Positions 1-54,883 are shown, numbered from the stretch's first letter. The stretch is 54,883 bases of DNA from Candidatus Nitrosotenuis sp. (GCA_004322465.1 SCVO01000077.1:1-54883); one strand, 5' to 3'. The notes: a model not told the origin generated them from the letters alone. Program-made: numbers and translations.

Positions 1-68
1 CCAAAGTTCCTAATCAGGTTCTTGTCTTTGATGATCTTTAGGATCTGCTCTGTTGCCTTGTACTTCAT
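1..68 (-). CDS. Unknown protein, N-terminal fragment cut by window edge
   Basis: An ATG at 68 opens a frame that runs out of the left edge (22 complete codons, beginning MKYKATEQILKIIKD). The visible part is a charged amphipathic helix and no family can be named. A TATA-like stretch (atattaaat on the minus strand side, 95-103) lies about 30 bases upstream, which supports a real start with a very short leader. It is too short for the supplied ORF track. Confidence 0.6.
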   Translation of the reverse strand, partial: MKYKATEQILKIIKDKNLIRNF

Positions 69-135
69 ATTTGAATGAAATCTTTCTAGAACACATATTA
101 AATCTTCTGCAAAACAGGCGCGATTTTTGTAAAAA

Positions 136-1035
136 TTAGTAAATCATAGACGAGCTAACATTTCTAATTTTCTTTTCCGTGATAAAATAACAGTCTGCAA
201 GACGTTTTCTTTTTGCGCCGTTCAACGCTACAAACTGCGATACAAATGTGTAAAAGACAACCTGGGAAATTTTGTCGCTGGATTCGATTGACGCGTTATG
301 CACGTGCAGTCCGAGTTTTTTCAGTCGCACGGTAAGCCGTTTGTTGTATTGATCATTGCGCTCAAATATTATGACGGTATCGCCTCGTTTTGCGGAAAAC
401 AGACCCATGTGCGAGAATTGTTCCATCCGCTCATAGCGCGCATCCAAACCCAAAACTTCGTGCAGCTTGGCGGCGGCATACATGGCAATAGGATAGGTGT
501 GCTGGTTCCCAAGAAAGTAGACCTTATTTTTCAGCGAGATTTTTCTTGCCTGGGCCTGTGCTGACAAGAACAGTTTTTTGGCATTCCTAATTCTGAAACG
601 ATAAACCAGAGATATGCACGTAAGCATGCTAGCAAGAAAACTAATGCTTCCAGACGTCAGTGTTTTAGAATCATTGTAGTTTAGTCTGATAATTTCTTTG
701 CACATTTTTGCAAGCTTGCTGGCATCGTTTTTTGTAATCGCGGTTGATTTTTTTGCCATCTTTGCCGCCCGGATGTTAGATACGGTGTTTCCAGATATAG
801 AAACAAAATAGACATGTTTGTTTTTTGAAATATTCCTGTTTTTTGTCAAATCGAGTGGATCTACTGCCTTTGCATCATAGTCAGAAAAGCACTCCGCCAT
901 CATAGAAGATGCCAGAGAGTCACCGCTTCCACAGAACAGTGCGTTTTTTGGATTGATTGGCTTTTGCGGTTTGAAGTCATGCATAAATTCCAGCTGCAAT
1001 GCAATGTCACGTTCTAGTGCCAGAATTGTTTGCAT
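136..1035 (-). CDS. SIS-domain phosphosugar isomerase (PGI/PMI-like)
   Basis: The 299-residue protein has the sugar-isomerase (SIS) signature: GSGDS at residues 36-40 and SISGNT at 79-84, which bind the sugar phosphate. A second SIS half follows around 165-215 and carries YERMEQFSHM, resembling the ER..Q.SH segment of archaeal bifunctional phosphoglucose/phosphomannose isomerases. The likely role is interconversion of hexose or hexose-phosphate isomers in the cytosol; the exact substrate cannot be read from sequence. The length is normal for the family. It is divergent from the CBS protein next door. Confidence 0.85.
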   Translation of the reverse strand: MQTILALERDIALQLEFMHDFKPQKPINPKNALFCGSGDSLASSMMAECFSDYDAKAVDPLDLTKNRNISKNKHVYFVSISGNTVSNIRAAKMAKKSTAITKNDASKLAKMCKEIIRLNYNDSKTLTSGSISFLASMLTCISLVYRFRIRNAKKLFLSAQAQARKISLKNKVYFLGNQHTYPIAMYAAAKLHEVLGLDARYERMEQFSHMGLFSAKRGDTVIIFERNDQYNKRLTVRLKKLGLHVHNASIESSDKISQVVFYTFVSQFVALNGAKRKRLADCYFITEKKIRNVSSSMIY

Positions 1036-1114
1036 GCTTGTTTCTATTATGGGAGGCTTTTATTTTTCATGGTGCAAACTTGAAAGTTTTGTTTGGGCGA
1101 ATCAAACATGCTAC

Positions 1115-1124
1115 ACTATATGAT
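1115..1124 (+). promoter_or_regulatory. TATA box that decides the CBS-protein start
   Basis: CACTATATGA lies 23-32 bases upstream of a TTG at 1147, the spacing seen at other leaderless starts in this window. A second T-rich box (CTTTTATTTT, 1057-1066) could instead serve the TTG at 1093 or the ATG at 1108. Confidence 0.45.
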
Positions 1125-1146
1125 TTTGAGCAAATTTCCAGTTGTA

Positions 1147-1968
1147 TTGTTAAGCCAGCAAAAAAGACACAGCTATTTGGTAACTGCAGAAGATGTCATC
1201 CGATCTCCCATTTCCATTAACGAAGATTCGACAGTATATGACGGAATTGAGAAAATAATCGACAACAGAATATCAGGACTTGTAGTCGACGCAAAAGACG
1301 ACCAAAAAGGAATCTTGTCCGCAAGGGACGTCGGAAGGGCTCTGATTTCAAAAAATCAAAACACCAGAAAGACTCCAATATCAAGCGCGATGCGCGAACT
1401 AGTTCTAGTTGATCAGTATGCCCCGATTCCAAACTGCGCTGACGTGATGCTTGCAAAAAAGACAAACATGATTGGAATAAGGGGCAAGGGAGGAATCAGG
1501 GGAATCATGACAAAGCACGATCTTGTCAGGTACTACCACGAGAATGTCAAGGACGAAACAAAAATCCAGAACATGATGACATATGGCAGTTTTTTTGTGC
1601 GGGATGATTCAAGCCTGCATGACGGACTGACAAAGATGCTAACAAATCAGGTGTCCCGCCTGCTGATTAAAAACTCACAAGACGAGCCAGTAGGAATTGT
1701 CACGTTTGGAAATTTTTTGGGCAAAGTGTTCAGGCACGAGCGAGATTCGCAGAGTGTTTTTTCTGAAGACTATGGCAAGGCATGCAAGATAACAGACGTG
1801 ATGACGAAACAAATAATCACAGTTACAGCCCAGACGAGCATCTCAAGGATTGCAAAAATATTGCTCGAGTACAGAATTCACGGTGTCGCAATAACAGACC
1901 GTCGCAAGATAATTGGGTTTGTCACAGAAAAAGACATAATCCGAGAATTGGCAAGAAAGGAAATTTAG
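1147..1968 (+). CDS. Four-CBS-domain regulatory protein
   Basis: It contains tandem CBS repeats: DVIRSPISINEDSTVYDGIEKI, then the AMRELVLVDQ, MMTYGSFFVRDDSS and DVMTKQIITVTAQTSISRIAKILLEYRIHGVAI segments, with no catalytic domain. CBS pairs bind adenosyl ligands such as AMP, ATP or SAM and control partner proteins, so this is probably a stand-alone energy or ligand sensor. The supplied ORF starts at TTG 1093. The residues before MLSQQKRH look unlike a CBS protein, and the TATA box at 1115-1124 favours TTG 1147; ATG 1108 is also possible. MqnD-like gene follows after 36 bases with its own TATA-like box. Confidence 0.85.
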   Translation: MLSQQKRHSYLVTAEDVIRSPISINEDSTVYDGIEKIIDNRISGLVVDAKDDQKGILSARDVGRALISKNQNTRKTPISSAMRELVLVDQYAPIPNCADVMLAKKTNMIGIRGKGGIRGIMTKHDLVRYYHENVKDETKIQNMMTYGSFFVRDDSSLHDGLTKMLTNQVSRLLIKNSQDEPVGIVTFGNFLGKVFRHERDSQSVFSEDYGKACKITDVMTKQIITVTAQTSISRIAKILLEYRIHGVAITDRRKIIGFVTEKDIIRELARKEI

Positions 1969-2004
1969 AATACGTTATTTAGAGCCAAATTTTAGACAGC
2001 AAAC

Positions 2005-2832
2005 ATGGAAATTTCCGTCGGGCACACGCCAGATTCAGATGACGCATTCATGTTTTATGGGATGCTCACAGGCAAGATCCCATCGGAGTTTACGATAAAG
2101 CACGTGATTGGCGACATTGAGGAGCTAAACAAGAGGGCGCAAAACCATGAGCTCGATGTGACTGCGGTGTCAATTCATGCATGTGCATATATTCCAGACT
2201 ATACAATTTTGCGCAGCGGCGGAAGTTTTGGAATTGGGTACGGCCCAATTGTAATTGCAAAACAAAGCATCTCCCAAGACCAGCTTAAAAATCTAAAAAT
2301 CGCAATTCCAGGAAAAATGACGTCGGCGTTTTTGCTGCTCCAGTTAATGATTGGGAAATTTGATTATGTAGAAATGAAGTTCAGCGACATCCCAGACGCA
2401 GTGAACAGCGGAAAGGTGGATGCGGGCCTTGTAATCCACGAGACTCAGCTGTCATACAAGCACGAAGGGCTGACAAAAATTCTAGATGTTGGGGAATGGT
2501 GGCACAAGACGACAAACGGCCTCCCAGTGCCGCTTGGGACCAACGTCATGAGCAACAAATTTGACCAAAAAACAATACAAAAATTTGACAAATACCTTCA
2601 CGATTCAATAAAATACGGACTTGACCACTTGGACGAGGCACTTGATTATTCCATGCAATACAGCAGAGGCAAGCCAGCCGACCTGATCAAGAAATTTGTA
2701 TCAATGTACGTAAACGAAGTCACAGTCGACATGGGAAAGCCAGGCGAGGAATCAATCAAGAGATTTTTTGCAATGGCGTCTGAGAAAAACCTCGTGCCAA
2801 AATTTGAGCTGAAAATCAGCCCGCCAATCTAA
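2005..2832 (+). CDS. mqnD: MqnD-like 1,4-dihydroxy-6-naphthoate synthase
   Basis: A 275-residue MqnA/MqnD-family protein with a periplasmic-binding-protein fold. It shows the characteristic N-terminus GHTPDSDDAFMFYGML, the middle segment SIHACAYIPDYTILRSGGSFGIGYGPIV, and the hinge motif VIHETQLSY. The known family reaction converts cyclic dehypoxanthinyl futalosine to 1,4-dihydroxy-6-naphthoate in the futalosine route to menaquinone. The mqnE-like radical SAM gene at 3494-4591 supports that role. MqnA and MqnD are related, so MqnA activity cannot be excluded. TATA-like GTTATTTAG lies at 1974-1982. Confidence 0.75.
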   Translation: MEISVGHTPDSDDAFMFYGMLTGKIPSEFTIKHVIGDIEELNKRAQNHELDVTAVSIHACAYIPDYTILRSGGSFGIGYGPIVIAKQSISQDQLKNLKIAIPGKMTSAFLLLQLMIGKFDYVEMKFSDIPDAVNSGKVDAGLVIHETQLSYKHEGLTKILDVGEWWHKTTNGLPVPLGTNVMSNKFDQKTIQKFDKYLHDSIKYGLDHLDEALDYSMQYSRGKPADLIKKFVSMYVNEVTVDMGKPGEESIKRFFAMASEKNLVPKFELKISPPI

Positions 2833-2882
2833 GTCCCAAAATCAAGAGATGTGTATAATAATAATAAAACCCATTTAGAGTT

Positions 2883-3179
2883 GTGGTCCTAGTAGACAAA
2901 AAGATACTGGCCGGAGGAGTGCTGATGGTATCAGTCGGGCTAGCCCTTTTGCTTAATCTCAATTCCTCAACTCCGATAGGACAGGCTGACATGACGCAGG
3001 CCCAGATAGACGACCTTCTGGCAAAACAGCAGGAAAACAAGAACTATTCTAATCTAGCTGGAATGGTGGCGGGTGTGGGGTTTTTGCTGGTTCTGATTAG
3101 TTTTGGTGCAAGAAGAAAAAGAGGCGGCGCAAAACCAGTAGAAAAAGATCAAAAGCCTAAAGACTTTAATGAAATTTAA
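2883..3179 (+). CDS. Small two-helix membrane protein
   Basis: 98 residues with a GTG start. Hydrophobic segments span about 8-26 (ILAGGVLMVSVGLALLLNL) and 60-75 (GMVAGVGFLLVLISFG), joined by a polar loop, followed by a basic tail. No named family is recognised. TATAATA at 2854-2860 is 23-29 bases upstream of the GTG, so the start is well supported as leaderless. It sits between the menaquinone genes and a thiamine-binding-type protein, but nothing in it suggests a direct role in that pathway. Confidence 0.7.
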   Translation: MVLVDKKILAGGVLMVSVGLALLLNLNSSTPIGQADMTQAQIDDLLAKQQENKNYSNLAGMVAGVGFLLVLISFGARRKRGGAKPVEKDQKPKDFNEI

Positions 3180-3193
3180 TTCCCAAAAGTTTA

Positions 3194-3508
3194 ATGATTC
3201 ATGCCGAAATCAGCGTCTACCCAATCGGGACTGACACTACAAGTATGAGCATCTACGTCGCGCGTGCAATCGAGGCAATAAGTGGTTTTGAGGGAATCAA
3301 GTACCAGTTGACTCCGATGGGAACAGTTCTGGAATCAGACAAAATCGAAAAAATATTCGAGGCTGCAAAAATAATTACAGAGACGGTTCACAGAATGGGA
3401 GTAAAGCGAGTCGAGGTAATTCTCAAGATAGACTCTAGATCAGACAAGGCTCAGACGATACAGTCAAAGGTAGAATCAGTCACAAAACACTTGTCAAAAT
3501 GTTCTTAG
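3194..3508 (+). CDS. MTH1187/YqgV-family thiamine-binding-type protein
   Basis: 104 residues of the MTH1187 family (ferredoxin-like fold, formerly DUF77). Recognisable parts are the start AEISVYPIG, then SMSIYVARAIEAI, YQLTPMGTVLES and the end GVKRVEVILKIDSR. Members bind thiamine or related pyrimidines in YkoF-like proteins and form tetramers; the physiological role in archaea is not settled. It converges with mqnE, overlapping it by 15 bases at the 3' ends. CTTTAATG at 3164-3171 is a suitable TATA box for the ATG. Confidence 0.8.
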   Translation: MIHAEISVYPIGTDTTSMSIYVARAIEAISGFEGIKYQLTPMGTVLESDKIEKIFEAAKIITETVHRMGVKRVEVILKIDSRSDKAQTIQSKVESVTKHLSKCS

Positions 3509-4591
3509 CGTCTTAAAGAACGTGTTTCGCTGTATTGGCTCCCGTCCAATTTCCTTTACCATGGTTGCCAGCTCCACCACTGAGGAGGCAGTCGGCTTTC
3601 CTGCTGCGCGGTATATTTCCTCAGAAAACGCAGTCCCCACGAGGTCGCTTCCGCCATTAGACAGTGCGACCTGTGCAAGTTTTTTCCCAAATGCGACCCA
3701 GTAAACTGAAATGTTATTCAGCACGCCTGCAAGCATGAGTCGCGATACGGCGATAATTTTCAGATCATATATGGACGAGCATTCGTGTTTTACAAGATCG
3801 TTTTGTTCCAGTTCGGTATTGTCAAGGCTAAACTTTAGCGGAATAAAGGTGATGAATCCGCCAGTTCTTTTTTGCAGCTCACGGATTTTTATGAGATGGT
3901 CAATTATGTGGTGCGGCTTTTCAATGTGGCCGTAAAGCATCGTCGCGTTGCTCCTAATCCCCAGGTTGTGCGCCTGCTCTATGGTGTCAAGCCATTCCTG
4001 CCCAGAGCATTTGCCTCGCACTATTTGGCCACGTATTTCAGGGTGGAACAGTTCTGCGCCACCCCCAGGCATCGAGTCCAGGCCTGCCGCCTTTAGTCGC
4101 GACAGTATCTCCTTGACAGAGTTTTTTGTTAGTTTTGATAGAAAGAATATTTCGGCAGCAGTGAATGCCTTGACTGTAAGTTCTGGGTGGTGTTTTTTTA
4201 TTATCTTCATCATGTTTTCGTAATAGTCCAGTGTCAGTGTAGGATGAAAACCGCCTACGATGTGAACCTCTGTTGCGCCCATTTGTTTTGCAAGCCCCAC
4301 CCTTTGCTCAATTTGCTCAGGACTCAGAGTATACGCATCGGATTCATCCCCCTTTCTGTAAAACGCGCACATCTGGCAGCTTGCGGCGCACAAATTCGTG
4401 TAGTTCATGTAGTATGATGCGGCAAACGTCACCTTGTCTCCAACCAGTTCTTTTCTCACAAGATCCGCAGTTGCCCCAACAGTGAAGAGATTATCGTTTT
4501 CCATTAGCTCCAAACCGTCATTGTGTGACAGTTCCTCCCCAGAGAAAACTCGTTCTAGCGCTTTTGATTCACTGATTAAATCGCGTAACAA
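3494..4591 (-). CDS. mqnE: Aminofutalosine synthase MqnE (radical SAM)
   Basis: 365 residues. The radical SAM cluster motif is CAASCQMCAF (CxxxCxxC), followed by the MqnE/MqnC/CofH-family segments EVHIVGGFHP, LDSMPGGGAELFHPEIR, NATMLYGHIE and GGFITFIPLKF. The PGGGAE and YGHIE stretches fit aminofutalosine synthase (MqnE), which joins an adenosyl radical to 3-(1-carboxyvinyloxy)benzoate. CofH of F420 synthesis and MqnC are close relatives, so subfamily choice rests on motif similarity and on the mqnD-like neighbour. It lies convergent to the thiamine-binding-type gene. Confidence 0.8.
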   Translation of the reverse strand: MLRDLISESKALERVFSGEELSHNDGLELMENDNLFTVGATADLVRKELVGDKVTFAASYYMNYTNLCAASCQMCAFYRKGDESDAYTLSPEQIEQRVGLAKQMGATEVHIVGGFHPTLTLDYYENMMKIIKKHHPELTVKAFTAAEIFFLSKLTKNSVKEILSRLKAAGLDSMPGGGAELFHPEIRGQIVRGKCSGQEWLDTIEQAHNLGIRSNATMLYGHIEKPHHIIDHLIKIRELQKRTGGFITFIPLKFSLDNTELEQNDLVKHECSSIYDLKIIAVSRLMLAGVLNNISVYWVAFGKKLAQVALSNGGSDLVGTAFSEEIYRAAGKPTASSVVELATMVKEIGREPIQRNTFFKTLRTF

Positions 4592-4638
4592 CGGCTTGTT
4601 TGAGTCAGGATGAATATAAAATAAACTGACTGTGCTGC

Positions 4639-5367
4639 TCAGTTATCGGATGTTTTGTTTGTAGACGACTTTGGCTTTATCTTCTCAAGCAGAGCTTGTT
4701 TTGCTTTTTCTACCTTCTTTTCATATGCAGTCTTTATGTGCGCCTTTGCCGCATCTTCCAGCGCTTGTCTTTTCTCTTTGACTGCCTTTGCGGCCGCTTG
4801 TTGTTTCTTTACTAGTTCATTGTGCATTGTTTGCTGGTCAAGGAGAGTTTTTTCTTTTGTAGCTTTTTGAGTTAGGCTCAGTTCCGCCTTTTGCTTTTCA
4901 ATCTGAGCCTTTGTATCCACTTGCTTTTGTGCATCAAGCATCTGCTGTCTTTTCTGCGTCATGTTATTGATTTGCTGCTGTGCTCTTTCTTTTATCGCAT
5001 TAATTTCATCTAGCTTTTCCTGCTGTTTTGCCAACATTACTTTTTTTGCAGCCTCGTTTTGTTCCTGCAGCGCCTTTCTCTTCGCATCCAGTTCTTCTTG
5101 CTGCAGTTTTTTCTTGTCAATCACCTCTTTTCTTTTCATCGCGTCTGCACTTTGGAGTGCTTTTTGCTTCGCTTCGGCGATTTTTGCTTTCTCTGCCTGG
5201 ATTGCATCAAACTCGCGTATTCGCTCAGAGGCCGTTTGTTTTGTCGGCTTTACGCCGCTCTTTACTTTAGAATCAGTAGAGTTTGCAGAGTCCGCCATCG
5301 ACAGATGTGGAATTACAATCAGAGATACAAGCAGCATGATTGAAACCATAATTCCAGTTTTTTGCAT
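4639..5367 (-). CDS. Secreted Lys/Ala/Gln-rich coiled-coil protein
   Basis: 242 residues. The N-terminus MQKTGIMVSIMLLVSLIVIPHLSMADS is a signal peptide with likely cleavage near SMA. The rest is almost entirely charged heptad-like helix (for example EAKQKALQSADAMKRKEVIDKKKLQQEELDAKRKAL) with no cysteines or enzymatic motif. It resembles the next gene in design (MQK- start, signal peptide, coiled coil), so the two are probably paralogous surface or pseudo-periplasmic structural proteins. Function is not known. The long + strand ORFs over it are codon shadows. Confidence 0.75.
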   Translation of the reverse strand: MQKTGIMVSIMLLVSLIVIPHLSMADSANSTDSKVKSGVKPTKQTASERIREFDAIQAEKAKIAEAKQKALQSADAMKRKEVIDKKKLQQEELDAKRKALQEQNEAAKKVMLAKQQEKLDEINAIKERAQQQINNMTQKRQQMLDAQKQVDTKAQIEKQKAELSLTQKATKEKTLLDQQTMHNELVKKQQAAAKAVKEKRQALEDAAKAHIKTAYEKKVEKAKQALLEKIKPKSSTNKTSDN

Positions 5368-5453
5368 AGTCAGGACATGTTGCTTTTACTATAAATTGGT
5401 AACTACGCAATAATTCAGAATTTTAATCATAAAATAAAAAATGCTAGTTTTGG

Positions 5454-6053
5454 TTACGAGTTTTCGGTGCTGTTAGACGTAGCTGGTTTGCTTGGAGCTT
5501 TTGCTTCGGCTTTGGCTTTCATTGCAGCCATCTTTTCGTCCAGCATTGCTCGCTTTTCCGCCATTTTCTTGTCAAGCGACTCAGCCTTTTTTGCCATCTT
5601 GTCTTCGAATTGTGCTCTCATCTTTGCCATTTTTTCTTCAAACGCTGCTTTTCTGTCTGCTGCAGACTGCTGCGCAAGTGCTTTCCTTTCAGTTATTTTG
5701 TCTTCTGCTTTTGTTTTCATTTCAGTCATTTTTTGTTCTGCTTGCGCTTGCTTTTCTGCCATCTTGCCTTCTTTTGCAGACTTTAGTTCTTGCATCTTTT
5801 GTGCCCTGTACGCAACGATGTCATCAAGAGTTTGTTGTTTTTTTAGCGCTTTTTCCTTTAGCTCTTTTACTTTTGCATCCACTCTAGACTGGATTGTTTG
5901 TTTCTTTTCTTCCATCTTTTGCATCATTTGGTCTGTTTTTGTAGTGTCTGAAGATGTAGCGTTTGAGTTTGTTTCCGCAAATGAAAGTCCAATTGGTCCA
6001 ACCATTACTGCTGCTAAGAGCAGCAGTGACATTAGAAATCCCAATTTTTGCAT
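5454..6053 (-). CDS. Secreted Met/Lys-rich coiled-coil protein
   Basis: 199 residues with a signal peptide (MQKLGFLMSLLLLAAVMVGPIGLSFAE) and a Thr/Ser-rich linker. A long Met/Lys/Ala coiled coil follows, with repeated units such as EKMAKMRAQFEDKMAKKAESLDKKMAEKRAMLDEKMAAMKAKAEAK. The roughly 11-residue periodicity and abundant Met are unusual; Met-rich secreted helices could bind copper, but that is only speculation. It is adjacent to a second protein of the same design at 4639-5367. Confidence 0.75.
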   Translation of the reverse strand: MQKLGFLMSLLLLAAVMVGPIGLSFAETNSNATSSDTTKTDQMMQKMEEKKQTIQSRVDAKVKELKEKALKKQQTLDDIVAYRAQKMQELKSAKEGKMAEKQAQAEQKMTEMKTKAEDKITERKALAQQSAADRKAAFEEKMAKMRAQFEDKMAKKAESLDKKMAEKRAMLDEKMAAMKAKAEAKAPSKPATSNSTENS

Positions 6054-6160
6054 ACAGATGTGCGCCTTTAGACGATATTTAACATTATGGAACTTTGATA
6101 CGCAAAAAACCAGCCTGCCAAGAATTGGCGTGAAAGATTAAAGTATGTTTTAAGACAAAC

Positions 6161-6334
6161 ATGCTCATGGTGCTTCCAATTGTCGACGAGTACAAACCAA
6201 AGTGCTATCTTTGCAACAATCCCTTTGACACCATAGAAAAACTGCGAGAGCACCAGGAAGCGGAACACAAGGAATTTGTTGAGCACCACGAATCAAGACG
6301 AGAGCCAGCCCCTGGCGACGTAACAGTGTTTTAG
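6161..6334 (+). CDS. Small C2H2-type zinc-finger protein (57 aa)
   Basis: This gene falls just under the ORF-track cutoff. ATG 6161 opens MLMVLPIVDEYKPKCYLCNN and ends at TAG 6334. CYLC is followed by HQEAEH, giving a CxxC...HxxxxH arrangement like a single C2H2 finger, with an acidic-basic tail. Single-finger proteins of this size are common in archaea and may bind nucleic acid or protein. The second Met (6167) could also start it. It ends 10 bases before the TPR gene and may be cotranscribed with it. Confidence 0.7.
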   Translation: MLMVLPIVDEYKPKCYLCNNPFDTIEKLREHQEAEHKEFVEHHESRREPAPGDVTVF

Positions 6335-6344
6335 CGGATTTGGA

Positions 6345-6938
6345 ATGTCGTCTGAAAAAACACTACAAGATGCAAATATCCTGTTTTTGAAAAAAAGATT
6401 TCAAGACGCCGTAGCACTGTATGACAGAGTGCTGAGGACAGATCCAAAAAACATTGTTGCCCTAAACAACAAGGGGTACGCACTAGGCAAGATGAAGGAT
6501 CATGAAAATGCAATACGGTGTTACGATTTGGTATTGCAGATCATCCCAGACGACAAGACTGCGCTAACAAACAAGATCTCATCTCTGAGAAAGACAAAAA
6601 GGTACGAGGAGGCAGAAGGCTACTGCAACAAAATTTTAGATGCAACACCAAATGACCTCATCACACTATACCACAAGGAGCGGATTCTGTTTTCTTTGGG
6701 GAGTTATGCTGACGCCGTATCCTGCTGTGATGCGATTTTAGCAAGCCGTCCAGAAAACGGCGAAGTGTTGTTTGACAAGGCGGCAAGCCTTGCAATGCTA
6801 AACAGTGTCAACGAATCACTAAATGCACTATCCAAGGCGTCAGGTGTCTCCCAGAAATTCAGAGCAAAGGCAAGAGGTCACAAGGCATTTGCAAAACTAA
6901 ATGACGACGCTAGGTTTTTGAAACTAGTGTCCGGCTAG
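6345..6938 (+). CDS. TPR-repeat protein
   Basis: 197 residues made of tetratricopeptide repeats (units such as FQDAVALYDRVLRTDPKNIVALNNKGYALGKMKDHENAIRCYDLVLQIIPDD), roughly five 34-residue units. TPRs form a superhelical scaffold for protein partners; no catalytic domain is present. It overlaps the convergent TPR gene at 6935-7414 by four bases, and a third short TPR gene follows, so this is a local family cluster. Partner proteins cannot be predicted. Confidence 0.85.
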   Translation: MSSEKTLQDANILFLKKRFQDAVALYDRVLRTDPKNIVALNNKGYALGKMKDHENAIRCYDLVLQIIPDDKTALTNKISSLRKTKRYEEAEGYCNKILDATPNDLITLYHKERILFSLGSYADAVSCCDAILASRPENGEVLFDKAASLAMLNSVNESLNALSKASGVSQKFRAKARGHKAFAKLNDDARFLKLVSG

Positions 6939-7414
6939 GCAGACTTTGACTTTTTTAACAAGTTTTGAGCTATCTGCTTGTTTATGAGGGCGACATCGTA
7001 ATCCTTGTCTATTCGCAATGCCTTTTTGAAATACTTGAGGGCCTCTTCGACTGATCCCAATTCCCCAAGTGACAATCCCTTGTATGCAAGTGCCATCGTG
7101 CATTTTTTATCAAGCAGTATGGCATCATCATAAGAAAGGATCGCCTTTTTGAACTCACCCAGCCCATGCAGTACTGAGCCACGATTGACAAGTGCCGTGA
7201 TGTTTTTCGGATCAATTTTGAGCGCGTTGTCAAAACAGGTCAACGCCTGCTTTAGCTTGTCAAGGTTCTGCAATGCCACGCCCTTGTCGATTAGCGCATT
7301 GACATTGTTTGGGTCGATTTTGAGTATGCGGTCGTACAGTTTTATCGCCTTTTCAAGATCACCGTCTTCGCACAAATCAAATGCCTGACTCAAAATCTTT
7401 TCAATGTTATTCAA
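6935..7414 (-). CDS. TPR-repeat protein
   Basis: 159 residues with about four TPR units (DLEKAIKLYDRILKIDPNNVNALIDKGVALQNLDKLKQALTCFDNALKIDPKN). It probably acts as a cytoplasmic scaffold. It converges on the neighbouring TPR gene with a four-base overlap, and the next upstream TPR gene (7497-7724) lies on the same strand. Similarity between units suggests local duplication. Confidence 0.85.
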   Translation of the reverse strand: MNNIEKILSQAFDLCEDGDLEKAIKLYDRILKIDPNNVNALIDKGVALQNLDKLKQALTCFDNALKIDPKNITALVNRGSVLHGLGEFKKAILSYDDAILLDKKCTMALAYKGLSLGELGSVEEALKYFKKALRIDKDYDVALINKQIAQNLLKKSKSA

Positions 7415-7496
7415 TTCGTCATTTACAAAAGTGTTTGATTGAGATAATAATTATTCCGTTGTCAACAGCAAAGACGGTGCGCGCTTAATATGGAAT

Positions 7497-7724
7497 TTAT
7501 GAGGAGTATTTGTCTGCAGGATCCATTTCGAGCGATTTGTTAAAACACTCCAGCGCCTCGTCGTATCGCCCAAGGCTTCGCAGTGCGGCGCCTTTTTGAT
7601 TCCAGATATCAGGATCGTTTTGGTTTAGCAGCAGGGCTTGCTCAAAATAAGCCAGCGCATCTTCAAAGTTCCCGTCAACGAGGAGGCTTTTGCCTTTCTT
7701 TACCAAGTCAGATATTTCAGGCAT
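7497..7724 (-). CDS. Short TPR protein (75 aa)
   Basis: 75 residues with a capping helix (MPEISDLVKKGKSLLVDGN) and two TPR units (FEDALAYFEQALLLNQNDPDIWNQKGAALRSLGRYDEALECFNKSLEMDPADK), ending directly after the second unit. It may be a minimal TPR adaptor or a shortened copy of its neighbours. The ORF is intact and has a clear ATG. Confidence 0.75.
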   Translation of the reverse strand: MPEISDLVKKGKSLLVDGNFEDALAYFEQALLLNQNDPDIWNQKGAALRSLGRYDEALECFNKSLEMDPADKYSS

Positions 7725-7827
7725 GCAATACTGTTGGTCGCTCTTCCTATACTAGGTTTACGCGGAACCAGTGTATGTTTGAATAGAACAGACTAGGGTT
7801 AAAACGCCAAACAGTAAAACCATAGAC

Positions 7828-8229
7828 ATGAGCTTGAACATACTAATTGCTGAGGACAACCAGTTCACGGCAACCCAGTATGACAGAATTTTGCGAAAAT
7901 ACGGCCATCACGTTGTCATAACAAGAGACGGCACCGAATGCCTAGAAAAATACCACAGGGAGCTCAAAAGGACGGAATTTGACTCGCTTGACGAGACGCC
8001 ATTCGATGTTGTGGTGCTTGACCAATCAATGCCAAAAAAATCAGGCTCAGAGGTAGCAGAGGAGATTCTTGAAGTCAGCCCAAAGCAGAAGATCATATTT
8101 GCGTCCGCTTATGCGCTGACAGGAAACAGCGACACAGCCCAGCTCAAGAAAAAGGTAGACTTTTTGCAAAAACCGTTCTCGCTTAGGGCATTTGTGCAAA
8201 AGATAGAAGGCGAACAGCCTACCGAGTAA
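7828..8229 (+). CDS. Single-domain response regulator (receiver)
   Basis: 133 residues, a CheY-like receiver with no output domain. The acidic pocket is E9-D10, the phospho-acceptor D65 lies in VVVLDQSMPKKSG, the Ser/Thr switch is near S93 (FASAYAL) and the conserved K115 is in LQKPF. All key residues are present. It probably signals by phosphorylation-dependent protein contact. No histidine kinase is in the window. Its 3' end overlaps the convergent Cys-containing gene by 11 bases. Confidence 0.9.
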   Translation: MSLNILIAEDNQFTATQYDRILRKYGHHVVITRDGTECLEKYHRELKRTEFDSLDETPFDVVVLDQSMPKKSGSEVAEEILEVSPKQKIIFASAYALTGNSDTAQLKKKVDFLQKPFSLRAFVQKIEGEQPTE

Positions 8230-8455
8230 ACTTTTCGCACATGCATGACTCCACGAGACACGAGTCATGGTTTCTGATATGATCATTTAGCAAATGCTTG
8301 CAGCCGGTGTTTTTGCAAATCCTCTTGTTTCGTTCTTTTTGGATAATTTTTTGCGCGATGGCGTTAGCCTCTTCCTTTGAGTAGTGTTTTTTGGCAACAT
8401 AGTATCGCAGTATTCTGCCATAAAGGCGGTCAACGTCGAAATATTTTTCAATCAT
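8219..8455 (-). CDS. Small Cys/His protein, unknown function
   Basis: 78 residues. The N-terminal half is helical (MIEKYFDVDRLYGRILRYYVAKKHYSKEEANAIAQKIIQKE). The C-terminal half carries CKNTGCKHLLNDHIRNHDSCLVESCMCEKF, with five cysteines and three histidines that could form a zinc site. No family is recognised. The helix-plus-zinc design would fit a protein- or nucleic-acid-binding adaptor. ATG 8455 is the natural start. Confidence 0.7.
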   Translation of the reverse strand: MIEKYFDVDRLYGRILRYYVAKKHYSKEEANAIAQKIIQKERNKRICKNTGCKHLLNDHIRNHDSCLVESCMCEKFTR

Positions 8456-8539
8456 ATGGCATCACATCACAGTACGCCTTCGACGAATTTAATCTAGATT
8501 GGGTACAAAACAAAAAAACATTTGAAAAAATACGACAGG

Positions 8540-8549
8540 TTTAATATTT
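8540..8549 (+). promoter_or_regulatory. TATA box of the Lrp-type regulator
   Basis: TTTAATATTT lies 24-33 bases upstream of TTG 8573. It falls inside the longer ORF given in the track, which argues that the true start is 8573 and not 8522. Confidence 0.6.
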
Positions 8550-8572
8550 GTAAAGTGCTATCTGGAGTCATA

Positions 8573-9013
8573 TTGCTAGACAAGACAGACATAAAAATTC
8601 TAAAAAACCTGCTAGTCGACGCGAGATTGTCATCAAGGCAGATGGCATTAAAGTTGGGCATGTCAACAGTTACAATATTGACCAGAATCAAAAAGATGGA
8701 AAAAGAAAAGATAGTCAAAGGATACACCGCAATAATTGACCATGAAAAGCTCGGCTATGACCTGACTGCAATAATTGAGATATTTACAAAGAAGGGCAAG
8801 ATGGTCGAAATCGAAAACGAGCTATCGAGCCTTGAAAACGTATGTGCCGTATACGACGTTACTGGGGAATCAGATACGGTAGTTGTAGCCAAGTTCAAAA
8901 ACAGAGACGAGTTGAGCAGGTTTGTCAAGACGATATCCTCAAAGCCAAACGTGGACAAGACAGTCACAAACATAGTTTTAAGCACCGTAAAAGAGGATTT
9001 CAGGCTAGTTTAG
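8573..9013 (+). CDS. Lrp/AsnC-family transcription regulator
   Basis: With TTG 8573 as start the protein begins MLDKTDIKILKNLLVDARLSSRQMALKLG, the usual Lrp N-terminus, followed by the helix-turn-helix (STVTILTRIKKMEKEKIVKGYTAIID) and a C-terminal RAM domain (LTAIIEIFTKKG...VYDVTGESDTVVVAKFKNRDEL). RAM domains bind small ligands, often amino acids, and form oligomers. The track's start (TTG 8522) adds 17 residues that contain the TATA box, so it is unlikely. The target genes are unknown. Confidence 0.88.
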   Translation: MLDKTDIKILKNLLVDARLSSRQMALKLGMSTVTILTRIKKMEKEKIVKGYTAIIDHEKLGYDLTAIIEIFTKKGKMVEIENELSSLENVCAVYDVTGESDTVVVAKFKNRDELSRFVKTISSKPNVDKTVTNIVLSTVKEDFRLV

Positions 9014-9055
9014 AATACGGAATATTAATAAAATTTTAAGAATCATTCAGCTTAA

Positions 9056-9676
9056 ATGAGATTTCTCGCCCTATCCATACTGGCATCGTTTTTGGTATTG
9101 CAGGCATACTGCATTTCAGAATCTTCCTTTGTGTCGTTTTCGGCAAGTGCCCAACAGCAGGACAGTCCCCAAACAACCCGCGGCTCTGAGGAAATTTCTG
9201 AGTACTATAGCGTAAAGGATGTACGGCTGGCACTGGTCATAATGGCAGTTGCAGTAGTTGGTCTGTTTTTGTATCTTGCACGCGACATAATTCTTAGGAG
9301 AAAAACAGGTTACGAGGAAAAAGATTTGGACTCCAAACGAAATAGAGATTATGAAAAGTACCACTCCCCCTGGAACGAGGACGAGGACGACTTTATCCAT
9401 TCTTCAAAAAAGAGCAAAGACGCCGAGGAGTTCAGAAAGCAAGTACAAGAATCAAAGCTTCCAAACTATTACGACATGTTGGGAGTCCCAAATGACGCAG
9501 ACCAAAAACAAATCAAGTCGAGATTCAGGCAGCTTGTAAAGGAACTGCACCCGGACAAGTCAAGAGACGAAAAGACCGCGGAAAGGCTTGCAGAGATAAG
9601 CAAGGCGTACAAGATCCTATCAGACGCAGAAAAAAGAAAGACATACGACGCATACTACAAGGCGTCAATCGAATAA
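9056..9676 (+). CDS. Membrane-anchored DnaJ-domain protein
   Basis: 206 residues. A signal-like hydrophobic segment (residues 1-22) and a second membrane helix (about 58-77, LALVIMAVAVVGLFLYLA) precede an acidic linker. A C-terminal J domain follows (YYDMLGVPNDADQKQIKSRFRQLVKELHPDKS...AYKILSDAEKRKTYDAYY) with an intact HPD motif. J domains stimulate DnaK/Hsp70, here presumably at the membrane on the cytosolic side. It lacks the Gly/Phe and zinc regions of classical DnaJ. The TATA-like TTAATAAAATTTTAAG run precedes the ATG. It overlaps the convergent next gene by 12 bases. Confidence 0.88.
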   Translation: MRFLALSILASFLVLQAYCISESSFVSFSASAQQQDSPQTTRGSEEISEYYSVKDVRLALVIMAVAVVGLFLYLARDIILRRKTGYEEKDLDSKRNRDYEKYHSPWNEDEDDFIHSSKKSKDAEEFRKQVQESKLPNYYDMLGVPNDADQKQIKSRFRQLVKELHPDKSRDEKTAERLAEISKAYKILSDAEKRKTYDAYYKASIE

Positions 9677-10069
9677 TTCAGTTCCAACGACAATAAGGTT
9701 TAGCTCAAGGCCGTCTCCACGCTGCACATAGTTTGTCAAATTCGCGACAATCGCCAGCCGCTTTTTTGCGCCATCCAATTCCATATTGGTCAGAAATTTG
9801 ATCTGCTCAAAGTCGGTGTTAGGCCCCAGCATTGTTTTGGAAAGAACTTGGGACAGTGCGGCGCCTGAAAACTTTGCCTTGATTTTGAACTCTTTCAAAT
9901 TGGAAAAGTAAACTCCTCCGCGCAGAGTCGGTTTTGTCACCGGGATTTGCGAGCGCTCCATGCTAAATGATTCCACATGGTATTCCAGTCCGCCAACCAA
10001 CATGGCAAAATCCAGCCGGTCTTGCTGTTCCACCAGTGAGGAGATTATTTTGGTTTCATCCATCCACAT
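9665..10069 (-). CDS. Conserved-looking hypothetical protein
   Basis: 134 residues with no recognised family. The sequence is soluble and mixed alpha/beta, ending in strands LAIVANLTNYVQRGDGLELNLIVVGTELF. It has no signal peptide, cysteine cluster or catalytic motif. The ORF is intact and its 3' end overlaps the J-protein gene by 12 bases, as is common for genes in this window. Confidence 0.65.
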   Translation of the reverse strand: MWMDETKIISSLVEQQDRLDFAMLVGGLEYHVESFSMERSQIPVTKPTLRGGVYFSNLKEFKIKAKFSGAALSQVLSKTMLGPNTDFEQIKFLTNMELDGAKKRLAIVANLTNYVQRGDGLELNLIVVGTELFD

Positions 10070-10107
10070 ATGGTGAAAAATTTAGTGCTTTGAGCTTTAC
10101 TGATCCG

Positions 10108-10338
10108 TCACAGCTCAAGCACGCCAGACTGCAGCACCTTTAGTTTTAGCATGAGATCGATTTTAACCTCCTTGCACGCCAGTCGGATCTCTGATTTTGG
10201 CACGTCAAAGTCGTTTTGGATTACTGCATAGATTTTGTTTTTGTCAGAACATCCTTCCTCAAGAAGGTGCATTATTGTTGATTTGATTTGGGATTTAATT
10301 GGGGATTTAATTTTGATTTGTGTTTGTTTTGTGCTCAT
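10108..10338 (-). CDS. Small helical protein, possibly HTH-like
   Basis: ATG 10338 gives 76 residues beginning MSTKQTQIKIKSPIKSQIKSTIMHLLEEG; the track's TTG 10371 adds an unconvincing leader. The segment KSTIMHLLEEGCSDKNKIYAVIQNDFDVPKSEIRLACKEV looks like a three-helix winged-helix or HTH unit (question helix then recognition helix). A role in DNA binding or as an adaptor is only inference. The N-terminal KIKSPIKSQIKS is a short internal repeat. Confidence 0.6.
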   Translation of the reverse strand: MSTKQTQIKIKSPIKSQIKSTIMHLLEEGCSDKNKIYAVIQNDFDVPKSEIRLACKEVKIDLMLKLKVLQSGVLEL

Positions 10339-10564
10339 GATTATACCACAAACCGATTTAGTAGAATACAATGTGTGTGTTCGCGCGACATTAGCAAGTT
10401 GTTTGATTCAATCAAAAACACAATACTTGACATAGAATAGATCGGGGAAGATTTTTTTAATTTGAATTTCTCGTATAAGAATTACATAATAATTTGTAAT
10501 ATTTACAAAATTCGTTTGAATTATTGGCTACAGATTTAAAACAGAGTGGATTATCGATAATTCA
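10339..10564. other. AT-rich intergenic region between divergent genes
   Basis: This 226-base stretch separates the small helical protein from the HD-domain gene. It is strongly AT-rich towards 10450-10560 (tttttttaatttgaatttct, ataataatttgtaatatttac) and probably holds both promoters. No additional ORF or RNA could be supported. Confidence 0.5.
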
Positions 10565-11893
10565 ATGCAATTGTTTGCAAATCCACAAACCCTCAGAAAC
10601 GAAATCATCAACCTGTCGGTTTCGTGTGGATTGGACAAGCCATGCTATACCCGCATGTTAGATTATACAATAAAGCTCTTCGAGTCCCAGGGACTGGGAA
10701 AAGATTACTACGGATACCACAACATAACGCACGAGCTTGAAGTAACGTATGTTGCGATGATTGTTCTAAATTGGAAGAGCATACTAAACAACGTCAGACC
10801 AGAAGATTTCAAGTATCTTTATGCAGGTGCACTGTTTCATGACTTTGATCCACAAAAAAGCGTAGACAAGCCGCACGAGGACAACGTGATCAGATTTCTG
10901 ACGCATGACGGCAGTGTGAAAGAGCTTTGCCGCGATGCGGACATGGATCTAAACATAGTAAAGGCAATGATTTTGCGCACAACATACCCATGGAGCGGCA
11001 AGCTAAAAGAGCGCGCCGAAAAACAAATTCAGGAATGCTTCAACGAATCACCCTTAACAAAAGACAACCCGCAGACGCAGGAGTATTTCATGAAGTTTGG
11101 ATGGCTGCTCTCAATAATTGACAGAGTGAGCGGATACGCACTTGGAGACTTTGGCAAGGCAATGGACATGGCAAAAAAGAACGCACATGCGCTGGCATGG
11201 CATCCGTCGTTCATAGTGAAACGCTCAGTGGCATACTTTGAGGATCTCTTAAACGACGAGGCAGAAATGTGTGAGACTGTCCTAAGAGCACTGCCAAAGC
11301 ACATGAGAAAAAACTTCATGGATGTGGTGACGGGATTCTTGAATTTGCGACAGCAGGAAATAAAAATTCAATCGGATTATCTGTATGAAAACCTCAAACT
11401 GGTTCCAAAAATCGAATCGATGAAAATAAGAGACGACTCAGATTTTGTAAAAACGCTAGTTGAGATATACAACGAACTGCCAATGCCATTACAGTTTGAT
11501 AGCGAGCACTTTGAAAAAACCATGAGGGATCCAAAGACAATACTCAACACGTTAAGACTCGGAGGCTCAGATGGCCCAATAATCGGATTTGCAAAAGGCG
11601 GACCAATAGAAAACTACACGCTGCGTCCAGAAATAATAGACGAAAATTTCGGCAAGAGCAACACTGTGTTTTTGGAACCAATTGCACTAAAGATGGGATA
11701 CTGGGGACTGCAGGGCGGAAGCGAGATGAGGCATTTATTCACCATGCAGGCACACTCTATGAACTACAAGTATCTGACAAGTTTTGCCCTAAGGGATGTA
11801 ATTCAGAGGAGAATAGACGGCAACGAAAAGGCTGAATTCGTTACCAAGTTCGACCCAGAGAGATGGGACTATTACAGAATAGATCTCAGATAA
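10565..11893 (+). CDS. HD-domain phosphohydrolase fused to GNAT-like domain
   Basis: 442 residues. The N-terminal half is an HD-superfamily domain: H52 and H56 (HNITHELEV), H92-D93 (ALFHDFDP) and a later D in SIIDRV, the pattern for a metal-dependent phosphohydrolase or phosphodiesterase. The last ~150 residues (from FVKTLVEIYNELP) resemble an acetyltransferase-type fold, with FLEPIALKMGYWGLQGGSEMRHLFTMQAHSMNYKYLTSFALRDVI occupying the usual acetyl-CoA-binding region, but the GNAT call is tentative. The combination suggests nucleotide signalling or modification. Substrates are unknown. Confidence 0.72.
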   Translation: MQLFANPQTLRNEIINLSVSCGLDKPCYTRMLDYTIKLFESQGLGKDYYGYHNITHELEVTYVAMIVLNWKSILNNVRPEDFKYLYAGALFHDFDPQKSVDKPHEDNVIRFLTHDGSVKELCRDADMDLNIVKAMILRTTYPWSGKLKERAEKQIQECFNESPLTKDNPQTQEYFMKFGWLLSIIDRVSGYALGDFGKAMDMAKKNAHALAWHPSFIVKRSVAYFEDLLNDEAEMCETVLRALPKHMRKNFMDVVTGFLNLRQQEIKIQSDYLYENLKLVPKIESMKIRDDSDFVKTLVEIYNELPMPLQFDSEHFEKTMRDPKTILNTLRLGGSDGPIIGFAKGGPIENYTLRPEIIDENFGKSNTVFLEPIALKMGYWGLQGGSEMRHLFTMQAHSMNYKYLTSFALRDVIQRRIDGNEKAEFVTKFDPERWDYYRIDLR

Positions 11894-11965
11894 AGTCATT
11901 TTTGTTATTTGCTCAATGATTCCGGCATGCAAACTCTTTAGTATCCTACAGTTTTGTATTCATGC

Positions 11966-12391
11966 GTGCTAGAGAAAATTTTGATTTTTGGCATATGTGT
12001 TTTAGTTTTAGTTTCAACGCCGCACGCATTTGCGCTAGATGGCACACATCGCGCCGAATTAAAAAACGCACGACTAGTAAATGCATTCGGGGAGACAACA
12101 CCTGAAAACATCAATACGAACCAGCAGGTGCAGATTTCAGCAGACATTACGAACAAGCAGGACAAAAACCAGGAATTTGTCTGCATAGTCCAGGTATTAG
12201 ATCAGAACAATGTGCCGGTTAAACTGGCATGGATACAGGCGTCGTTACAGCCACAGCAGACTTTTTCGTCTGCAATTTCATGGGTCACAGACAAGCCCGG
12301 AACATACACTGCCCAGATATTTCTCTGGGACAGCATCAAGAATGCGGATGCACTTGCCGGAAAACTGGATCTTAGGATAATTGTGAGCTAA
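11966..12391 (+). CDS. Secreted Ig-like (FixG-C-type) small protein
   Basis: The GTG start at 11966 gives MLEKILIFGICVLVLVSTPHAFA, a clean signal peptide; TTTAGTAT at 11938-11945 sits 21-28 bases upstream. The track uses TTG 11954, four codons earlier. The mature part is a single beta-sandwich domain (VQISADITNKQDKNQEFVCIVQVLDQNNVPV...PGTYTAQIFLWDSI) similar in layout to extracellular Ig-like domains found in many thaumarchaeal surface proteins. Its function is unknown. Its end overlaps the convergent membrane protein by 20 bases. Confidence 0.75.
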   Translation: MLEKILIFGICVLVLVSTPHAFALDGTHRAELKNARLVNAFGETTPENINTNQQVQISADITNKQDKNQEFVCIVQVLDQNNVPVKLAWIQASLQPQQTFSSAISWVTDKPGTYTAQIFLWDSIKNADALAGKLDLRIIVS

Positions 12392-13445
12392 CGGGTCGCA
12401 TTACAGAGCGGATCACCCTGTGGCAGACCATTGCGCCAATCACGCCCATTACTGCACACGGAATCACTATGAGTGGAAAAACGGAAAGAATCATTTCAAA
12501 GTAAATTTTTGCAGTCATGCTGGCAGAAACAATCTGGTTTGTTTCGATTTTGTTGTACACGTGCGTGATTAGCGGATAATACACAAAATACCCAAGCATT
12601 CCAAAGATTCCACCTGTAAAGTATGTGCGCATTTTGTTTGCAGATAAATTTAGCATCAGATCACAGAGGACTATTGGGACTAGAGTAAACAAGTAAAACG
12701 GAATTGTCGGATGCAGCCATGGATTTGGGATGATGGAGGTTGCCATGTTTATTACGATTAATGTCGCGCCGGTGACTGAGATAAAGCCAAATTTTTTGCC
12801 GTTTGCGACATATGCCATTGACAGCATCATTGAAATCAAGAATGGAAACGCAAGTGTCGCAAAAACTGCTCCGAAAACAGGGTTCGGATTGAAATCAAAA
12901 TAATCGGTTTTTGAAAACGGCAGTGAGAACGAGAAGAACAGCCCAGTCGCAGACAGCCACATAGGAAGTATGCCAATAACGGTCAGAATGTGTTTTGTGA
13001 GATGCGATTTTTCCGCAAGGCGTTTTACAGTTGAAAGAAACGCACCGACGCTTGAAAACACCATGCCGCATATCAGCACCAAGTGGGGCGGGCTTAGCAG
13101 TCCATCCAATCCAAAGTTAGAGTGCCAGAGAAAGTCAAAAGGTCCGGCGCCGACTAGCAACGCAATTCCAATCTGCACCAGACTTGTTGAAACGCGATTT
13201 TCTGTTTTTAGTTCGTCTGATCTTTTCAACATTACCAAGACTGCCCCGGACAACGCAATCATTACCCCGGAGTAAAGGACAAAGTGCGGTGTCGAGAAAA
13301 ACGTTTCAGGCCTATTCAGCAAGTGGTTTGATATGTCCCAGCTGCCGCCAGTAGTCACAACCAATATTCCAAGACTCACCAGCACGTTGCCAAGAAAAAA
13401 CATCCCATGTTTTTTTGAGGCAGAATCGCTCTTTGAGATTGTCAA
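12372..13445 (-). CDS. Multi-spanning membrane protein, unknown function
   Basis: 357 residues with a TTG start and about nine or ten hydrophobic helices (for example MFFLGNVLVSLGILVVTTGG, FVLYSGVMIALSGAVLVML, LVIPCAVMGVIGAMVCHRV). Histidines near helix ends (WDISNHLLNRPETFFSTPHFVLY and FDFLWHSNFGLDGLLSPPHLVL) repeat a similar W-D/F-x..H..PPH pattern, which hints at internal duplication and possible metal or heme contact. It follows the 13452-14051 gene by only six bases, so the two form an operon. No transporter family is recognised. Confidence 0.7.
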   Translation of the reverse strand: MTISKSDSASKKHGMFFLGNVLVSLGILVVTTGGSWDISNHLLNRPETFFSTPHFVLYSGVMIALSGAVLVMLKRSDELKTENRVSTSLVQIGIALLVGAGPFDFLWHSNFGLDGLLSPPHLVLICGMVFSSVGAFLSTVKRLAEKSHLTKHILTVIGILPMWLSATGLFFSFSLPFSKTDYFDFNPNPVFGAVFATLAFPFLISMMLSMAYVANGKKFGFISVTGATLIVINMATSIIPNPWLHPTIPFYLFTLVPIVLCDLMLNLSANKMRTYFTGGIFGMLGYFVYYPLITHVYNKIETNQIVSASMTAKIYFEMILSVFPLIVIPCAVMGVIGAMVCHRVIRSVMRPVSSQLS

Positions 13446-13451
13446 CAGTCA

Positions 13452-14051
13452 TCATCCCATGCCAGGTTTATCTAAATTATCTGAGACCATTACAGAAAAA
13501 GACTCCACGTATTCGTTTTGGTGATCCCTAATCCCACCATATGGGTAATGCGAGTGGTCGCCAGAATGAGGAATTGCGACAGTCTTTGCAAAGACGGTAA
13601 AGTTTCCTGCCGAGTCGGGGGTTATTTTCATCTCAATTGAGTAGTGTGCGCCAGGGTTTACTGGCCTGCTGTATGCCTCAATTGAGGGATATTGCGCCTT
13701 GATTAACGCGGTTCCGCCGGAATATTCGTAGCCTATGTCATCCCCGGTTTTTACATATCGCGGAGACTGGGTAAAATTATAGCCTACGATTTTTACAGTA
13801 TTGCCAATCTGCGTGATGCTTGGAAACGCAACTGACACTATCTGGATGTCGGCAGAATCATTAGAGTTGTCAGAATCTATCGTAATGTTAAACGAATCCC
13901 CAAGACGGATTTGGTTTGAGCTTAGTTTCGCAGTAAAGATAGGCTCAGGCTCCAGCGTCTTTACGTTTGAGTATTCCGAAGGAATCACAAACAGAACCGC
14001 GCAAAAATAAACTGCAAGACCCATCAGAGTAAGAATTAGCGCAAGTTTCAC
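13452..14051 (-). CDS. Membrane-anchored extracytoplasmic beta protein
   Basis: 199 residues. One N-terminal membrane anchor (LALILTLMGLAVYFCAVLFVIP) is followed by a beta-rich extracellular domain with an Ig-like pattern (IRLGDSFNITIDSDNSNDSADIQIVSVAFPS...PDSAGNFTVFAKTVAIPHSGDHSHYPYGG). The HSGDHSHYPYGGIRDH stretch is rich in His and could bind metal. It is cotranscribed with the multi-spanning protein 12372-13445, so the pair may form one membrane complex with an outer domain. Confidence 0.68.
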   Translation of the reverse strand: MKLALILTLMGLAVYFCAVLFVIPSEYSNVKTLEPEPIFTAKLSSNQIRLGDSFNITIDSDNSNDSADIQIVSVAFPSITQIGNTVKIVGYNFTQSPRYVKTGDDIGYEYSGGTALIKAQYPSIEAYSRPVNPGAHYSIEMKITPDSAGNFTVFAKTVAIPHSGDHSHYPYGGIRDHQNEYVESFSVMVSDNLDKPGMG

Positions 14052-14066
14052 ACGGTATGGTTTTTT

Positions 14067-15398
14067 GTGGCAGATAAAAATTCTAGGACTAAATACTGGT
14101 ATGCTAACTATTCCTTGTTGAGTCTAACTATCGCGCAAAAGAAAATCGCCGTCGGATCTTTTCTTGGATGGTCGCTTGATGGTTACGACATAGTTTTGAT
14201 GCTTCTTGTAATCCCATCAATTAGTCAGATGTTTTTCCCATCAGGGAATCCAGTGTTTAGCATAATGGCAACATTTGCATCATACACCATCACTCTCATA
14301 ATGCGCCCTTTGGGATCGGTGATTTTTGGAATCTACGGCGACAGGTTTGGCAGAAAGAAATCCATGGTGATCACAATACTTGGGTTTTCAGTTGCCACGT
14401 TTACAATCGGTTTGCTGCCAACATATGCAACGATAGGGATCATGGCCCCGATTCTTTTGATAATGATTCGCCTCATTCAGGGGATATTTGCAGGCGGAGA
14501 GTGGGGCAGCGGAGCAGTCATAACAATGGAGAGCATTGCCAAACAGAAAAGGGGACTCGTTTCAGGGTTTTTACAGAGCGGCTTTTCGTTTGGGTTTTTG
14601 CTAGCGGCAATTGCTTTTGATATCACGACTGTGATGTTTCCAGGGCAGCTGTTTGAGCAGATCGGCTGGAGAGTCTTGTTTTTTACAGGAATAGTGCCGG
14701 GCTTTGTGGCATTGTTTGTAAGATTAAGCATGAGCGAGTCCCCAATGTGGGCTGCAAAAAATAAGTCTGGCGCACTAGAAAGATCCCCCCTGAGGACGAT
14801 AGTACTTGGCAAAAAATACAGAAAAGAGTTCTTTTTGTGCGCCGCCATAATGACAGGGCTGGTTTACATGTACCATGGATCGATTAGCATTTTACCCACA
14901 TATTTGCAGCAGTTTGGCCAGTTTGACAAGGGAGATGTCGCAAAAATCATGATCTACGCGACTGCATCATCATGGATTGGCATGATCATTACGGGGTGGC
15001 TTTCGCAAAAAACTGGAAGAAAGAAGGCGATGTTGTTTTTTGTCATAGCGTCAGTCGTGGTGTCAGTGCCGCTCGCAGACGCGATATTAAACAAATCGAG
15101 TTTCGTTTTTGCATACATTGTGATATTTGCTTTTGTGGTATCAACTGCATCAGGTCCCATCCCCGCGTTTTTCTCCGAGAGGTTTCCAACACAGGTAAGG
15201 AATAGTGCTGCAGGATTTTCGTACAATGCAGGATTAATTTTTGGTTCTTGGTCGCCTTTGATTGCACTAAGTCTGATGTCAAGTGTAGAGAAAAACATGA
15301 TTCCACTTGCACTTGGCGCAAACATAATCATCGGCGCAGTAATTGTCATCATACCGACCATACTCAGCAAAGAAACCAAGGATGTCGACATGGAATGA
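14067..15398 (+). CDS. MFS transporter, metabolite:H+ symporter type
   Basis: 443 residues with twelve predicted helices and the MFS motif GDRFGRKKSMV between helices 2 and 3, repeated in weaker form as SQKTGRKKAML in the second half. RLIQGIFAGGEWGSGAVITMES matches the metabolite:H+ symporter branch (ProP, KgtP, JEN-like carriers), so the substrate is probably a small carboxylate, amino acid or betaine. It starts at GTG and is divergent from the operon at 12372-14051, with 15 bases between the starts. Confidence 0.88.
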   Translation: MADKNSRTKYWYANYSLLSLTIAQKKIAVGSFLGWSLDGYDIVLMLLVIPSISQMFFPSGNPVFSIMATFASYTITLIMRPLGSVIFGIYGDRFGRKKSMVITILGFSVATFTIGLLPTYATIGIMAPILLIMIRLIQGIFAGGEWGSGAVITMESIAKQKRGLVSGFLQSGFSFGFLLAAIAFDITTVMFPGQLFEQIGWRVLFFTGIVPGFVALFVRLSMSESPMWAAKNKSGALERSPLRTIVLGKKYRKEFFLCAAIMTGLVYMYHGSISILPTYLQQFGQFDKGDVAKIMIYATASSWIGMIITGWLSQKTGRKKAMLFFVIASVVVSVPLADAILNKSSFVFAYIVIFAFVVSTASGPIPAFFSERFPTQVRNSAAGFSYNAGLIFGSWSPLIALSLMSSVEKNMIPLALGANIIIGAVIVIIPTILSKETKDVDME

Positions 15399-15509
15399 TA
15401 CTTTTGCTTTATAAAGAAAAACAGCCCAAAAATTGGATCGCAGTCCACTCAGGTGTGAAATATTGTTTACAGCCCTCCAGTAATAGAAGATCGCGCCATT
15501 AAGGACATC

Positions 15510-15653
15510 ATGATAGGCTATTGCGTAAAATGCAGAGCAAAACGCGAGATGGCAGGTATGAAACCAGTCACTCTCAAGAACGGAAAACCGGCAACAAAGG
15601 GAACATGTCCTTCATGTTCAACTGCCATATTTAGAATTGGAAAGGCAGCGTAA
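15510..15653 (+). CDS. Tiny zinc-ribbon protein (47 aa, DUF5679-like)
   Basis: This gene is missed by the track because of its size. The frame reads MIGYCVKCRAKREMAGMKPV and ends with CPSCSTAIFRIGKAA before TAA 15653. Two CxxC pairs (CVKC, CPSC) spaced by about 25 residues form a zinc ribbon, and the YCVKCRAKREM start is typical of the DUF5679 family seen in archaea and actinobacteria. Its function is unknown; a nucleic-acid or ribosome link is often suspected. ATG 15510 is the only sensible start. Confidence 0.75.
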   Translation: MIGYCVKCRAKREMAGMKPVTLKNGKPATKGTCPSCSTAIFRIGKAA

Positions 15654-15671
15654 GCCTTTTCCCGAACTTTT

Positions 15672-15923
15672 TTAATAATACCACTGATCGGTGTTTCCAT
15701 TCCATAAAGAGCGGAGTGGTAGTGGGTCTTTTCCGATTTCTTCCTTGATGCGATTTTCTAGTGCAAAAAACATGTTTTCCATGGCATCGACTCCGCCGTC
15801 CGCATAAAGATCCTTTCCGATTTCCACTATTCTCTCCTTTGCCCGAGGTACTTCTGGAGAGGCTGGGTTTTGAAGACATAGGGTTAACAAGTCAATCATT
15901 TCTTCTTCCAGCATGAAATCCAT
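15672..15923 (-). CDS. Small helical hypothetical protein
   Basis: 83 residues, acidic and helical (MDFMLEEEMIDLLTLCLQNPASPEVPRAKERIVEIGKDLYADGGVDAMENMFFALENRI). No domain is recognised. The sequence has ordinary codon usage and is clearly coding, in contrast to the overlapping 15631-15879 frame. It lies between two tiny Cys-rich genes. Confidence 0.65.
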   Translation of the reverse strand: MDFMLEEEMIDLLTLCLQNPASPEVPRAKERIVEIGKDLYADGGVDAMENMFFALENRIKEEIGKDPLPLRSLWNGNTDQWYY

Positions 15924-15965
15924 ATGAAATCATGGATTGCGTCAGATTTGAGTATTTTGTATAGC

Positions 15966-16139
15966 CTAAGCTAATGACTGCATTCCGAGATTCTGTTTTA
16001 ATTCACATCCAGAATGCACGGGGTCGTCCGCATAGTGCGCACATTTGGAGCAGAGGAACTGGATTGGCTGATTGCATACTTGACAGTATTTCTTTACCTC
16101 CAGGGTATTGCCACAGTTTCTACAGCTGTCTATTCTCAA
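15966..16139 (-). CDS. Small zinc-ribbon protein (57 aa), TTG start
   Basis: This gene is not in the track. Starting from TTG 16139 the frame reads MRIDSCRNCGNTLEVKKYCQ and contains CRNC, CQVC and CSKC pairs plus a later GCE cysteine and nearby histidines, enough ligands for two zinc sites. A TATA-like AAATACTA lies about 22-30 bases upstream on the minus strand. The frame is open further upstream to a TAG but holds no ATG, GTG or other better start. It is probably a nucleic-acid or protein-binding zinc protein. The 15974-16219 plus-strand ORF is its shadow. Confidence 0.65.
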   Translation of the reverse strand: MRIDSCRNCGNTLEVKKYCQVCNQPIQFLCSKCAHYADDPVHSGCELKQNLGMQSLA

Positions 16140-16208
16140 GAAGTACTCATTATGGGATCTTAGTATTTGATCTTTTCCATATTGAAAATACAGTGAAAGT
16201 TGGTAATT

Positions 16209-17927
16209 CTAGCTCGTGATGGAGCGTATCTTGTCGTGGATTTGTGCCAAAATCAGTTCAGCCTTTTCCTTGTTTTCAAACGACTCTACTTTGTTGTCCA
16301 TTATTGCGTCAATTTCATAGCTCTTGTCCACGAGAACCCGTGCAACATGCTCATCCAGGGTTCCATTGCCCATCAGGTAGTATGCAAAGACAGTACTTTT
16401 TTGCCCAATTCGGTGCAACCTGTCTTCTGCCTGCAGGTGTATTGCTGGACTCCAGTCAAGCTCTGCAAATATCACATATTTTGCGCGGGTCAAATTAATT
16501 CCAACGTTTCCTGCGCGCAACCCGGCAATCATTAATTTGGTCTCGCCGTTTTGGAACGTGTCTATGCTGTTCTGTCTTTCCTTGTCGGATTGTCCTCCAA
16601 TGATTGACGCGGGTTTGAATTCTGCAAGGCTTTGATGGAGCAAAGAATGAATCGCCTTGTGGTGGCAAAAGACAACCACGCTTTCTTCTATTTCCATTAT
16701 GTTTTTAACAAAATTAATCACGTGTGGCAGCTTGGCAACGCCTGCAACCTGTCTTTCGCTTTGGATTGCGCGCTGGTATGCGGTCGACGCGTCAAACGCG
16801 GTCTGTGCCGCCTTTCTGTCATCCTCAAGTTTTTTCCAAATTTTCTCAAGTTCCTTGTTGTAATAGTTGATATCGGCATCGATTATTTCCTTGTGACGGA
16901 TTTTTTCTTTGAGCTCTTGTAACACGTCGGTTTTCTTTCGTCGCAGCATCACGTGTTTTTGCAGCATGTTGCGGAGAGACTCTCGTTTGTTCTCAAGCAC
17001 TATTGCCTTCCCTTTTTCGTTTATGTAGCAAAAGTATTCGCAAAATTCCTTAAAGCTCCCAAGCAGTCCAGGGCGCAGAATGTCAACGATTGGCCAAATT
17101 TCAGAGCCGCGATTGTATATCGGAGTGCCAGAAAGTCCAATTCTGTACTTTATCGATTCCAGTGCAGACAGCTTCTTTATCGCATGATACTTTTGCGTTG
17201 TTTTGGAACGGAGGTTTTGCACTTCATCGCACACGATTGTTCTGAGGTTTAGTTTGGCAAGGTCCTTGTATCTTTTGAACAACAGTTCATAATTGATTAT
17301 GTAAAAGTCGTATTTCCCAAGGTCTTCTGATTTTCCAACCCGGATGATTGTTGATGTTGGCGGCTTGTCGTCGATCAGTCGGCCGTTTCTGCTTTTTAGT
17401 TTCAAAAACTTTTCAATTTCCCTCTGCCAGTTATTCAGAGTTACAAGTGGGGCAACAATCAGTGCAGGATACGTACCCTGTTCGGTTCCAATGTAGGACA
17501 GCGTTTCGACAGTTTTTCCAAGTCCCATTTCGTCGGCAATCAGCGCGTTGCCAGACGACTTTATTAGAAAGTCAAGTCCCTCTCTCTGAAAGTTCAGCAG
17601 GTTTCCCTTGAATTGTTTTCCGGGATTTGCCAGCTGCAGCTTTTCTATCCTCTTTGGCTTTTTTGGCTCAGGTTTTGTAGGCATTGGTAGCTTTTTCTGC
17701 CACGTGGTCTTTGAGAGGATCTCAAGCGGGTACCTGTCCATTATCCATTTTATCTGTAGGACGTTTTTTGGATCGTCAGGAACAATTGCCTCGAACTCGC
17801 CATCGCCGTACCAGGCTTGCGGAATAATCCTTGAGACCATCGCGACTGCGCGTTCCCCGGTTACTTTCCAGCTCCATGTGCCAGAAAACTTGTCTAAAAC
17901 ATATTCCAATGTACCAAAACTAGTCAT
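16209..17927 (-). CDS. SNF2-family DNA-dependent ATPase/helicase
   Basis: ATG 17927 gives 572 residues (the track's TTG 17936 adds three). The N-terminal ~110 residues are a family-specific region. The SNF2 ATPase follows with motif I ADEMGLGKT, motif Ia VAPLVTLNNW, motif II DEVQ (in place of DEAH), motif III GLSGTPIYN, and C-terminal motifs V/VI with AGNVGINLTRAKYVIFAELDWSPAIHLQAEDRLHRIGQ. This is the layout of SMARCAL1/HepA-type remodellers, which translocate on double-stranded DNA and displace proteins or anneal strands. It probably acts in repair or replication restart. Confidence 0.9.
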   Translation of the reverse strand: MTSFGTLEYVLDKFSGTWSWKVTGERAVAMVSRIIPQAWYGDGEFEAIVPDDPKNVLQIKWIMDRYPLEILSKTTWQKKLPMPTKPEPKKPKRIEKLQLANPGKQFKGNLLNFQREGLDFLIKSSGNALIADEMGLGKTVETLSYIGTEQGTYPALIVAPLVTLNNWQREIEKFLKLKSRNGRLIDDKPPTSTIIRVGKSEDLGKYDFYIINYELLFKRYKDLAKLNLRTIVCDEVQNLRSKTTQKYHAIKKLSALESIKYRIGLSGTPIYNRGSEIWPIVDILRPGLLGSFKEFCEYFCYINEKGKAIVLENKRESLRNMLQKHVMLRRKKTDVLQELKEKIRHKEIIDADINYYNKELEKIWKKLEDDRKAAQTAFDASTAYQRAIQSERQVAGVAKLPHVINFVKNIMEIEESVVVFCHHKAIHSLLHQSLAEFKPASIIGGQSDKERQNSIDTFQNGETKLMIAGLRAGNVGINLTRAKYVIFAELDWSPAIHLQAEDRLHRIGQKSTVFAYYLMGNGTLDEHVARVLVDKSYEIDAIMDNKVESFENKEKAELILAQIHDKIRSITS

Positions 17928-18128
17928 GGTCGTCAATGATCTTCGTTGAATTGTTTTTTAGGTTTATGAATCTTGAGTTTACCAAACAGCACACCAATCG
18001 TCTGAACTTTAGAATAAGAATTATAGAAAAAGGATGGTTTTAGATTGATTTTTGAGTCAAATAAACGCCGGCAGTAGGTTTTTTCTAATTATTTACCAAC
18101 TTGAGCGAAAATCGAAGAATGTGGCGAT
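17928..18128. other. Intergenic region, nothing recognised
   Basis: 201 AT-rich bases upstream of the SNF2 gene (minus strand) and downstream of the tiny Cys-rich gene. It presumably contains the SNF2 promoter. I see no ORF with coding character and no convincing RNA fold. Confidence 0.4.
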
Positions 18129-18251
18129 TTACTTGTGCTTGTGCATCTCAGAGTCCACGTGGCAGTCACAGCTGCACAGCTCGGTTTTGTGGTCATTTTG
18201 ACAGTCGATGCACTCATAGTGCCTATGTTTTTCGCAGCTACCGCAGATCAT
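18129..18251 (-). CDS. Tiny Cys/His-rich protein (40 aa)
   Basis: ATG 18251 opens MICGSCEKHRHYECIDCQND and ends CHVDSEMHKHK before TAA. Seven cysteines and seven histidines in 40 residues (CGSC, CIDC, CSCDC) imply one or two zinc sites. It is below the track cutoff but the reading frame is clean, with a sensible ATG 44 bases downstream of the next gene's stop on the same strand. Function is unknown. Confidence 0.62.
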   Translation of the reverse strand: MICGSCEKHRHYECIDCQNDHKTELCSCDCHVDSEMHKHK

Positions 18252-18295
18252 TATTCTAATGGATCAATACATTTTGTCATATTTTAGGTCTACTT

Positions 18296-18955
18296 TCAGA
18301 GATCGATTTCGCTTTTGCCCAAAATGAACATTGTCAACTCGTGATATTTCACGGGATCGATTTCCTTTGCAAAGTTTTTGTCTATATTAATCAGATAGAC
18401 AGAGTTTAGCTTTGCGTTTACGATATCATCATACGCAATTGGAGGGTTTTTGTAAAACCTATCGCATAGGGACTTTATTTTTTTAATTTCAGACTCAGGC
18501 CTCAGTGCAGAAGGACTTAGGAAGATCTTGTTTATCGGCAGCATCCCAATTACAGGCGTTGCAAGCGAAAACTTGGCGCAATACTTGCTATAGCGAGCAA
18601 TCTTGCTTACGATTCTTGACACATAATAGTCGATGGTATCAAGCGCGTGTTCCGGAGGAGTAAAGCCGGTCTCGATTTCAATTATCGATATGTGATCGTT
18701 CTTTTTTGCATAGACGTCGCAGACTAGCGAGTCAGTCAGCTGTTTTTCTACGTCCACAGTGTATCCATTTGATATCATGTTTGCAGCGCAGATCAGCTCA
18801 AGTACGGAATGGTTGATTTTCACCAGGTTTTGCTGATACAGATCGATTAGCCTTTGGCGAACAAAGTTTAGTTTTGGCACGTCATCTTTTTGCAGACTCG
18901 ATGCAAGGCGGTCGGTTATCACATAGACATCGTCTTTGAATTTCTCCACATCCAA
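18296..18955 (-). CDS. PD-(D/E)XK-like nuclease-fold protein (putative)
   Basis: 219 residues. LICAANMISNGYTVDVEKQLTDSLVCDVYAKKNDHISIIEIETGF has the layout of a PD-(D/E)XK core: a helix, then a strand with Asp (VCDVYA), then a strand with E-x-E (IIEIETG) in the place of (D/E)xK. The Lys is replaced, so catalysis is uncertain. Helices with Tyr and Lys follow (YYVSRIVSKIARYSKYCAKFSLATP). It may be a nuclease-like DNA-processing or defence protein; homology is inferred from pattern only. Confidence 0.55.
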   Translation of the reverse strand: MDVEKFKDDVYVITDRLASSLQKDDVPKLNFVRQRLIDLYQQNLVKINHSVLELICAANMISNGYTVDVEKQLTDSLVCDVYAKKNDHISIIEIETGFTPPEHALDTIDYYVSRIVSKIARYSKYCAKFSLATPVIGMLPINKIFLSPSALRPESEIKKIKSLCDRFYKNPPIAYDDIVNAKLNSVYLINIDKNFAKEIDPVKYHELTMFILGKSEIDL

Positions 18956-19042
18956 AAAGGTTCAGCATTACCTCAGATGGTATGGTTAATGAAGATACTT
19001 GTGATTTCAGGGATTGATAAAATTAAAAATTATTTACCAGGC

Positions 19043-21184
19043 TTAAACTGGTTCTCTTACACTTTTGACTTTGGCAAATGCAGTTGGGTCACCGTTGATT
19101 GGATCCACTGTGATAGAGACTGTGTCCTTTGCGGTTCTGCCCAGTCCATCGCTGACAGTTAGCTCAAATGTCAATGTCTTTGTTTCTCCGTTTGAGACAT
19201 CAGGTGTTTCAAAGGATGGCTTTGCAATGTCAGATGCTGACAATGTTACACTCTCTCCAGATATCTGAGTCCAGATGTAGTTCAATTTGTGCTTGAGTGG
19301 ATCCTTTCCAGAGCCAAACAGAGTCACAACAGAGTGCTCATCGACTGTTTGATCCTTGCCAGCATATGCAGTTAGTGCTTTTGAGGCAAGTCCCTTCACT
19401 GTGACATCGACGGTGTCTGCGTCACTGTCTACAGTTCCGTCGTTAGCGATTAATTGGAATGTTAGTACTGTGTCAACAGCAACCTTTGGTGCTACAAATG
19501 TCACTGATGGGTCAGTTGTTGAAGATAGGGTAACTGATGGACCTGCTATTTGGCTCCATACGAATGTCAATGGTTCTCCATCTTCATCTGTTGCAGAGCC
19601 TGCAAGGTTGACAGTTGCATCGATATCTACGGTTTGATCATCACCTGCGTTAGCTACTGGTGGTGAGTTAACTGGAAGTACGGTCACTTTGGTTGTGTCC
19701 TTTGCTGGGCGGCCATTTTCGTCAGCAACTCTAAGCTCAAATACCAGCACCTTGACTTTGCCGTTTGCAACTATTGGTGCGGTAAATGTTGGTTGTTGCT
19801 CATCAGTTGATGACAATGTTACTGCTTCGCCGCCAACTTGTTTCCATGAATAAGTCAAATTCTCACTGTCTGGGTCTTCTGCAGAGCCAGAAAGCGTAAC
19901 GTCAGTTTGTTCATCTACTGTTTGGTCAAGTCCAGCATCCGATGATGGTCTTGCGTTATCGGAAGTCACGGTGACCATTACAGAGTCTGTTCCTTCTCCG
20001 CCGTATGGGTCAGTCACAGTTAATTCAAATTCATAAGTTGCAGATGCTCCTCCAGATACTTCTGGTGCCTTGAACTTTACTTCAAATCTGTTTGGTGATA
20101 TGAGGCTCACATCGTCGCCGCCAACTTGTTTCCAAGTATACTTTAGTATGTCTCCGTCTGGGTCTGTGCCAGAGCCAGCAAGTATTACAAGTCTATTTGA
20201 CAAAGTATTCTTGTCAGGACCTGCGTCTGCTACAGGGTTATCGTTAATTGGTCTAACTCTGATAATTACAACGTCAGTTGATGATCCGCCGCCGTCTGCA
20301 GCTGTGCAAGTAAATCTAAATGCTGTTGGAACTATTTGTCCATTTGGAATTTCAGGTGCAGTGAATGTTGGGTCTGCACTGGTTGTTGATGAAAGTTTTG
20401 CAAATGGTCCAAGTGTTTGTGTCCAAGTGTATGAGAGTTCTCTATCAAGTTTATCATCACAAGAGCCGTTTAGTTGTACGTTTGTTCCTTCGTCAACAGT
20501 TTGGTCATCGCCTGCATGTGCAGTAATCAGCGTAGTCTTTGCCGCGTTGACTTTGATTACAACGCTATCACGTGCTACTCCGCCATAACCGTCGCCGACA
20601 GTTAGTTGGAATCGCAGTGTACCAGAGTTTCTCTCCATTGTGCTAGTGTCAAATGAAGGATTTTGGTCGTTTACATCAGATAGTTCTACAATTGGTCCGT
20701 CGATTTGTGACCAGTGATATGTCAAAGCATCTCCGTCTGGGTCTGTGCCGTCACCTTGGAGGGTTACTTCGTCATTTTTGTTAACGGATTGATCAGTACC
20801 TGCGTCAGCAGTTGGTGGCTGGTTTCTTGGCATGACTGTGATTTTTATTGTGTCTTTGTCAGTTGCGCCATAAGGATCAGTAACAGATAATTCAAAACTC
20901 AAAATTTTCACTTTGCCGTTTTCAACGTCAGGGGCAGTAAAGGTTGGTTCTGCAACGGTTGTTGATGACAGTTGGACTGCTTCGCCACCAACTTGTTTCC
21001 ATTGGATGGTAAGGGAGTCGTTGTCTGGATCAATGCCGGTTCCAGATAAGGTTACAAAGTCGCCCGCTTTTACGATGTTTTGAGGATGTGAGCTTGTACT
21101 ACTGGTTTGACCAAAGGCATGCGGAGATACCATGCTGACAACCAGTAGTGTCATCAAAACTGTGTAAAATTTTAATTGCAACAT
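19043..21184 (-). CDS. Secreted protein of seven tandem PKD/REJ-type repeats
   Basis: ATG 21184 gives 713 residues with a signal peptide (MLQLKFYTVLMTLLVVSMVSPHAFGQ); the track start adds 22 residues over the TATA box. Seven beta-sandwich repeats of about 90-95 residues follow, each with DAG.DQTVDE..VTLSG...DPDGD.L.Y.W.Q..G..V.LSS..... TFTAP....... F.LTV.D..G. These are PKD/REJ/cadherin-like adhesive domains, calcium binding being possible through the DPDGD loops. The protein lacks a membrane anchor at the C-terminus, so it is probably released or attached to the S-layer. Repeats are divergent enough to exclude recent expansion. Confidence 0.88.
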   Translation of the reverse strand: MLQLKFYTVLMTLLVVSMVSPHAFGQTSSTSSHPQNIVKAGDFVTLSGTGIDPDNDSLTIQWKQVGGEAVQLSSTTVAEPTFTAPDVENGKVKILSFELSVTDPYGATDKDTIKITVMPRNQPPTADAGTDQSVNKNDEVTLQGDGTDPDGDALTYHWSQIDGPIVELSDVNDQNPSFDTSTMERNSGTLRFQLTVGDGYGGVARDSVVIKVNAAKTTLITAHAGDDQTVDEGTNVQLNGSCDDKLDRELSYTWTQTLGPFAKLSSTTSADPTFTAPEIPNGQIVPTAFRFTCTAADGGGSSTDVVIIRVRPINDNPVADAGPDKNTLSNRLVILAGSGTDPDGDILKYTWKQVGGDDVSLISPNRFEVKFKAPEVSGGASATYEFELTVTDPYGGEGTDSVMVTVTSDNARPSSDAGLDQTVDEQTDVTLSGSAEDPDSENLTYSWKQVGGEAVTLSSTDEQQPTFTAPIVANGKVKVLVFELRVADENGRPAKDTTKVTVLPVNSPPVANAGDDQTVDIDATVNLAGSATDEDGEPLTFVWSQIAGPSVTLSSTTDPSVTFVAPKVAVDTVLTFQLIANDGTVDSDADTVDVTVKGLASKALTAYAGKDQTVDEHSVVTLFGSGKDPLKHKLNYIWTQISGESVTLSASDIAKPSFETPDVSNGETKTLTFELTVSDGLGRTAKDTVSITVDPINGDPTAFAKVKSVREPV

Positions 21185-21204
21185 TTTTATCGTAAAAATT
21201 CCAC

Positions 21205-21214
21205 TGATTAAAAG
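21205..21214 (-). promoter_or_regulatory. TATA box of the seven-repeat surface protein
   Basis: On the minus strand CTTTTAATCA lies 21-30 bases upstream of ATG 21184 and inside the longer track ORF. It fixes the start at 21184. Confidence 0.65.
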
Positions 21215-21454
21215 CTTTCGTTCAATTTTGTCTAGTTTTGGGATCAACAATTTGTTTTATCGATCTTTTTTGCAGTTTTAGATCAAATGACAGAATTCAG
21301 ATCGTTTGTTAAAATGTAGTGATTTTTTTGAAAACGTTGTGGCAAGTCCTGCCAAGACAGTTCGCATATAATCGGAATTACTAAAAAATAACTGATTTAC
21401 AACTAATGCGATTTTGATACCAGACCTTAACAGACATCAATTAGATCCAAGCCA
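21215..21454. other. Intergenic promoter region between divergent surface genes
   Basis: 240 bases separate the seven-repeat protein from the secreted protein at 21455. It is AT-rich with several T runs and no open frame of note. It probably contains upstream control for both surface genes. Confidence 0.4.
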
Positions 21455-22363
21455 TTGAGACAAATCACATTAGTAGTAATCGTGTTTTTTGCCACAATTG
21501 GCATCGGAGTCGCGTCTGCTGCGCCGTTTGATTATATCGTAAATGTCAAGCTAGAGCAATATCAAATCGAACTAGGACAGAATCCAGTCGTTTTTGGCAC
21601 AGTCACCGACAACGTGCTAAGGCCAGTCCCAGGAGTAGAGGTAAAAATTACGTTTGGTTCGAATTCGGCTACAGCAGTAACGGATTCAGCCGGAAAGTTC
21701 AGACAGGAATTCTCAGAGCAGCAATCCCCCGGAATTTTTTCCGTGAATGCTTTCGCAAAGCAAAACGACAAGAAGGGATTTGGCGGCACCACACTCAGAA
21801 TATCAAAACAACTGACAACGTTTGGAGAGATGTATTATAATTCAGAACTGGCCAAGTTTGACCAGAAAAAATCAGATCCGTACCAGTCGTTGAAAATCAA
21901 AAATTATGAGAAATTCCTAAAGGAGAAGAGCAAGGCGTACCAAAAGCAGCTCGACATAGAAGCAGAAAAGATAATGCTGCAAGAAAAAAAGAAACTGGCT
22001 GATCAGAGCCTGAACCAGACAATTGTCGAACGAAACCCAGGTCCGGGCGATTTTTCAGGCTACAAATATGACAAGTACATGTCAGAGATAAACCCAAGCG
22101 TGAGGGACGACATTGCAAATCAAATGAACTATACGAAAAAAACGATCGACGATGCACGCGTTGCCATGAAGAAGGTTTTGGATAAAGGCGGCAGTTTGGA
22201 CGAGGCAAGAAAGGCGTACCTGGAGAAACTTTCCATAAAACGAGAAAACTTGGAAAAAATCGCCGACCTAAACGCCACTGAGAACCATTCCAAGATAAAG
22301 AAGCATGCAGACAAAGACAGTAAAAAGGTAAAAGGGCTCACCGCTAAGAAACTCTACAAGTAG
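21455..22363 (+). CDS. Secreted protein: Ig-like domain plus coiled coil
   Basis: 302 residues from TTG 21455. A signal peptide (MRQITLVVIVFFATIGIGVASAA) is followed by a carboxypeptidase-regulatory or Big-like domain (LGQNPVVFGTVTDNVLRPVPGVEVKITFGSNSATAVTDSAGKFRQEF). A long Lys/Glu-rich helical region then follows (KNYEKFLKEKSKAYQKQLDIEAEKIMLQEKKK and KKTIDDARVAMKKVLDKGG). It is probably a structural or adhesive cell-surface protein. The combination of one sandwich domain and a long coil recalls the other secreted coils here (4639, 5454, 52090). Confidence 0.75.
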   Translation: MRQITLVVIVFFATIGIGVASAAPFDYIVNVKLEQYQIELGQNPVVFGTVTDNVLRPVPGVEVKITFGSNSATAVTDSAGKFRQEFSEQQSPGIFSVNAFAKQNDKKGFGGTTLRISKQLTTFGEMYYNSELAKFDQKKSDPYQSLKIKNYEKFLKEKSKAYQKQLDIEAEKIMLQEKKKLADQSLNQTIVERNPGPGDFSGYKYDKYMSEINPSVRDDIANQMNYTKKTIDDARVAMKKVLDKGGSLDEARKAYLEKLSIKRENLEKIADLNATENHSKIKKHADKDSKKVKGLTAKKLYK

Positions 22364-22437
22364 CATTTTTTGCAAAGTCCGCTAAAAATCCCCAGTGCCA
22401 GATTGGAACTGCAAAATCCGATCAAGTTCCGAGAAGG

Positions 22438-22444
22438 ATATAAT
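22438..22444 (+). promoter_or_regulatory. TATA box setting the start at 22466
   Basis: ATATAAT lies 22-28 bases upstream of ATG 22466, inside the longer track ORF (22370-22705). It supports the shorter protein. Confidence 0.65.
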
Positions 22445-22465
22445 CGAAGGTACAGAAACTGCCCC

Positions 22466-22705
22466 ATGAGGGTCACAAGGGTCGATTTAGGAAGGGGAAT
22501 CATCAAGAATCTTTCTTCAATACTAGTTGACGAAGAAGGGGTTTCGATTGAGAGCATTTGGCAAACAATTGAGGACTTTGGGATAAACCGAGAAGACTTG
22601 AAGAAGCTAAGTCCTACATACAAGGATCTTTACGAGATATACTCGGCAATTCGGGCGTATCGCGTGAGTGTCAAGTATCTAAAGGAACTCAAGAACAAGT
22701 TTTGA
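22466..22705 (+). CDS. Small helical protein (79 aa), unknown function
   Basis: ATG 22466 gives MRVTRVDLGRGIIKNLSSILVDEEGVSIESIWQTIEDFGINREDLKKLSPTYKDLYEIYSAIRAYRVSVKYLKELKNKF. It is soluble, helical and charged, without a known motif. The track start (22370) overlaps the TATA box and is rejected. The next membrane-protein gene begins 36 bases later. Confidence 0.68.
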   Translation: MRVTRVDLGRGIIKNLSSILVDEEGVSIESIWQTIEDFGINREDLKKLSPTYKDLYEIYSAIRAYRVSVKYLKELKNKF

Positions 22706-22740
22706 TTCAGACACGGTTTGAATCAAAAAGGGGCGCGTGA

Positions 22741-23337
22741 ATGAACATAAACGATCTTAAGGAAAAATGCATCCTAATCGGAGTTTCTGCAGGCATCTTT
22801 CTTCCATTTAGACTGCTTGCAAGCCAATATCTTGCGGAGCACTGGCTTGGCAATCTTGGTTTTGCCACATCGGTATCCTTGCTCCTATTGTTCTTGACCA
22901 AGAAAAACAAGCTTGGCAGGTTTGGCGAGATTTTGAAGAACCAAATCAGAAAGGCAGTGTGGGGAAAGTCGTCTGGCGTGATCATTTTTTTGCTACTAGG
23001 ATTCATGGTTTACTTTGGATCAGTCGTCATACTTGTGAATCAAGGAAACACCACATACCGCGACGACAAGGAGGCATTGTTCCAAGACATATTCAGCAAA
23101 GAATCCGCCAATTCCCACCTCAAGCTTAAGGGACCAGGCACAAATAACGCAGAATTTGCAGGAGTTTCCCAGATAAGACATGCAGAGTACGTCTTTGCGA
23201 TATCGTACGCCATACTAAACGACCTAACCGGTGACTGGCTTGCAAGCGTACATCTGATTTTGTTCATGGAGCAAGTCGAGATGGTTGGCCTTTTTTGGGT
23301 CTACAGGAAAATGTTCAGGCCAGTCAACGCAGCGTGA
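22741..23337 (+). CDS. Membrane protein with extracytoplasmic loop
   Basis: 198 residues with hydrophobic segments near 11-30 (ILIGVSAGIFLPFRLLAS), 38-53 (LGFATSVSLLLLFLTK) and 79-99 (GVIIFLLLGFMVYFGSVVILV), a polar loop of about 70 residues, and a final helix (DWLASVHLILFMEQVEMVGLFWVY). No family is recognised. An ATG start follows the preceding gene closely, so the two may be cotranscribed. Confidence 0.65.
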   Translation: MNINDLKEKCILIGVSAGIFLPFRLLASQYLAEHWLGNLGFATSVSLLLLFLTKKNKLGRFGEILKNQIRKAVWGKSSGVIIFLLLGFMVYFGSVVILVNQGNTTYRDDKEALFQDIFSKESANSHLKLKGPGTNNAEFAGVSQIRHAEYVFAISYAILNDLTGDWLASVHLILFMEQVEMVGLFWVYRKMFRPVNAA

Positions 23338-23419
23338 TTTTCTTAATTTATCCTAGTTTGTCTGTTTTGAACAAACAAATTCAGAATACCACACGGTGTG
23401 ATTTTGACTTTGAGTCCAC

Positions 23420-24376
23420 TTGTTCAAAGACAGCATGTTAGTTGGTTTTTTTGTCACGGGATTGTTGATTTTTTCTTATCAACAGGTAGCCTTTGGACAA
23501 ATGGACAAAAGTTTGGAAGTAAGAATTCTAAACGGCGCGGCAGACAACGAAACTGCAAAGGCATTCTACCCGGACATACTTCCAATTGAACCAGGAGACA
23601 GCGTGACGTGGGTAAACGAGGACTCTAAGGCGCACAGCATCACAAGTGGGATGCCAGAGGCGCCCGAATATTCAGGAATATTCTTTAAAACTGGAAACAT
23701 TGACGCACAAAATTCAGGCTCTGTCAAAATAACGGACCTCAAGGACCATTTTGCATTCTATTATTTTTGCGAGATTCATCCGTGGCTGACAGGAAAAATA
23801 GTCGTATCAACTGCCCCGGAGTCACAGCCAGACACGGCGCTTCCAATTGCCATTAGCCGCACACAGTACAGCAAAGGCCAAGACGTTCAGGTCACAGGCA
23901 AGGTTGCCGACGACTATGCAAAGATATCGTATGATCTTTTGGTGTATGACAAAGCCAAGTTAGTCGATATCGTATCGGGGCACTTTAATGAAGACTCGAC
24001 GCTGAGCGAAACAATACACACTGACAGACTAGCCAGTGCAAAATACACACTCAAACTTGTTTACGGCCTGCCGACGCAAGTAGCCAGCACTGGATTTGAT
24101 TTGGAAAACGCCCCGGAATACAAAATTCCAGGTTGGATTAAAACGGAAGCAAAATTGTGGTCAAGCGGGACCATTTCTGACGGGGAGTTCATCAAGACAA
24201 TACAATACTTGTCCAAAGAAAAGATAATCGACTCCCAATCACAGATTGACCAGCCAAAGGCAATCCCATACTGGATAAAGACAAACGCGTCGTGGTGGAC
24301 AAACGGCCAGATTTCAGATGCAGAGTTTGTCAATGCTTTAGAGTACCTGGCAAATGCAGGAGTCATACAAATTTAG
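23420..24376 (+). CDS. Secreted cupredoxin with two C-terminal WIK modules
   Basis: 318 residues. A signal peptide leads into a plastocyanin/amicyanin-type domain (about 30-130) with copper ligands H72 (KAHSITSG), C117 and H120 (YYFCEIHPWLTG). The axial position, usually Met in HPWM, is L123. A beta domain follows (135-230). Two WIK modules end the protein: IPGWIKTEAKLWSSGTISDGEFIKTIQYLSKEKII and IPYWIKTNASWWTNGQISDAEFVNALEYLANAGVIQI. Such blue copper proteins carry electrons outside the membrane in ammonia oxidisers. The start may be TTG 23420 or ATG 23435; both leave a signal peptide. Confidence 0.85.
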   Translation: MFKDSMLVGFFVTGLLIFSYQQVAFGQMDKSLEVRILNGAADNETAKAFYPDILPIEPGDSVTWVNEDSKAHSITSGMPEAPEYSGIFFKTGNIDAQNSGSVKITDLKDHFAFYYFCEIHPWLTGKIVVSTAPESQPDTALPIAISRTQYSKGQDVQVTGKVADDYAKISYDLLVYDKAKLVDIVSGHFNEDSTLSETIHTDRLASAKYTLKLVYGLPTQVASTGFDLENAPEYKIPGWIKTEAKLWSSGTISDGEFIKTIQYLSKEKIIDSQSQIDQPKAIPYWIKTNASWWTNGQISDAEFVNALEYLANAGVIQI

Positions 24377-24378
24377 TG

Positions 24379-24618
24379 TTACTTTGGCTCGATGTAAATC
24401 CTAACTGCCTCCAAGTGGGAACAGTTTGCTTTGAGCCCCTTGCCGTGATGAAACTTGTAGAAGTTCTTGTATCCAAGGCAGTCGCATGAATCGGATGTGA
24501 CCATGTAGGACTTGGTCGGGTCGGACGATGACCTTACCTGATACAGATCATCGTCGATCTTTATTACGTTGCCTTCCTCAACGAGCTTCTTTGCTTTTTT
24601 TATCGTACTTGCACTCAA
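24379..24618 (-). CDS. SWIM zinc-finger protein (79 aa)
   Basis: The protein matches the SWIM pattern CxC-xn-CxH: CDCLGYKNFYKFHHGKGLKANCSH, preceded by the usual strand segment LYQVRSSSDPTKSYMVTSD. SWIM fingers bind DNA or mediate protein contact, and in archaea they occur with Rad51-paralogue or SNF2 partners; an SNF2 helicase lies at 16209, but no operon links them. TTG is the start, with a TATA-like TTCTAATCCC upstream. It abuts the cupredoxin stop. Confidence 0.8.
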   Translation of the reverse strand: MSASTIKKAKKLVEEGNVIKIDDDLYQVRSSSDPTKSYMVTSDSCDCLGYKNFYKFHHGKGLKANCSHLEAVRIYIEPK

Positions 24619-24737
24619 CTACACATCATGTGGCATTTGGGATTAGAAAAGATTGCGAAAATTGAATCTTAATTGTAGAGAAAATTTATGCGCACAAGTC
24701 ATAAGGCATATCAATGGACTTTTGATTGGAATAGCAA

Positions 24738-25061
24738 TTGGAGCGAAAATTCAACCAGACTCCGGGAGACACAAATATTGCAATACTTGGCTACCTGACA
24801 AAGGTTGGAACTTGGATGAATTTAAGGCAGATAACCACCGGAACTCCAGGCTCGGATCTCAACAGAGACAGATTAAGGTCAATTTTAGAGAGTTTTAACA
24901 AAAAAGGCTTTGTCGAAATCAGAGAAAGCCAAAACCCAAAGGCAAAGTTCGAGTACAGGGTAACCGAGAAAGGAAAGGTGTCGTTCCTAAAGTGCGTCAA
25001 CTTTGAGCCGGACGTCAGATACATTTTGGGGCTAAGGGATTTTAAGGATAATTCTATCTAG
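24738..25061 (+). CDS. Winged-helix DNA-binding protein
   Basis: 107 residues from TTG. The order is helix-helix-recognition helix-wing: NIAILGYLTKVGTWMNLRQITTGTPGSDLNRDRLRSILESFNKKGFVEIRESQNPKAKFEYRVTEKGKVSFLKC. This fits a PadR/MarR-like winged helix with no ligand domain. It overlaps the convergent membrane protein at 25058 by four bases. Targets are unknown; autoregulation is common for such proteins. Confidence 0.75.
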   Translation: MERKFNQTPGDTNIAILGYLTKVGTWMNLRQITTGTPGSDLNRDRLRSILESFNKKGFVEIRESQNPKAKFEYRVTEKGKVSFLKCVNFEPDVRYILGLRDFKDNSI

Positions 25062-25912
25062 TTTATCCACAGCATCGAATACCCTTGGTCTTCTTCAAAG
25101 ATCAAATCCATGTTATACTTGAGACCCAGTTTCTGCATCAGCTGCGATAGCTGATTCGACTGCAGATCCTCATCATAGTTTTTTGCGACACACAGAACAC
25201 GAAATATTTGCTTGTTGGATTTTGACAGTGCTTGCGCAAACTGGTTTATTGTCTTAAACGAGACATCGTCAAAGAACTTGACGATGAAGTCGCCTTTCTT
25301 TGTGGCCACCACAATGTCTACAGTTTCGTTGTCTATTGTTTGGTTTGTCTTGTATGGTAATTTTCTGCCCTCGGATTTATCGCGCCCAAGCAAGGAGCGC
25401 AGCTCTGGAAACACGAGGCTTGAGTGGTTTAGAATTTTTTCTATTTTTGTTGCGCCCTCTGGGATCGATGTCTCAAAATTTACCAAGTACGACTGTCGGA
25501 TAAGCTGATTTTCAATTGTTTTTAATTCCTTTTTGTACGATTGCCCCCTGTATGTAATCCATAAAAACAAAAACGATAGCAGACCAATTACAAGCCCGTT
25601 GCTTGCCATCAGCCAAGTCTGCGTAGAGTAAAGCGCAACTATGCTTTCGCCTGAGAAAACTTGTTCGCCGTTAGGAATGAAAGACAGTTCCACGTCACCA
25701 GTCTTGTCATCACGGATTTCTGCAATACGGCCGTGCTTGTTTATTTCCTGCTGAAAGTAATACTGAGACATAGAGATAATTACAGATAGAGACAGCAGGC
25801 CGATTATAACCATCACAAGGGTAACGCGGTGCCAGACGCTGAGGTTTTCAATCGCAATGTCTAGTCTTTCTGCAAGGGACAGCTTGTCGTTTTCAGACAC
25901 ACAGGTGATCAT
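25058..25912 (-). CDS. Two-helix membrane protein with cytosolic alpha/beta domain
   Basis: 284 residues. Helix 1 (about 31-49, VTLVMVIIGLLSLSVIIS) and helix 2 (about 103-118, LMASNGLVIGLLSFLFLWI) bracket an extracellular loop of about 55 residues. The C-terminal ~150 residues form a soluble alpha/beta domain (VDIVVATKKGDFIVKFFDDVSFKTINQFAQAL...QIFRVLCVAKNYDED) that looks like a restriction-endonuclease-like or Rossmann-type fold, but no catalytic signature is certain. A sensor or membrane-tethered regulator is one possibility. Confidence 0.62.
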   Translation of the reverse strand: MITCVSENDKLSLAERLDIAIENLSVWHRVTLVMVIIGLLSLSVIISMSQYYFQQEINKHGRIAEIRDDKTGDVELSFIPNGEQVFSGESIVALYSTQTWLMASNGLVIGLLSFLFLWITYRGQSYKKELKTIENQLIRQSYLVNFETSIPEGATKIEKILNHSSLVFPELRSLLGRDKSEGRKLPYKTNQTIDNETVDIVVATKKGDFIVKFFDDVSFKTINQFAQALSKSNKQIFRVLCVAKNYDEDLQSNQLSQLMQKLGLKYNMDLIFEEDQGYSMLWIN

Positions 25913-25973
25913 TTTTTGTAAATATTTAATGAATTGTTACAATTTGTAACATGATACAGTTATTGCAAAATCG

Positions 25974-25982
25974 CTTTTATAC
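25974..25982 (+). promoter_or_regulatory. TATA box of the PIN gene
   Basis: CTTTTATAC ends 19 bases before the ATG at 26001 and begins 27 bases upstream, consistent with leaderless transcription. Confidence 0.6.
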
Positions 25983-26000
25983 CCACGGCTAACCCATATT

Positions 26001-26426
26001 ATGGAAATTGGAAAAGCCCAAACCGTAGTTTTAGACTCTAATGTGTTTATCAAAGAAATTCAGGAGGGTCGCGTTTTAAGACCAATCGCAAAAAAAATGA
26101 AACGACAGTCATCAAAATTAGTAATGCCAGAAACAGTCCTAGGAGAGGTTGCAAAAATCACCGGCTCCGATCCAGTAACAACGATGACGCATGTCTACCA
26201 GTATTGCAAGCAGCCCATAATGATAGACAGGACGGACGAAATAATTACCGAGTCTGCCAAGTTATCACAGAAATATTACGAGTGTCACACCCCAGACAAT
26301 TTTATTTTGGCAACTGCCAAGCTAACGGGCTCTACTTTGGTCAGCTTCGACAGGGATCTGCTGCAGACTGCAAAGATGGAGGGGGTTCAGGCATTTTTGC
26401 CAAGAAATTACATAAGATGGGGCTAA
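26001..26426 (+). CDS. PIN-domain ribonuclease-like protein
   Basis: 141 residues with the PIN acidic quartet: D12 (VVLDSNVF), E44/E49 (MPETVLGEV), D99 (PDNFILATA) and D117/D119 (SFDRDL). PIN proteins are metal-dependent RNases, and many are VapC toxins. No antitoxin gene of VapB type precedes it, and the upstream region is non-coding, so a housekeeping RNA-processing role is as likely as a toxin role. The receiver-like gene follows after three bases, indicating one operon. Confidence 0.85.
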   Translation: MEIGKAQTVVLDSNVFIKEIQEGRVLRPIAKKMKRQSSKLVMPETVLGEVAKITGSDPVTTMTHVYQYCKQPIMIDRTDEIITESAKLSQKYYECHTPDNFILATAKLTGSTLVSFDRDLLQTAKMEGVQAFLPRNYIRWG

Positions 26427-26429
26427 ACA

Positions 26430-26810
26430 ATGTCTACGATGAACGCGCTAGTGCTTGAAGACAATCCGCGAATTACAGGGCTGTACGAAAAAATTTTCGC
26501 ATCCGTCGGCTTTGAGGTAGACTTTGTGTTTGACAAGTTTTCATGCATTGACAAATTTTTAAATCCTGACAAAGACTATGATTTTGTCATTCTTGAAAAA
26601 TCCGCCAAGTTTGACGAGTCAGTCAACTTGGAGGACAAAATTCTGTCAATGAACCCACGCCAAAAAATATTCTTTCTTTCCCCGTACATGTCTGCAAGAA
26701 GCTCCGAGTTTGACAGCCTCAGTGAGACGATGAACCTGATTGACAAGCCGTTTGCGATGGTCAGCCTTCTTTCGTACCTGGAGCTAAACGCGCCAGCCAT
26801 TCCACAATAG
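26430..26810 (+). CDS. Degenerate receiver domain (phospho-acceptor Asp to Glu)
   Basis: 126 residues that keep the CheY-like fold markers: E10-D11 (LVLEDNPRITGLYEKIF), switch S84 (FFLSPYMSARS) and K106 (LIDKPF). The phospho-acceptor position is E56 (DFVILEKSAKFD) where a true receiver has Asp, and the usual MP after it is lost. It resembles the intact receiver at 7828-8229 in the QKI-F-S-Y region. A Glu could imitate the phosphorylated state, giving a constitutive partner. It is cotranscribed with the PIN gene. Confidence 0.8.
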   Translation: MSTMNALVLEDNPRITGLYEKIFASVGFEVDFVFDKFSCIDKFLNPDKDYDFVILEKSAKFDESVNLEDKILSMNPRQKIFFLSPYMSARSSEFDSLSETMNLIDKPFAMVSLLSYLELNAPAIPQ

Positions 26811-26813
26811 ACA

Positions 26814-26820
26814 TTTTAAG
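26814..26820 (+). promoter_or_regulatory. TATA box of the ABC permease pair
   Basis: TTTTAAG lies 22-28 bases upstream of ATG 26842. It supports that Met over the TTG 26827 given in the track and shows the permeases have their own promoter. Confidence 0.55.
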
Positions 26821-26841
26821 CTAATTTTGCAAAATGGGTCA

Positions 26842-27894
26842 ATGGGACTCAGGCGGTATTTGGCCACTCGCGGAATCATACTGTTTTGTGTTTTATTGAC
26901 AACCCTTTTGCTGACAATAATGCTTGTCGGCTCCAACATGGACGTCATTCTAAAGAAGGGAGTGTCAATTCAGATAAGATCAGAAATTACAGAAAACAAA
27001 CTGCTCATGAATAGTTTCAAGGACACAAAAGAGCTAGATCAGTTCATACAGAACCGAATTGACGACAGGATCAGAAATCTTGGTCTTGACTCCCCGTGGT
27101 ATTCCCCAAACAGAATTGCGCTTTCCATGTACAAGATTATCACGCTTGACTTTGGCCATGCAACGTTTTTGTCAAGCGATTCTGGGTCATCGCTAGTATC
27201 AGATATAATTTTGGAAAAGCTGCCAAGGACTGTGTTGTTGTTCACCACTGCAACCATAATCATATCCCTGATTGGCATATTTCTCGGCGCGCTTGCCGGA
27301 AGCAAGACGGGATCAAAAATCGACAAGTTGACATCGTCGTTTGCAGTCATCAGCGGAAGTTTTCCAGTGTGGTGGATAGGAATGCTGATGATTTTTGTTT
27401 TCGCGTTCACGCTTCACCTGTTTCCTGCAAGGGCAACGCCACTCATTGCCTCAAACGATCCCGGGTACATACCGTCACTATTCTACCACATGACGCTTCC
27501 GCTAATCACCATAGTCCTAATCGGGTTTGGAACGTGGGCATACATGGTTCGCAATTTCATGATAAACATAATGCATGAGGACTTTGTCGCAGTCAAAAAG
27601 ACAATCGGTATTTCGCAAAGAAAGATCATCTTTCATAGTGCGCTGAAAAATGTCGCACCGCCAATAATCACAGTGCTGGCACTGAGTCTTTCTGGCTCAC
27701 TTGGAGGGGCAATCATCACAGAGGCAGTCTTTGATTGGCCAGGCATGGGAAGACTGTACTTTGAGGCAATCAACGTGATGGATTTACCAGTGATCATAGG
27801 CGCAACATACGTGCTGACTGCATTTTTCCTAATCAGCATATTTGTCTCAGATCTGCTGTACGGCTACTTGGATCCAAGGATAAAGACGATTTAA
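26842..27894 (+). CDS. ABC transporter permease, DppB-type
   Basis: 350 residues from ATG 26842. It has six membrane helices and the binding-protein-dependent transport signature region RNFMINIMHEDFVAVKKTIGISQRKIIFHSALKNVAPPIITVLALSLSGSLGGAIITEAVFDWPGMGRLYFEAI (EAA loop plus FDWPGMG), typical of DppB/OppB for oligopeptide or nickel import. An extracytoplasmic loop follows helix 1. The partner DppC-type gene starts one base after its stop. No solute-binding protein or ATPase is adjacent. Confidence 0.88.
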   Translation: MGLRRYLATRGIILFCVLLTTLLLTIMLVGSNMDVILKKGVSIQIRSEITENKLLMNSFKDTKELDQFIQNRIDDRIRNLGLDSPWYSPNRIALSMYKIITLDFGHATFLSSDSGSSLVSDIILEKLPRTVLLFTTATIIISLIGIFLGALAGSKTGSKIDKLTSSFAVISGSFPVWWIGMLMIFVFAFTLHLFPARATPLIASNDPGYIPSLFYHMTLPLITIVLIGFGTWAYMVRNFMINIMHEDFVAVKKTIGISQRKIIFHSALKNVAPPIITVLALSLSGSLGGAIITEAVFDWPGMGRLYFEAINVMDLPVIIGATYVLTAFFLISIFVSDLLYGYLDPRIKTI

Positions 27895-27895
27895 C

Positions 27896-29254
27896 ATGGG
27901 GCTACTCAGAAATGATCTTAGTGCAGGCATTCTAAAAAGCAAAGTCGGCATCAGCGGGGTTGGAATCTTGGCATGCCTTATTTTAGTATCTGCGTTCACC
28001 ATAGTCTTCATTCCGCTTGACACATACAAGCAGTGGAACAACCCAAGCAGCTGGACATCGTTTCCAAAATCCGCACTTCCGTCATGGGTAAACTTTTTCC
28101 TTGTGAAGAAGATCCCAGAGCACCAATTACTTGAAAACGTCCAGACTGCAATACAGACAGGACGGGACACAAGAAAAATAATACAAGATTTTGAGACGGA
28201 TTATTCCTTTGATTACTTTCCAAACGATTTCATATACCAGTATACGGTAGAATATCAAGGAACTCCAGTGTTGGAGTTTGACGTCACAAGGCCAGACGGA
28301 GTTACCCTGCATTTGTTGTCATATTCCCTGCCAGACGCAAAATCCAGAACCGTGTTTTCAGATAAGATTTTTTCAGCAAACGAATCCATACGAAAAAACA
28401 TTTTGCTTGCGTCTGACAGATTCGCATTCCCAATTGACAACATGGCAGTTGAGGAGGTGGTTTTCTCAAAGATAGGCACCCACGAAGTGTTAAAGGGAAA
28501 ATACACGTTTGTGACAAAAATATCTACAACAGATACGCAGAGCTCAGTCCACGATTCAAATCTGATCATAGGAGGCAAGGTTTTTGGCATGATTGGAACA
28601 GACGAGCAGAGACGGGATTTGGCAATCGGATTGCTGTGGGGAACGCCGCTTGCGTTGTTTATCGGAATAACAGTTTCAGTGGCATCAGTAGTATCTGGCC
28701 TGGTTTACGGGGTTTTTGCAGGCTACAAGGGAGGAAAAACGGACGAGTCCATGATGCGATTCAACGACATCATTTACGCGTTGCCCGCACTTCCGTTTCT
28801 CATAATCTTGGCAGTCACAATAAGCAACAGCATATTTTTGATGATTGGTTTTCTGATGATTTTCGGTTGGGTTGGGATTGCCAAGGTTTCAAGAAGCATG
28901 GCTCTGCAAATAAAAAACAGGCAGTTTGTCGAAGCGTCCAAGACAATGGGCCAGAAAAGCTCAAAGATAATCTTCAAGCACATCATACCTCAGATCATGC
29001 CATATGCGCTTGCAAGCATTGCAATATCAGTGCCCGCCGCAATTACAACGGAGGCAGGACTGAGCTTTTTGGGCCTAGGAGACCCAAGCTTTCCGACATG
29101 GGGGCAGATACTTCACGACGCAAGCACGCATGGGGCAGTCACTCGAGGGTTGTGGTGGTGGGTAATACCTCCCGGGATAATGATAACAATCACGGGACTT
29201 GCCTTTGTTTTTGTTGGAAACTCTCTTGACAGTTCGTCCAGAATAAGGCGCTAA
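27896..29254 (+). CDS. ABC transporter permease, DppC-type with large outer insertion
   Basis: 452 residues, against about 280-320 for ordinary DppC proteins. Helix 1 is followed by an extracytoplasmic insertion of about 200 residues (KQWNNPSSW...NLIIGGKVFGMIGTDEQRRDL) that retains the family's FGTDEQGRD-like segment as IGTDEQRRD. The core then shows the EAA loop (ASKTMGQKSSKIIFKHIIPQIMPYALASIAISVPAAITTEAGLSFLGLG). With 26842-27894 it forms the channel of an oligopeptide-type importer. The insertion may act as a built-in substrate-capture domain. It overlaps the next gene by four bases. Confidence 0.88.
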   Translation: MGLLRNDLSAGILKSKVGISGVGILACLILVSAFTIVFIPLDTYKQWNNPSSWTSFPKSALPSWVNFFLVKKIPEHQLLENVQTAIQTGRDTRKIIQDFETDYSFDYFPNDFIYQYTVEYQGTPVLEFDVTRPDGVTLHLLSYSLPDAKSRTVFSDKIFSANESIRKNILLASDRFAFPIDNMAVEEVVFSKIGTHEVLKGKYTFVTKISTTDTQSSVHDSNLIIGGKVFGMIGTDEQRRDLAIGLLWGTPLALFIGITVSVASVVSGLVYGVFAGYKGGKTDESMMRFNDIIYALPALPFLIILAVTISNSIFLMIGFLMIFGWVGIAKVSRSMALQIKNRQFVEASKTMGQKSSKIIFKHIIPQIMPYALASIAISVPAAITTEAGLSFLGLGDPSFPTWGQILHDASTHGAVTRGLWWWVIPPGIMITITGLAFVFVGNSLDSSSRIRR

Positions 29255-29574
29255 GATTCCAGAGTAAAGTTTCTAATGATGCTTACAGTTTGATCGTTGA
29301 GCTTTAGCGTATATGCTGCAGAGTTTGGCTCGTTGTACTGGGCCAATATTTCGGCGAATTTTGTCTTGTCCTTTCCGCGTTCGTAAATTCCCCCCGTTTC
29401 CTTTATGCATAGAGGAAACTTTTTCATGTTAAGGCCTGCCTTTAGCAGGTACTCGACAAATTTTTTGTAGTGTTCTGTTTCGTACCAGTCTATGTTTTTC
29501 TCTTCACACACCACAATCCATGTATCAATTGAATTTTGATAGATTGCCTTTTTCCTAAGATCCTCAAGTGTCAT
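29251..29574 (-). CDS. Hypothetical protein (107 aa)
   Basis: No recognised family. The protein is soluble, with a Trp/Glu-rich N-terminal helical part (QNSIDTWIVVCEEKNIDWYETEHYKKFVEYLLKAGLNM) and a C-terminal beta part (SAAYTLKLNDQTVSIIRNF). It overlaps the convergent permease by four bases and ends a minus-strand run that starts with the zinc-ribbon membrane protein seven bases upstream. Confidence 0.62.
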   Translation of the reverse strand: MTLEDLRKKAIYQNSIDTWIVVCEEKNIDWYETEHYKKFVEYLLKAGLNMKKFPLCIKETGGIYERGKDKTKFAEILAQYNEPNSAAYTLKLNDQTVSIIRNFTLES

Positions 29575-29581
29575 GATACGG

Positions 29582-29905
29582 TTAAAAGTCAGCGCGCTTC
29601 ATTTTTGAGCCGCATCGAGGACACATTGCGCCCTTGAATCGGTGATTGCATGTGAGGCAGACATACTTTACACTTGTGCCTCCCTCAGAGTTGGAGCCAA
29701 AGAATCCTCCGCCGCCGGAATCCCCGCCATAGCCTTTGACTTTGCTCATGTATCGGCGCCTTATGAAAAGAGGCAAAAGTATGAAAATTGCAAGTGCGGC
29801 TGCCAGTCCATACGGAAACGGCAGTATCATTTGCAGTCCAATACTTACCGCGAGGGACGCAAACAGAAAGATTAGGTAATTTCTATAGTTGTACAATACA
29901 ATCAA
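29582..29905 (-). CDS. Two-helix membrane protein with C-terminal zinc ribbon
   Basis: 107 residues. Two hydrophobic helices (about 10-27 and 31-47) are followed by a basic patch (RRRYMSK), a Gly-rich linker (GGDSGGGGFFGS) and a zinc ribbon VCLTCNHRFKGAMCPRCGSKMK (two CxxC pairs). The ribbon is on the cytosolic side by the positive-inside rule. Its role is unknown; the design suggests a membrane-tethered nucleic-acid or protein binder. Confidence 0.75.
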   Translation of the reverse strand: MIVLYNYRNYLIFLFASLAVSIGLQMILPFPYGLAAALAIFILLPLFIRRRYMSKVKGYGGDSGGGGFFGSNSEGGTSVKYVCLTCNHRFKGAMCPRCGSKMKRADF

Positions 29906-29951
29906 TCTTCGAAAAAACCTTATAAAGTTTTGTCAGCTTTTTACCACAGTT

Positions 29952-30347
29952 CTAGTTCTCAAAAATTATTTCAAGCGCGTTTCCGTTGCTGTCCCAGGCA
30001 AAAATGTCCTCATTGCTATCGTACGGGGATTTGATTATTATCGAGACTAGGCCGAAAAAGTTCTGCATGTCAGTTACAGAAGGATCGGCAGGGCCAGTCG
30101 GATGCGAATGAACTATTCCGACATACGACAGATCAAATGGCAAAAACGAATGAGGAAAGCCGGCGAAGGTTTGGCCACCATATGAGAACGGCGGTATTAC
30201 AAGGCTCTCTATTGTGATTATTCCTTTTTTTGATTTGCCTTTTAGAATAAGAATTCCTTCGTTTGGGTGCTTCATCTTGCAGTATGATAAAATTCCATCC
30301 TTGGGATCCTTTTTTAGAAGCACCTTTCGGCGCGTTTCGTCACCCAT
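29952..30347 (-). CDS. JAMM/MPN+ metalloprotease-like protein
   Basis: 131 residues with the JAMM zinc motif complete: E30 (NEGIL), H80 and H82 (VHSHPTGPADP), S90 and D93 (SVTDM). Archaeal JAMM proteins remove ubiquitin-like SAMP/Urm1-type modifiers or process sulphur-carrier proteins. It sits 20 bases after the coiled-coil gene 30368-31645 on the same strand, so the two are probably cotranscribed. A target ubiquitin-like protein is not visible in the window. Confidence 0.85.
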   Translation of the reverse strand: MGDETRRKVLLKKDPKDGILSYCKMKHPNEGILILKGKSKKGIITIESLVIPPFSYGGQTFAGFPHSFLPFDLSYVGIVHSHPTGPADPSVTDMQNFFGLVSIIIKSPYDSNEDIFAWDSNGNALEIIFEN

Positions 30348-30367
30348 TTATTCCACCAAAGAACCAG

Positions 30368-31645
30368 TCACACCAAGATAACGTATTCGGTGTTTGAAAT
30401 ACTTTGTAAGTCATGGCTTAATTCCGAAATCATTTTTGTGCGCTGGCTTGTCTCGTGAGCAAGATCGGATTCAAGTTTTTTAATTTTTGATTCGGCGTCG
30501 TTCTTATCAGTCATCGCCTTTTGCAATTTCTGTTCGAGTTCGCCAAACGAGCCAATATCAAAAACACCAAGCTTGCCTTGTAGGTCACGGTCTTTTTTTA
30601 TCAAGTCGTTTTTTCGCATCAGAAAATCATCCAGTTTCTGAATCAGGCTGTTGATCTGCTCTACTGACTTGTCTGCTTCCTTTACCGACACCGCGCCAGA
30701 CAGTGTTCCTTTCATGCAGGATTCCAGAATCACCACTATCGCGTCTTTATTTTCAGCAGTCATGGTCTTTGACGGGCTTTCAATCAGTTCCTCCATGAGA
30801 ATTTTGAGCGGCTTTTCAAGCGAGGTCACATAGACGTATTTGCCAAGTGGCCTGGATATTTTGGAAAACTCCTCATCTATTTCCTTGCCAAGTTTGTTTT
30901 CTTCTTTTTTGTTCTGCTCGATTTGGTTTTTAATCTCCAGGTATTCGGCGTGCTGGGGACTTGATTTTATCGAGTCAGTTTGGTTTTTGAGTGAAGATAC
31001 AGAATCGGCAAGCCCGTCGCATATTGTTTTTAGTTTCGGGATCTGTGCGGATTTGTCATTTATGATTTGGCTCGCATCGATAATCTTGTCCATCTTTTCT
31101 TTGATCAGCGATTCATCAGACTCCAATTTTGTGTAGACGTTGACCAGCCGCAGTATGGACGCAGAGCTGGTGCTAATTGTTGCGAGATGATCTTTTAGGT
31201 CTTGAGCGTATTTTTTGGCAAACACGTGAATCACTCGGCTGTTCTTTCCAAGCACATCGCCTATTTTTTTTAGGGCCTGAGAGGTGATCTCTGACGCTTT
31301 TTTTACGTCATCAAATGTGTCTAATTGAGGAATTTGGATTTTTGCCTCTTTTGATATTGTGTTGATTATTTCGGTTTTGCTTCTTGTCACGATTATCTTT
31401 AGCTGGTTATCGATATCGTCCACCTTGAGATTATCGTTGGACAGATGATCTATTATCTTTAGAATTGAATTCAGTTCGATTTGTATATTCGAAAATAACG
31501 GCTTTGTGTTATTGATCGTCTGTTTTTGTTTTGAGTTTTTTATATCAGACAGTATTGAGTTAATCTGATCCAGGCGGATTTCCTTTGAGGACGCAGGGGC
31601 TTGCTCTTCTTTGCCCGATTTCTTTTTACTCCAGCCAAAAACCAT
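30368..31645 (-). CDS. Cytosolic coiled-coil protein, unknown function
   Basis: 425 residues, mostly helix with coiled-coil stretches (EIKNQIEQNKKEENKLGKEIDEEFSKI and ELEQKLQKAMTDKNDAESKIKKLESDLAHETSQRTKMISELSHDL) and a basic N-terminal tail (MVFGWSKKKSGKEEQAP). No transmembrane or signal segment is present. The conserved core around RPLGKYVYVTSLEKPLKILMEELIESPSKTMTAENKDAIVVIL resembles a globular middle domain. It could be a scaffold or division-linked protein; no specific family is named. It is probably in an operon with the JAMM gene. Confidence 0.7.
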   Translation of the reverse strand: MVFGWSKKKSGKEEQAPASSKEIRLDQINSILSDIKNSKQKQTINNTKPLFSNIQIELNSILKIIDHLSNDNLKVDDIDNQLKIIVTRSKTEIINTISKEAKIQIPQLDTFDDVKKASEITSQALKKIGDVLGKNSRVIHVFAKKYAQDLKDHLATISTSSASILRLVNVYTKLESDESLIKEKMDKIIDASQIINDKSAQIPKLKTICDGLADSVSSLKNQTDSIKSSPQHAEYLEIKNQIEQNKKEENKLGKEIDEEFSKISRPLGKYVYVTSLEKPLKILMEELIESPSKTMTAENKDAIVVILESCMKGTLSGAVSVKEADKSVEQINSLIQKLDDFLMRKNDLIKKDRDLQGKLGVFDIGSFGELEQKLQKAMTDKNDAESKIKKLESDLAHETSQRTKMISELSHDLQSISNTEYVILV

Positions 31646-31702
31646 GCTAATATTCCATTCCGATTAAATGTATACGTGTCGAAGGGTCGATTAAAGTTTA
31701 CA

Positions 31703-31710
31703 AATTTAAA
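31703..31710 (+). promoter_or_regulatory. TATA box of the SRPBCC gene
   Basis: AATTTAAA lies 22-29 bases upstream of ATG 31732, the common spacing in this window. A half-palindromic TCGAAGGGTCGA just upstream (31679-31690) differs from the operator described at 47836. Confidence 0.6.
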
Positions 31711-31731
31711 CGGCATGTTCCGCCTCAACGT

Positions 31732-32211
31732 ATGAGCACCGCTATTCTTGCAGATGACGGAAATGGCCAATATTGCGGGACAGTATTGCAGGCAGTAACA
31801 ATTAGCGCTTCAAAAAAGAATGTTTGGAAGGAAGTAAGCAACATAGTGGGCCTTCCAGACTGGGTTGTTGATATCAAAAAGGCAGAATTTCTTTCAAAGA
31901 CCAAGTACGGCATTGGCGGAGCGCGAAGACTGTGGTTTGCGGATGGCAGCATAGTTGACGAGTATGTAACTGGCTGGAAAGACGAACAATACTTGTCATA
32001 CATTGCCACAAGCGGACTTCCATTACGAGGATATCACGCAACGATATCCATCACGCCTAGGAAAAACGCATCCTATGTTTTGTGGTCAGCGTTTCTTATC
32101 AGCGAGAAGACGGATAGAAAGAAGTTTGAAGAATTCCTCGCATTTATGGAATCATTCTACTCCAATTCCCTCAAAAACCTCAAAACCAGAATAGAAAAAC
32201 AACATAACTGA
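31732..32211 (+). CDS. SRPBCC-superfamily (polyketide cyclase-like) protein
   Basis: 159 residues with the helix-grip layout: strand TISASKKNVWKEVSNIVGLPDWVVDIKKAEFLS, then GIGGARRLWFADGSIVDEYVTGWKDEQYLSYIATSGLPLRGYHATISITP, and the long C-terminal helix. SRPBCC/START-like proteins enclose hydrophobic ligands and include lipid carriers and cyclases. The ligand is unknown. The following membrane-protein gene is close enough to share its transcript. Confidence 0.8.
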   Translation: MSTAILADDGNGQYCGTVLQAVTISASKKNVWKEVSNIVGLPDWVVDIKKAEFLSKTKYGIGGARRLWFADGSIVDEYVTGWKDEQYLSYIATSGLPLRGYHATISITPRKNASYVLWSAFLISEKTDRKKFEEFLAFMESFYSNSLKNLKTRIEKQHN

Positions 32212-32233
32212 GTGCGTGTATTGGTTTTTTGTC

Positions 32234-32554
32234 ATGAGCGACACGCGTCTTACAATGATTGGGATCGCGCTCATTTTTGCAGGATTTTTAATATTTGGAA
32301 TCTTTGGCCAAAAATACCATACATTTACGATTCAAGCGCAGGAGTTTGGAGACTGCTATGATTTTTCTGAGGACGGAAAACAAACCAAAATAGATTGTAA
32401 CATAGTACTGCAGAATCAAATTTTGTTTTTCGGGTTTGTCATCGGTTTGATTGGGCTTGGGATATTTTTCCTAGTCAGGGGCGTCAGGGGCAGGTGGGAC
32501 CAGGATGTAAAGCCAGAGGACGCAGTTGGTCCCGGATCATCGTTTCCAAGCTAA
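32234..32554 (+). CDS. Two-helix membrane protein
   Basis: ATG 32234 gives 106 residues (MSDTRLTMIGIALIFAGFLIFGIFGQ); the track's GTG 32216 adds six. Helices span about 6-22 and 65-84 (QILFFGFVIGLIGLGIFFLV), with an outer loop holding two cysteines (FGDCYDFSEDGKQTKIDCNI) that may form a disulphide. The tail is cytosolic and charged. It overlaps the convergent deacetylase gene by four bases. Function unknown. Confidence 0.68.
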   Translation: MSDTRLTMIGIALIFAGFLIFGIFGQKYHTFTIQAQEFGDCYDFSEDGKQTKIDCNIVLQNQILFFGFVIGLIGLGIFFLVRGVRGRWDQDVKPEDAVGPGSSFPS

Positions 32555-35232
32555 ATTTGGATTACTCCACGTTCCATTAGGTATTGGATTGCCCGGACAA
32601 AATCAGCATTTCCTATTTTGCCTTCTGCCCACCAACCAGCATTGGTTTTAATCCAAGATGGGATTTTTTGTTCGTTATTTTGCGAGGGGGAGGCGGTGAG
32701 GATCTTCTGCTCTGCCAGATATTCGAGCCCCCTTGTAAAATCAGAATCAGAGGCGCTGCCCTGCGACCACGACTCAGCGCCGCTTTTAATCCAGTCGGGA
32801 ATCACCAGCGATTTATTTTCTAGAATCGTCGGGATTTCGTCAAGTGCGACCACGCCAATTCCGCTTGACTTGAGATCATCCAGTACATCATCTAAGAACT
32901 GGAGCTTGTGCGAATCAACCTCGTTTTTTGATACCTGCCCATCCTTGACTGCAAAGTCTTGAGATTGCAAACTAATTACAGCGTAACCATACTGGCTTAT
33001 GTTGGACTTTATTTTGGCCAGAGCCTTTTGAGGTACGGTCCCAGTGTAAAACGGGTCATCGTCCATCAGATTCGCAAGCAGTGATGTGCTGGGCACGTGT
33101 TTTAGCGAATCAGCATAAGGCGGGGAATCCCTTGCAACGCTTGCGCTAAAGTAGGGCATCTTGTTTTGCGCAGTAGCCTCAAGGGTTTGCGCGTTAAACA
33201 AGTCAAGCGGCGGCACGAACGTGGTAGGCTTCACATGCAGAGTTTGGAATATCTTGTCGTTTGTTTTTTGGATGCTAGCTGCCTGCTGTTCCTTGTCATA
33301 CGCAGTGTGATCAACATACTCCCAACCCCTGTTCGCTATTCTAAGAGATGCATCGCTTTGTATTTTTTCCTTTATCAGATTAACTACTTTTGGATCACTG
33401 CCAAAGAATTTTCCAATCACGCTTACTGTGAGCGGGACGTTTTTCTCTCCAAACTTATCGATTGCTGCATTCTGCACGTCATTTAGATAGAAATCCTGAA
33501 CGTTATCCATCCTAAATGCAACACAGTTACAGTTTGCGGGCTCTTTTGGTTTGTCATTAGCCTGCGGTTTTTGTGGCGCCTGTTTTTCAAACGAGCTTAT
33601 TTCGCCAATGGTCACTATTTTGAGCCCCTGACTTCGTACTTTGTCTATTAGCAATCCGAGTTGCTGGACGTGAGTTTGATTTACTTTGTTCTGGTACACC
33701 CCATCCGAATATGTAGAAAACTCGTGCGGATGCATCATGACTACAGCATACCCGTAATTGAACAAACTTTCGTTTATCCCGTCAAGCACTTTGTCTATTG
33801 GTTGAACTTTCCAGCTTGCTTCCTGCCTGTCAAGTATTGAGGTTTGTGTTGCAGCCGGGAAATAGTAAAGGGTTGATTTTTTGAATGGTGGCGGCTGCCC
33901 AGTCGACGTGTGAGAGCTGATTTGTGTGAAGTTGTTCTTTTTCATTATGGCAATTGTGTTGTCGTCGTACAGGTTTTCTGGAGGAATGAACGTGGTAGGA
34001 GTTACCCCGAGGACGTCGTGAATTTTTTTGTTTGACTTTGCAAAGTCGTCTGCCTGCTGGTCTTTTGTCAGGGCAGTCATTACCCTGTGCGTCCAGCTGT
34101 GATTCGCTACTTCCAGATCAAAGTTCTCATCCTTTAGTGCGCCTTTAATGAGAGGAACTATCTTCGGATCATCGCCAAACACGTTTGCAATTATTCCGAT
34201 TGTGAGGCTTGCCTGTTTTTGCTCAAACGTGTTAAGAATGTCGGTTTGAGCGCCATTTAGAAAGTAGTCTTGAATGTCGTCGAGTCTGAACGCCACGCAG
34301 TTGCAATTCAGGTATTCCGAGTTCAGATCCGGATTGTGAAGATAAATTTTGAAAATAGTTTCAGAGCCAGATATTGCAATTTTCTTAGATGCGACGGTTG
34401 CCAGGCTGCCGTTGGCGGATTTTGACTTTATGTAGAGGGCATAGTTGCCCACCTTGAGATTTGCAAATCCCGCAAGGCCCTTATCAGATACTGGCGATTC
34501 GCCAAGTTTGTTTTTCTTGCTATCATATAGCTGTGCAACAAAGTCCCCGTCAGACCTGCCGACCTTTGCTTTTGTTGTATTGTATACTTCGACTGAGATT
34601 AGTTTGTCCACGATTGTCGGCCAGTTTGTTACGACTTTGAGCTCCTGGGCAATGTTTGGCAGCAGTTTTATCGGAGTTTGGGTGTATTTCAGGTCAGGCC
34701 CCAGGGAGACCTCGGCGTAATAATAGTCGGTTTCTTTCATCGTAGGGTACATCCACGATCTAAGAGTCTGGCCGTTTGCGTCGGTTTCAGAATAGGCCCA
34801 AAGTTTCCCATCAAAAGACTTGATCCAAACGCCGGCGTTTGCGAGCGGAGTCTCGCCGTCGCTATAAAAAACAGAAAGGCGCAGTCCGCCGGCATTTTTT
34901 ATTGTGATTTCTACACTGTCGCGAGTTTTTTGCAGATCAACAAACGCCGCGTCGCCATAGAGATTGTTCATGTATACTTCAAACTTGTACTTGTGCCCCA
35001 TCGGGAGAGAGTCGACCACAAACGGAATGGCAGTAACAGGAGTAATCTCTTTGAATGGCGTGTTTTCAAAATCACGATACACCTTGATTAGCAAGTTATC
35101 AGGTGGCACTCTGTCGCCGTTTTCGCTCTTTACTGTGATCTCAACTGAGCCAGTATTTTGTTCTTGGTAGGATAGCGCGGGGATGAAAATCAAAAATGAG
35201 ATTGCCAGAAAAATCATGCAGTTTTTAAACAT
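32551..35232 (-). CDS. Secreted double-CE4 polysaccharide deacetylase-like protein
   Basis: ATG 35232 (893 aa; the track's 35268 start spans the TATA box). Track numbering is used below. A signal peptide is followed by Ig/carboxypeptidase-regulatory-like domains (about 40-310). CE4 domain 1 has D330-D331 (FRLDDIQD), H390/H394 (NHSWTH) and a HPHEF motif, so it is probably active on N-acetylated polysaccharide. CE4 domain 2 (from about 580) reads RMDNVQD, NRGWEYV and QSQDF at these places and looks dead. Two WIK modules end the protein. It likely modifies an exopolysaccharide or surface glycan made by the GT2 nearby. Confidence 0.85.
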   Translation of the reverse strand: MFKNCMIFLAISFLIFIPALSYQEQNTGSVEITVKSENGDRVPPDNLLIKVYRDFENTPFKEITPVTAIPFVVDSLPMGHKYKFEVYMNNLYGDAAFVDLQKTRDSVEITIKNAGGLRLSVFYSDGETPLANAGVWIKSFDGKLWAYSETDANGQTLRSWMYPTMKETDYYYAEVSLGPDLKYTQTPIKLLPNIAQELKVVTNWPTIVDKLISVEVYNTTKAKVGRSDGDFVAQLYDSKKNKLGESPVSDKGLAGFANLKVGNYALYIKSKSANGSLATVASKKIAISGSETIFKIYLHNPDLNSEYLNCNCVAFRLDDIQDYFLNGAQTDILNTFEQKQASLTIGIIANVFGDDPKIVPLIKGALKDENFDLEVANHSWTHRVMTALTKDQQADDFAKSNKKIHDVLGVTPTTFIPPENLYDDNTIAIMKKNNFTQISSHTSTGQPPPFKKSTLYYFPAATQTSILDRQEASWKVQPIDKVLDGINESLFNYGYAVVMMHPHEFSTYSDGVYQNKVNQTHVQQLGLLIDKVRSQGLKIVTIGEISSFEKQAPQKPQANDKPKEPANCNCVAFRMDNVQDFYLNDVQNAAIDKFGEKNVPLTVSVIGKFFGSDPKVVNLIKEKIQSDASLRIANRGWEYVDHTAYDKEQQAASIQKTNDKIFQTLHVKPTTFVPPLDLFNAQTLEATAQNKMPYFSASVARDSPPYADSLKHVPSTSLLANLMDDDPFYTGTVPQKALAKIKSNISQYGYAVISLQSQDFAVKDGQVSKNEVDSHKLQFLDDVLDDLKSSGIGVVALDEIPTILENKSLVIPDWIKSGAESWSQGSASDSDFTRGLEYLAEQKILTASPSQNNEQKIPSWIKTNAGWWAEGKIGNADFVRAIQYLMERGVIQI

Positions 35233-35253
35233 GTCAAATTTTCTATGTTTTCC

Positions 35254-35264
35254 TAATTTTATAA
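35254..35264 (-). promoter_or_regulatory. TATA box of the deacetylase gene
   Basis: TTATAAAATTA on the minus strand lies 22-32 bases upstream of ATG 35232. It lies inside the track's longer ORF and so places the start at 35232. Confidence 0.7.
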
Positions 35265-35339
35265 CCATAGCTGAAACGTTGTGTCTGATGAATCAACAAG
35301 ATCAATAGTGCAAAGACGCGGACCAAAGATGAATCAGGC

Positions 35340-35347
35340 TTTTATAC
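35340..35347 (+). promoter_or_regulatory. TATA box of the 3D-domain gene
   Basis: TTTTATAC lies 21-28 bases upstream of ATG 35368 and within the track ORF that begins at GTG 35281. Confidence 0.7.
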
Positions 35348-35367
35348 GCCAAAGCCAAAGTAAGCAA

Positions 35368-36168
35368 ATGAGACAGGTCATACTTGGCATCATACTGCTT
35401 GGTCTTTTTGCATCGCTGATTCCGGGAATCGTGCATACTGCGGATGCGGCAACAGCTAGCAAGAAAATTTGCGGAGACAAGCTTTGCTCTGAAATAAAAG
35501 GAAAGGCATGTCCCAATGGAGAGCTGCAAGATCCAATAAATAAAAAATGCTACGCTGGATCTTCAGGATGGAAGATTACAGGATATTTTCTTCCACTAGA
35601 AAAAGACTATTCCAGAGACATCCTGGTTTCTGCGTATGTGCAAGGCGCAAAGAAAGACGGCTCCCCGGACTATGTTGAAAACAATTCAACGTATTACATA
35701 AAGCAGTTCAGATCAACGTTTCTCAAAGAAATAGCAGTTCAGGGTTCCGGAAAGACAAATGAAAACAAAGTACTTCAGAGCTGGAAGGACGACTTTATCT
35801 CTCCAAATGGGCAAAAAACTCGATTCTACCACTATGGTAAATGCGCAATGACATTTTCAGGGGTCTGTTTGCCCCTAGCACCAAGTTCACTCAGTGAGCA
35901 AAAAATAATGGTCGCAGTGACTGCCGGCAAGACAGACATGGGCGCAGGAGTTATTGCCCACGGAACACTGTTGCACATTCCAGACATTCCTGCACCGTGG
36001 AACACTAGGACATACTGGGCAACAGACGTTGGAGAATGGAAGGATAAGCACATTGACATATTCACAGGTTACGGGATTGCGGCAAGAGATGCGGCATTTA
36101 AGATAACCAAGCTGCCGCCGAAAGAAAACAGCAGGGTCTTGGCAGTAGGGTTTGACAAAATCAAGTAG
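35368..36168 (+). CDS. Secreted 3D-domain protein
   Basis: ATG 35368 gives 266 residues with a clean signal peptide (MRQVILGIILLGLFASLIPGIVHTADAA). A short Cys-rich segment follows (CGDKLCSEIKGKACPNGELQDPINKKCYAG). The C-terminal part has a 3D domain (double-psi beta-barrel): VIAHGTLLHIP, WATDVGEWKDKHIDIFTGYGIAARDAAF, the three Asp motif of MltA/YabE-type proteins. In bacteria these cleave or bind peptidoglycan; archaea lack it, so another surface glycan is the likely substrate. It lies between the deacetylase and the GT2 gene. Confidence 0.8.
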   Translation: MRQVILGIILLGLFASLIPGIVHTADAATASKKICGDKLCSEIKGKACPNGELQDPINKKCYAGSSGWKITGYFLPLEKDYSRDILVSAYVQGAKKDGSPDYVENNSTYYIKQFRSTFLKEIAVQGSGKTNENKVLQSWKDDFISPNGQKTRFYHYGKCAMTFSGVCLPLAPSSLSEQKIMVAVTAGKTDMGAGVIAHGTLLHIPDIPAPWNTRTYWATDVGEWKDKHIDIFTGYGIAARDAAFKITKLPPKENSRVLAVGFDKIK

Positions 36169-36173
36169 AGTAG

Positions 36174-38054
36174 CTATTGTTGCACCCTTTGTGCGCTAGT
36201 CCACTTGGCCTTAAGTCCGACGAATTCTTCAAAAATTGCCTTTAGCTGCAGAACATCTGTTAGCTGTTTGTATCCAAGCACCATAAACACGGAATAGAGT
36301 ATCATTTTCTTGTCATCCTTGTCCATCCTAACTGCCATTGCCGAAAGTAGGTACTGCATTATTATGAACATCCCAAGGGTAAATGTCACATAGTAATAAT
36401 TTCCAACAGCTAACTGATAGATTGCAAAAGCTAAAACCATCAAGCTCGCTGCTGGAACCAAGAGCATGTGAATTGCCATCAGCGGATATGAGAATTTGTG
36501 CAGATACCCAAATCTTGAGTTAAGCAAAATATCAGAGTGCCTCCTTAGCACCTGAAGGTTTCCGCGATACCATCGTTTTCGCTGCTTGTAAAAATCACGC
36601 AGTTTCTGCGGCGCCTGAGTATACGCAGTTGCCATGTTATTTCCGCTTATTATCATTCCAGATCGTAGAACCTTTAGCGTGGCATCAAAATCCTCAACAA
36701 GGGTGTCATTATGGTATGCCCCCGCCTCCTCAAGCTTGCTTTTCTTAAATGCCCCAAGGGCCCCAGGAACTATGGTGATTGCGCCAAAATAATCAAGACC
36801 CCGCCTCATGATTTGTATGCCAGACAAATATTCAAGAGCCTGGCACCACGTAAGGCAGTTGATTCTGTTTCGGATCTTTATGTTGCCCGCAACTGCTGCC
36901 ACGTCTTCGTTTGAAAACGATTTTGCGATGTGCCTTAGTGCAGTATGGCCAATTATTGTATCGGCATCCAGGATTACAATTATCGAGCCTGTCGCATAAA
37001 GCAATCCAGCGTTGAGTGCCGAAGCCTTTCCACCGTTTTCTTTGTGTATTACTTTGACTTTGTCTTTGTAGCGCGATGCGATTTCCAGTGTTTGGTCCTT
37101 GCTCCCGTCATCGATCACTATAATTTCCTTGTCAGGATAATCCGTGGAGAGGAGCGACTCTATCGTGGTTCGGATGACTTTTTCTTCATTGTATGCAGGC
37201 ACGAGTACGCTCATCTTTGGATACGAGTCGGGCTCTTTTAGCAGTGCCTCTTTTGAAACGCTTCGTATCGCAAGAGGAATGAAAAGCATCGTCTGCCAAA
37301 ACGACAGCGTCAGGCACCAGACAAAAATGGTTTGCATGATTGTCATAAGCCCATTAGCATATCCGTCGTATGCAATCATTGTTCCAAGTACAAACGGCAT
37401 TATCAGTACAATTATCGAGTAAGAGGAGGCACCGCGGCGCCCATAGGAATATTGCGATTTCGGCTCTCTTTTGGATACGATTTGATAGAAAACCATCACA
37501 GCTGCTACTGAAATTGCAATCATGCTGAGATATGAAAACATGCTATAAGCAGTAATTACAAGCAATGCAAAAATCACGGACGCCAGCAGTACCAAGACAG
37601 GATCGGTTTTTGCCCGCACGGTTTTAATTTTGGTTTTCTGCCCCATCGGTTCCGTTTTAGATTCTTCAGGAATCTGCGCCATTTCGTGATTCTGCGGCTC
37701 TGCCTTTAACACAGAGTCAAAACATGCCGCATGAAACCACTTGTCGTGGTATCGGATTGTGCGTTCTTCAAGATTTAATCCGTGATTGCAAGATGCACAG
37801 TTGTGTATGCGCCTAACTGGGTTCGAGGAAGAAGCAGGGGCGCTCAGTCGTTGCGCAGTTTTTACATTGGCGTTTTTGACAGGTTGAGTTTTTTGCAGCT
37901 GCGCATGTTTTTCGCTTAGGTATTTTTTGTCAGATTCGTAGATTTTCTTCCCTTTTTCAAGCGAATGCGATATGTAAGACAGTCTACCGGCATCACCCAT
38001 CCCAGATGCTTGTAGTTTTTTTACCAGTTCTAGCAGAATTGCGTCATTATCCAC
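36174..38054 (-). CDS. Processive GT2 glycosyltransferase with LIM-like zinc motif
   Basis: 626 residues. The N-terminal ~120 residues are cytosolic and include CASC (86-89) and HAACF (108-112), resembling one half of a LIM zinc module. Membrane helices follow, and then a GT2 catalytic domain with DDGS (315-318), DAD (363-365), VEDFD (453-457) and QRKRW (491-495), the full D-DxD-TED-QxxRW set of processive synthases such as PgaC, hyaluronan or cellulose synthase. Four C-terminal helices end the protein. It likely polymerises and exports a polysaccharide, possibly poly-N-acetylhexosamine given the nearby CE4 protein. Confidence 0.88.
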   Translation of the reverse strand: MDNDAILLELVKKLQASGMGDAGRLSYISHSLEKGKKIYESDKKYLSEKHAQLQKTQPVKNANVKTAQRLSAPASSSNPVRRIHNCASCNHGLNLEERTIRYHDKWFHAACFDSVLKAEPQNHEMAQIPEESKTEPMGQKTKIKTVRAKTDPVLVLLASVIFALLVITAYSMFSYLSMIAISVAAVMVFYQIVSKREPKSQYSYGRRGASSYSIIVLIMPFVLGTMIAYDGYANGLMTIMQTIFVWCLTLSFWQTMLFIPLAIRSVSKEALLKEPDSYPKMSVLVPAYNEEKVIRTTIESLLSTDYPDKEIIVIDDGSKDQTLEIASRYKDKVKVIHKENGGKASALNAGLLYATGSIIVILDADTIIGHTALRHIAKSFSNEDVAAVAGNIKIRNRINCLTWCQALEYLSGIQIMRRGLDYFGAITIVPGALGAFKKSKLEEAGAYHNDTLVEDFDATLKVLRSGMIISGNNMATAYTQAPQKLRDFYKQRKRWYRGNLQVLRRHSDILLNSRFGYLHKFSYPLMAIHMLLVPAASLMVLAFAIYQLAVGNYYYVTFTLGMFIIMQYLLSAMAVRMDKDDKKMILYSVFMVLGYKQLTDVLQLKAIFEEFVGLKAKWTSAQRVQQ

Positions 38055-38192
38055 AAATTTCTTTGATTTAGAATTTTAATATTATTTGGCGTGTTTAAAT
38101 TTGACAATTGTCTTCAAATTTTCAAATAAGAATCAGATTTGTTCGCAGATGTCGGAATTAGTTACAGATTTAGGCACAGTTGAAGGTTTGAC

Positions 38193-39581
38193 TCATTCCA
38201 CAAAATGCTGCTTAACCAGATCATCATAGAATCGGATTGACTTTATGTTGACGAATTCCAGCATGCCGTATCTTGAAAGCTCCCTACCGAACCCGCTGTG
38301 CTTGATTCCCCCAAATGGGATCCTAGGATCAGATATCAAAACATTGTTTATTGTGACCATGCCGGACTCGATTCTCCTTGAGAGTCGTTCGGCCTTTTCA
38401 AGGTCCCGCGTCCATATGCTTGCACCAAGCCCAAATGGAGAGTCGTTTGCAAGGCGTATTGCCTCTGCCTCATCATCTACTATTGTGATTGGGGCGACTG
38501 GACCAAATGTCTCCTCAGAAGCAATTCGCATTTTTGGAGTAATCTTGGTAATTACAGTAGGAGTGTAAAAGTAGCCCTTGCTGCCGGTTCGTTTTCCGCC
38601 GGTCAGCAATTCTGCGCCACCTGCCACGGCATCGTTTACCAGTTCTTCGATTTTGTTTATGCCATCACTGTTGACCAGCGGGCCAATATCGGTTTCTTCA
38701 GACATCGGATCTCCGACTCTAAGGCTTTCGGTTTTTTGAACAAATTTTTCAATGAATTCCTTTGCTACGTTTTTTGTCACAAAGAATCTCTTTGACGCGA
38801 TACAGCTTTGACCGCAGTTGATGAATCTTCCTTTCACTGCCCCGCTCGATGCTTTTTCTATGTCAGCGTCATTGCATACTATGAAAGGATCACTGCCACC
38901 GAGTTCCAATACGCATTTTTTTAGATTCGACGAAGATCTTTGTGCAATCTTTATGCCGACAGATGTACTGCCAGTGAATGTGACTGCGCTTACATCCGAA
39001 TCCAATAAAGGCTCAACGATGCTAGAGTCGCCGACTAGGGTCTGAAACACTCCGTCTTGAAATCCTGCCTTTCTAAACAGGTTTTCTATTTCAATTCCAC
39101 ACTGCATGGTTGCGCTTGCAGGTTTGAGAACGATTGTGTTCCCAGCCATGAGGGACGGCGCTGCAAATCTCAACGCTTGCCAATATGGAAAGTTCCAAGG
39201 CATGATGCTGGCAATTACCCCGAGCGGTTCAAATGAGACTATGCTTTTTCTCGCATCGGTGTTTATCGCTTCATCGTGTAAGAAAATATCGCTATTGTCC
39301 GCATAGAACTCCATGGCCCACGCGCATTTCTCAACTTCAGAAAGAGATTCCTTAAGCGGCTTGCCCATCTCTGTGGTTGCCACGCGGGCCAGTTCAGATT
39401 TATTTTTTCTCAATTCCTGAGCAAGAATGTGGGTAAAGTGGGTTCGCTTCTTGATGTCTTTTCTCCAATCCACAAATGCTGTTTTTGATTTTTTTACAGC
39501 CTCAAGTATTTTTTCCTTGTTAATGATATCATATTCTGCGATGACTTCCTCGGTTGCCGGATTTATTGTTCTTAGAGCCAC
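38193..39581 (-). CDS. NAD(P)-dependent aldehyde dehydrogenase, SSADH-like
   Basis: 462 residues, full-length ALDH. Motifs are PWNFPYWQ (cofactor-binding start), KPASATMQ, FTGSTSVGIKIAQ, the catalytic Glu in LELGGSDPF, the catalytic Cys in NCGQSCIASKRF, and EETFGPVAPI. The closest pattern is succinate-semialdehyde dehydrogenase of the GabD/YneI type. In Nitrosopumilales such an enzyme could serve around the 3-hydroxypropionate/4-hydroxybutyrate cycle, but the substrate is inferred only. GTG start. The 3' end is 138 bases from the GT2 start. Confidence 0.85.
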   Translation of the reverse strand: MALRTINPATEEVIAEYDIINKEKILEAVKKSKTAFVDWRKDIKKRTHFTHILAQELRKNKSELARVATTEMGKPLKESLSEVEKCAWAMEFYADNSDIFLHDEAINTDARKSIVSFEPLGVIASIMPWNFPYWQALRFAAPSLMAGNTIVLKPASATMQCGIEIENLFRKAGFQDGVFQTLVGDSSIVEPLLDSDVSAVTFTGSTSVGIKIAQRSSSNLKKCVLELGGSDPFIVCNDADIEKASSGAVKGRFINCGQSCIASKRFFVTKNVAKEFIEKFVQKTESLRVGDPMSEETDIGPLVNSDGINKIEELVNDAVAGGAELLTGGKRTGSKGYFYTPTVITKITPKMRIASEETFGPVAPITIVDDEAEAIRLANDSPFGLGASIWTRDLEKAERLSRRIESGMVTINNVLISDPRIPFGGIKHSGFGRELSRYGMLEFVNIKSIRFYDDLVKQHFVE

Positions 39582-39683
39582 TTGCTTATGTCAGGCTAAT
39601 TGGCGTATTAATGTTCCAAGCGGCGACTGGCCATCCACGGGTGCATCTATACTTTAAATGCATTTCAGTGGTAACCAATTAAG

Positions 39684-40805
39684 TTGAAAAAACCAGCCAA
39701 TGACACCTCAGGTGACTTTGAGACGGTGCTCGTGTTGCAGGGAGGAGGATCACTTGGCGCATACGAGTGCGGAGTATACAAGACACTGCAGAAGCACAGG
39801 ATAAAATTCGACATTGTTGCTGGAACGTCGATTGGGGGGATTAATGCGGCAATCATCGCTGCAAGCAAGGACGACGACCCCGCAAAAAATCTAGAAGACT
39901 TTTGGCTCACACTGGCAGAAAGAACAACACCCTCATTTTTTCCAGAAGAAACGAGGGCACTTTTGTCAGCAATGCAGTCTTCAATTTATGGGAACCCGAA
40001 GGCGTTTGCGCCGATTTGGTTTGCTCCAACTTTTTTGAACTTTTTCAACCTACCATACCTTTATGACATTACACCGCTCAAAAACACGCTAAAGGAATAT
40101 ACGGATTTTGGAAAACTCAAAGATCCCAAAAACCCAAGACTAATTGTAACTAGTACCGACATCCAGAGCGGAAAATCATGCATATTTGACAGCAGGCGAA
40201 ACGACATTGATGCCGAACACGTCATCGCAAGCGCAGGATATCCGTTCTATGGCATATCATGGACAAAGATAGATAACAGATACCTGTGGGACGGCACACT
40301 TCTGAGCAATACGCCATTAACTGAGGTAATCGACGCATCCCCAAGACAAGACAAAAAAGTCTACATTGTAAATCTATTTCCGCAAAGACAAGACGAAATT
40401 CCAGAAAACATGGTAGAGTCGTGGCATCGGGCAAGGGACATTATGCATACTGACAAAACGGATCACACAGTCAGAATGTCACGAGTCATCTCAAGACAGC
40501 TTGCGTTGATAAAAGAAATGCACGACATCATCGAATCGGCCAATTTGAACAAGGGAGATGCTGAAAAATTCTCACTGTTAGAATTGGAATATCACAGATT
40601 AGCGTGCGAGCGAGGCGCCATAATCAGGCAAGTAATACGCATAGCGCGAAAGGAAGACGTTCATTTCCTTTTTGAGGACGCCGACTTTTCAATTGCCACA
40701 ATAAAACAGCTAATTAGAAACGGTGAGATGGACGCCGAAAACGCCCTTGCAGACAAAACGCCAAATGCAAAAATCGGTTTGCATAAAAAAGATACCAAGT
40801 ACTGA
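39684..40805 (+). CDS. Patatin-like phospholipase
   Basis: 373 residues from TTG 39684. The patatin features are the oxyanion loop GGGSLGAYECGV (about 18-29), the nucleophile elbow GTSIGG and the catalytic Asp in WDGTLLSNTP (D-G-T in place of the common DGG/A). A helical C-terminal region of about 120 residues follows. Patatin-like enzymes hydrolyse acyl esters; archaeal membrane lipids are ethers, so the target may be imported acyl lipid or another ester. TATA-like ACTTTAAATG lies about 25-35 bases upstream. Confidence 0.85.
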   Translation: MKKPANDTSGDFETVLVLQGGGSLGAYECGVYKTLQKHRIKFDIVAGTSIGGINAAIIAASKDDDPAKNLEDFWLTLAERTTPSFFPEETRALLSAMQSSIYGNPKAFAPIWFAPTFLNFFNLPYLYDITPLKNTLKEYTDFGKLKDPKNPRLIVTSTDIQSGKSCIFDSRRNDIDAEHVIASAGYPFYGISWTKIDNRYLWDGTLLSNTPLTEVIDASPRQDKKVYIVNLFPQRQDEIPENMVESWHRARDIMHTDKTDHTVRMSRVISRQLALIKEMHDIIESANLNKGDAEKFSLLELEYHRLACERGAIIRQVIRIARKEDVHFLFEDADFSIATIKQLIRNGEMDAENALADKTPNAKIGLHKKDTKY

Positions 40806-40903
40806 AAAAGATCAATATTTCAGACGCATGTAATCAGGAAAACAGGTCGCAAAATGCACTGGTTCTTATTAGCGAATGGACAGATCCATATATCTGATAG
40901 TGT

Positions 40904-41818
40904 ATGGTTATACAAACTTTCAACAAAGAAGGTCAATGCAGACGTTGCAGTAAAGGAATGATGATGACTGACGACACAACAGGCGAAAGATTTTGCAACA
41001 GTTGCGGTTTTGTAATTCTCGAACGCGTTGATGATTCCGGCCCTGAACGCCATTTGTTTTCAAAGGACGAACGCGACGACAAGACGAGAACTGGCGCGCC
41101 CACATCCCTTGCAATGCATGACATGGGACTTGCAACAATAATCGGACACACAAACAGAGACGCTACCGGTAAACCGCTTTCTTCTTCAATGAAAATGAGC
41201 ATGAACAGACTCAGGACGTGGGACAGCAGAAGTCAAGCCCACGTACAAGCAGACAAGAATTTCAGACATGCATTCACTCAGCTGGACAAGCTGAGGGACA
41301 AGCTTGCCTTGTCGGACGCAGTAGTTGAGAAAACAGCTTACATTTATCGCAAAGCACTTGCAAAGGGCCTAGTCCGAGGAAGGTCCATCGAGGGATTGCT
41401 GGCAGCAGCGGTTTATGCCGCATGCCGCGACGTCGAGACGCCCAGAACTCTAAACGATGTGTCAGAGGCAATCAACGTAAAAAGAAAAGACGTTTCAAGA
41501 AACTACAGGTTGTTAGTGCACGAGCTTGAGCTGAAAATGCCAGTAGTTGATCCAATCAGCTGCATGTCAAAGATAGCAAGCAAGGTAGGATTGAATGAAA
41601 AGACAAAGCGAAGAGCGCTTACGATTCTGGAGGATGCGAGCACGATGCAAATTACTGCCGGAAAGGATCCGATGGGACTTGCAGCTGCGGCACTTTACAT
41701 ATCATGCATAAAATGCAAGGAGAATGTTTCGCAAAAAGAAATCGCGCTCGCAGCTGGCGTGACTGAGGTTACGATCAGAAACAGGTACAAGGGATTACGA
41801 GAATCATTAAAATTATAA
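40904..41818 (+). CDS. tfb: Transcription initiation factor TFB
   Basis: 304 residues with a TFIIB zinc ribbon (CRRCSKG and CNSCGFVI, about 12-38), the B-reader/linker (RTGAPTSLAMHDMGLATIIG) and two cyclin repeats (about 115-205 and 210-300) ending in a helix-turn-helix that reads the BRE (SQKEIALAAGVTEVTIRNRYKGL). It recruits RNA polymerase to TATA-TBP promoters. Thaumarchaea usually encode several TFBs; this is one complete copy. It is upstream of the Cdc48 gene, each with its own promoter. Confidence 0.95.
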   Translation: MVIQTFNKEGQCRRCSKGMMMTDDTTGERFCNSCGFVILERVDDSGPERHLFSKDERDDKTRTGAPTSLAMHDMGLATIIGHTNRDATGKPLSSSMKMSMNRLRTWDSRSQAHVQADKNFRHAFTQLDKLRDKLALSDAVVEKTAYIYRKALAKGLVRGRSIEGLLAAAVYAACRDVETPRTLNDVSEAINVKRKDVSRNYRLLVHELELKMPVVDPISCMSKIASKVGLNEKTKRRALTILEDASTMQITAGKDPMGLAAAALYISCIKCKENVSQKEIALAAGVTEVTIRNRYKGLRESLKL

Positions 41819-41916
41819 TTCAGCTTGCGTTGCAAAACACATCATGTTTTCACTTATTCGATGACAAGGTATAAGGCTTAGACGAGACGAAATAATACAT
41901 AACCCAAAATTCTACT

Positions 41917-44100
41917 TTGCTTAAAGTTTTAGAGGCATATTCACGGGATGTTGGCAAGGGAATAGCTCGCCTTGATTATGATTCTGCAGATTCGGTTGCC
42001 GCCGCAACTGGCGATGTCCTTGAAATCAAAGGGAAAAAAAGAACAGTTGCAAAATGTCTTCCACTATACCCATCAGATGAGGGAAAGGGCATCATACGAA
42101 TTGACGGCGTTACAAGAAACAACTTGGGAATCGCAATAGGTGACAAAGTAGAAGTCAGAAAAATAAGGGCGGTTCCTGCCGAAAAAATCGTCGTGGCGCC
42201 GCTAGAGGTGATTCCATCTATTGATGAGAGGTACCTTACAGAGTCGCTAGAAAACACGCCGCTCATAGTTGGAGATTATGTCATGGTACGATATTTTGGC
42301 GGCAGATTAACTTTTCAGGTAATAGATGTCTCGCCAACTGCAGACGCAGTAATTGTAACTCAAAAGACGACGTTTGTCATTGGAGAGAAAAGCGAATCAC
42401 TTCATGGCATCCCTCACATATCATACGAGGACATAGGCGGCCTTACAGACGAGATACGAAAAGTCAGAGAAATGGTAGAGCTCCCAATGAGGCATCCAGA
42501 GATTTTTGAAAAACTCGGAGTAGAGGCACCAAAAGGAGTTTTGCTGTATGGAGTGCCAGGCACGGGAAAGACGCTTTTGGCAAAGGCAGTGGCAAACGAA
42601 AGCAATGCTCATTTTATCAGCATTTCTGGTCCCGAGATAATTGGCAAGTTTTATGGCGAGAGCGAGGCAAGGCTGCGAGAAATTTTCAAAGAGGCAAGAG
42701 AAAAGGCCCCGACCATTGTGTTTATTGACGAAATTGATTCCATTGCACCAAAGCGAGACGAGGTAACAGGCGAGGTAGAAAGACGAGTGGTCTCACAAAT
42801 GCTCTCACTCATGGACGGCCTTGAGGCAAGAGGCAAGGTAATTGTCATTGCGGCAACAAACAGGCCAAACTCGCTTGATCCAGCACTTAGAAGACCGGGC
42901 AGATTCGACAGGGAAATCGAAATCAAGGTCCCACAAAAAAAGGGAAGGCACGAGATACTTTTGATACACACCAGAAACATGCCGCTAGCAGACGACGTTA
43001 ATTTGGACAAGTTGGCATCCATTAGCCACGGATACGTTGGTGCGGATTTAGAATATCTCTGCAAAGAAGCAGCGATGAAATGCCTGAGGAGGCTGTTGCC
43101 AGAAATTAATCTGGCAGATGAAAAAATCTCGTCCGAGGTTTTGGATAAACTAATAGTTAATGCGGATGACTACAACAATGCGTTTCGAGAAATCATACCG
43201 GCAGGTATGCGTGAAGTATACATAGAAAATCCAGACGTCTCTTGGAACGACATAGGAGGACTTACAACCGTAAAGCAGGAACTGCAGGAAGCAGTAGAGT
43301 GGCCAATGAAGTATCCGACATTCTATAGAAATCTAGGCTACAGGATACCTCGCGGAATTTTGCTTCACGGGCCAAGCGGCACTGGAAAAACACTTTTGGC
43401 AAAGGCAGTGGCGACTGAGAGCGAGGCCAATTTCATTTCAATAAGGGGTCCAGAATTGCTATCAAAATGGCTCGGAGAGTCGGAAAGAGGCATAAGGGAG
43501 ATTTTCAGGCGAGCTCGACAGTCATCGCCATGTGTGGTGTTTTTTGATGAAATTGACTCCATTGCATCAATCAGGGGAATGAGTGGTGACACGTCAGTTA
43601 CAGAACGAGTCGTCAGCCAGCTCTTAACTGAGATGGACGGAATAGAAACCCTTTACGGAGTGGTTGTGATTGCCGCAACAAACAGGGCAGACATGATCGA
43701 TCCCGCACTGTTAAGGCCGGGCAGATTCGACAGGACCATTCTAGTACCAATGCCAGACAAGGAGGGCAGGAAAAAAATCCTAGAGATCAGCACAAAGGAA
43801 ATCCCGACAGACAAAGAAATCAATTCAGATGCAGGTAAAAATCCAGATTATGTTGATTTAGAAAAAATCGCAGATGCATCAGACGGATTGAGCGGAGCAG
43901 ATGTAGCATCCATTGCAAATACAGCAGCATCAATCGTAATACACGAGTTCTTAGGAAAATACCCAGATCCAAAAGAAGCTGAAAAACAGGTTAACGATGC
44001 AAAGGTAACAATGAGGCACTTTGAGGAAGCACTGAAAAAAGTCAAAATACAAAAGGACATCAAGATTGCAGAGAAGATAGCAGTTCCATACTACATGTGA
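41917..44100 (+). CDS. cdc48: Cdc48/VAT-type double AAA+ ATPase
   Basis: 727 residues from TTG 41917, with a TATA-like AAATAATAC at 890-898 of the same kilobase (41890-41898). An N-terminal double-psi/barrel substrate domain (1-170) precedes D1 (Walker A GVPGTGKT, Walker B FIDEID, arginine-finger region [17 protein letters not shown]) and D2 ([32 protein letters not shown]). It is a hexameric unfoldase feeding the proteasome. The C-terminus ends VPYYM, lacking a longer acidic tail. The family is highly conserved, so the call is secure. Confidence 0.95.
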
Positions 44101-44124
44101 TTCTGGCAAAAAGATTACTGCTGC

Positions 44125-44985
44125 TTATTGTATGATCAGATAGACAATCACGGTTTTTGCCTCATTGCTTGCAGTGACATACCACTTTCCATGGTCATAT
44201 GGTTGCGACGGCGAATAAAACAAAACATAAGTTCCATCAGATTGGGTACTGGTGTTAGCAGTGTAGACTTTGCCTGCAGGACTAGTTAGAGTTGCAACCA
44301 CCGAAGTATTTGGTTTTCCTATCCCGGAGACGTCAATAATCTCGCCATTGCGATAGATGGATTTTCCAGTCTGTACTGTGAACGAGGTCGACGCAGTGTT
44401 TGAAGTATCAGTGCTGCTAGGTGCGCGAATCCTGATTTGTTGGGATTCTGTGACGGCGTCGGCGACTAGTCGAATCTCATATGTTCCAGCAGGCAATGCG
44501 CTAGAAAGTTTTAGTCCATACATTATGGTTCCAGTTGAGTCAGACCAGGCTTCGTTGTTAAGCAGAATAAAGCCATCATCCAAAAACTGCACTTGTGCCA
44601 TTTTTTGTGGCTCAGCTCCAGTGACAATTATCTTGACCGTTTCGCCTGGCAGATACTCGTATTTGTCAAGATCGATTAGCAATCTGGACTGTTGGATTGT
44701 CTGAGGCTGCTGCACTTGCTGTGTGTTTTGTTTTTCAAGATCAACTAGTTTCTCTTGAATTTTGTAAATGTCAGTTTTTATTGTGTTCAGCGAGGCAACG
44801 TCGCTTTTTATTTGTGCAACCTGCATACTCAATGCAGACAGTTCGTCAGAGTAGTCCGGCATTGTCACAGGTGCAGGTTTATTGTCTTGCATTTCCGTGC
44901 TCACAGTTGTCACACCATATGCCGCAACCGCTGCCAGCAAAAGAGTCGATAATCCTATTATCGCAATTATGTACTCCTTCATCAT
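44125..44985 (-). CDS. Membrane-anchored surface protein with coiled coil and Ig-like domains
   Basis: ATG 44985 or 44982 gives 286 or 285 residues; the track's GTG 44991 is less likely. One N-terminal anchor (YIIAIIGLSTLLLAAVAAYGV), a coiled coil (ELSALSMQVAQIKSDVASLNTIKTDIYKIQEKLVDLEKQ) and a Gln-rich linker precede two beta domains (LLIDLDKYEYLPGETVKIIVTGAEP and FTVQTGKSIYRNGEIIDVSGIGKPN), similar to macroglobulin MG2-type extracellular domains. GTAAATAC on the minus strand (45007-45014) is the TATA box. It is probably a stalked surface protein. Confidence 0.75.
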   Translation of the reverse strand: MMKEYIIAIIGLSTLLLAAVAAYGVTTVSTEMQDNKPAPVTMPDYSDELSALSMQVAQIKSDVASLNTIKTDIYKIQEKLVDLEKQNTQQVQQPQTIQQSRLLIDLDKYEYLPGETVKIIVTGAEPQKMAQVQFLDDGFILLNNEAWSDSTGTIMYGLKLSSALPAGTYEIRLVADAVTESQQIRIRAPSSTDTSNTASTSFTVQTGKSIYRNGEIIDVSGIGKPNTSVVATLTSPAGKVYTANTSTQSDGTYVLFYSPSQPYDHGKWYVTASNEAKTVIVYLIIQ

Positions 44986-45150
44986 GGGCACAATTACACG
45001 TCAAAAGTATTTACGGCGTGCTTAGCTCAGACCAGCGACGGAATTACAGAACAGTTTACCATACGAATCATCTTTGTGCCACACCGTATCGGGCTAACAG
45101 GCATGACATGTGATTATAGCACATCGGTTCATAAGATTTCTACGCACGAG

Positions 45151-45160
45151 TTTTATTAAA
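45151..45160 (+). promoter_or_regulatory. TATA box of the HNH-like gene
   Basis: TTTTATTAAA lies 20-29 bases upstream of ATG 45180. Confidence 0.6.
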
Positions 45161-45179
45161 AAATTGTAAAAGAAACGTA

Positions 45180-45482
45180 ATGAAATACACTGAGGAAGTC
45201 ATTTGGCAAGTCTGGGCAAAGGCATCAGTAATTGGAGCTAATGATCCTACATTATGGAGAAAAGACGAGTACGGAGCTTGGATCTTTAGAAGCGATTACA
45301 AGAATAAAGATTCAGAGTACGGATGGGTAATAGACCACATAAAAGAAGCACCCATAGAAACGAATGCAACATCAAACCTCAGACCGCTCCACTGGCTAAA
45401 CAGCTTGAAAATAATAGATGGAGGTTCCAAACATCGTGTGACATCAGACGGAACTCACAATTTGTTTCCTAAAACGACATAA
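45180..45482 (+). CDS. Small HNH-endonuclease-like protein
   Basis: 100 residues. The run WRKDEYGAWIFRSDYKNKDSEYGWVIDHI...ATSNLRPLHWLNSLK follows the HNH/beta-beta-alpha-metal pattern: IDHI for the first His, NLRPLHW for the Asn and neighbouring residues. A zinc-binding Cys set is absent. Such stand-alone HNH-like proteins may nick DNA or RNA or may have lost activity. It lies between a surface protein and tRNA-Ser, with a clear TATA box. Confidence 0.6.
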   Translation: MKYTEEVIWQVWAKASVIGANDPTLWRKDEYGAWIFRSDYKNKDSEYGWVIDHIKEAPIETNATSNLRPLHWLNSLKIIDGGSKHRVTSDGTHNLFPKTT

Positions 45483-45539
45483 TATTTCATAGAAAATTTG
45501 TAAAAACCAGGTTCAAACTATTTAAAGAAAAAATCTAGG

Positions 45540-45636
45540 CGCCAGGTAAGGGATTCGAACCCCTGTGTGCGGATGCACAGCCGCTATCCTGTTGAGTGAT
45601 CTCGAGGCGGCCGCCGTACCACTTGGCTAACCTGGC
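45540..45636 (-). tRNA. tRNA-Ser(CGA) with a 15-nt intron
   Basis: On the minus strand the acceptor GCCAGGT pairs with ACCTGGC at the 3' end, with discriminator G and no encoded CCA. The D arm is GCC-AAGTGGTAC-GGC. The anticodon stem GCCGC/GCGGC encloses a 22-base loop CTCGAG-ATCACTCAACAGGAT-A. Removing 15 bases after position 37 leaves the loop CTCGAGA with anticodon CGA. A long variable arm TGTGC-ATCC-GCACA and T arm with TTCGAAT fit serine. The intron at 45586-45600 is at the canonical archaeal 37/38 site. Confidence 0.88.
45586..45600 (-). other. tRNA-Ser intron (37/38 position)
   Basis: The 15-base insert ATCACTCAACAGGAT starts and ends with ATC/GAT, which can pair and help form the bulge-helix-bulge recognised by archaeal splicing endonuclease. 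The exact boundary could shift by a base because A occurs on both sides. Confidence 0.7.
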
Positions 45637-45715
45637 ACTTATCATACAACCCAGATTGCCCCTAATATAGCAAATCAGCAGTAGATACAAAAACAAGATT
45701 TGCTCAGACATAACA

Positions 45716-46741
45716 ATGGGCTTAGATCTAAAGGGACTTTTGGTAAAAGAAAAAACAAGACTCGAGGCGTTTTCGTCAAAGGTAATCGCAGTTGACGCAT
45801 ACAATACGATGTACCAGTTTTTGGCAATAATTAGGGGACCCGACGGCACGTCACTGTCGGATTCGCATGGAAGAATTACGAGCCACCTGAGCGGATTATT
45901 CTACAGAAACATCAACTTTCTGTCGCTTGGGATAAAACCGGTTTATGTCTTTGACGGCAAGTCACCATCGCTCAAGTCAGCCGAGATTGCGCGCAGAAAA
46001 CAGATCAAAAAAGACGCCACAGTAAAATACGAAAGAGCCGCAGCCGAAAGGAATCTGGAAGACATGAGAAAGTTTGCCCAGCAGACCACTGCGATGCAGG
46101 ACGGCATGGTTGATGACGCAAAGCACCTCTTGGAATTATTTGGCATACCATACATTCAGGCACCATCAGAAGGAGAGGCGACAGCTGCGCATCTAACAAA
46201 GACAGGTCTTGCGTATGCAGCCGCAAGCCAAGATTACGATTCGTTATTGTTTGGGACAAAAAGGCTCGTCAGGAATTTTACAAATAGTGGAAGACGTAAA
46301 ATCCCAAATCGCAATACATACATCGAGATAGAGCCAGAGTTAATTGAAACGCAAAAAGTTCTAGACGAACTAGGAGTGACAAAGGAGCAGCTCGTAGACA
46401 TTGGAATACTGATTGGAACCGACTTTAATCCAGACGGGTTTGACAGGATTGGACCAAAGACTGCTCTCAAGATGATAAAGGAGCATGGAAAACTGGAAGA
46501 TATTCCACAGATTCAGGAAAAACTCTCACAGATAGACTATTCAGAAATCAGAAATATTTTCCTCAACCCCAAGGTAGCCGACGTATCAGAGATCAAGTTT
46601 GACACTGTAAATTATTCAGAGATAGTCAGGTATCTCTCTGAGGAGCGTAGTTTTTCAAAAGAAAGACTGGAATCGTCACTGAGCAGACTGCAAAAGACCA
46701 CGGAGAAACGTAGTCACACACTAGAACAATGGATGAATTAA
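45716..46741 (+). CDS. fen: Flap endonuclease 1
   Basis: 341 residues, the normal size for archaeal FEN-1. N-region [14 protein letters not shown] and [13 protein letters not shown]-region [29 protein letters not shown] and [21 protein letters not shown] carry the metal-binding acids and the helix-hairpin-helix. It cleaves 5' flaps in replication and repair. The C-terminus SHTLEQWMN sits where a PCNA box (QxxLxxFF-like) is expected but has Ser in place of Gln and Met in place of Phe, a weakened motif. The start is ATG, 79 bases from the divergent tRNA-Ser. Confidence 0.95.
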
Positions 46742-46810
46742 TCCAAATTTGTATTAGATTCAGTAACAATTTGTAGCACGATTTAAGAATTATGGAGTTT
46801 TAGTCTATTT

Positions 46811-47218
46811 GTGCAAATCAGCAGAGATCTTACAGATTCGGCAATTAGTCTCTTCAAAGGAAAGAATTTTGCATTCATAGCATCGCTAATGAACGATGGC
46901 GCTCCACAGATAACCCCAGTTTGGATTGATTATGACGGTCAATTCTTTCTAGTCAATACTGCAGAAGGACGAACAAAGCAAAAAAACTTTGAACGAGATC
47001 CACGAGTGGCATTATCAGTAGTTGATCAAACCAACCCGTACAACACAGTTAGCATTAGGGGAAGGGTAGTAGAACAAACTACGAACGGTGCTGATGAGCA
47101 TGCAGACAAGCTTGCAAAGAAATACCTAGGAGTAGACAAGTATCCATTCAAAGCGCCAGGAGAAAAGCGAATTATTTTGAAAATAAAGTCAGAAAAGATT
47201 TTTCACATGTCTAGTTGA
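46811..47218 (+). CDS. PPOX-class F420-dependent oxidoreductase
   Basis: 135 residues with a split-barrel flavin/F420 fold: FAFIASLMNDGAPQITPVWIDYDGQFFLVNTAEGRTKQKNFERDPRVALSVVDQTNPYNTVSIRGRVVE. The KxxNFERDPRVALSV segment is typical of the F420-dependent PPOX subgroup (TIGR03618-like). It probably reduces or protects against an oxidised organic substrate using F420H2. GTG start; GATTTAAGAAT lies about 21-31 bases upstream. The frame ends before the 70-bp repeat. Confidence 0.82.
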   Translation: MQISRDLTDSAISLFKGKNFAFIASLMNDGAPQITPVWIDYDGQFFLVNTAEGRTKQKNFERDPRVALSVVDQTNPYNTVSIRGRVVEQTTNGADEHADKLAKKYLGVDKYPFKAPGEKRIILKIKSEKIFHMSS

Positions 47219-47246
47219 AGTTGATTTTGATACAAACACACTAATC

Positions 47247-47316
47247 TAAAAAAATAGCCATACTGTGAAACTTTTAGCCCGCGTTCCTTGACCCGCCCAG
47301 CGGATGAATTAATCCA
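47247..47316 (-). repeat. Copy 1 of a ~70-bp repeated element, possible structured RNA
   Basis: This copy matches 49605-49673 on the same strand with one length change and few substitutions. Read on the minus strand it gives GGAT-loop-ATCC, then CCG-loop-CGG, then AGTT-9-base loop-GGCT followed by ATTTTTTT. The 3' T run looks like an RNA end. It lies 121 bases beyond the stop of the receiver gene at 47437-47799 in that gene's transcript direction. See findings for the comparison. Confidence 0.65.
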
Positions 47317-47436
47317 AATTCTCACAAAGCATAATCAGCAATATTCGGCAGCAGGATGTAATGATACCAATTAAGACTTTACAGTTTCAGCAATCAAAAA
47401 TGAATCTGTCCACCTCAAAATTTTGCTAAAAACCTT

Positions 47437-47799
47437 TCAAGTGTTCCGGTACGTCTCTACTATTTCTTCAAGCAGTTCTGGGGCAAACGGCTTGAAAAGC
47501 ACTTTAGTTGGATTCAGTTCAGATAGTTTTTGCTCGCTGTCGCGTCTCAAGTCCGCTGTCACAATTATCACCTTTGCGTCTGGGTTGATTTTTCTTATCT
47601 TTTCAAGCGCGTAAAATCCGTCGTAATCTTCCATCATGAGATCCAAAAACACTAAATCGGGTTTATATTTTTCATAAAGTTCTACTGCATCTTTTCCACA
47701 GTAACCCTTTGCCAGAACATTCACGTTTAATATTTTCATATAATCAACAAAAACCTCGACGGTATCACGGTCATCATCAATTATGATTGCACTTATCAA
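47437..47799 (-). CDS. Single-domain response regulator (receiver)
   Basis: 120 residues from TTG 47799 with an intact receiver: D8-D10 (IIDDDRDT), D53 (LVFLDLMMEDYDGF), T81 (IIVTADL) and K103 (VLFKPF). It is a close paralogue of the receiver at 49099-49521 (shared GFYALE-IRKINP). It has no output domain. The TATA box (GGTTATTAAC, minus strand) is just downstream of a perfect palindrome that also occurs in front of the RHH gene at 51538, so this gene is probably under that regulator's control. Confidence 0.9.
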   Translation of the reverse strand: MISAIIIDDDRDTVEVFVDYMKILNVNVLAKGYCGKDAVELYEKYKPDLVFLDLMMEDYDGFYALEKIRKINPDAKVIIVTADLRRDSEQKLSELNPTKVLFKPFAPELLEEIVETYRNT

Positions 47800-47820
47800 C
47801 CTGTCAAGTATAAGAAAATT

Positions 47821-47830
47821 AGTTAATAAC
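47821..47830 (-). promoter_or_regulatory. TATA box of the receiver gene
   Basis: GTTATTAACT on the minus strand lies 22-31 bases upstream of TTG 47799. It supports TTG as the start codon. Confidence 0.6.
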
Positions 47831-47833
47831 CTA

Positions 47834-47857
47834 CCAACTTCGATGAATCGAAGTTGG
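47834..47857. promoter_or_regulatory. Palindromic operator, site 1
   Basis: CCAACTTCGAT-GA-ATCGAAGTTGG is an inverted repeat with 11-bp perfect arms. It begins four bases upstream of the receiver TATA box. The 20-bp core AACTTCGAT..ATCGAAGTT recurs at 51479-51498. Confidence 0.75.
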
Positions 47858-48188
47858 AATAGTTCCCATTATTTTCTAAATATGATAAGATGGTAATACA
47901 GTATGAAGATATAAAACGACGATATGCATAGTTTAGCATTTTTTTGTGAAGAAAACTGTTGCAAGTTATAAAGTTTTGTCTGTCCATTTTAGACAAGTGA
48001 CTGCTGTTATGTTTTGAATGAACATTATAATCTGTGGAGTTTTTTGGCAATAAAAAAAACATAGGCTGCAAAAAACCAATACATGATAACGCAATAAACA
48101 AATCCTCAATGACGGTGCCATTTGGGAATTCACATAAATTTGTACATATGATCTTTTCAGGATCTGGCAAATTGGTGAGATATTAAAT
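47858..48188. other. AT-rich intergenic region
   Basis: About 330 bases between the receiver operator and the matrixin gene. Short frames on both strands (for example 47823-48170 minus) have no coding character. It should hold the matrixin promoter, but no TATA box is placed at the usual distance from TTG 48189. Confidence 0.4.
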
Positions 48189-49097
48189 TTGGAACAGGAG
48201 AAAATAATAGATCTTGAGCAGCAAAAGATCATATTTGCACATCTAACCAAGATAATGAAAAATAAAATAGAGATACTCGAAAACCAGAGAAATGTCGTAT
48301 CATATGCACTGGCTGCAAAAATCGCATCAGAGTCAAGCACAAAAACATCAAGAAACCGAATCAAGTTAAAAACGATTTATTGCATAACCGCATTCGCAAT
48401 CATTGCGTGCGGATCAGTCATCGCAATTAACCTAAAGTCAGATGATGCAGAGCCATTCAAGACAAGATACATGGTTGAAAATCTCAGGGGCGATACGGTA
48501 GACACGTGGAAATTTTGGAAGATCGATGCAGAGTCCACACTGGTTGTGAATATTATGAATTCAGGCATGGTCGGTGAGCATAAAATAAAGTCGATTAAAG
48601 ATGCCATTCTTTCAACGGACACGTTAAGCATGGATGACTCTATCACCCACAAGGGACTAGGCACCAGCTCAACTTACTTTGTCGGTTGGAAGGGAGCATT
48701 GGAGGAATCCTCGGCGATGAAAACCAAATACGTGATACCGACCAAATTCAAAATAATCGAATCCGAATCTGAAGTAGGAAATATAGTCATAAAACTATCC
48801 GCGCTAAAAGACCAGGACGGCTATTCAGGATTTACAAAGTCAACAGTTGACGGAAATGAAATCCTCAAGTCACAGATTGTCATTTATGACGCAGGCAGTC
48901 TTTCTGATGATGGACTTGAGGCAATAGTAAGGCATGAGTTTGGCCATGCCCTTGGTCTTGGCCATTCGACAGCGCCTGAAGATCTTATGGCACCTACCAT
49001 AAGCATGCAAGTCCCATACATTTCCGAATGTGATATTGGTGCAGTTTCTCAGCTGTATGATGGAGTGACAATGGACAAAACAGTGTGCACGAAATAA
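48189..49097 (+). CDS. Membrane-anchored matrixin-like metalloprotease
   Basis: 302 residues. The N-terminal ~60 residues are a cytosolic coiled-coil-like part, followed by one membrane helix (about 62-82, TIYCITAFAIIACGSVIAINL) and an outer catalytic domain. The zinc motif HEFGHALGLGH (H249, E250, H253, H259) is followed by DLMAP, the Met-turn, as in M10 matrixins. It should cut proteins outside the membrane. The cytosolic coil might receive signals. The start is uncertain because TATA-like GATATTAAAT lies right before TTG 48189. The receiver gene 49099 begins one base after its stop. Confidence 0.85.
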   Translation: MEQEKIIDLEQQKIIFAHLTKIMKNKIEILENQRNVVSYALAAKIASESSTKTSRNRIKLKTIYCITAFAIIACGSVIAINLKSDDAEPFKTRYMVENLRGDTVDTWKFWKIDAESTLVVNIMNSGMVGEHKIKSIKDAILSTDTLSMDDSITHKGLGTSSTYFVGWKGALEESSAMKTKYVIPTKFKIIESESEVGNIVIKLSALKDQDGYSGFTKSTVDGNEILKSQIVIYDAGSLSDDGLEAIVRHEFGHALGLGHSTAPEDLMAPTISMQVPYISECDIGAVSQLYDGVTMDKTVCTK

Positions 49098-49098
49098 G

Positions 49099-49521
49099 AT
49101 GAAAGGTGCTGGCCTGACTGCAATCATTGTTGATGATGACTATAACACGGTTGTAACTTTTACTGACATTCTTGAGTTTAATGGAATAAGAGTGGTAGGA
49201 ACCGGATACACTGGAAAAGACGCCGTAAAGATGTATGAAAAACTGCGACCAAACGTAGTTTTTTTGGACGTCATGATGCCCAAACCACATGACGGGTTTT
49301 ACGCGCTTGAAAATATTCGAAAAATAAATCCTAATGCTACAGTAATCATGATCACGGCAGATCTTACGGTAGAGACAGAGGACAGATTGCAAAATCTATG
49401 CGCTCACGCTATCGTGTACAAGCCTTTTGATATTAAGAAAATACTTCAGATACTAGATGAAATGATGACAAAAAATATCAGAACTGTGAAAGCGATCCAT
49501 GATAAACAGAATCTTGCTTAA
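49099..49521 (+). CDS. Single-domain response regulator, cotranscribed with matrixin
   Basis: 140 residues with a full receiver: D12-D14 (IIVDDDYNT), D57 (VVFLDVMMPKPHDGF), T86 (IMITADL) and K108 (AIVYKPF). It shares GFYALENIRKINPN with the receiver at 47437-47799. It starts one base after the matrixin stop, so the two are translated from one transcript and may act together. The C-terminal tail of about 25 residues (DEMMTKNIRTVKAIHDKQNLA) has no domain. Confidence 0.9.
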   Translation: MKGAGLTAIIVDDDYNTVVTFTDILEFNGIRVVGTGYTGKDAVKMYEKLRPNVVFLDVMMPKPHDGFYALENIRKINPNATVIMITADLTVETEDRLQNLCAHAIVYKPFDIKKILQILDEMMTKNIRTVKAIHDKQNLA

Positions 49522-49604
49522 TTTGTTTTTCTGGTAATGTCAAATTTGTGGATTGTTACTTGCGGTTTTGTCAATTGGATTTCAAACACGTCGTATCTAA
49601 AATT

Positions 49605-49673
49605 TAAAAAATAGTTGCACCCTGAAACTTTTAGCCCGTGTTCCTTGGTCCGTCCAGCGGATGAGTCAATCCA
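49605..49673 (-). repeat. Copy 2 of the ~70-bp repeated element
   Basis: This is the second copy of the element at 47247-47316, in the same orientation. On the minus strand GGAT/ATCC and CCG/CGG stems are kept. AGTT pairs with AACT across a 9-base loop, followed by ATTTTTT. The corresponding frame (WIDSSAGRTKEHGLKVS) is open to 49522 but lacks a start codon, so protein coding is unproven. Confidence 0.65.
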
Positions 49674-49757
49674 CGTGTGAATTTTAGATATTTACGTTAT
49701 GTTCATCCAGTTTTCAACAGAAAAACTAAACATGTTTTCGTATAATCGATGATCTAT

Positions 49758-49767
49758 CTTATTAAAC
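49758..49767 (+). promoter_or_regulatory. TATA box setting the start at 49787
   Basis: CTTATTAAAC lies 20-29 bases upstream of ATG 49787 and supports it over the track start at 49772. Confidence 0.65.
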
Positions 49768-49786
49768 AAACTTGCAGGATACAGGC

Positions 49787-50176
49787 ATGTCATCTATTGA
49801 GATGATGTGCAATACAGAAAGGCTTCAAAAGATGATGGCGACTGCAGGAATAGAACTGTTCGGAATTATCAACAAAAACGGCAGAATATTGGACGCGTGG
49901 AGTAGAAAGGATCTCCGTATTTCAAAAGAAAAAAAAGAGATTTTGTTTATGCAGATTGCACTCCAGAGCTCCATGCAGCGCGATTTTGATGAGGATCTTG
50001 GGACGGTGAGTTTTTGCATGATCAAGCGCGAGAAATTAAGATTCATCTATCGTCCAATCGGCCTAGGCAACACGGCCCTAGTTGTTACGAACAAAAATAA
50101 TGATAAAAATGATTTCAGATTAATTGACGACCTGTGCAAGATATACAGTTCTGAAATGCAGGGGGAAGACTGCTGA
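49787..50176 (+). CDS. Roadblock-like small protein (DUF6659-like)
   Basis: ATG 49787 gives 129 residues. The sequence GIELFGIINKNGRILDAWSRKDLRISKEKKEILFMQIALQSSMQRDFDEDLGTVSFCMIKREKLRFIYRPIGLGNTALVVTNKN looks like a roadblock/LC7-type alpha-beta sandwich and resembles a thaumarchaeal family I recall as DUF6659. Roadblock proteins often work with small GTPases or signalling modules. It is followed one base later by a zinc-ribbon gene. Confidence 0.7.
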   Translation: MSSIEMMCNTERLQKMMATAGIELFGIINKNGRILDAWSRKDLRISKEKKEILFMQIALQSSMQRDFDEDLGTVSFCMIKREKLRFIYRPIGLGNTALVVTNKNNDKNDFRLIDDLCKIYSSEMQGEDC

Positions 50177-50177
50177 T

Positions 50178-50363
50178 ATGAACATTTACGACAAAAGGGT
50201 CATCAGCTGCAGTAAATGTGATAGGTACATAGGCGAAGTAGATTATGACGCAGAAATCATTTTGCCAAAATGCGGCAAATGTGCAAACCCAATACCATCC
50301 ATGCCAGATGACGTAGAACGTATTTTCAAATCCAACAACAAAGAAATCGTTGTACTTCATTGA
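50178..50363 (+). CDS. Small zinc-ribbon protein (61 aa)
   Basis: ATG 50178 gives MNIYDKRVISCSKCDRYIGE followed by CGKC, two CxxC pairs separated by about 20 residues. The track start at 50124 overlaps the upstream gene by 53 bases and lacks support. It follows the roadblock-like gene by one base and is probably cotranslated. It may be a partner or nucleic-acid-binding accessory. Confidence 0.75.
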   Translation: MNIYDKRVISCSKCDRYIGEVDYDAEIILPKCGKCANPIPSMPDDVERIFKSNNKEIVVLH

Positions 50364-50409
50364 TAAAAATAATTAAAAATCAAGTGACTTGAGTTTGATT
50401 CATATCACA

Positions 50410-50514
50410 TCACTTGACATGATCACCAGAACTATGTGAGGACGTCTTCAGTATTCTTAGAAGAGCTTTGTTTGTCCTCGTTCTGCGGTTGGGATTTGGA
50501 GCGCCGTAATTTCA
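50410..50514 (-). CDS. Candidate 34-aa ORF with a perfect Shine-Dalgarno
   Basis: TTG 50514 opens MKLRRSKSQPQNEDKQSSLR, a basic, Ser-rich peptide, ending at TGA 50410-50412. AAGGAGGTG (minus strand, 520-528 of this kilobase) lies five bases upstream and matches the anti-SD of 16S rRNA fully. A TATA-like TTATATTT (50549-50556) is about 26 bases before the SD. No homologue is recognised, so it remains a candidate. Confidence 0.35.
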
Positions 50515-50677
50515 ATTCAACACCTCCTTGTTACGGGATGTCATTTTGAAATATAACGATCGATTAACTTTGTTACTGAGCAAATGATTAGCAAGTTTTT
50601 TAAAGTCGCCAAATCAGGTTTTCAGTTTTATTTGTGTATAGGAGGTCAATCACAGATCATACGATAAAAATCAGTCA

Positions 50678-51028
50678 TTAGTTAGCGCTAAAGACGATTT
50701 CTTTTTTCATCGCCCACTTGATCAGCGGGGAGCTTGCAACTATTAGGTCGATTCCCTTTCTAGTTATGCGATATTCCACTTTGAATGGGGGAGTCTTCCC
50801 ATATCTGGTACTCGTTATCAAGCCATCACTTTCCAAGCTTTTCAAGGTAGATGAGAGGGTGGACGGCGAAATTCCGGCAAGAGACGCCAACAATTCGTTA
50901 AATCTCATTTTGCTGTTATTGCGCAATTCCCAGATCACCCCAAAATTCGATCGCTTACCCACAAAACTGCTCACCTTGCCAAGATACGGTCTAACATAGT
51001 CAGACTGTTCAGTAGAAAACACTTTCAT
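50678..51028 (-). CDS. HxlR-family winged-helix regulator
   Basis: 116 residues with the HxlR/MarR-like pattern FVGKRSNFGVIWELRNNSKMRFNELLASLAGISPSTLSSTLKSLESDGLITSTRYGKTPPFKVEYRITRKGIDLI. The GK-x-W-x-IL-like start of HxlR is changed to GKRSNFGVIWEL. Such proteins are dimeric DNA-binding regulators of stress or detoxification genes. The N-terminal 20 residues are an extra arm. No clear operator is seen nearby. It is downstream of gene 51068-51346 on the same strand. Confidence 0.82.
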   Translation of the reverse strand: MKVFSTEQSDYVRPYLGKVSSFVGKRSNFGVIWELRNNSKMRFNELLASLAGISPSTLSSTLKSLESDGLITSTRYGKTPPFKVEYRITRKGIDLIVASSPLIKWAMKKEIVFSAN

Positions 51029-51067
51029 GTCCTTGCCATGGATTGTCCTTATTTTTAAGAGTAGTCT

Positions 51068-51346
51068 TTAACCCCTTAGCACATTTAGGAAATCTTGGAC
51101 TTCTTTTTCGGATGTCATTTCTCCCAGTTCATTTTCCAAATCATCTATTATTTTACCATAAGAATTTTCATAAACGTCCTTCAGTGTGTTTTTTAGGTAT
51201 TCGGGATGGTCAAAACAGTCAGTGATTTTACAGTTATAGTCTCTTTCCAGTCTTGAAAGCACTGAGAAGTATTGCGGCCCGTTAATTCGCATCAGAACAA
51301 CTTCAATGGAAATTGCAACTAATGCTTTGAGATTATTGTCCGACAT
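51068..51346 (-). CDS. Hypothetical helical protein (92 aa)
   Basis: No recognised domain. The sequence is helical and acidic (IDDLENELGEMTSEKEVQDFLNVL) and has one pair of cysteines (YNCKITDCFDH). It resembles regulators' accessory proteins only in size. It lies upstream of the HxlR gene on the same strand, 40 bases apart, so a shared transcript is possible. Confidence 0.6.
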   Translation of the reverse strand: MSDNNLKALVAISIEVVLMRINGPQYFSVLSRLERDYNCKITDCFDHPEYLKNTLKDVYENSYGKIIDDLENELGEMTSEKEVQDFLNVLRG

Positions 51347-51478
51347 ACGCGTTTAACATAAAATCAGCATACAATAGATAGGAGTTGATCATTTAGCACA
51401 CACAACTTTACGCCTACGGGATATTTACATTTTCAAATGTTATTCAAATATTCAGAGTCAAAATCAGACAATCAATTG

Positions 51479-51498
51479 AACTTCGATACGTCGAAGTT
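51479..51498. promoter_or_regulatory. Palindromic operator, site 2
   Basis: AACTTCGATACGTCGAAGTT matches site 1 (47836-47855) at 17 of 20 positions, both outer arms being identical. It ends four bases before the TATA box of the RHH gene, the same spacing as at site 1. Confidence 0.75.
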
Positions 51499-51502
51499 TA
51501 CA

Positions 51503-51512
51503 TGTTAAATAA
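51503..51512 (+). promoter_or_regulatory. TATA box of the RHH gene
   Basis: TGTTAAATAA lies 26-35 bases upstream of ATG 51538, predicting a leader of only a few bases. Confidence 0.55.
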
Positions 51513-51537
51513 GTAAATTGCAGCAAAATTTTGGAAG

Positions 51538-51738
51538 ATGGTAAAAAAACGAATAACTATTACGCTTGATAAAGAATTTGATGAAAAAATCCGTCAGTTA
51601 CAAGTTGATTTTATTATGAAATCAAACAAAAGTTGGAGCTACTCATCGGTACTGAGCGTAGTTATTGGCGAGGGCCTGAGGGCTCTGAGCCACAAAACAA
51701 AGAGCGCAAAAGACGAAAAGCCATCAAAAAAACAGTGA
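51538..51738 (+). CDS. Ribbon-helix-helix (CopG/Arc-type) regulator
   Basis: 66 residues. KRITITLDKEFDEKIRQLQVDFIMKSNKSWSYSSVLSVVIGEGL has the RHH layout: a beta strand (RITITL) for DNA contact, helix A and helix B, with a Lys-rich tail. RHH dimers bind palindromic operators. The palindrome just upstream of its own TATA box suggests autorepression, and the same site precedes the receiver gene at 47799. The 3' end overlaps a possible small frame by four bases (GTGA). Confidence 0.82.
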   Translation: MVKKRITITLDKEFDEKIRQLQVDFIMKSNKSWSYSSVLSVVIGEGLRALSHKTKSAKDEKPSKKQ

Positions 51739-51818
51739 TTGAAAGCATGGCTCACGCAGGGATAAAAACACATCCGGCAGTCGTGATAGACGACAAGAAT
51801 GTCATCTACCTTTTTTGA
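51735..51818 (+). pseudogene. 27-aa frame coupled to RHH by GTGA overlap, perhaps decayed
   Basis: GTG 51735 overlaps the RHH stop (GTGA) and opens MIESMAHAGIKTHPAVVIDDKNVIYLF, ending at TGA. The same frame stays open after the stop for 47 codons (VSKDDTSATGTSRDSKSALE...) to TAG near 51961. This looks like one longer gene broken by an in-frame stop, or a short coupled peptide. No family is assigned; the KTHPAVVIDDKNVIY part only vaguely recalls thioredoxin-like or PAS strands. Confidence 0.35.
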
Positions 51819-52057
51819 GTATCAAAAGATGATACAAGTGCCACAGGAACCAGTCGGGACAGCAAAAGTGCTCTAGAACCAAATACTGCAAAATCCACTA
51901 GAGGTTACAAAAATGCGGAATCGGCGGATGATCTCAAAAGCGCAAAACAGGCCCTAAACTAGAATCATCAGAGCCTAGATGTCCACCTAGACACAAAAAA
52001 TGCATTAAAACACATGTGTGTTGCCAAGATATCTCATAGAACGATTGTTACGCAAAA
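51819..52057. other. Region with remnant frame, otherwise non-coding
   Basis: The first ~140 bases continue the frame of the preceding small ORF after its stop and have Ser/Lys/Ala-rich codons. The rest, to 52057, shows no ORF. It ends at the TATA-like box of the secreted protein at 52090. Confidence 0.4.
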
Positions 52058-52067
52058 TTTTTTAATT
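52058..52067 (+). promoter_or_regulatory. TATA box of the secreted protein at 52090
   Basis: TTTTTTAATT lies 23-32 bases upstream of TTG 52090 and supports a leaderless TTG start. Confidence 0.55.
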
Positions 52068-52089
52068 GCCGTTTTAGAGAATTTACGAA

Positions 52090-52446
52090 TTGAAGATAAT
52101 AGCAATAGCATCATTGGTCTTGTTTGCAATGCTTTTTTCTGCACCGTTTAGTCACGCATTTGCAGAATCTGTGCCTACAAAGATGGATGTAAAGTCAATC
52201 ATGACCACATACCAGTTAGCAATAGAAAAAGCCAGATCCGACTTCAAGGCGGCAATTGACAAATCACAGGCAGACGCAAAAAGCGCAATCTCAAAAGGAA
52301 TACCAACTGACAAGATCAACGCAGACTCCAAGACAGCGATCGACAAGGCAAGACTAGACTACAAGATTGCATTGAAAAAAGCCAAGACAGATTCAAGGAC
52401 CAGTCTAGACCAAATTAAAGCCGCAATCAATACCAAATCAAAGTAG
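52090..52446 (+). CDS. Secreted Lys/Ala-rich helical protein
   Basis: 118 residues from TTG 52090 with a signal peptide (MKIIAIASLVLFAMLFSAPFSHAFAE). The mature part has repeated helical units of about 20-22 residues (YQLAIEKARSDFKAAIDKSQADAKSAISKG, ADSKTAIDKARLDYKIALKKAKTDSRTSLDQIKAAI). It resembles the secreted coils at 4639 and 5454 in design. Its function may be structural at the cell surface. Confidence 0.75.
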   Translation: MKIIAIASLVLFAMLFSAPFSHAFAESVPTKMDVKSIMTTYQLAIEKARSDFKAAIDKSQADAKSAISKGIPTDKINADSKTAIDKARLDYKIALKKAKTDSRTSLDQIKAAINTKSK

Positions 52447-52503
52447 ACCCACTAACTGAAGGCTATTTTGCAGGATTTTTTCTCTCGGGTTTTAGGTCGG
52501 AGT

Positions 52504-54408
52504 TCATGAGATCTGATTTTTTATGTCGTCAAACGCAGCCTGAATTTCACTTACCGCGGCGCCGTCCTCAAGTGTACTGACATCGCCAATTTTTTCGTTG
52601 CTTGCAATTGCCCTCAGTAGCCTCCTCATTATTTTGCCGCTTCTTGTTTTTGGCAGCTTTGATACAAAATAGATTTGCTGAGGAGTCGCAATTGCCCCAA
52701 CGTCGGACCTTACCTTAGACATGACTTCATTTTGAAGCGTCTCCGAAACTTTGATTCCTTCCTTTAGCACCAAAAACGCAATTATTGCCTCGCCTTTAAT
52801 TTCGTGCGGAATTCCACACACTGCTGCCTCCGCCACCCCACGGTGCGACACGAGGCTGCTTTCAAGTTCGGCAGTGCCTATTCTGTGTCCTGCAATTTTC
52901 AGTATGTCGTCCGCGCGGCCAAGCAGCCAAAAGTATCCGTCGCCGTCTTTTATCGCATAATCCCCAGTGTAGTAAAAGCCGGAGTATTTTGACCAGTAAA
53001 CTGACTTGTACTTTTCGTCATCGCCCCACAAGGTCAAGAGCATTCCAGGCCATGGTTTTCTAATTACAAGGTACCCCTTTGTGTCAGGGAGTGTTTCCTT
53101 TCCAGCATCATCAACTACTGCGATATCAACTCCAGGTATGGGAAATGTTGCAGAGCCAGGCTTTAGCGGAATTGTTTCAAGGCCAGGCAGTGGGCTTAGC
53201 ATCATGCCACCAGTTTCGGTTTGCCACCAGGTATCAATTATCGGACACTTGTCTTTCCCTATTGTTCTAAAGTACCACTTCCACACCTCGGGATTTATTG
53301 GCTCGCCGACGGTTCCCAACAGTCGAAGCGAGGACAGGTCAAACGAATTTGGGATTGCGTCGCCGTATTTCATGAACATTCTGAGCGCCGTTGGCGTAGT
53401 GTAGAATATTGTGACTTTGTATCGTTGAAGAATGTCCCACATTCTGGACTGGGACGGATAGTCGGGTGCCCCCTCATACATCACCTGTGTTGCGCCACAT
53501 AGCAACGGGCCATATGCCACGTAGCTGTGTCCCGTGACCCATCCAATATCAGCAGTGCAGAAATACACGTCGGAGTCTTTTATGTCAAACGCCCACCTAA
53601 AGGTAGAATGAAGGTGGGTCAGATACCCCCCAGTGTCATGGAGTACTCCCTTCGGCTTGCCTGTCGTGCCAGACGTATACAGGATATACAGTGGGTGCGT
53701 GCTTTCCAGCGGTTCCGCGCCGCAGACATCAGGCGAGTCCCTTACAATGTCCTCCCAGAACAGATCCTTTTTGTTTTGCGATATTGGGATCTTTGTTCGC
53801 CTCAGCACAATTACATTTTGCACAAAATCGAGGTTTTCAATTGCGGCGTCAACCACCTCTTTTAGTTTTACAATTACTCCGCGCCGGTATCCGCCGTCTG
53901 CAGTTATGATTATTTTTGATTGCGAGTCTACGACCCTGTCGTGTACGGACGCTGCGCTAAAGCCTGAAAATATCACGGTGTGTATTGCGCCAATTCTGGC
54001 ACACGCAAGCATTGCCACCATTATCTCAGGCACCATCGGAAGGTAGATTGTGACCCTGTCGCCTTTTTCGACGCCAAGTGATTTTAGCCCGTTTGATACT
54101 TTTTGAACGTCAGAAAAGAGTTCCCCATATGTGATTGTGTGTCTTTCCTCGTTTTCGCCCTCCCACAGTATGGCAGGCTTGTCCTTTTGGTTTTGGTGAA
54201 TGTCAAGCGCGTTGTAGGAGGCGTTTATCTTGCCCCCAACAAACCAGCGGGCAAATGGAGGATTCCATTCCAGGGTTGTGTCCCACGCCTTAAACCACGA
54301 AAGGCGCTTTGCCTGACTTGCCCAAAACTCAACATAATCCTTTGATGCATCGGACCTGATTTTTGCATCGTTGTTTCCAAGACCAATGGAAAACTTTGCA
54401 GGTTCCAC
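52504..54408 (-). CDS. acs: AMP-forming acetyl-CoA synthetase-type enzyme
   Basis: 634 residues, full-length. The adenylation motifs are LYTSGTTGKPKGVLH (P-loop-like), DTWWQTETGG, YYTGDYAIKDGDGYFWLLGRADDILKIAGHRIGTAELES and the catalytic Lys in TRSGKIMRRLLR. It activates acetate or another short acid (propionate, 3-hydroxypropionate) with ATP and CoA, yielding AMP and PPi. In this lineage the substrate may relate to carbon assimilation, which is inference. ATG start; the 3' end is 58 bases from the secreted protein. Confidence 0.92.
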   Translation of the reverse strand: MEPAKFSIGLGNNDAKIRSDASKDYVEFWASQAKRLSWFKAWDTTLEWNPPFARWFVGGKINASYNALDIHQNQKDKPAILWEGENEERHTITYGELFSDVQKVSNGLKSLGVEKGDRVTIYLPMVPEIMVAMLACARIGAIHTVIFSGFSAASVHDRVVDSQSKIIITADGGYRRGVIVKLKEVVDAAIENLDFVQNVIVLRRTKIPISQNKKDLFWEDIVRDSPDVCGAEPLESTHPLYILYTSGTTGKPKGVLHDTGGYLTHLHSTFRWAFDIKDSDVYFCTADIGWVTGHSYVAYGPLLCGATQVMYEGAPDYPSQSRMWDILQRYKVTIFYTTPTALRMFMKYGDAIPNSFDLSSLRLLGTVGEPINPEVWKWYFRTIGKDKCPIIDTWWQTETGGMMLSPLPGLETIPLKPGSATFPIPGVDIAVVDDAGKETLPDTKGYLVIRKPWPGMLLTLWGDDEKYKSVYWSKYSGFYYTGDYAIKDGDGYFWLLGRADDILKIAGHRIGTAELESSLVSHRGVAEAAVCGIPHEIKGEAIIAFLVLKEGIKVSETLQNEVMSKVRSDVGAIATPQQIYFVSKLPKTRSGKIMRRLLRAIASNEKIGDVSTLEDGAAVSEIQAAFDDIKNQIS

Positions 54409-54471
54409 GATTCTGGTTTTACTTGGTTATTTGTAAACGTTAGAAATTAGAAAAAAAGAGCAGTGCCTTCT

Positions 54472-54883
54472 CTATGTTGCTTCCATGCTTGCAAACCAAT
54501 CAGTCCGGCTTTTGTCGGTGTTTGGTTTTGCAGGTGCGGTAGGATTATCAGCATTCTGACCTATTGGTGACCGCCAGGATTCCTCTCTATTCGATTCGGC
54601 CGGAGGGATACTGGCAGATGCGCCAAGGGGCTCTACCTGATGTTGTCCCGAAGCTTGGCTTACTTGCACGTTTATCTGATCAGGATTAGGTGCTTCGGCT
54701 TTTACTTCGTTTGTTTGGTAAGAAGGCGTTGTGTGAGCCTCGACTTGTTTGCCATTGTTGGTCACAAGGTATGAAACTGCAGATTGTTCTATTTGCTCTT
54801 TTTGGTTTATCTGTACTTGAGCCCCATCCAGTGACATGTCAGTCATTCTTCTTTGGATGTTGACAATCTCTGCCTTCTCATGA
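54472..54883 (-). CDS. Disordered C-terminal part of a gene cut by the right edge
   Basis: The track starts at ATG 54846, but the frame stays open to the window edge (EKAEIVNIQRRM before it), so this is a 3' fragment and the true start lies outside. The visible part begins with a charged helix (EKAEIVNIQRRM, possibly the end of a coiled coil). It continues as a low-complexity Gln/Asn/Pro/Ser tail (NNGKQVEAHTTPSYQTNEVKAEAPNPDQINVQV) ending DWFASMEAT. No family can be named. Confidence 0.65.
   Translation of the reverse strand, partial: HEKAEIVNIQRRMTDMSLDGAQVQINQKEQIEQSAVSYLVTNNGKQVEAHTTPSYQTNEVKAEAPNPDQINVQVSQASGQHQVEPLGASASIPPAESNREESWRSPIGQNADNPTAPAKPNTDKSRTDWFASMEAT

Follow-up and report, generated by a model that had tools for sequence, protein, structure and literature searches.

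A BRE-adjacent palindrome as candidate operator of a 66-residue RHH-type protein and of a stand-alone receiver in Candidatus Nitrosotenuis

TFB-RF1 of Pyrococcus furiosus regulates two targets, including itself, and recruits TFB from a palindrome that lies just upstream of a weak BRE at a conserved distance (PMC5937170). In haloarchaea, the UAS used by GvpE is a 20-nt element of two 8-nt parts and 4 unimportant nt that adjoins the BRE, and the short distance between UAS and BRE is essential (PMC4390858). The position of a site also matters in the TrmB family, where sites upstream of the BRE/TATA are associated with activation and sites downstream of the TATA box with repression (PMC4158304). 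With regard to receivers, about three in four thaumarchaeal response regulators are stand-alone proteins, the majority of which lack a conserved neighbourhood that would inform on function (PMC5847659).

The locus described here lies in a stretch of DNA of 54.9 kb, the whole of which was analysed and is referred to below as the window. It comes from Candidatus Nitrosotenuis, a genus of ammonia-oxidising archaea of soil and freshwater. The features on which the argument rests are the following.

47437-47799, minus strand: recA (a local label), a stand-alone, REC-only response regulator of 120 aa (ORF, PF00072 1.6e-20, orthologs)
47822-47829, minus strand: TATA-like element of the receiver promoter, TTATTAAC, invariant in 4 orthologs
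47830-47835, minus strand: 6-bp spacer of the receiver promoter at the BRE position, GGTAGG on the minus strand
47834-47857, unstranded: site 1, a 24-bp palindrome, CCAACTTCGAT-GA-ATCGAAGTTGG (sequence, pattern search, whole-genome search)
47836-47855, unstranded: the common 20-bp core within site 1, AACTTCGATGAATCGAAGTT
50678-51028, minus strand: HxlR-family regulator conserved beside o92, a rival candidate for the binder (PF01638 1.6e-15; orthologs in nine genomes)
51068-51346, minus strand: o92, 92 aa, a conserved divergent neighbour and possible additional target (synteny in 9/9 genomes; no Pfam match)
51479-51498, unstranded: site 2, a 20-bp palindrome, AACTTCGATACGTCGAAGTT (sequence, pattern search, whole-genome search)
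51499-51504, plus strand: 6-bp spacer of the RHH promoter at the BRE position, TACATG
51505-51512, plus strand: TATA element of the RHH promoter, TTAAATAA, invariant in 9 orthologs
51538-51738, plus strand: RHH-type DNA-binding protein of 66 aa, proposed as binder and as autoregulator (ORF, orthologs, invariant strand residues, AlphaFold2 model, structural matches)
51780-51915, plus strand: putative recC remnant (collinear tblastn fragments VVIDDKNVIYLF, FFEYQKMIQV and NQILQNPLEVTKM; synteny)

The original prediction, of one palindrome repeated at two promoters, proved exact in the coordinates and sequences of both sites and in the genes that they precede, site 1 standing before the minus-strand PF00072 gene and site 2 before the plus-strand ORF of the 66-aa RHH-like protein. 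The palindrome, AACTTCGA-N4-TCGAAGTT, occurs in exactly 2 copies in the 1.68-Mb assembly (126 contigs, 91.7% complete), and the same assembly holds no copy beyond these when up to 2 mismatches are allowed. Within the window the two sites are the sole inverted repeats whose 8-bp arms match perfectly across a 4-bp spacer, in agreement with the earlier remark that no further copy had been noticed there; at up to 3 mismatches, 5 strand-matches to the palindrome were observed against 0.13 expected per shuffled window, and no shuffled window reached 5. At both sites, 6 bp separate the common 20-bp core from the TATA-like octamer. The equal TATA spacing first proposed is therefore confirmed, but its value of four bases is not; that figure arose because site 1 was measured from its 24-bp palindrome and because the TATA register was shifted at site 2. 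Local promoters show a peak of AT content between -30 and -24 relative to the start codon, which is consistent with leaderless transcripts. To distinguish an activator from a repressor, BRE/TATA strength was also scored with two weight-matrix profiles built from 93-94 local promoters; the consensus motifs differed between runs and the measure was dropped.

An RHH ortholog is present in 9 of the 17 Candidatus Nitrosotenuis genomes, the window's included, and the other eight proteins are 54-67% identical to that of the window; relatives of the gene on record include Candidatus Nitrosotenuis chungbukensis MY2 as well as groundwater and lake thaumarchaeal genomes. The palindrome is kept in the promoters of all nine orthologs, in the order core end, 6 bp, TTAAATAA, start codon, and mean column conservation across these promoters reaches 0.89 for the palindrome positions and 1.0 for the TATA element, as compared to 0.51 in the next 60 bp upstream. 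The inner arm parts CTTCGA and CGAAGTT are identical throughout and the central bases are variable. The presence of the putative operator at the RHH gene's own promoter in every ortholog matches the prediction of autoregulation.

We scanned for the composite pattern, that is the palindrome together with the TATA element, in the 17 genomes of the genus with up to 3 mismatches and in 400 genomes of the order with up to 1. Within the genus it was found only at nine RHH promoters and three receiver promoters, plus reverse readings of these same sites, and it was absent at up to 3 mismatches from all 8 genomes that have no RHH ortholog. The order yielded 12 matches, namely the 9 RHH and 3 receiver promoters of this one genus, and viral contigs gave no exact match to the composite site. 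Over the whole assembly and its relatives the composite site is thus confined to RHH and receiver promoters and is not scattered in coding regions, as the proposed promoter bias would have it. The fourth receiver promoter falls outside the 6-bp composite pattern, its gap being 5 bp.

Palindromes can of course arise randomly, and the genome G111, which has no RHH gene, holds one isolated, intergenic copy with a single mismatch that we treated as such a chance occurrence and rejected as a regulon site; palindromes with 2 mismatches occur in the genus at about control frequency and were left out of the argument. Sites 1 and 2 themselves are the only copies in the assembly, lie in promoters and are conserved in up to nine species, all of which makes a chance or non-regulatory palindrome extremely improbable. 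A terminator or hairpin, for instance, was rejected: the site lies upstream of the TATA box, there is no T-run, and the promoters look leaderless.

The 66-aa protein itself has an RHH-like layout. In its AlphaFold2 model (11 sequences, pLDDT 83) residues 1-11 are extended and helices span residues 12-29 and 35-58; the monomer shows no strand, which is expected since the RHH strand pairs between monomers. The best VIA matches were mainly RHH proteins (TraM N-terminal domain, Z 6.9; PutA, 4.7; CopA_SO, 4.7; Arc, 4.0), all with Z <8. Foldseek with the same model returned no significant match (E-values >1), a PDB sequence search with the protein gave none, and the window protein had no Pfam match and no useful match in NCBIfam. 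Compared with profiles, 4 of 6 RHH orthologs weakly match RHH_3 (best E 0.042) and 2 match RHH_1 (0.12). All aligned orthologs that bear the palindrome share residues K3, K4, R5, T7 and T9 in the putative strand. In Nitrosarchaeum and Nitrosopumilus, more remote RHH relatives have RVTIMID in place of KRxTxT at the strand and no palindrome upstream, and the palindrome is likewise absent from a degenerate second RHH copy with stops (L103) in the genome G088.

Alternatively, the palindrome might be bound by the neighbouring HxlR-family regulator, which would then control the divergent RHH gene and the receiver. HxlR is a DNA-binding family, and orthologs of this member, at ortholog-level identity, are found in exactly the nine RHH-bearing genomes, where they lie near RHH and, together with o92, divergent from it in all nine. 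Phyletic co-occurrence accordingly failed as an argument against HxlR binding. In two of these genomes, G034 and G094, the apparent in-frame stops in HxlR fall where the matched stretches end, so that neither gene is broken. However, the 70 bp upstream of HxlR contain no such palindrome in any of the nine genomes, and the site is fixed relative to the TATA box of RHH and not to HxlR or o92. For these two reasons the RHH protein is the better candidate for the binder, and we regard binding by HxlR as unlikely. The o92-HxlR pair may be a further target, since five genomes, those in which the receiver recA has no site, hold a single palindrome, located between o92 and RHH.

The receiver gene begins with a TTG start codon 30 bp from its TATA element, and PF00072 covers residues 5-114 of the 120, leaving it REC-only. 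Its translation holds the set of phospho-acceptor Asp, acidic pocket, Thr and Lys, in the DDD of the N-terminal region, the D of FLDLMM, the T of VTAD and the K of FKPF. Close orthologs were found in G088, G082 and G062 only (60-85% identity to the window receiver), and in all four true orthologs, the window's included, the palindrome adjoins TTATTAAC, with a gap of 6 bp in three and 5 bp in G088. Receiver paralogs of about 50-62% identity in other genomes of the genus have no palindrome site upstream. In G088 and G082 recA stands in tandem with an M10 peptidase and a second receiver, whereas recA of the window is inverted; the palindrome is kept despite this inversion, so that the promoter has moved together with the gene. 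The five genomes that have the RHH site but no recA site (G076, G034, G017, G094 and G050) indicate that this receiver is not an obligatory target.

The pairing of RHH with a receiver is conserved in another form, a further receiver, recC, lying closely 3' of RHH in G088, G082 and G076, intact in the first and last and with one in-frame TAG in G082. In the window, three collinear fragments in shifted frames (tblastn E 0.002-0.03 in a 365-bp search; similarity at the DNA level within shuffle range) make a weak case which suggests that recC has decayed there. With recC 3' of RHH in some relatives, the same operator would precede a single receiver in some species and two in others.

We consider it likely that the palindrome is an operator through which the 66-aa RHH protein controls its own promoter and that of the stand-alone receiver, a judgement that leaves the sign of the control aside. 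Such control, as first proposed, is supported by the conservation of the site at the RHH promoter in 9/9 genomes and by the specificity of the composite site; from the same observations, together with the fixed distance between the site and the TATA element, we infer the identity of the binder and its action on transcription. In the proposed mechanism, RCTTCGA-N5-CGAAGYT would be the operator of the RHH protein, whose gene lies 40 bp 3' of site 2. Two RHH dimers would probably occupy it, one on each half-site, the centres of the half-sites being separated by about one helical turn. In this way the protein would act on its own promoter and on that of the stand-alone receiver and, in some relatives, also on the second receiver in the RHH operon. 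By recruiting TFB it would activate both promoters, with positive autoregulation.

We slightly favour activation by TFB recruitment over repression by occlusion. The site ends where the BRE of TFB begins, in a fixed helical phase and at two otherwise different promoters, the gap being 6 bp in 9 RHH promoters and in 3 of the 4 receiver promoters and 5 bp in the fourth; it thereby abuts the BRE as do the GvpE UAS and the TFB-RF1 site. Like the UAS, it is an 8-4-8 element adjoining the BRE, but here a perfect inverted repeat, and GvpE is a leucine-zipper-like protein of the gas-vesicle genes (PMC4390858). The likeness to TFB-RF1 is one of regulon layout: a small autoregulated regulon with two genomic targets and a palindrome near the BRE/TATA, recognised via aligned orthologous promoters. 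The palindrome of TFB-RF1 is, however, TCTGAANTTCAGA, and activation and TFB recruitment rest on experiment there and are proposed from sequence here (PMC5937170).

The same regulon might also work in the opposite sense: by covering the BRE the RHH protein would keep TFB away and so repress both itself and the receiver, until some signal, which might be a ligand or the receiver, lifts the block. We hold this to be a substantial possibility, though somewhat short of an even chance. Among characterised archaeal viral RHH proteins repressors are in the majority, and this weakens the case for activation; SvtR and F55 bind their own promoters, which they repress by occlusion. Together with AvtR they resemble the Nitrosotenuis protein in being very small and, if its proposed sites hold, in binding inverted or tandem repeats at their own promoters and at a few others, although they are viral and mostly repressors whereas the Nitrosotenuis gene sits in a conserved chromosomal neighbourhood (PMC5569661). 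The palindrome, moreover, abuts the 6-bp BRE position, which the footprint of a tetramer could overlap. On the other hand, other archaeal repressor sites usually overlap the TATA box or start site or lie downstream, and sites upstream of the BRE go with activation (PMC4158304); the strict 6-bp phase at two unrelated promoters would also fit protein contact better than occlusion. Activation by a small archaeal RHH-domain regulator has been reported for CdrS, and CdrL has one reproducible genomic target region, yet these are haloarchaeal proteins directed at cell-division genes, unlike the RHH gene itself and the REC-only receivers considered here (PMC7439475).

A bolder speculation makes the RHH protein the DNA-binding output part of a split response regulator, detached from its receivers: the stand-alone receivers encoded with it, recC in its operon and recA behind the same operator, would bind it in a phosphorylation-dependent manner. 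We think this improbable, but if it were true a receiver without an output domain would steer transcription via a separate RHH protein, in a feedback loop.

Comparative genomics indicates that this is a real, conserved and very small regulon, and RHH and receiver very probably form a private two-gene switch under the control of the small protein. Its type, a small autoregulated archaeal regulon with a BRE-adjacent palindrome, is known; the member, the operator and the link to a stand-alone receiver appear new in the literature searched, and within that limited, open-access literature we found no paper that used phylogenetic footprinting to define a regulon in an ammonia-oxidising archaeon. Genetic manipulation of Candidatus Nitrosotenuis is hard, and a 66-aa protein with two short promoters is easily tested in vitro. 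The receiver recA belongs to the abundant thaumarchaeal class of stand-alone REC proteins, most of which have no conserved neighbourhood, but differs in having a dedicated conserved candidate operator and a linked regulator (PMC5847659). In several species one stand-alone receiver would thus be tied both to a specific operator and to a linked regulator; should the RHH protein prove to be an activator, it would be the counterpart of GvpE and TFB-RF1 among RHH proteins.

The HxlR-family regulator gene and the 92-aa gene o92 (50678-51346) form a pair divergent from RHH, the gene for the 66-aa ribbon-helix-helix-type protein, and this pair is conserved in every one of the nine genomes that carry the palindrome, the candidate RHH operator; o92 appears shortened in one of the genus genomes, G094. 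Downstream of RHH, at 51780-51915, lie collinear receiver-domain fragments in shifted frames, which are probably a decayed copy of the receiver gene recC; recC is intact in G088 and G076. Neither of these two intact genes has the stop codon found in a third genome:

L036:780-1133, minus strand: recC of G082 (Ca. N. chungbukensis MY2), with one in-frame TAG

This recC is a pseudogene, or else the TAG is a sequencing error.

The surroundings of the receiver gene recA include:

48189-49521: matrixin-like (M10) peptidase gene, followed directly by a second receiver gene, recB

The same arrangement adjoins recA in G088 and G082, relative to which recA is inverted in the window.

Two further loci concern RHH and the palindrome:

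L103:5900-6240 (G088 record set): degenerate second RHH copy, with stops and shifted frames
L086:6402-6419 (G111): intergenic palindrome ACTTCAATAATTCGAAGT, with a single mismatch

The degenerate copy retains a TATA-like sequence and the palindrome is absent there. G111 has no RHH ortholog, and we treat its palindrome as a chance occurrence.

Upstream of the 118-aa ORF at 52090 (TTGTTACGCAAAATTTTTTAATTGCC...), the stretch 52040-52090 has a nearly identical counterpart in G088, which suggests a further, putative conserved promoter element.
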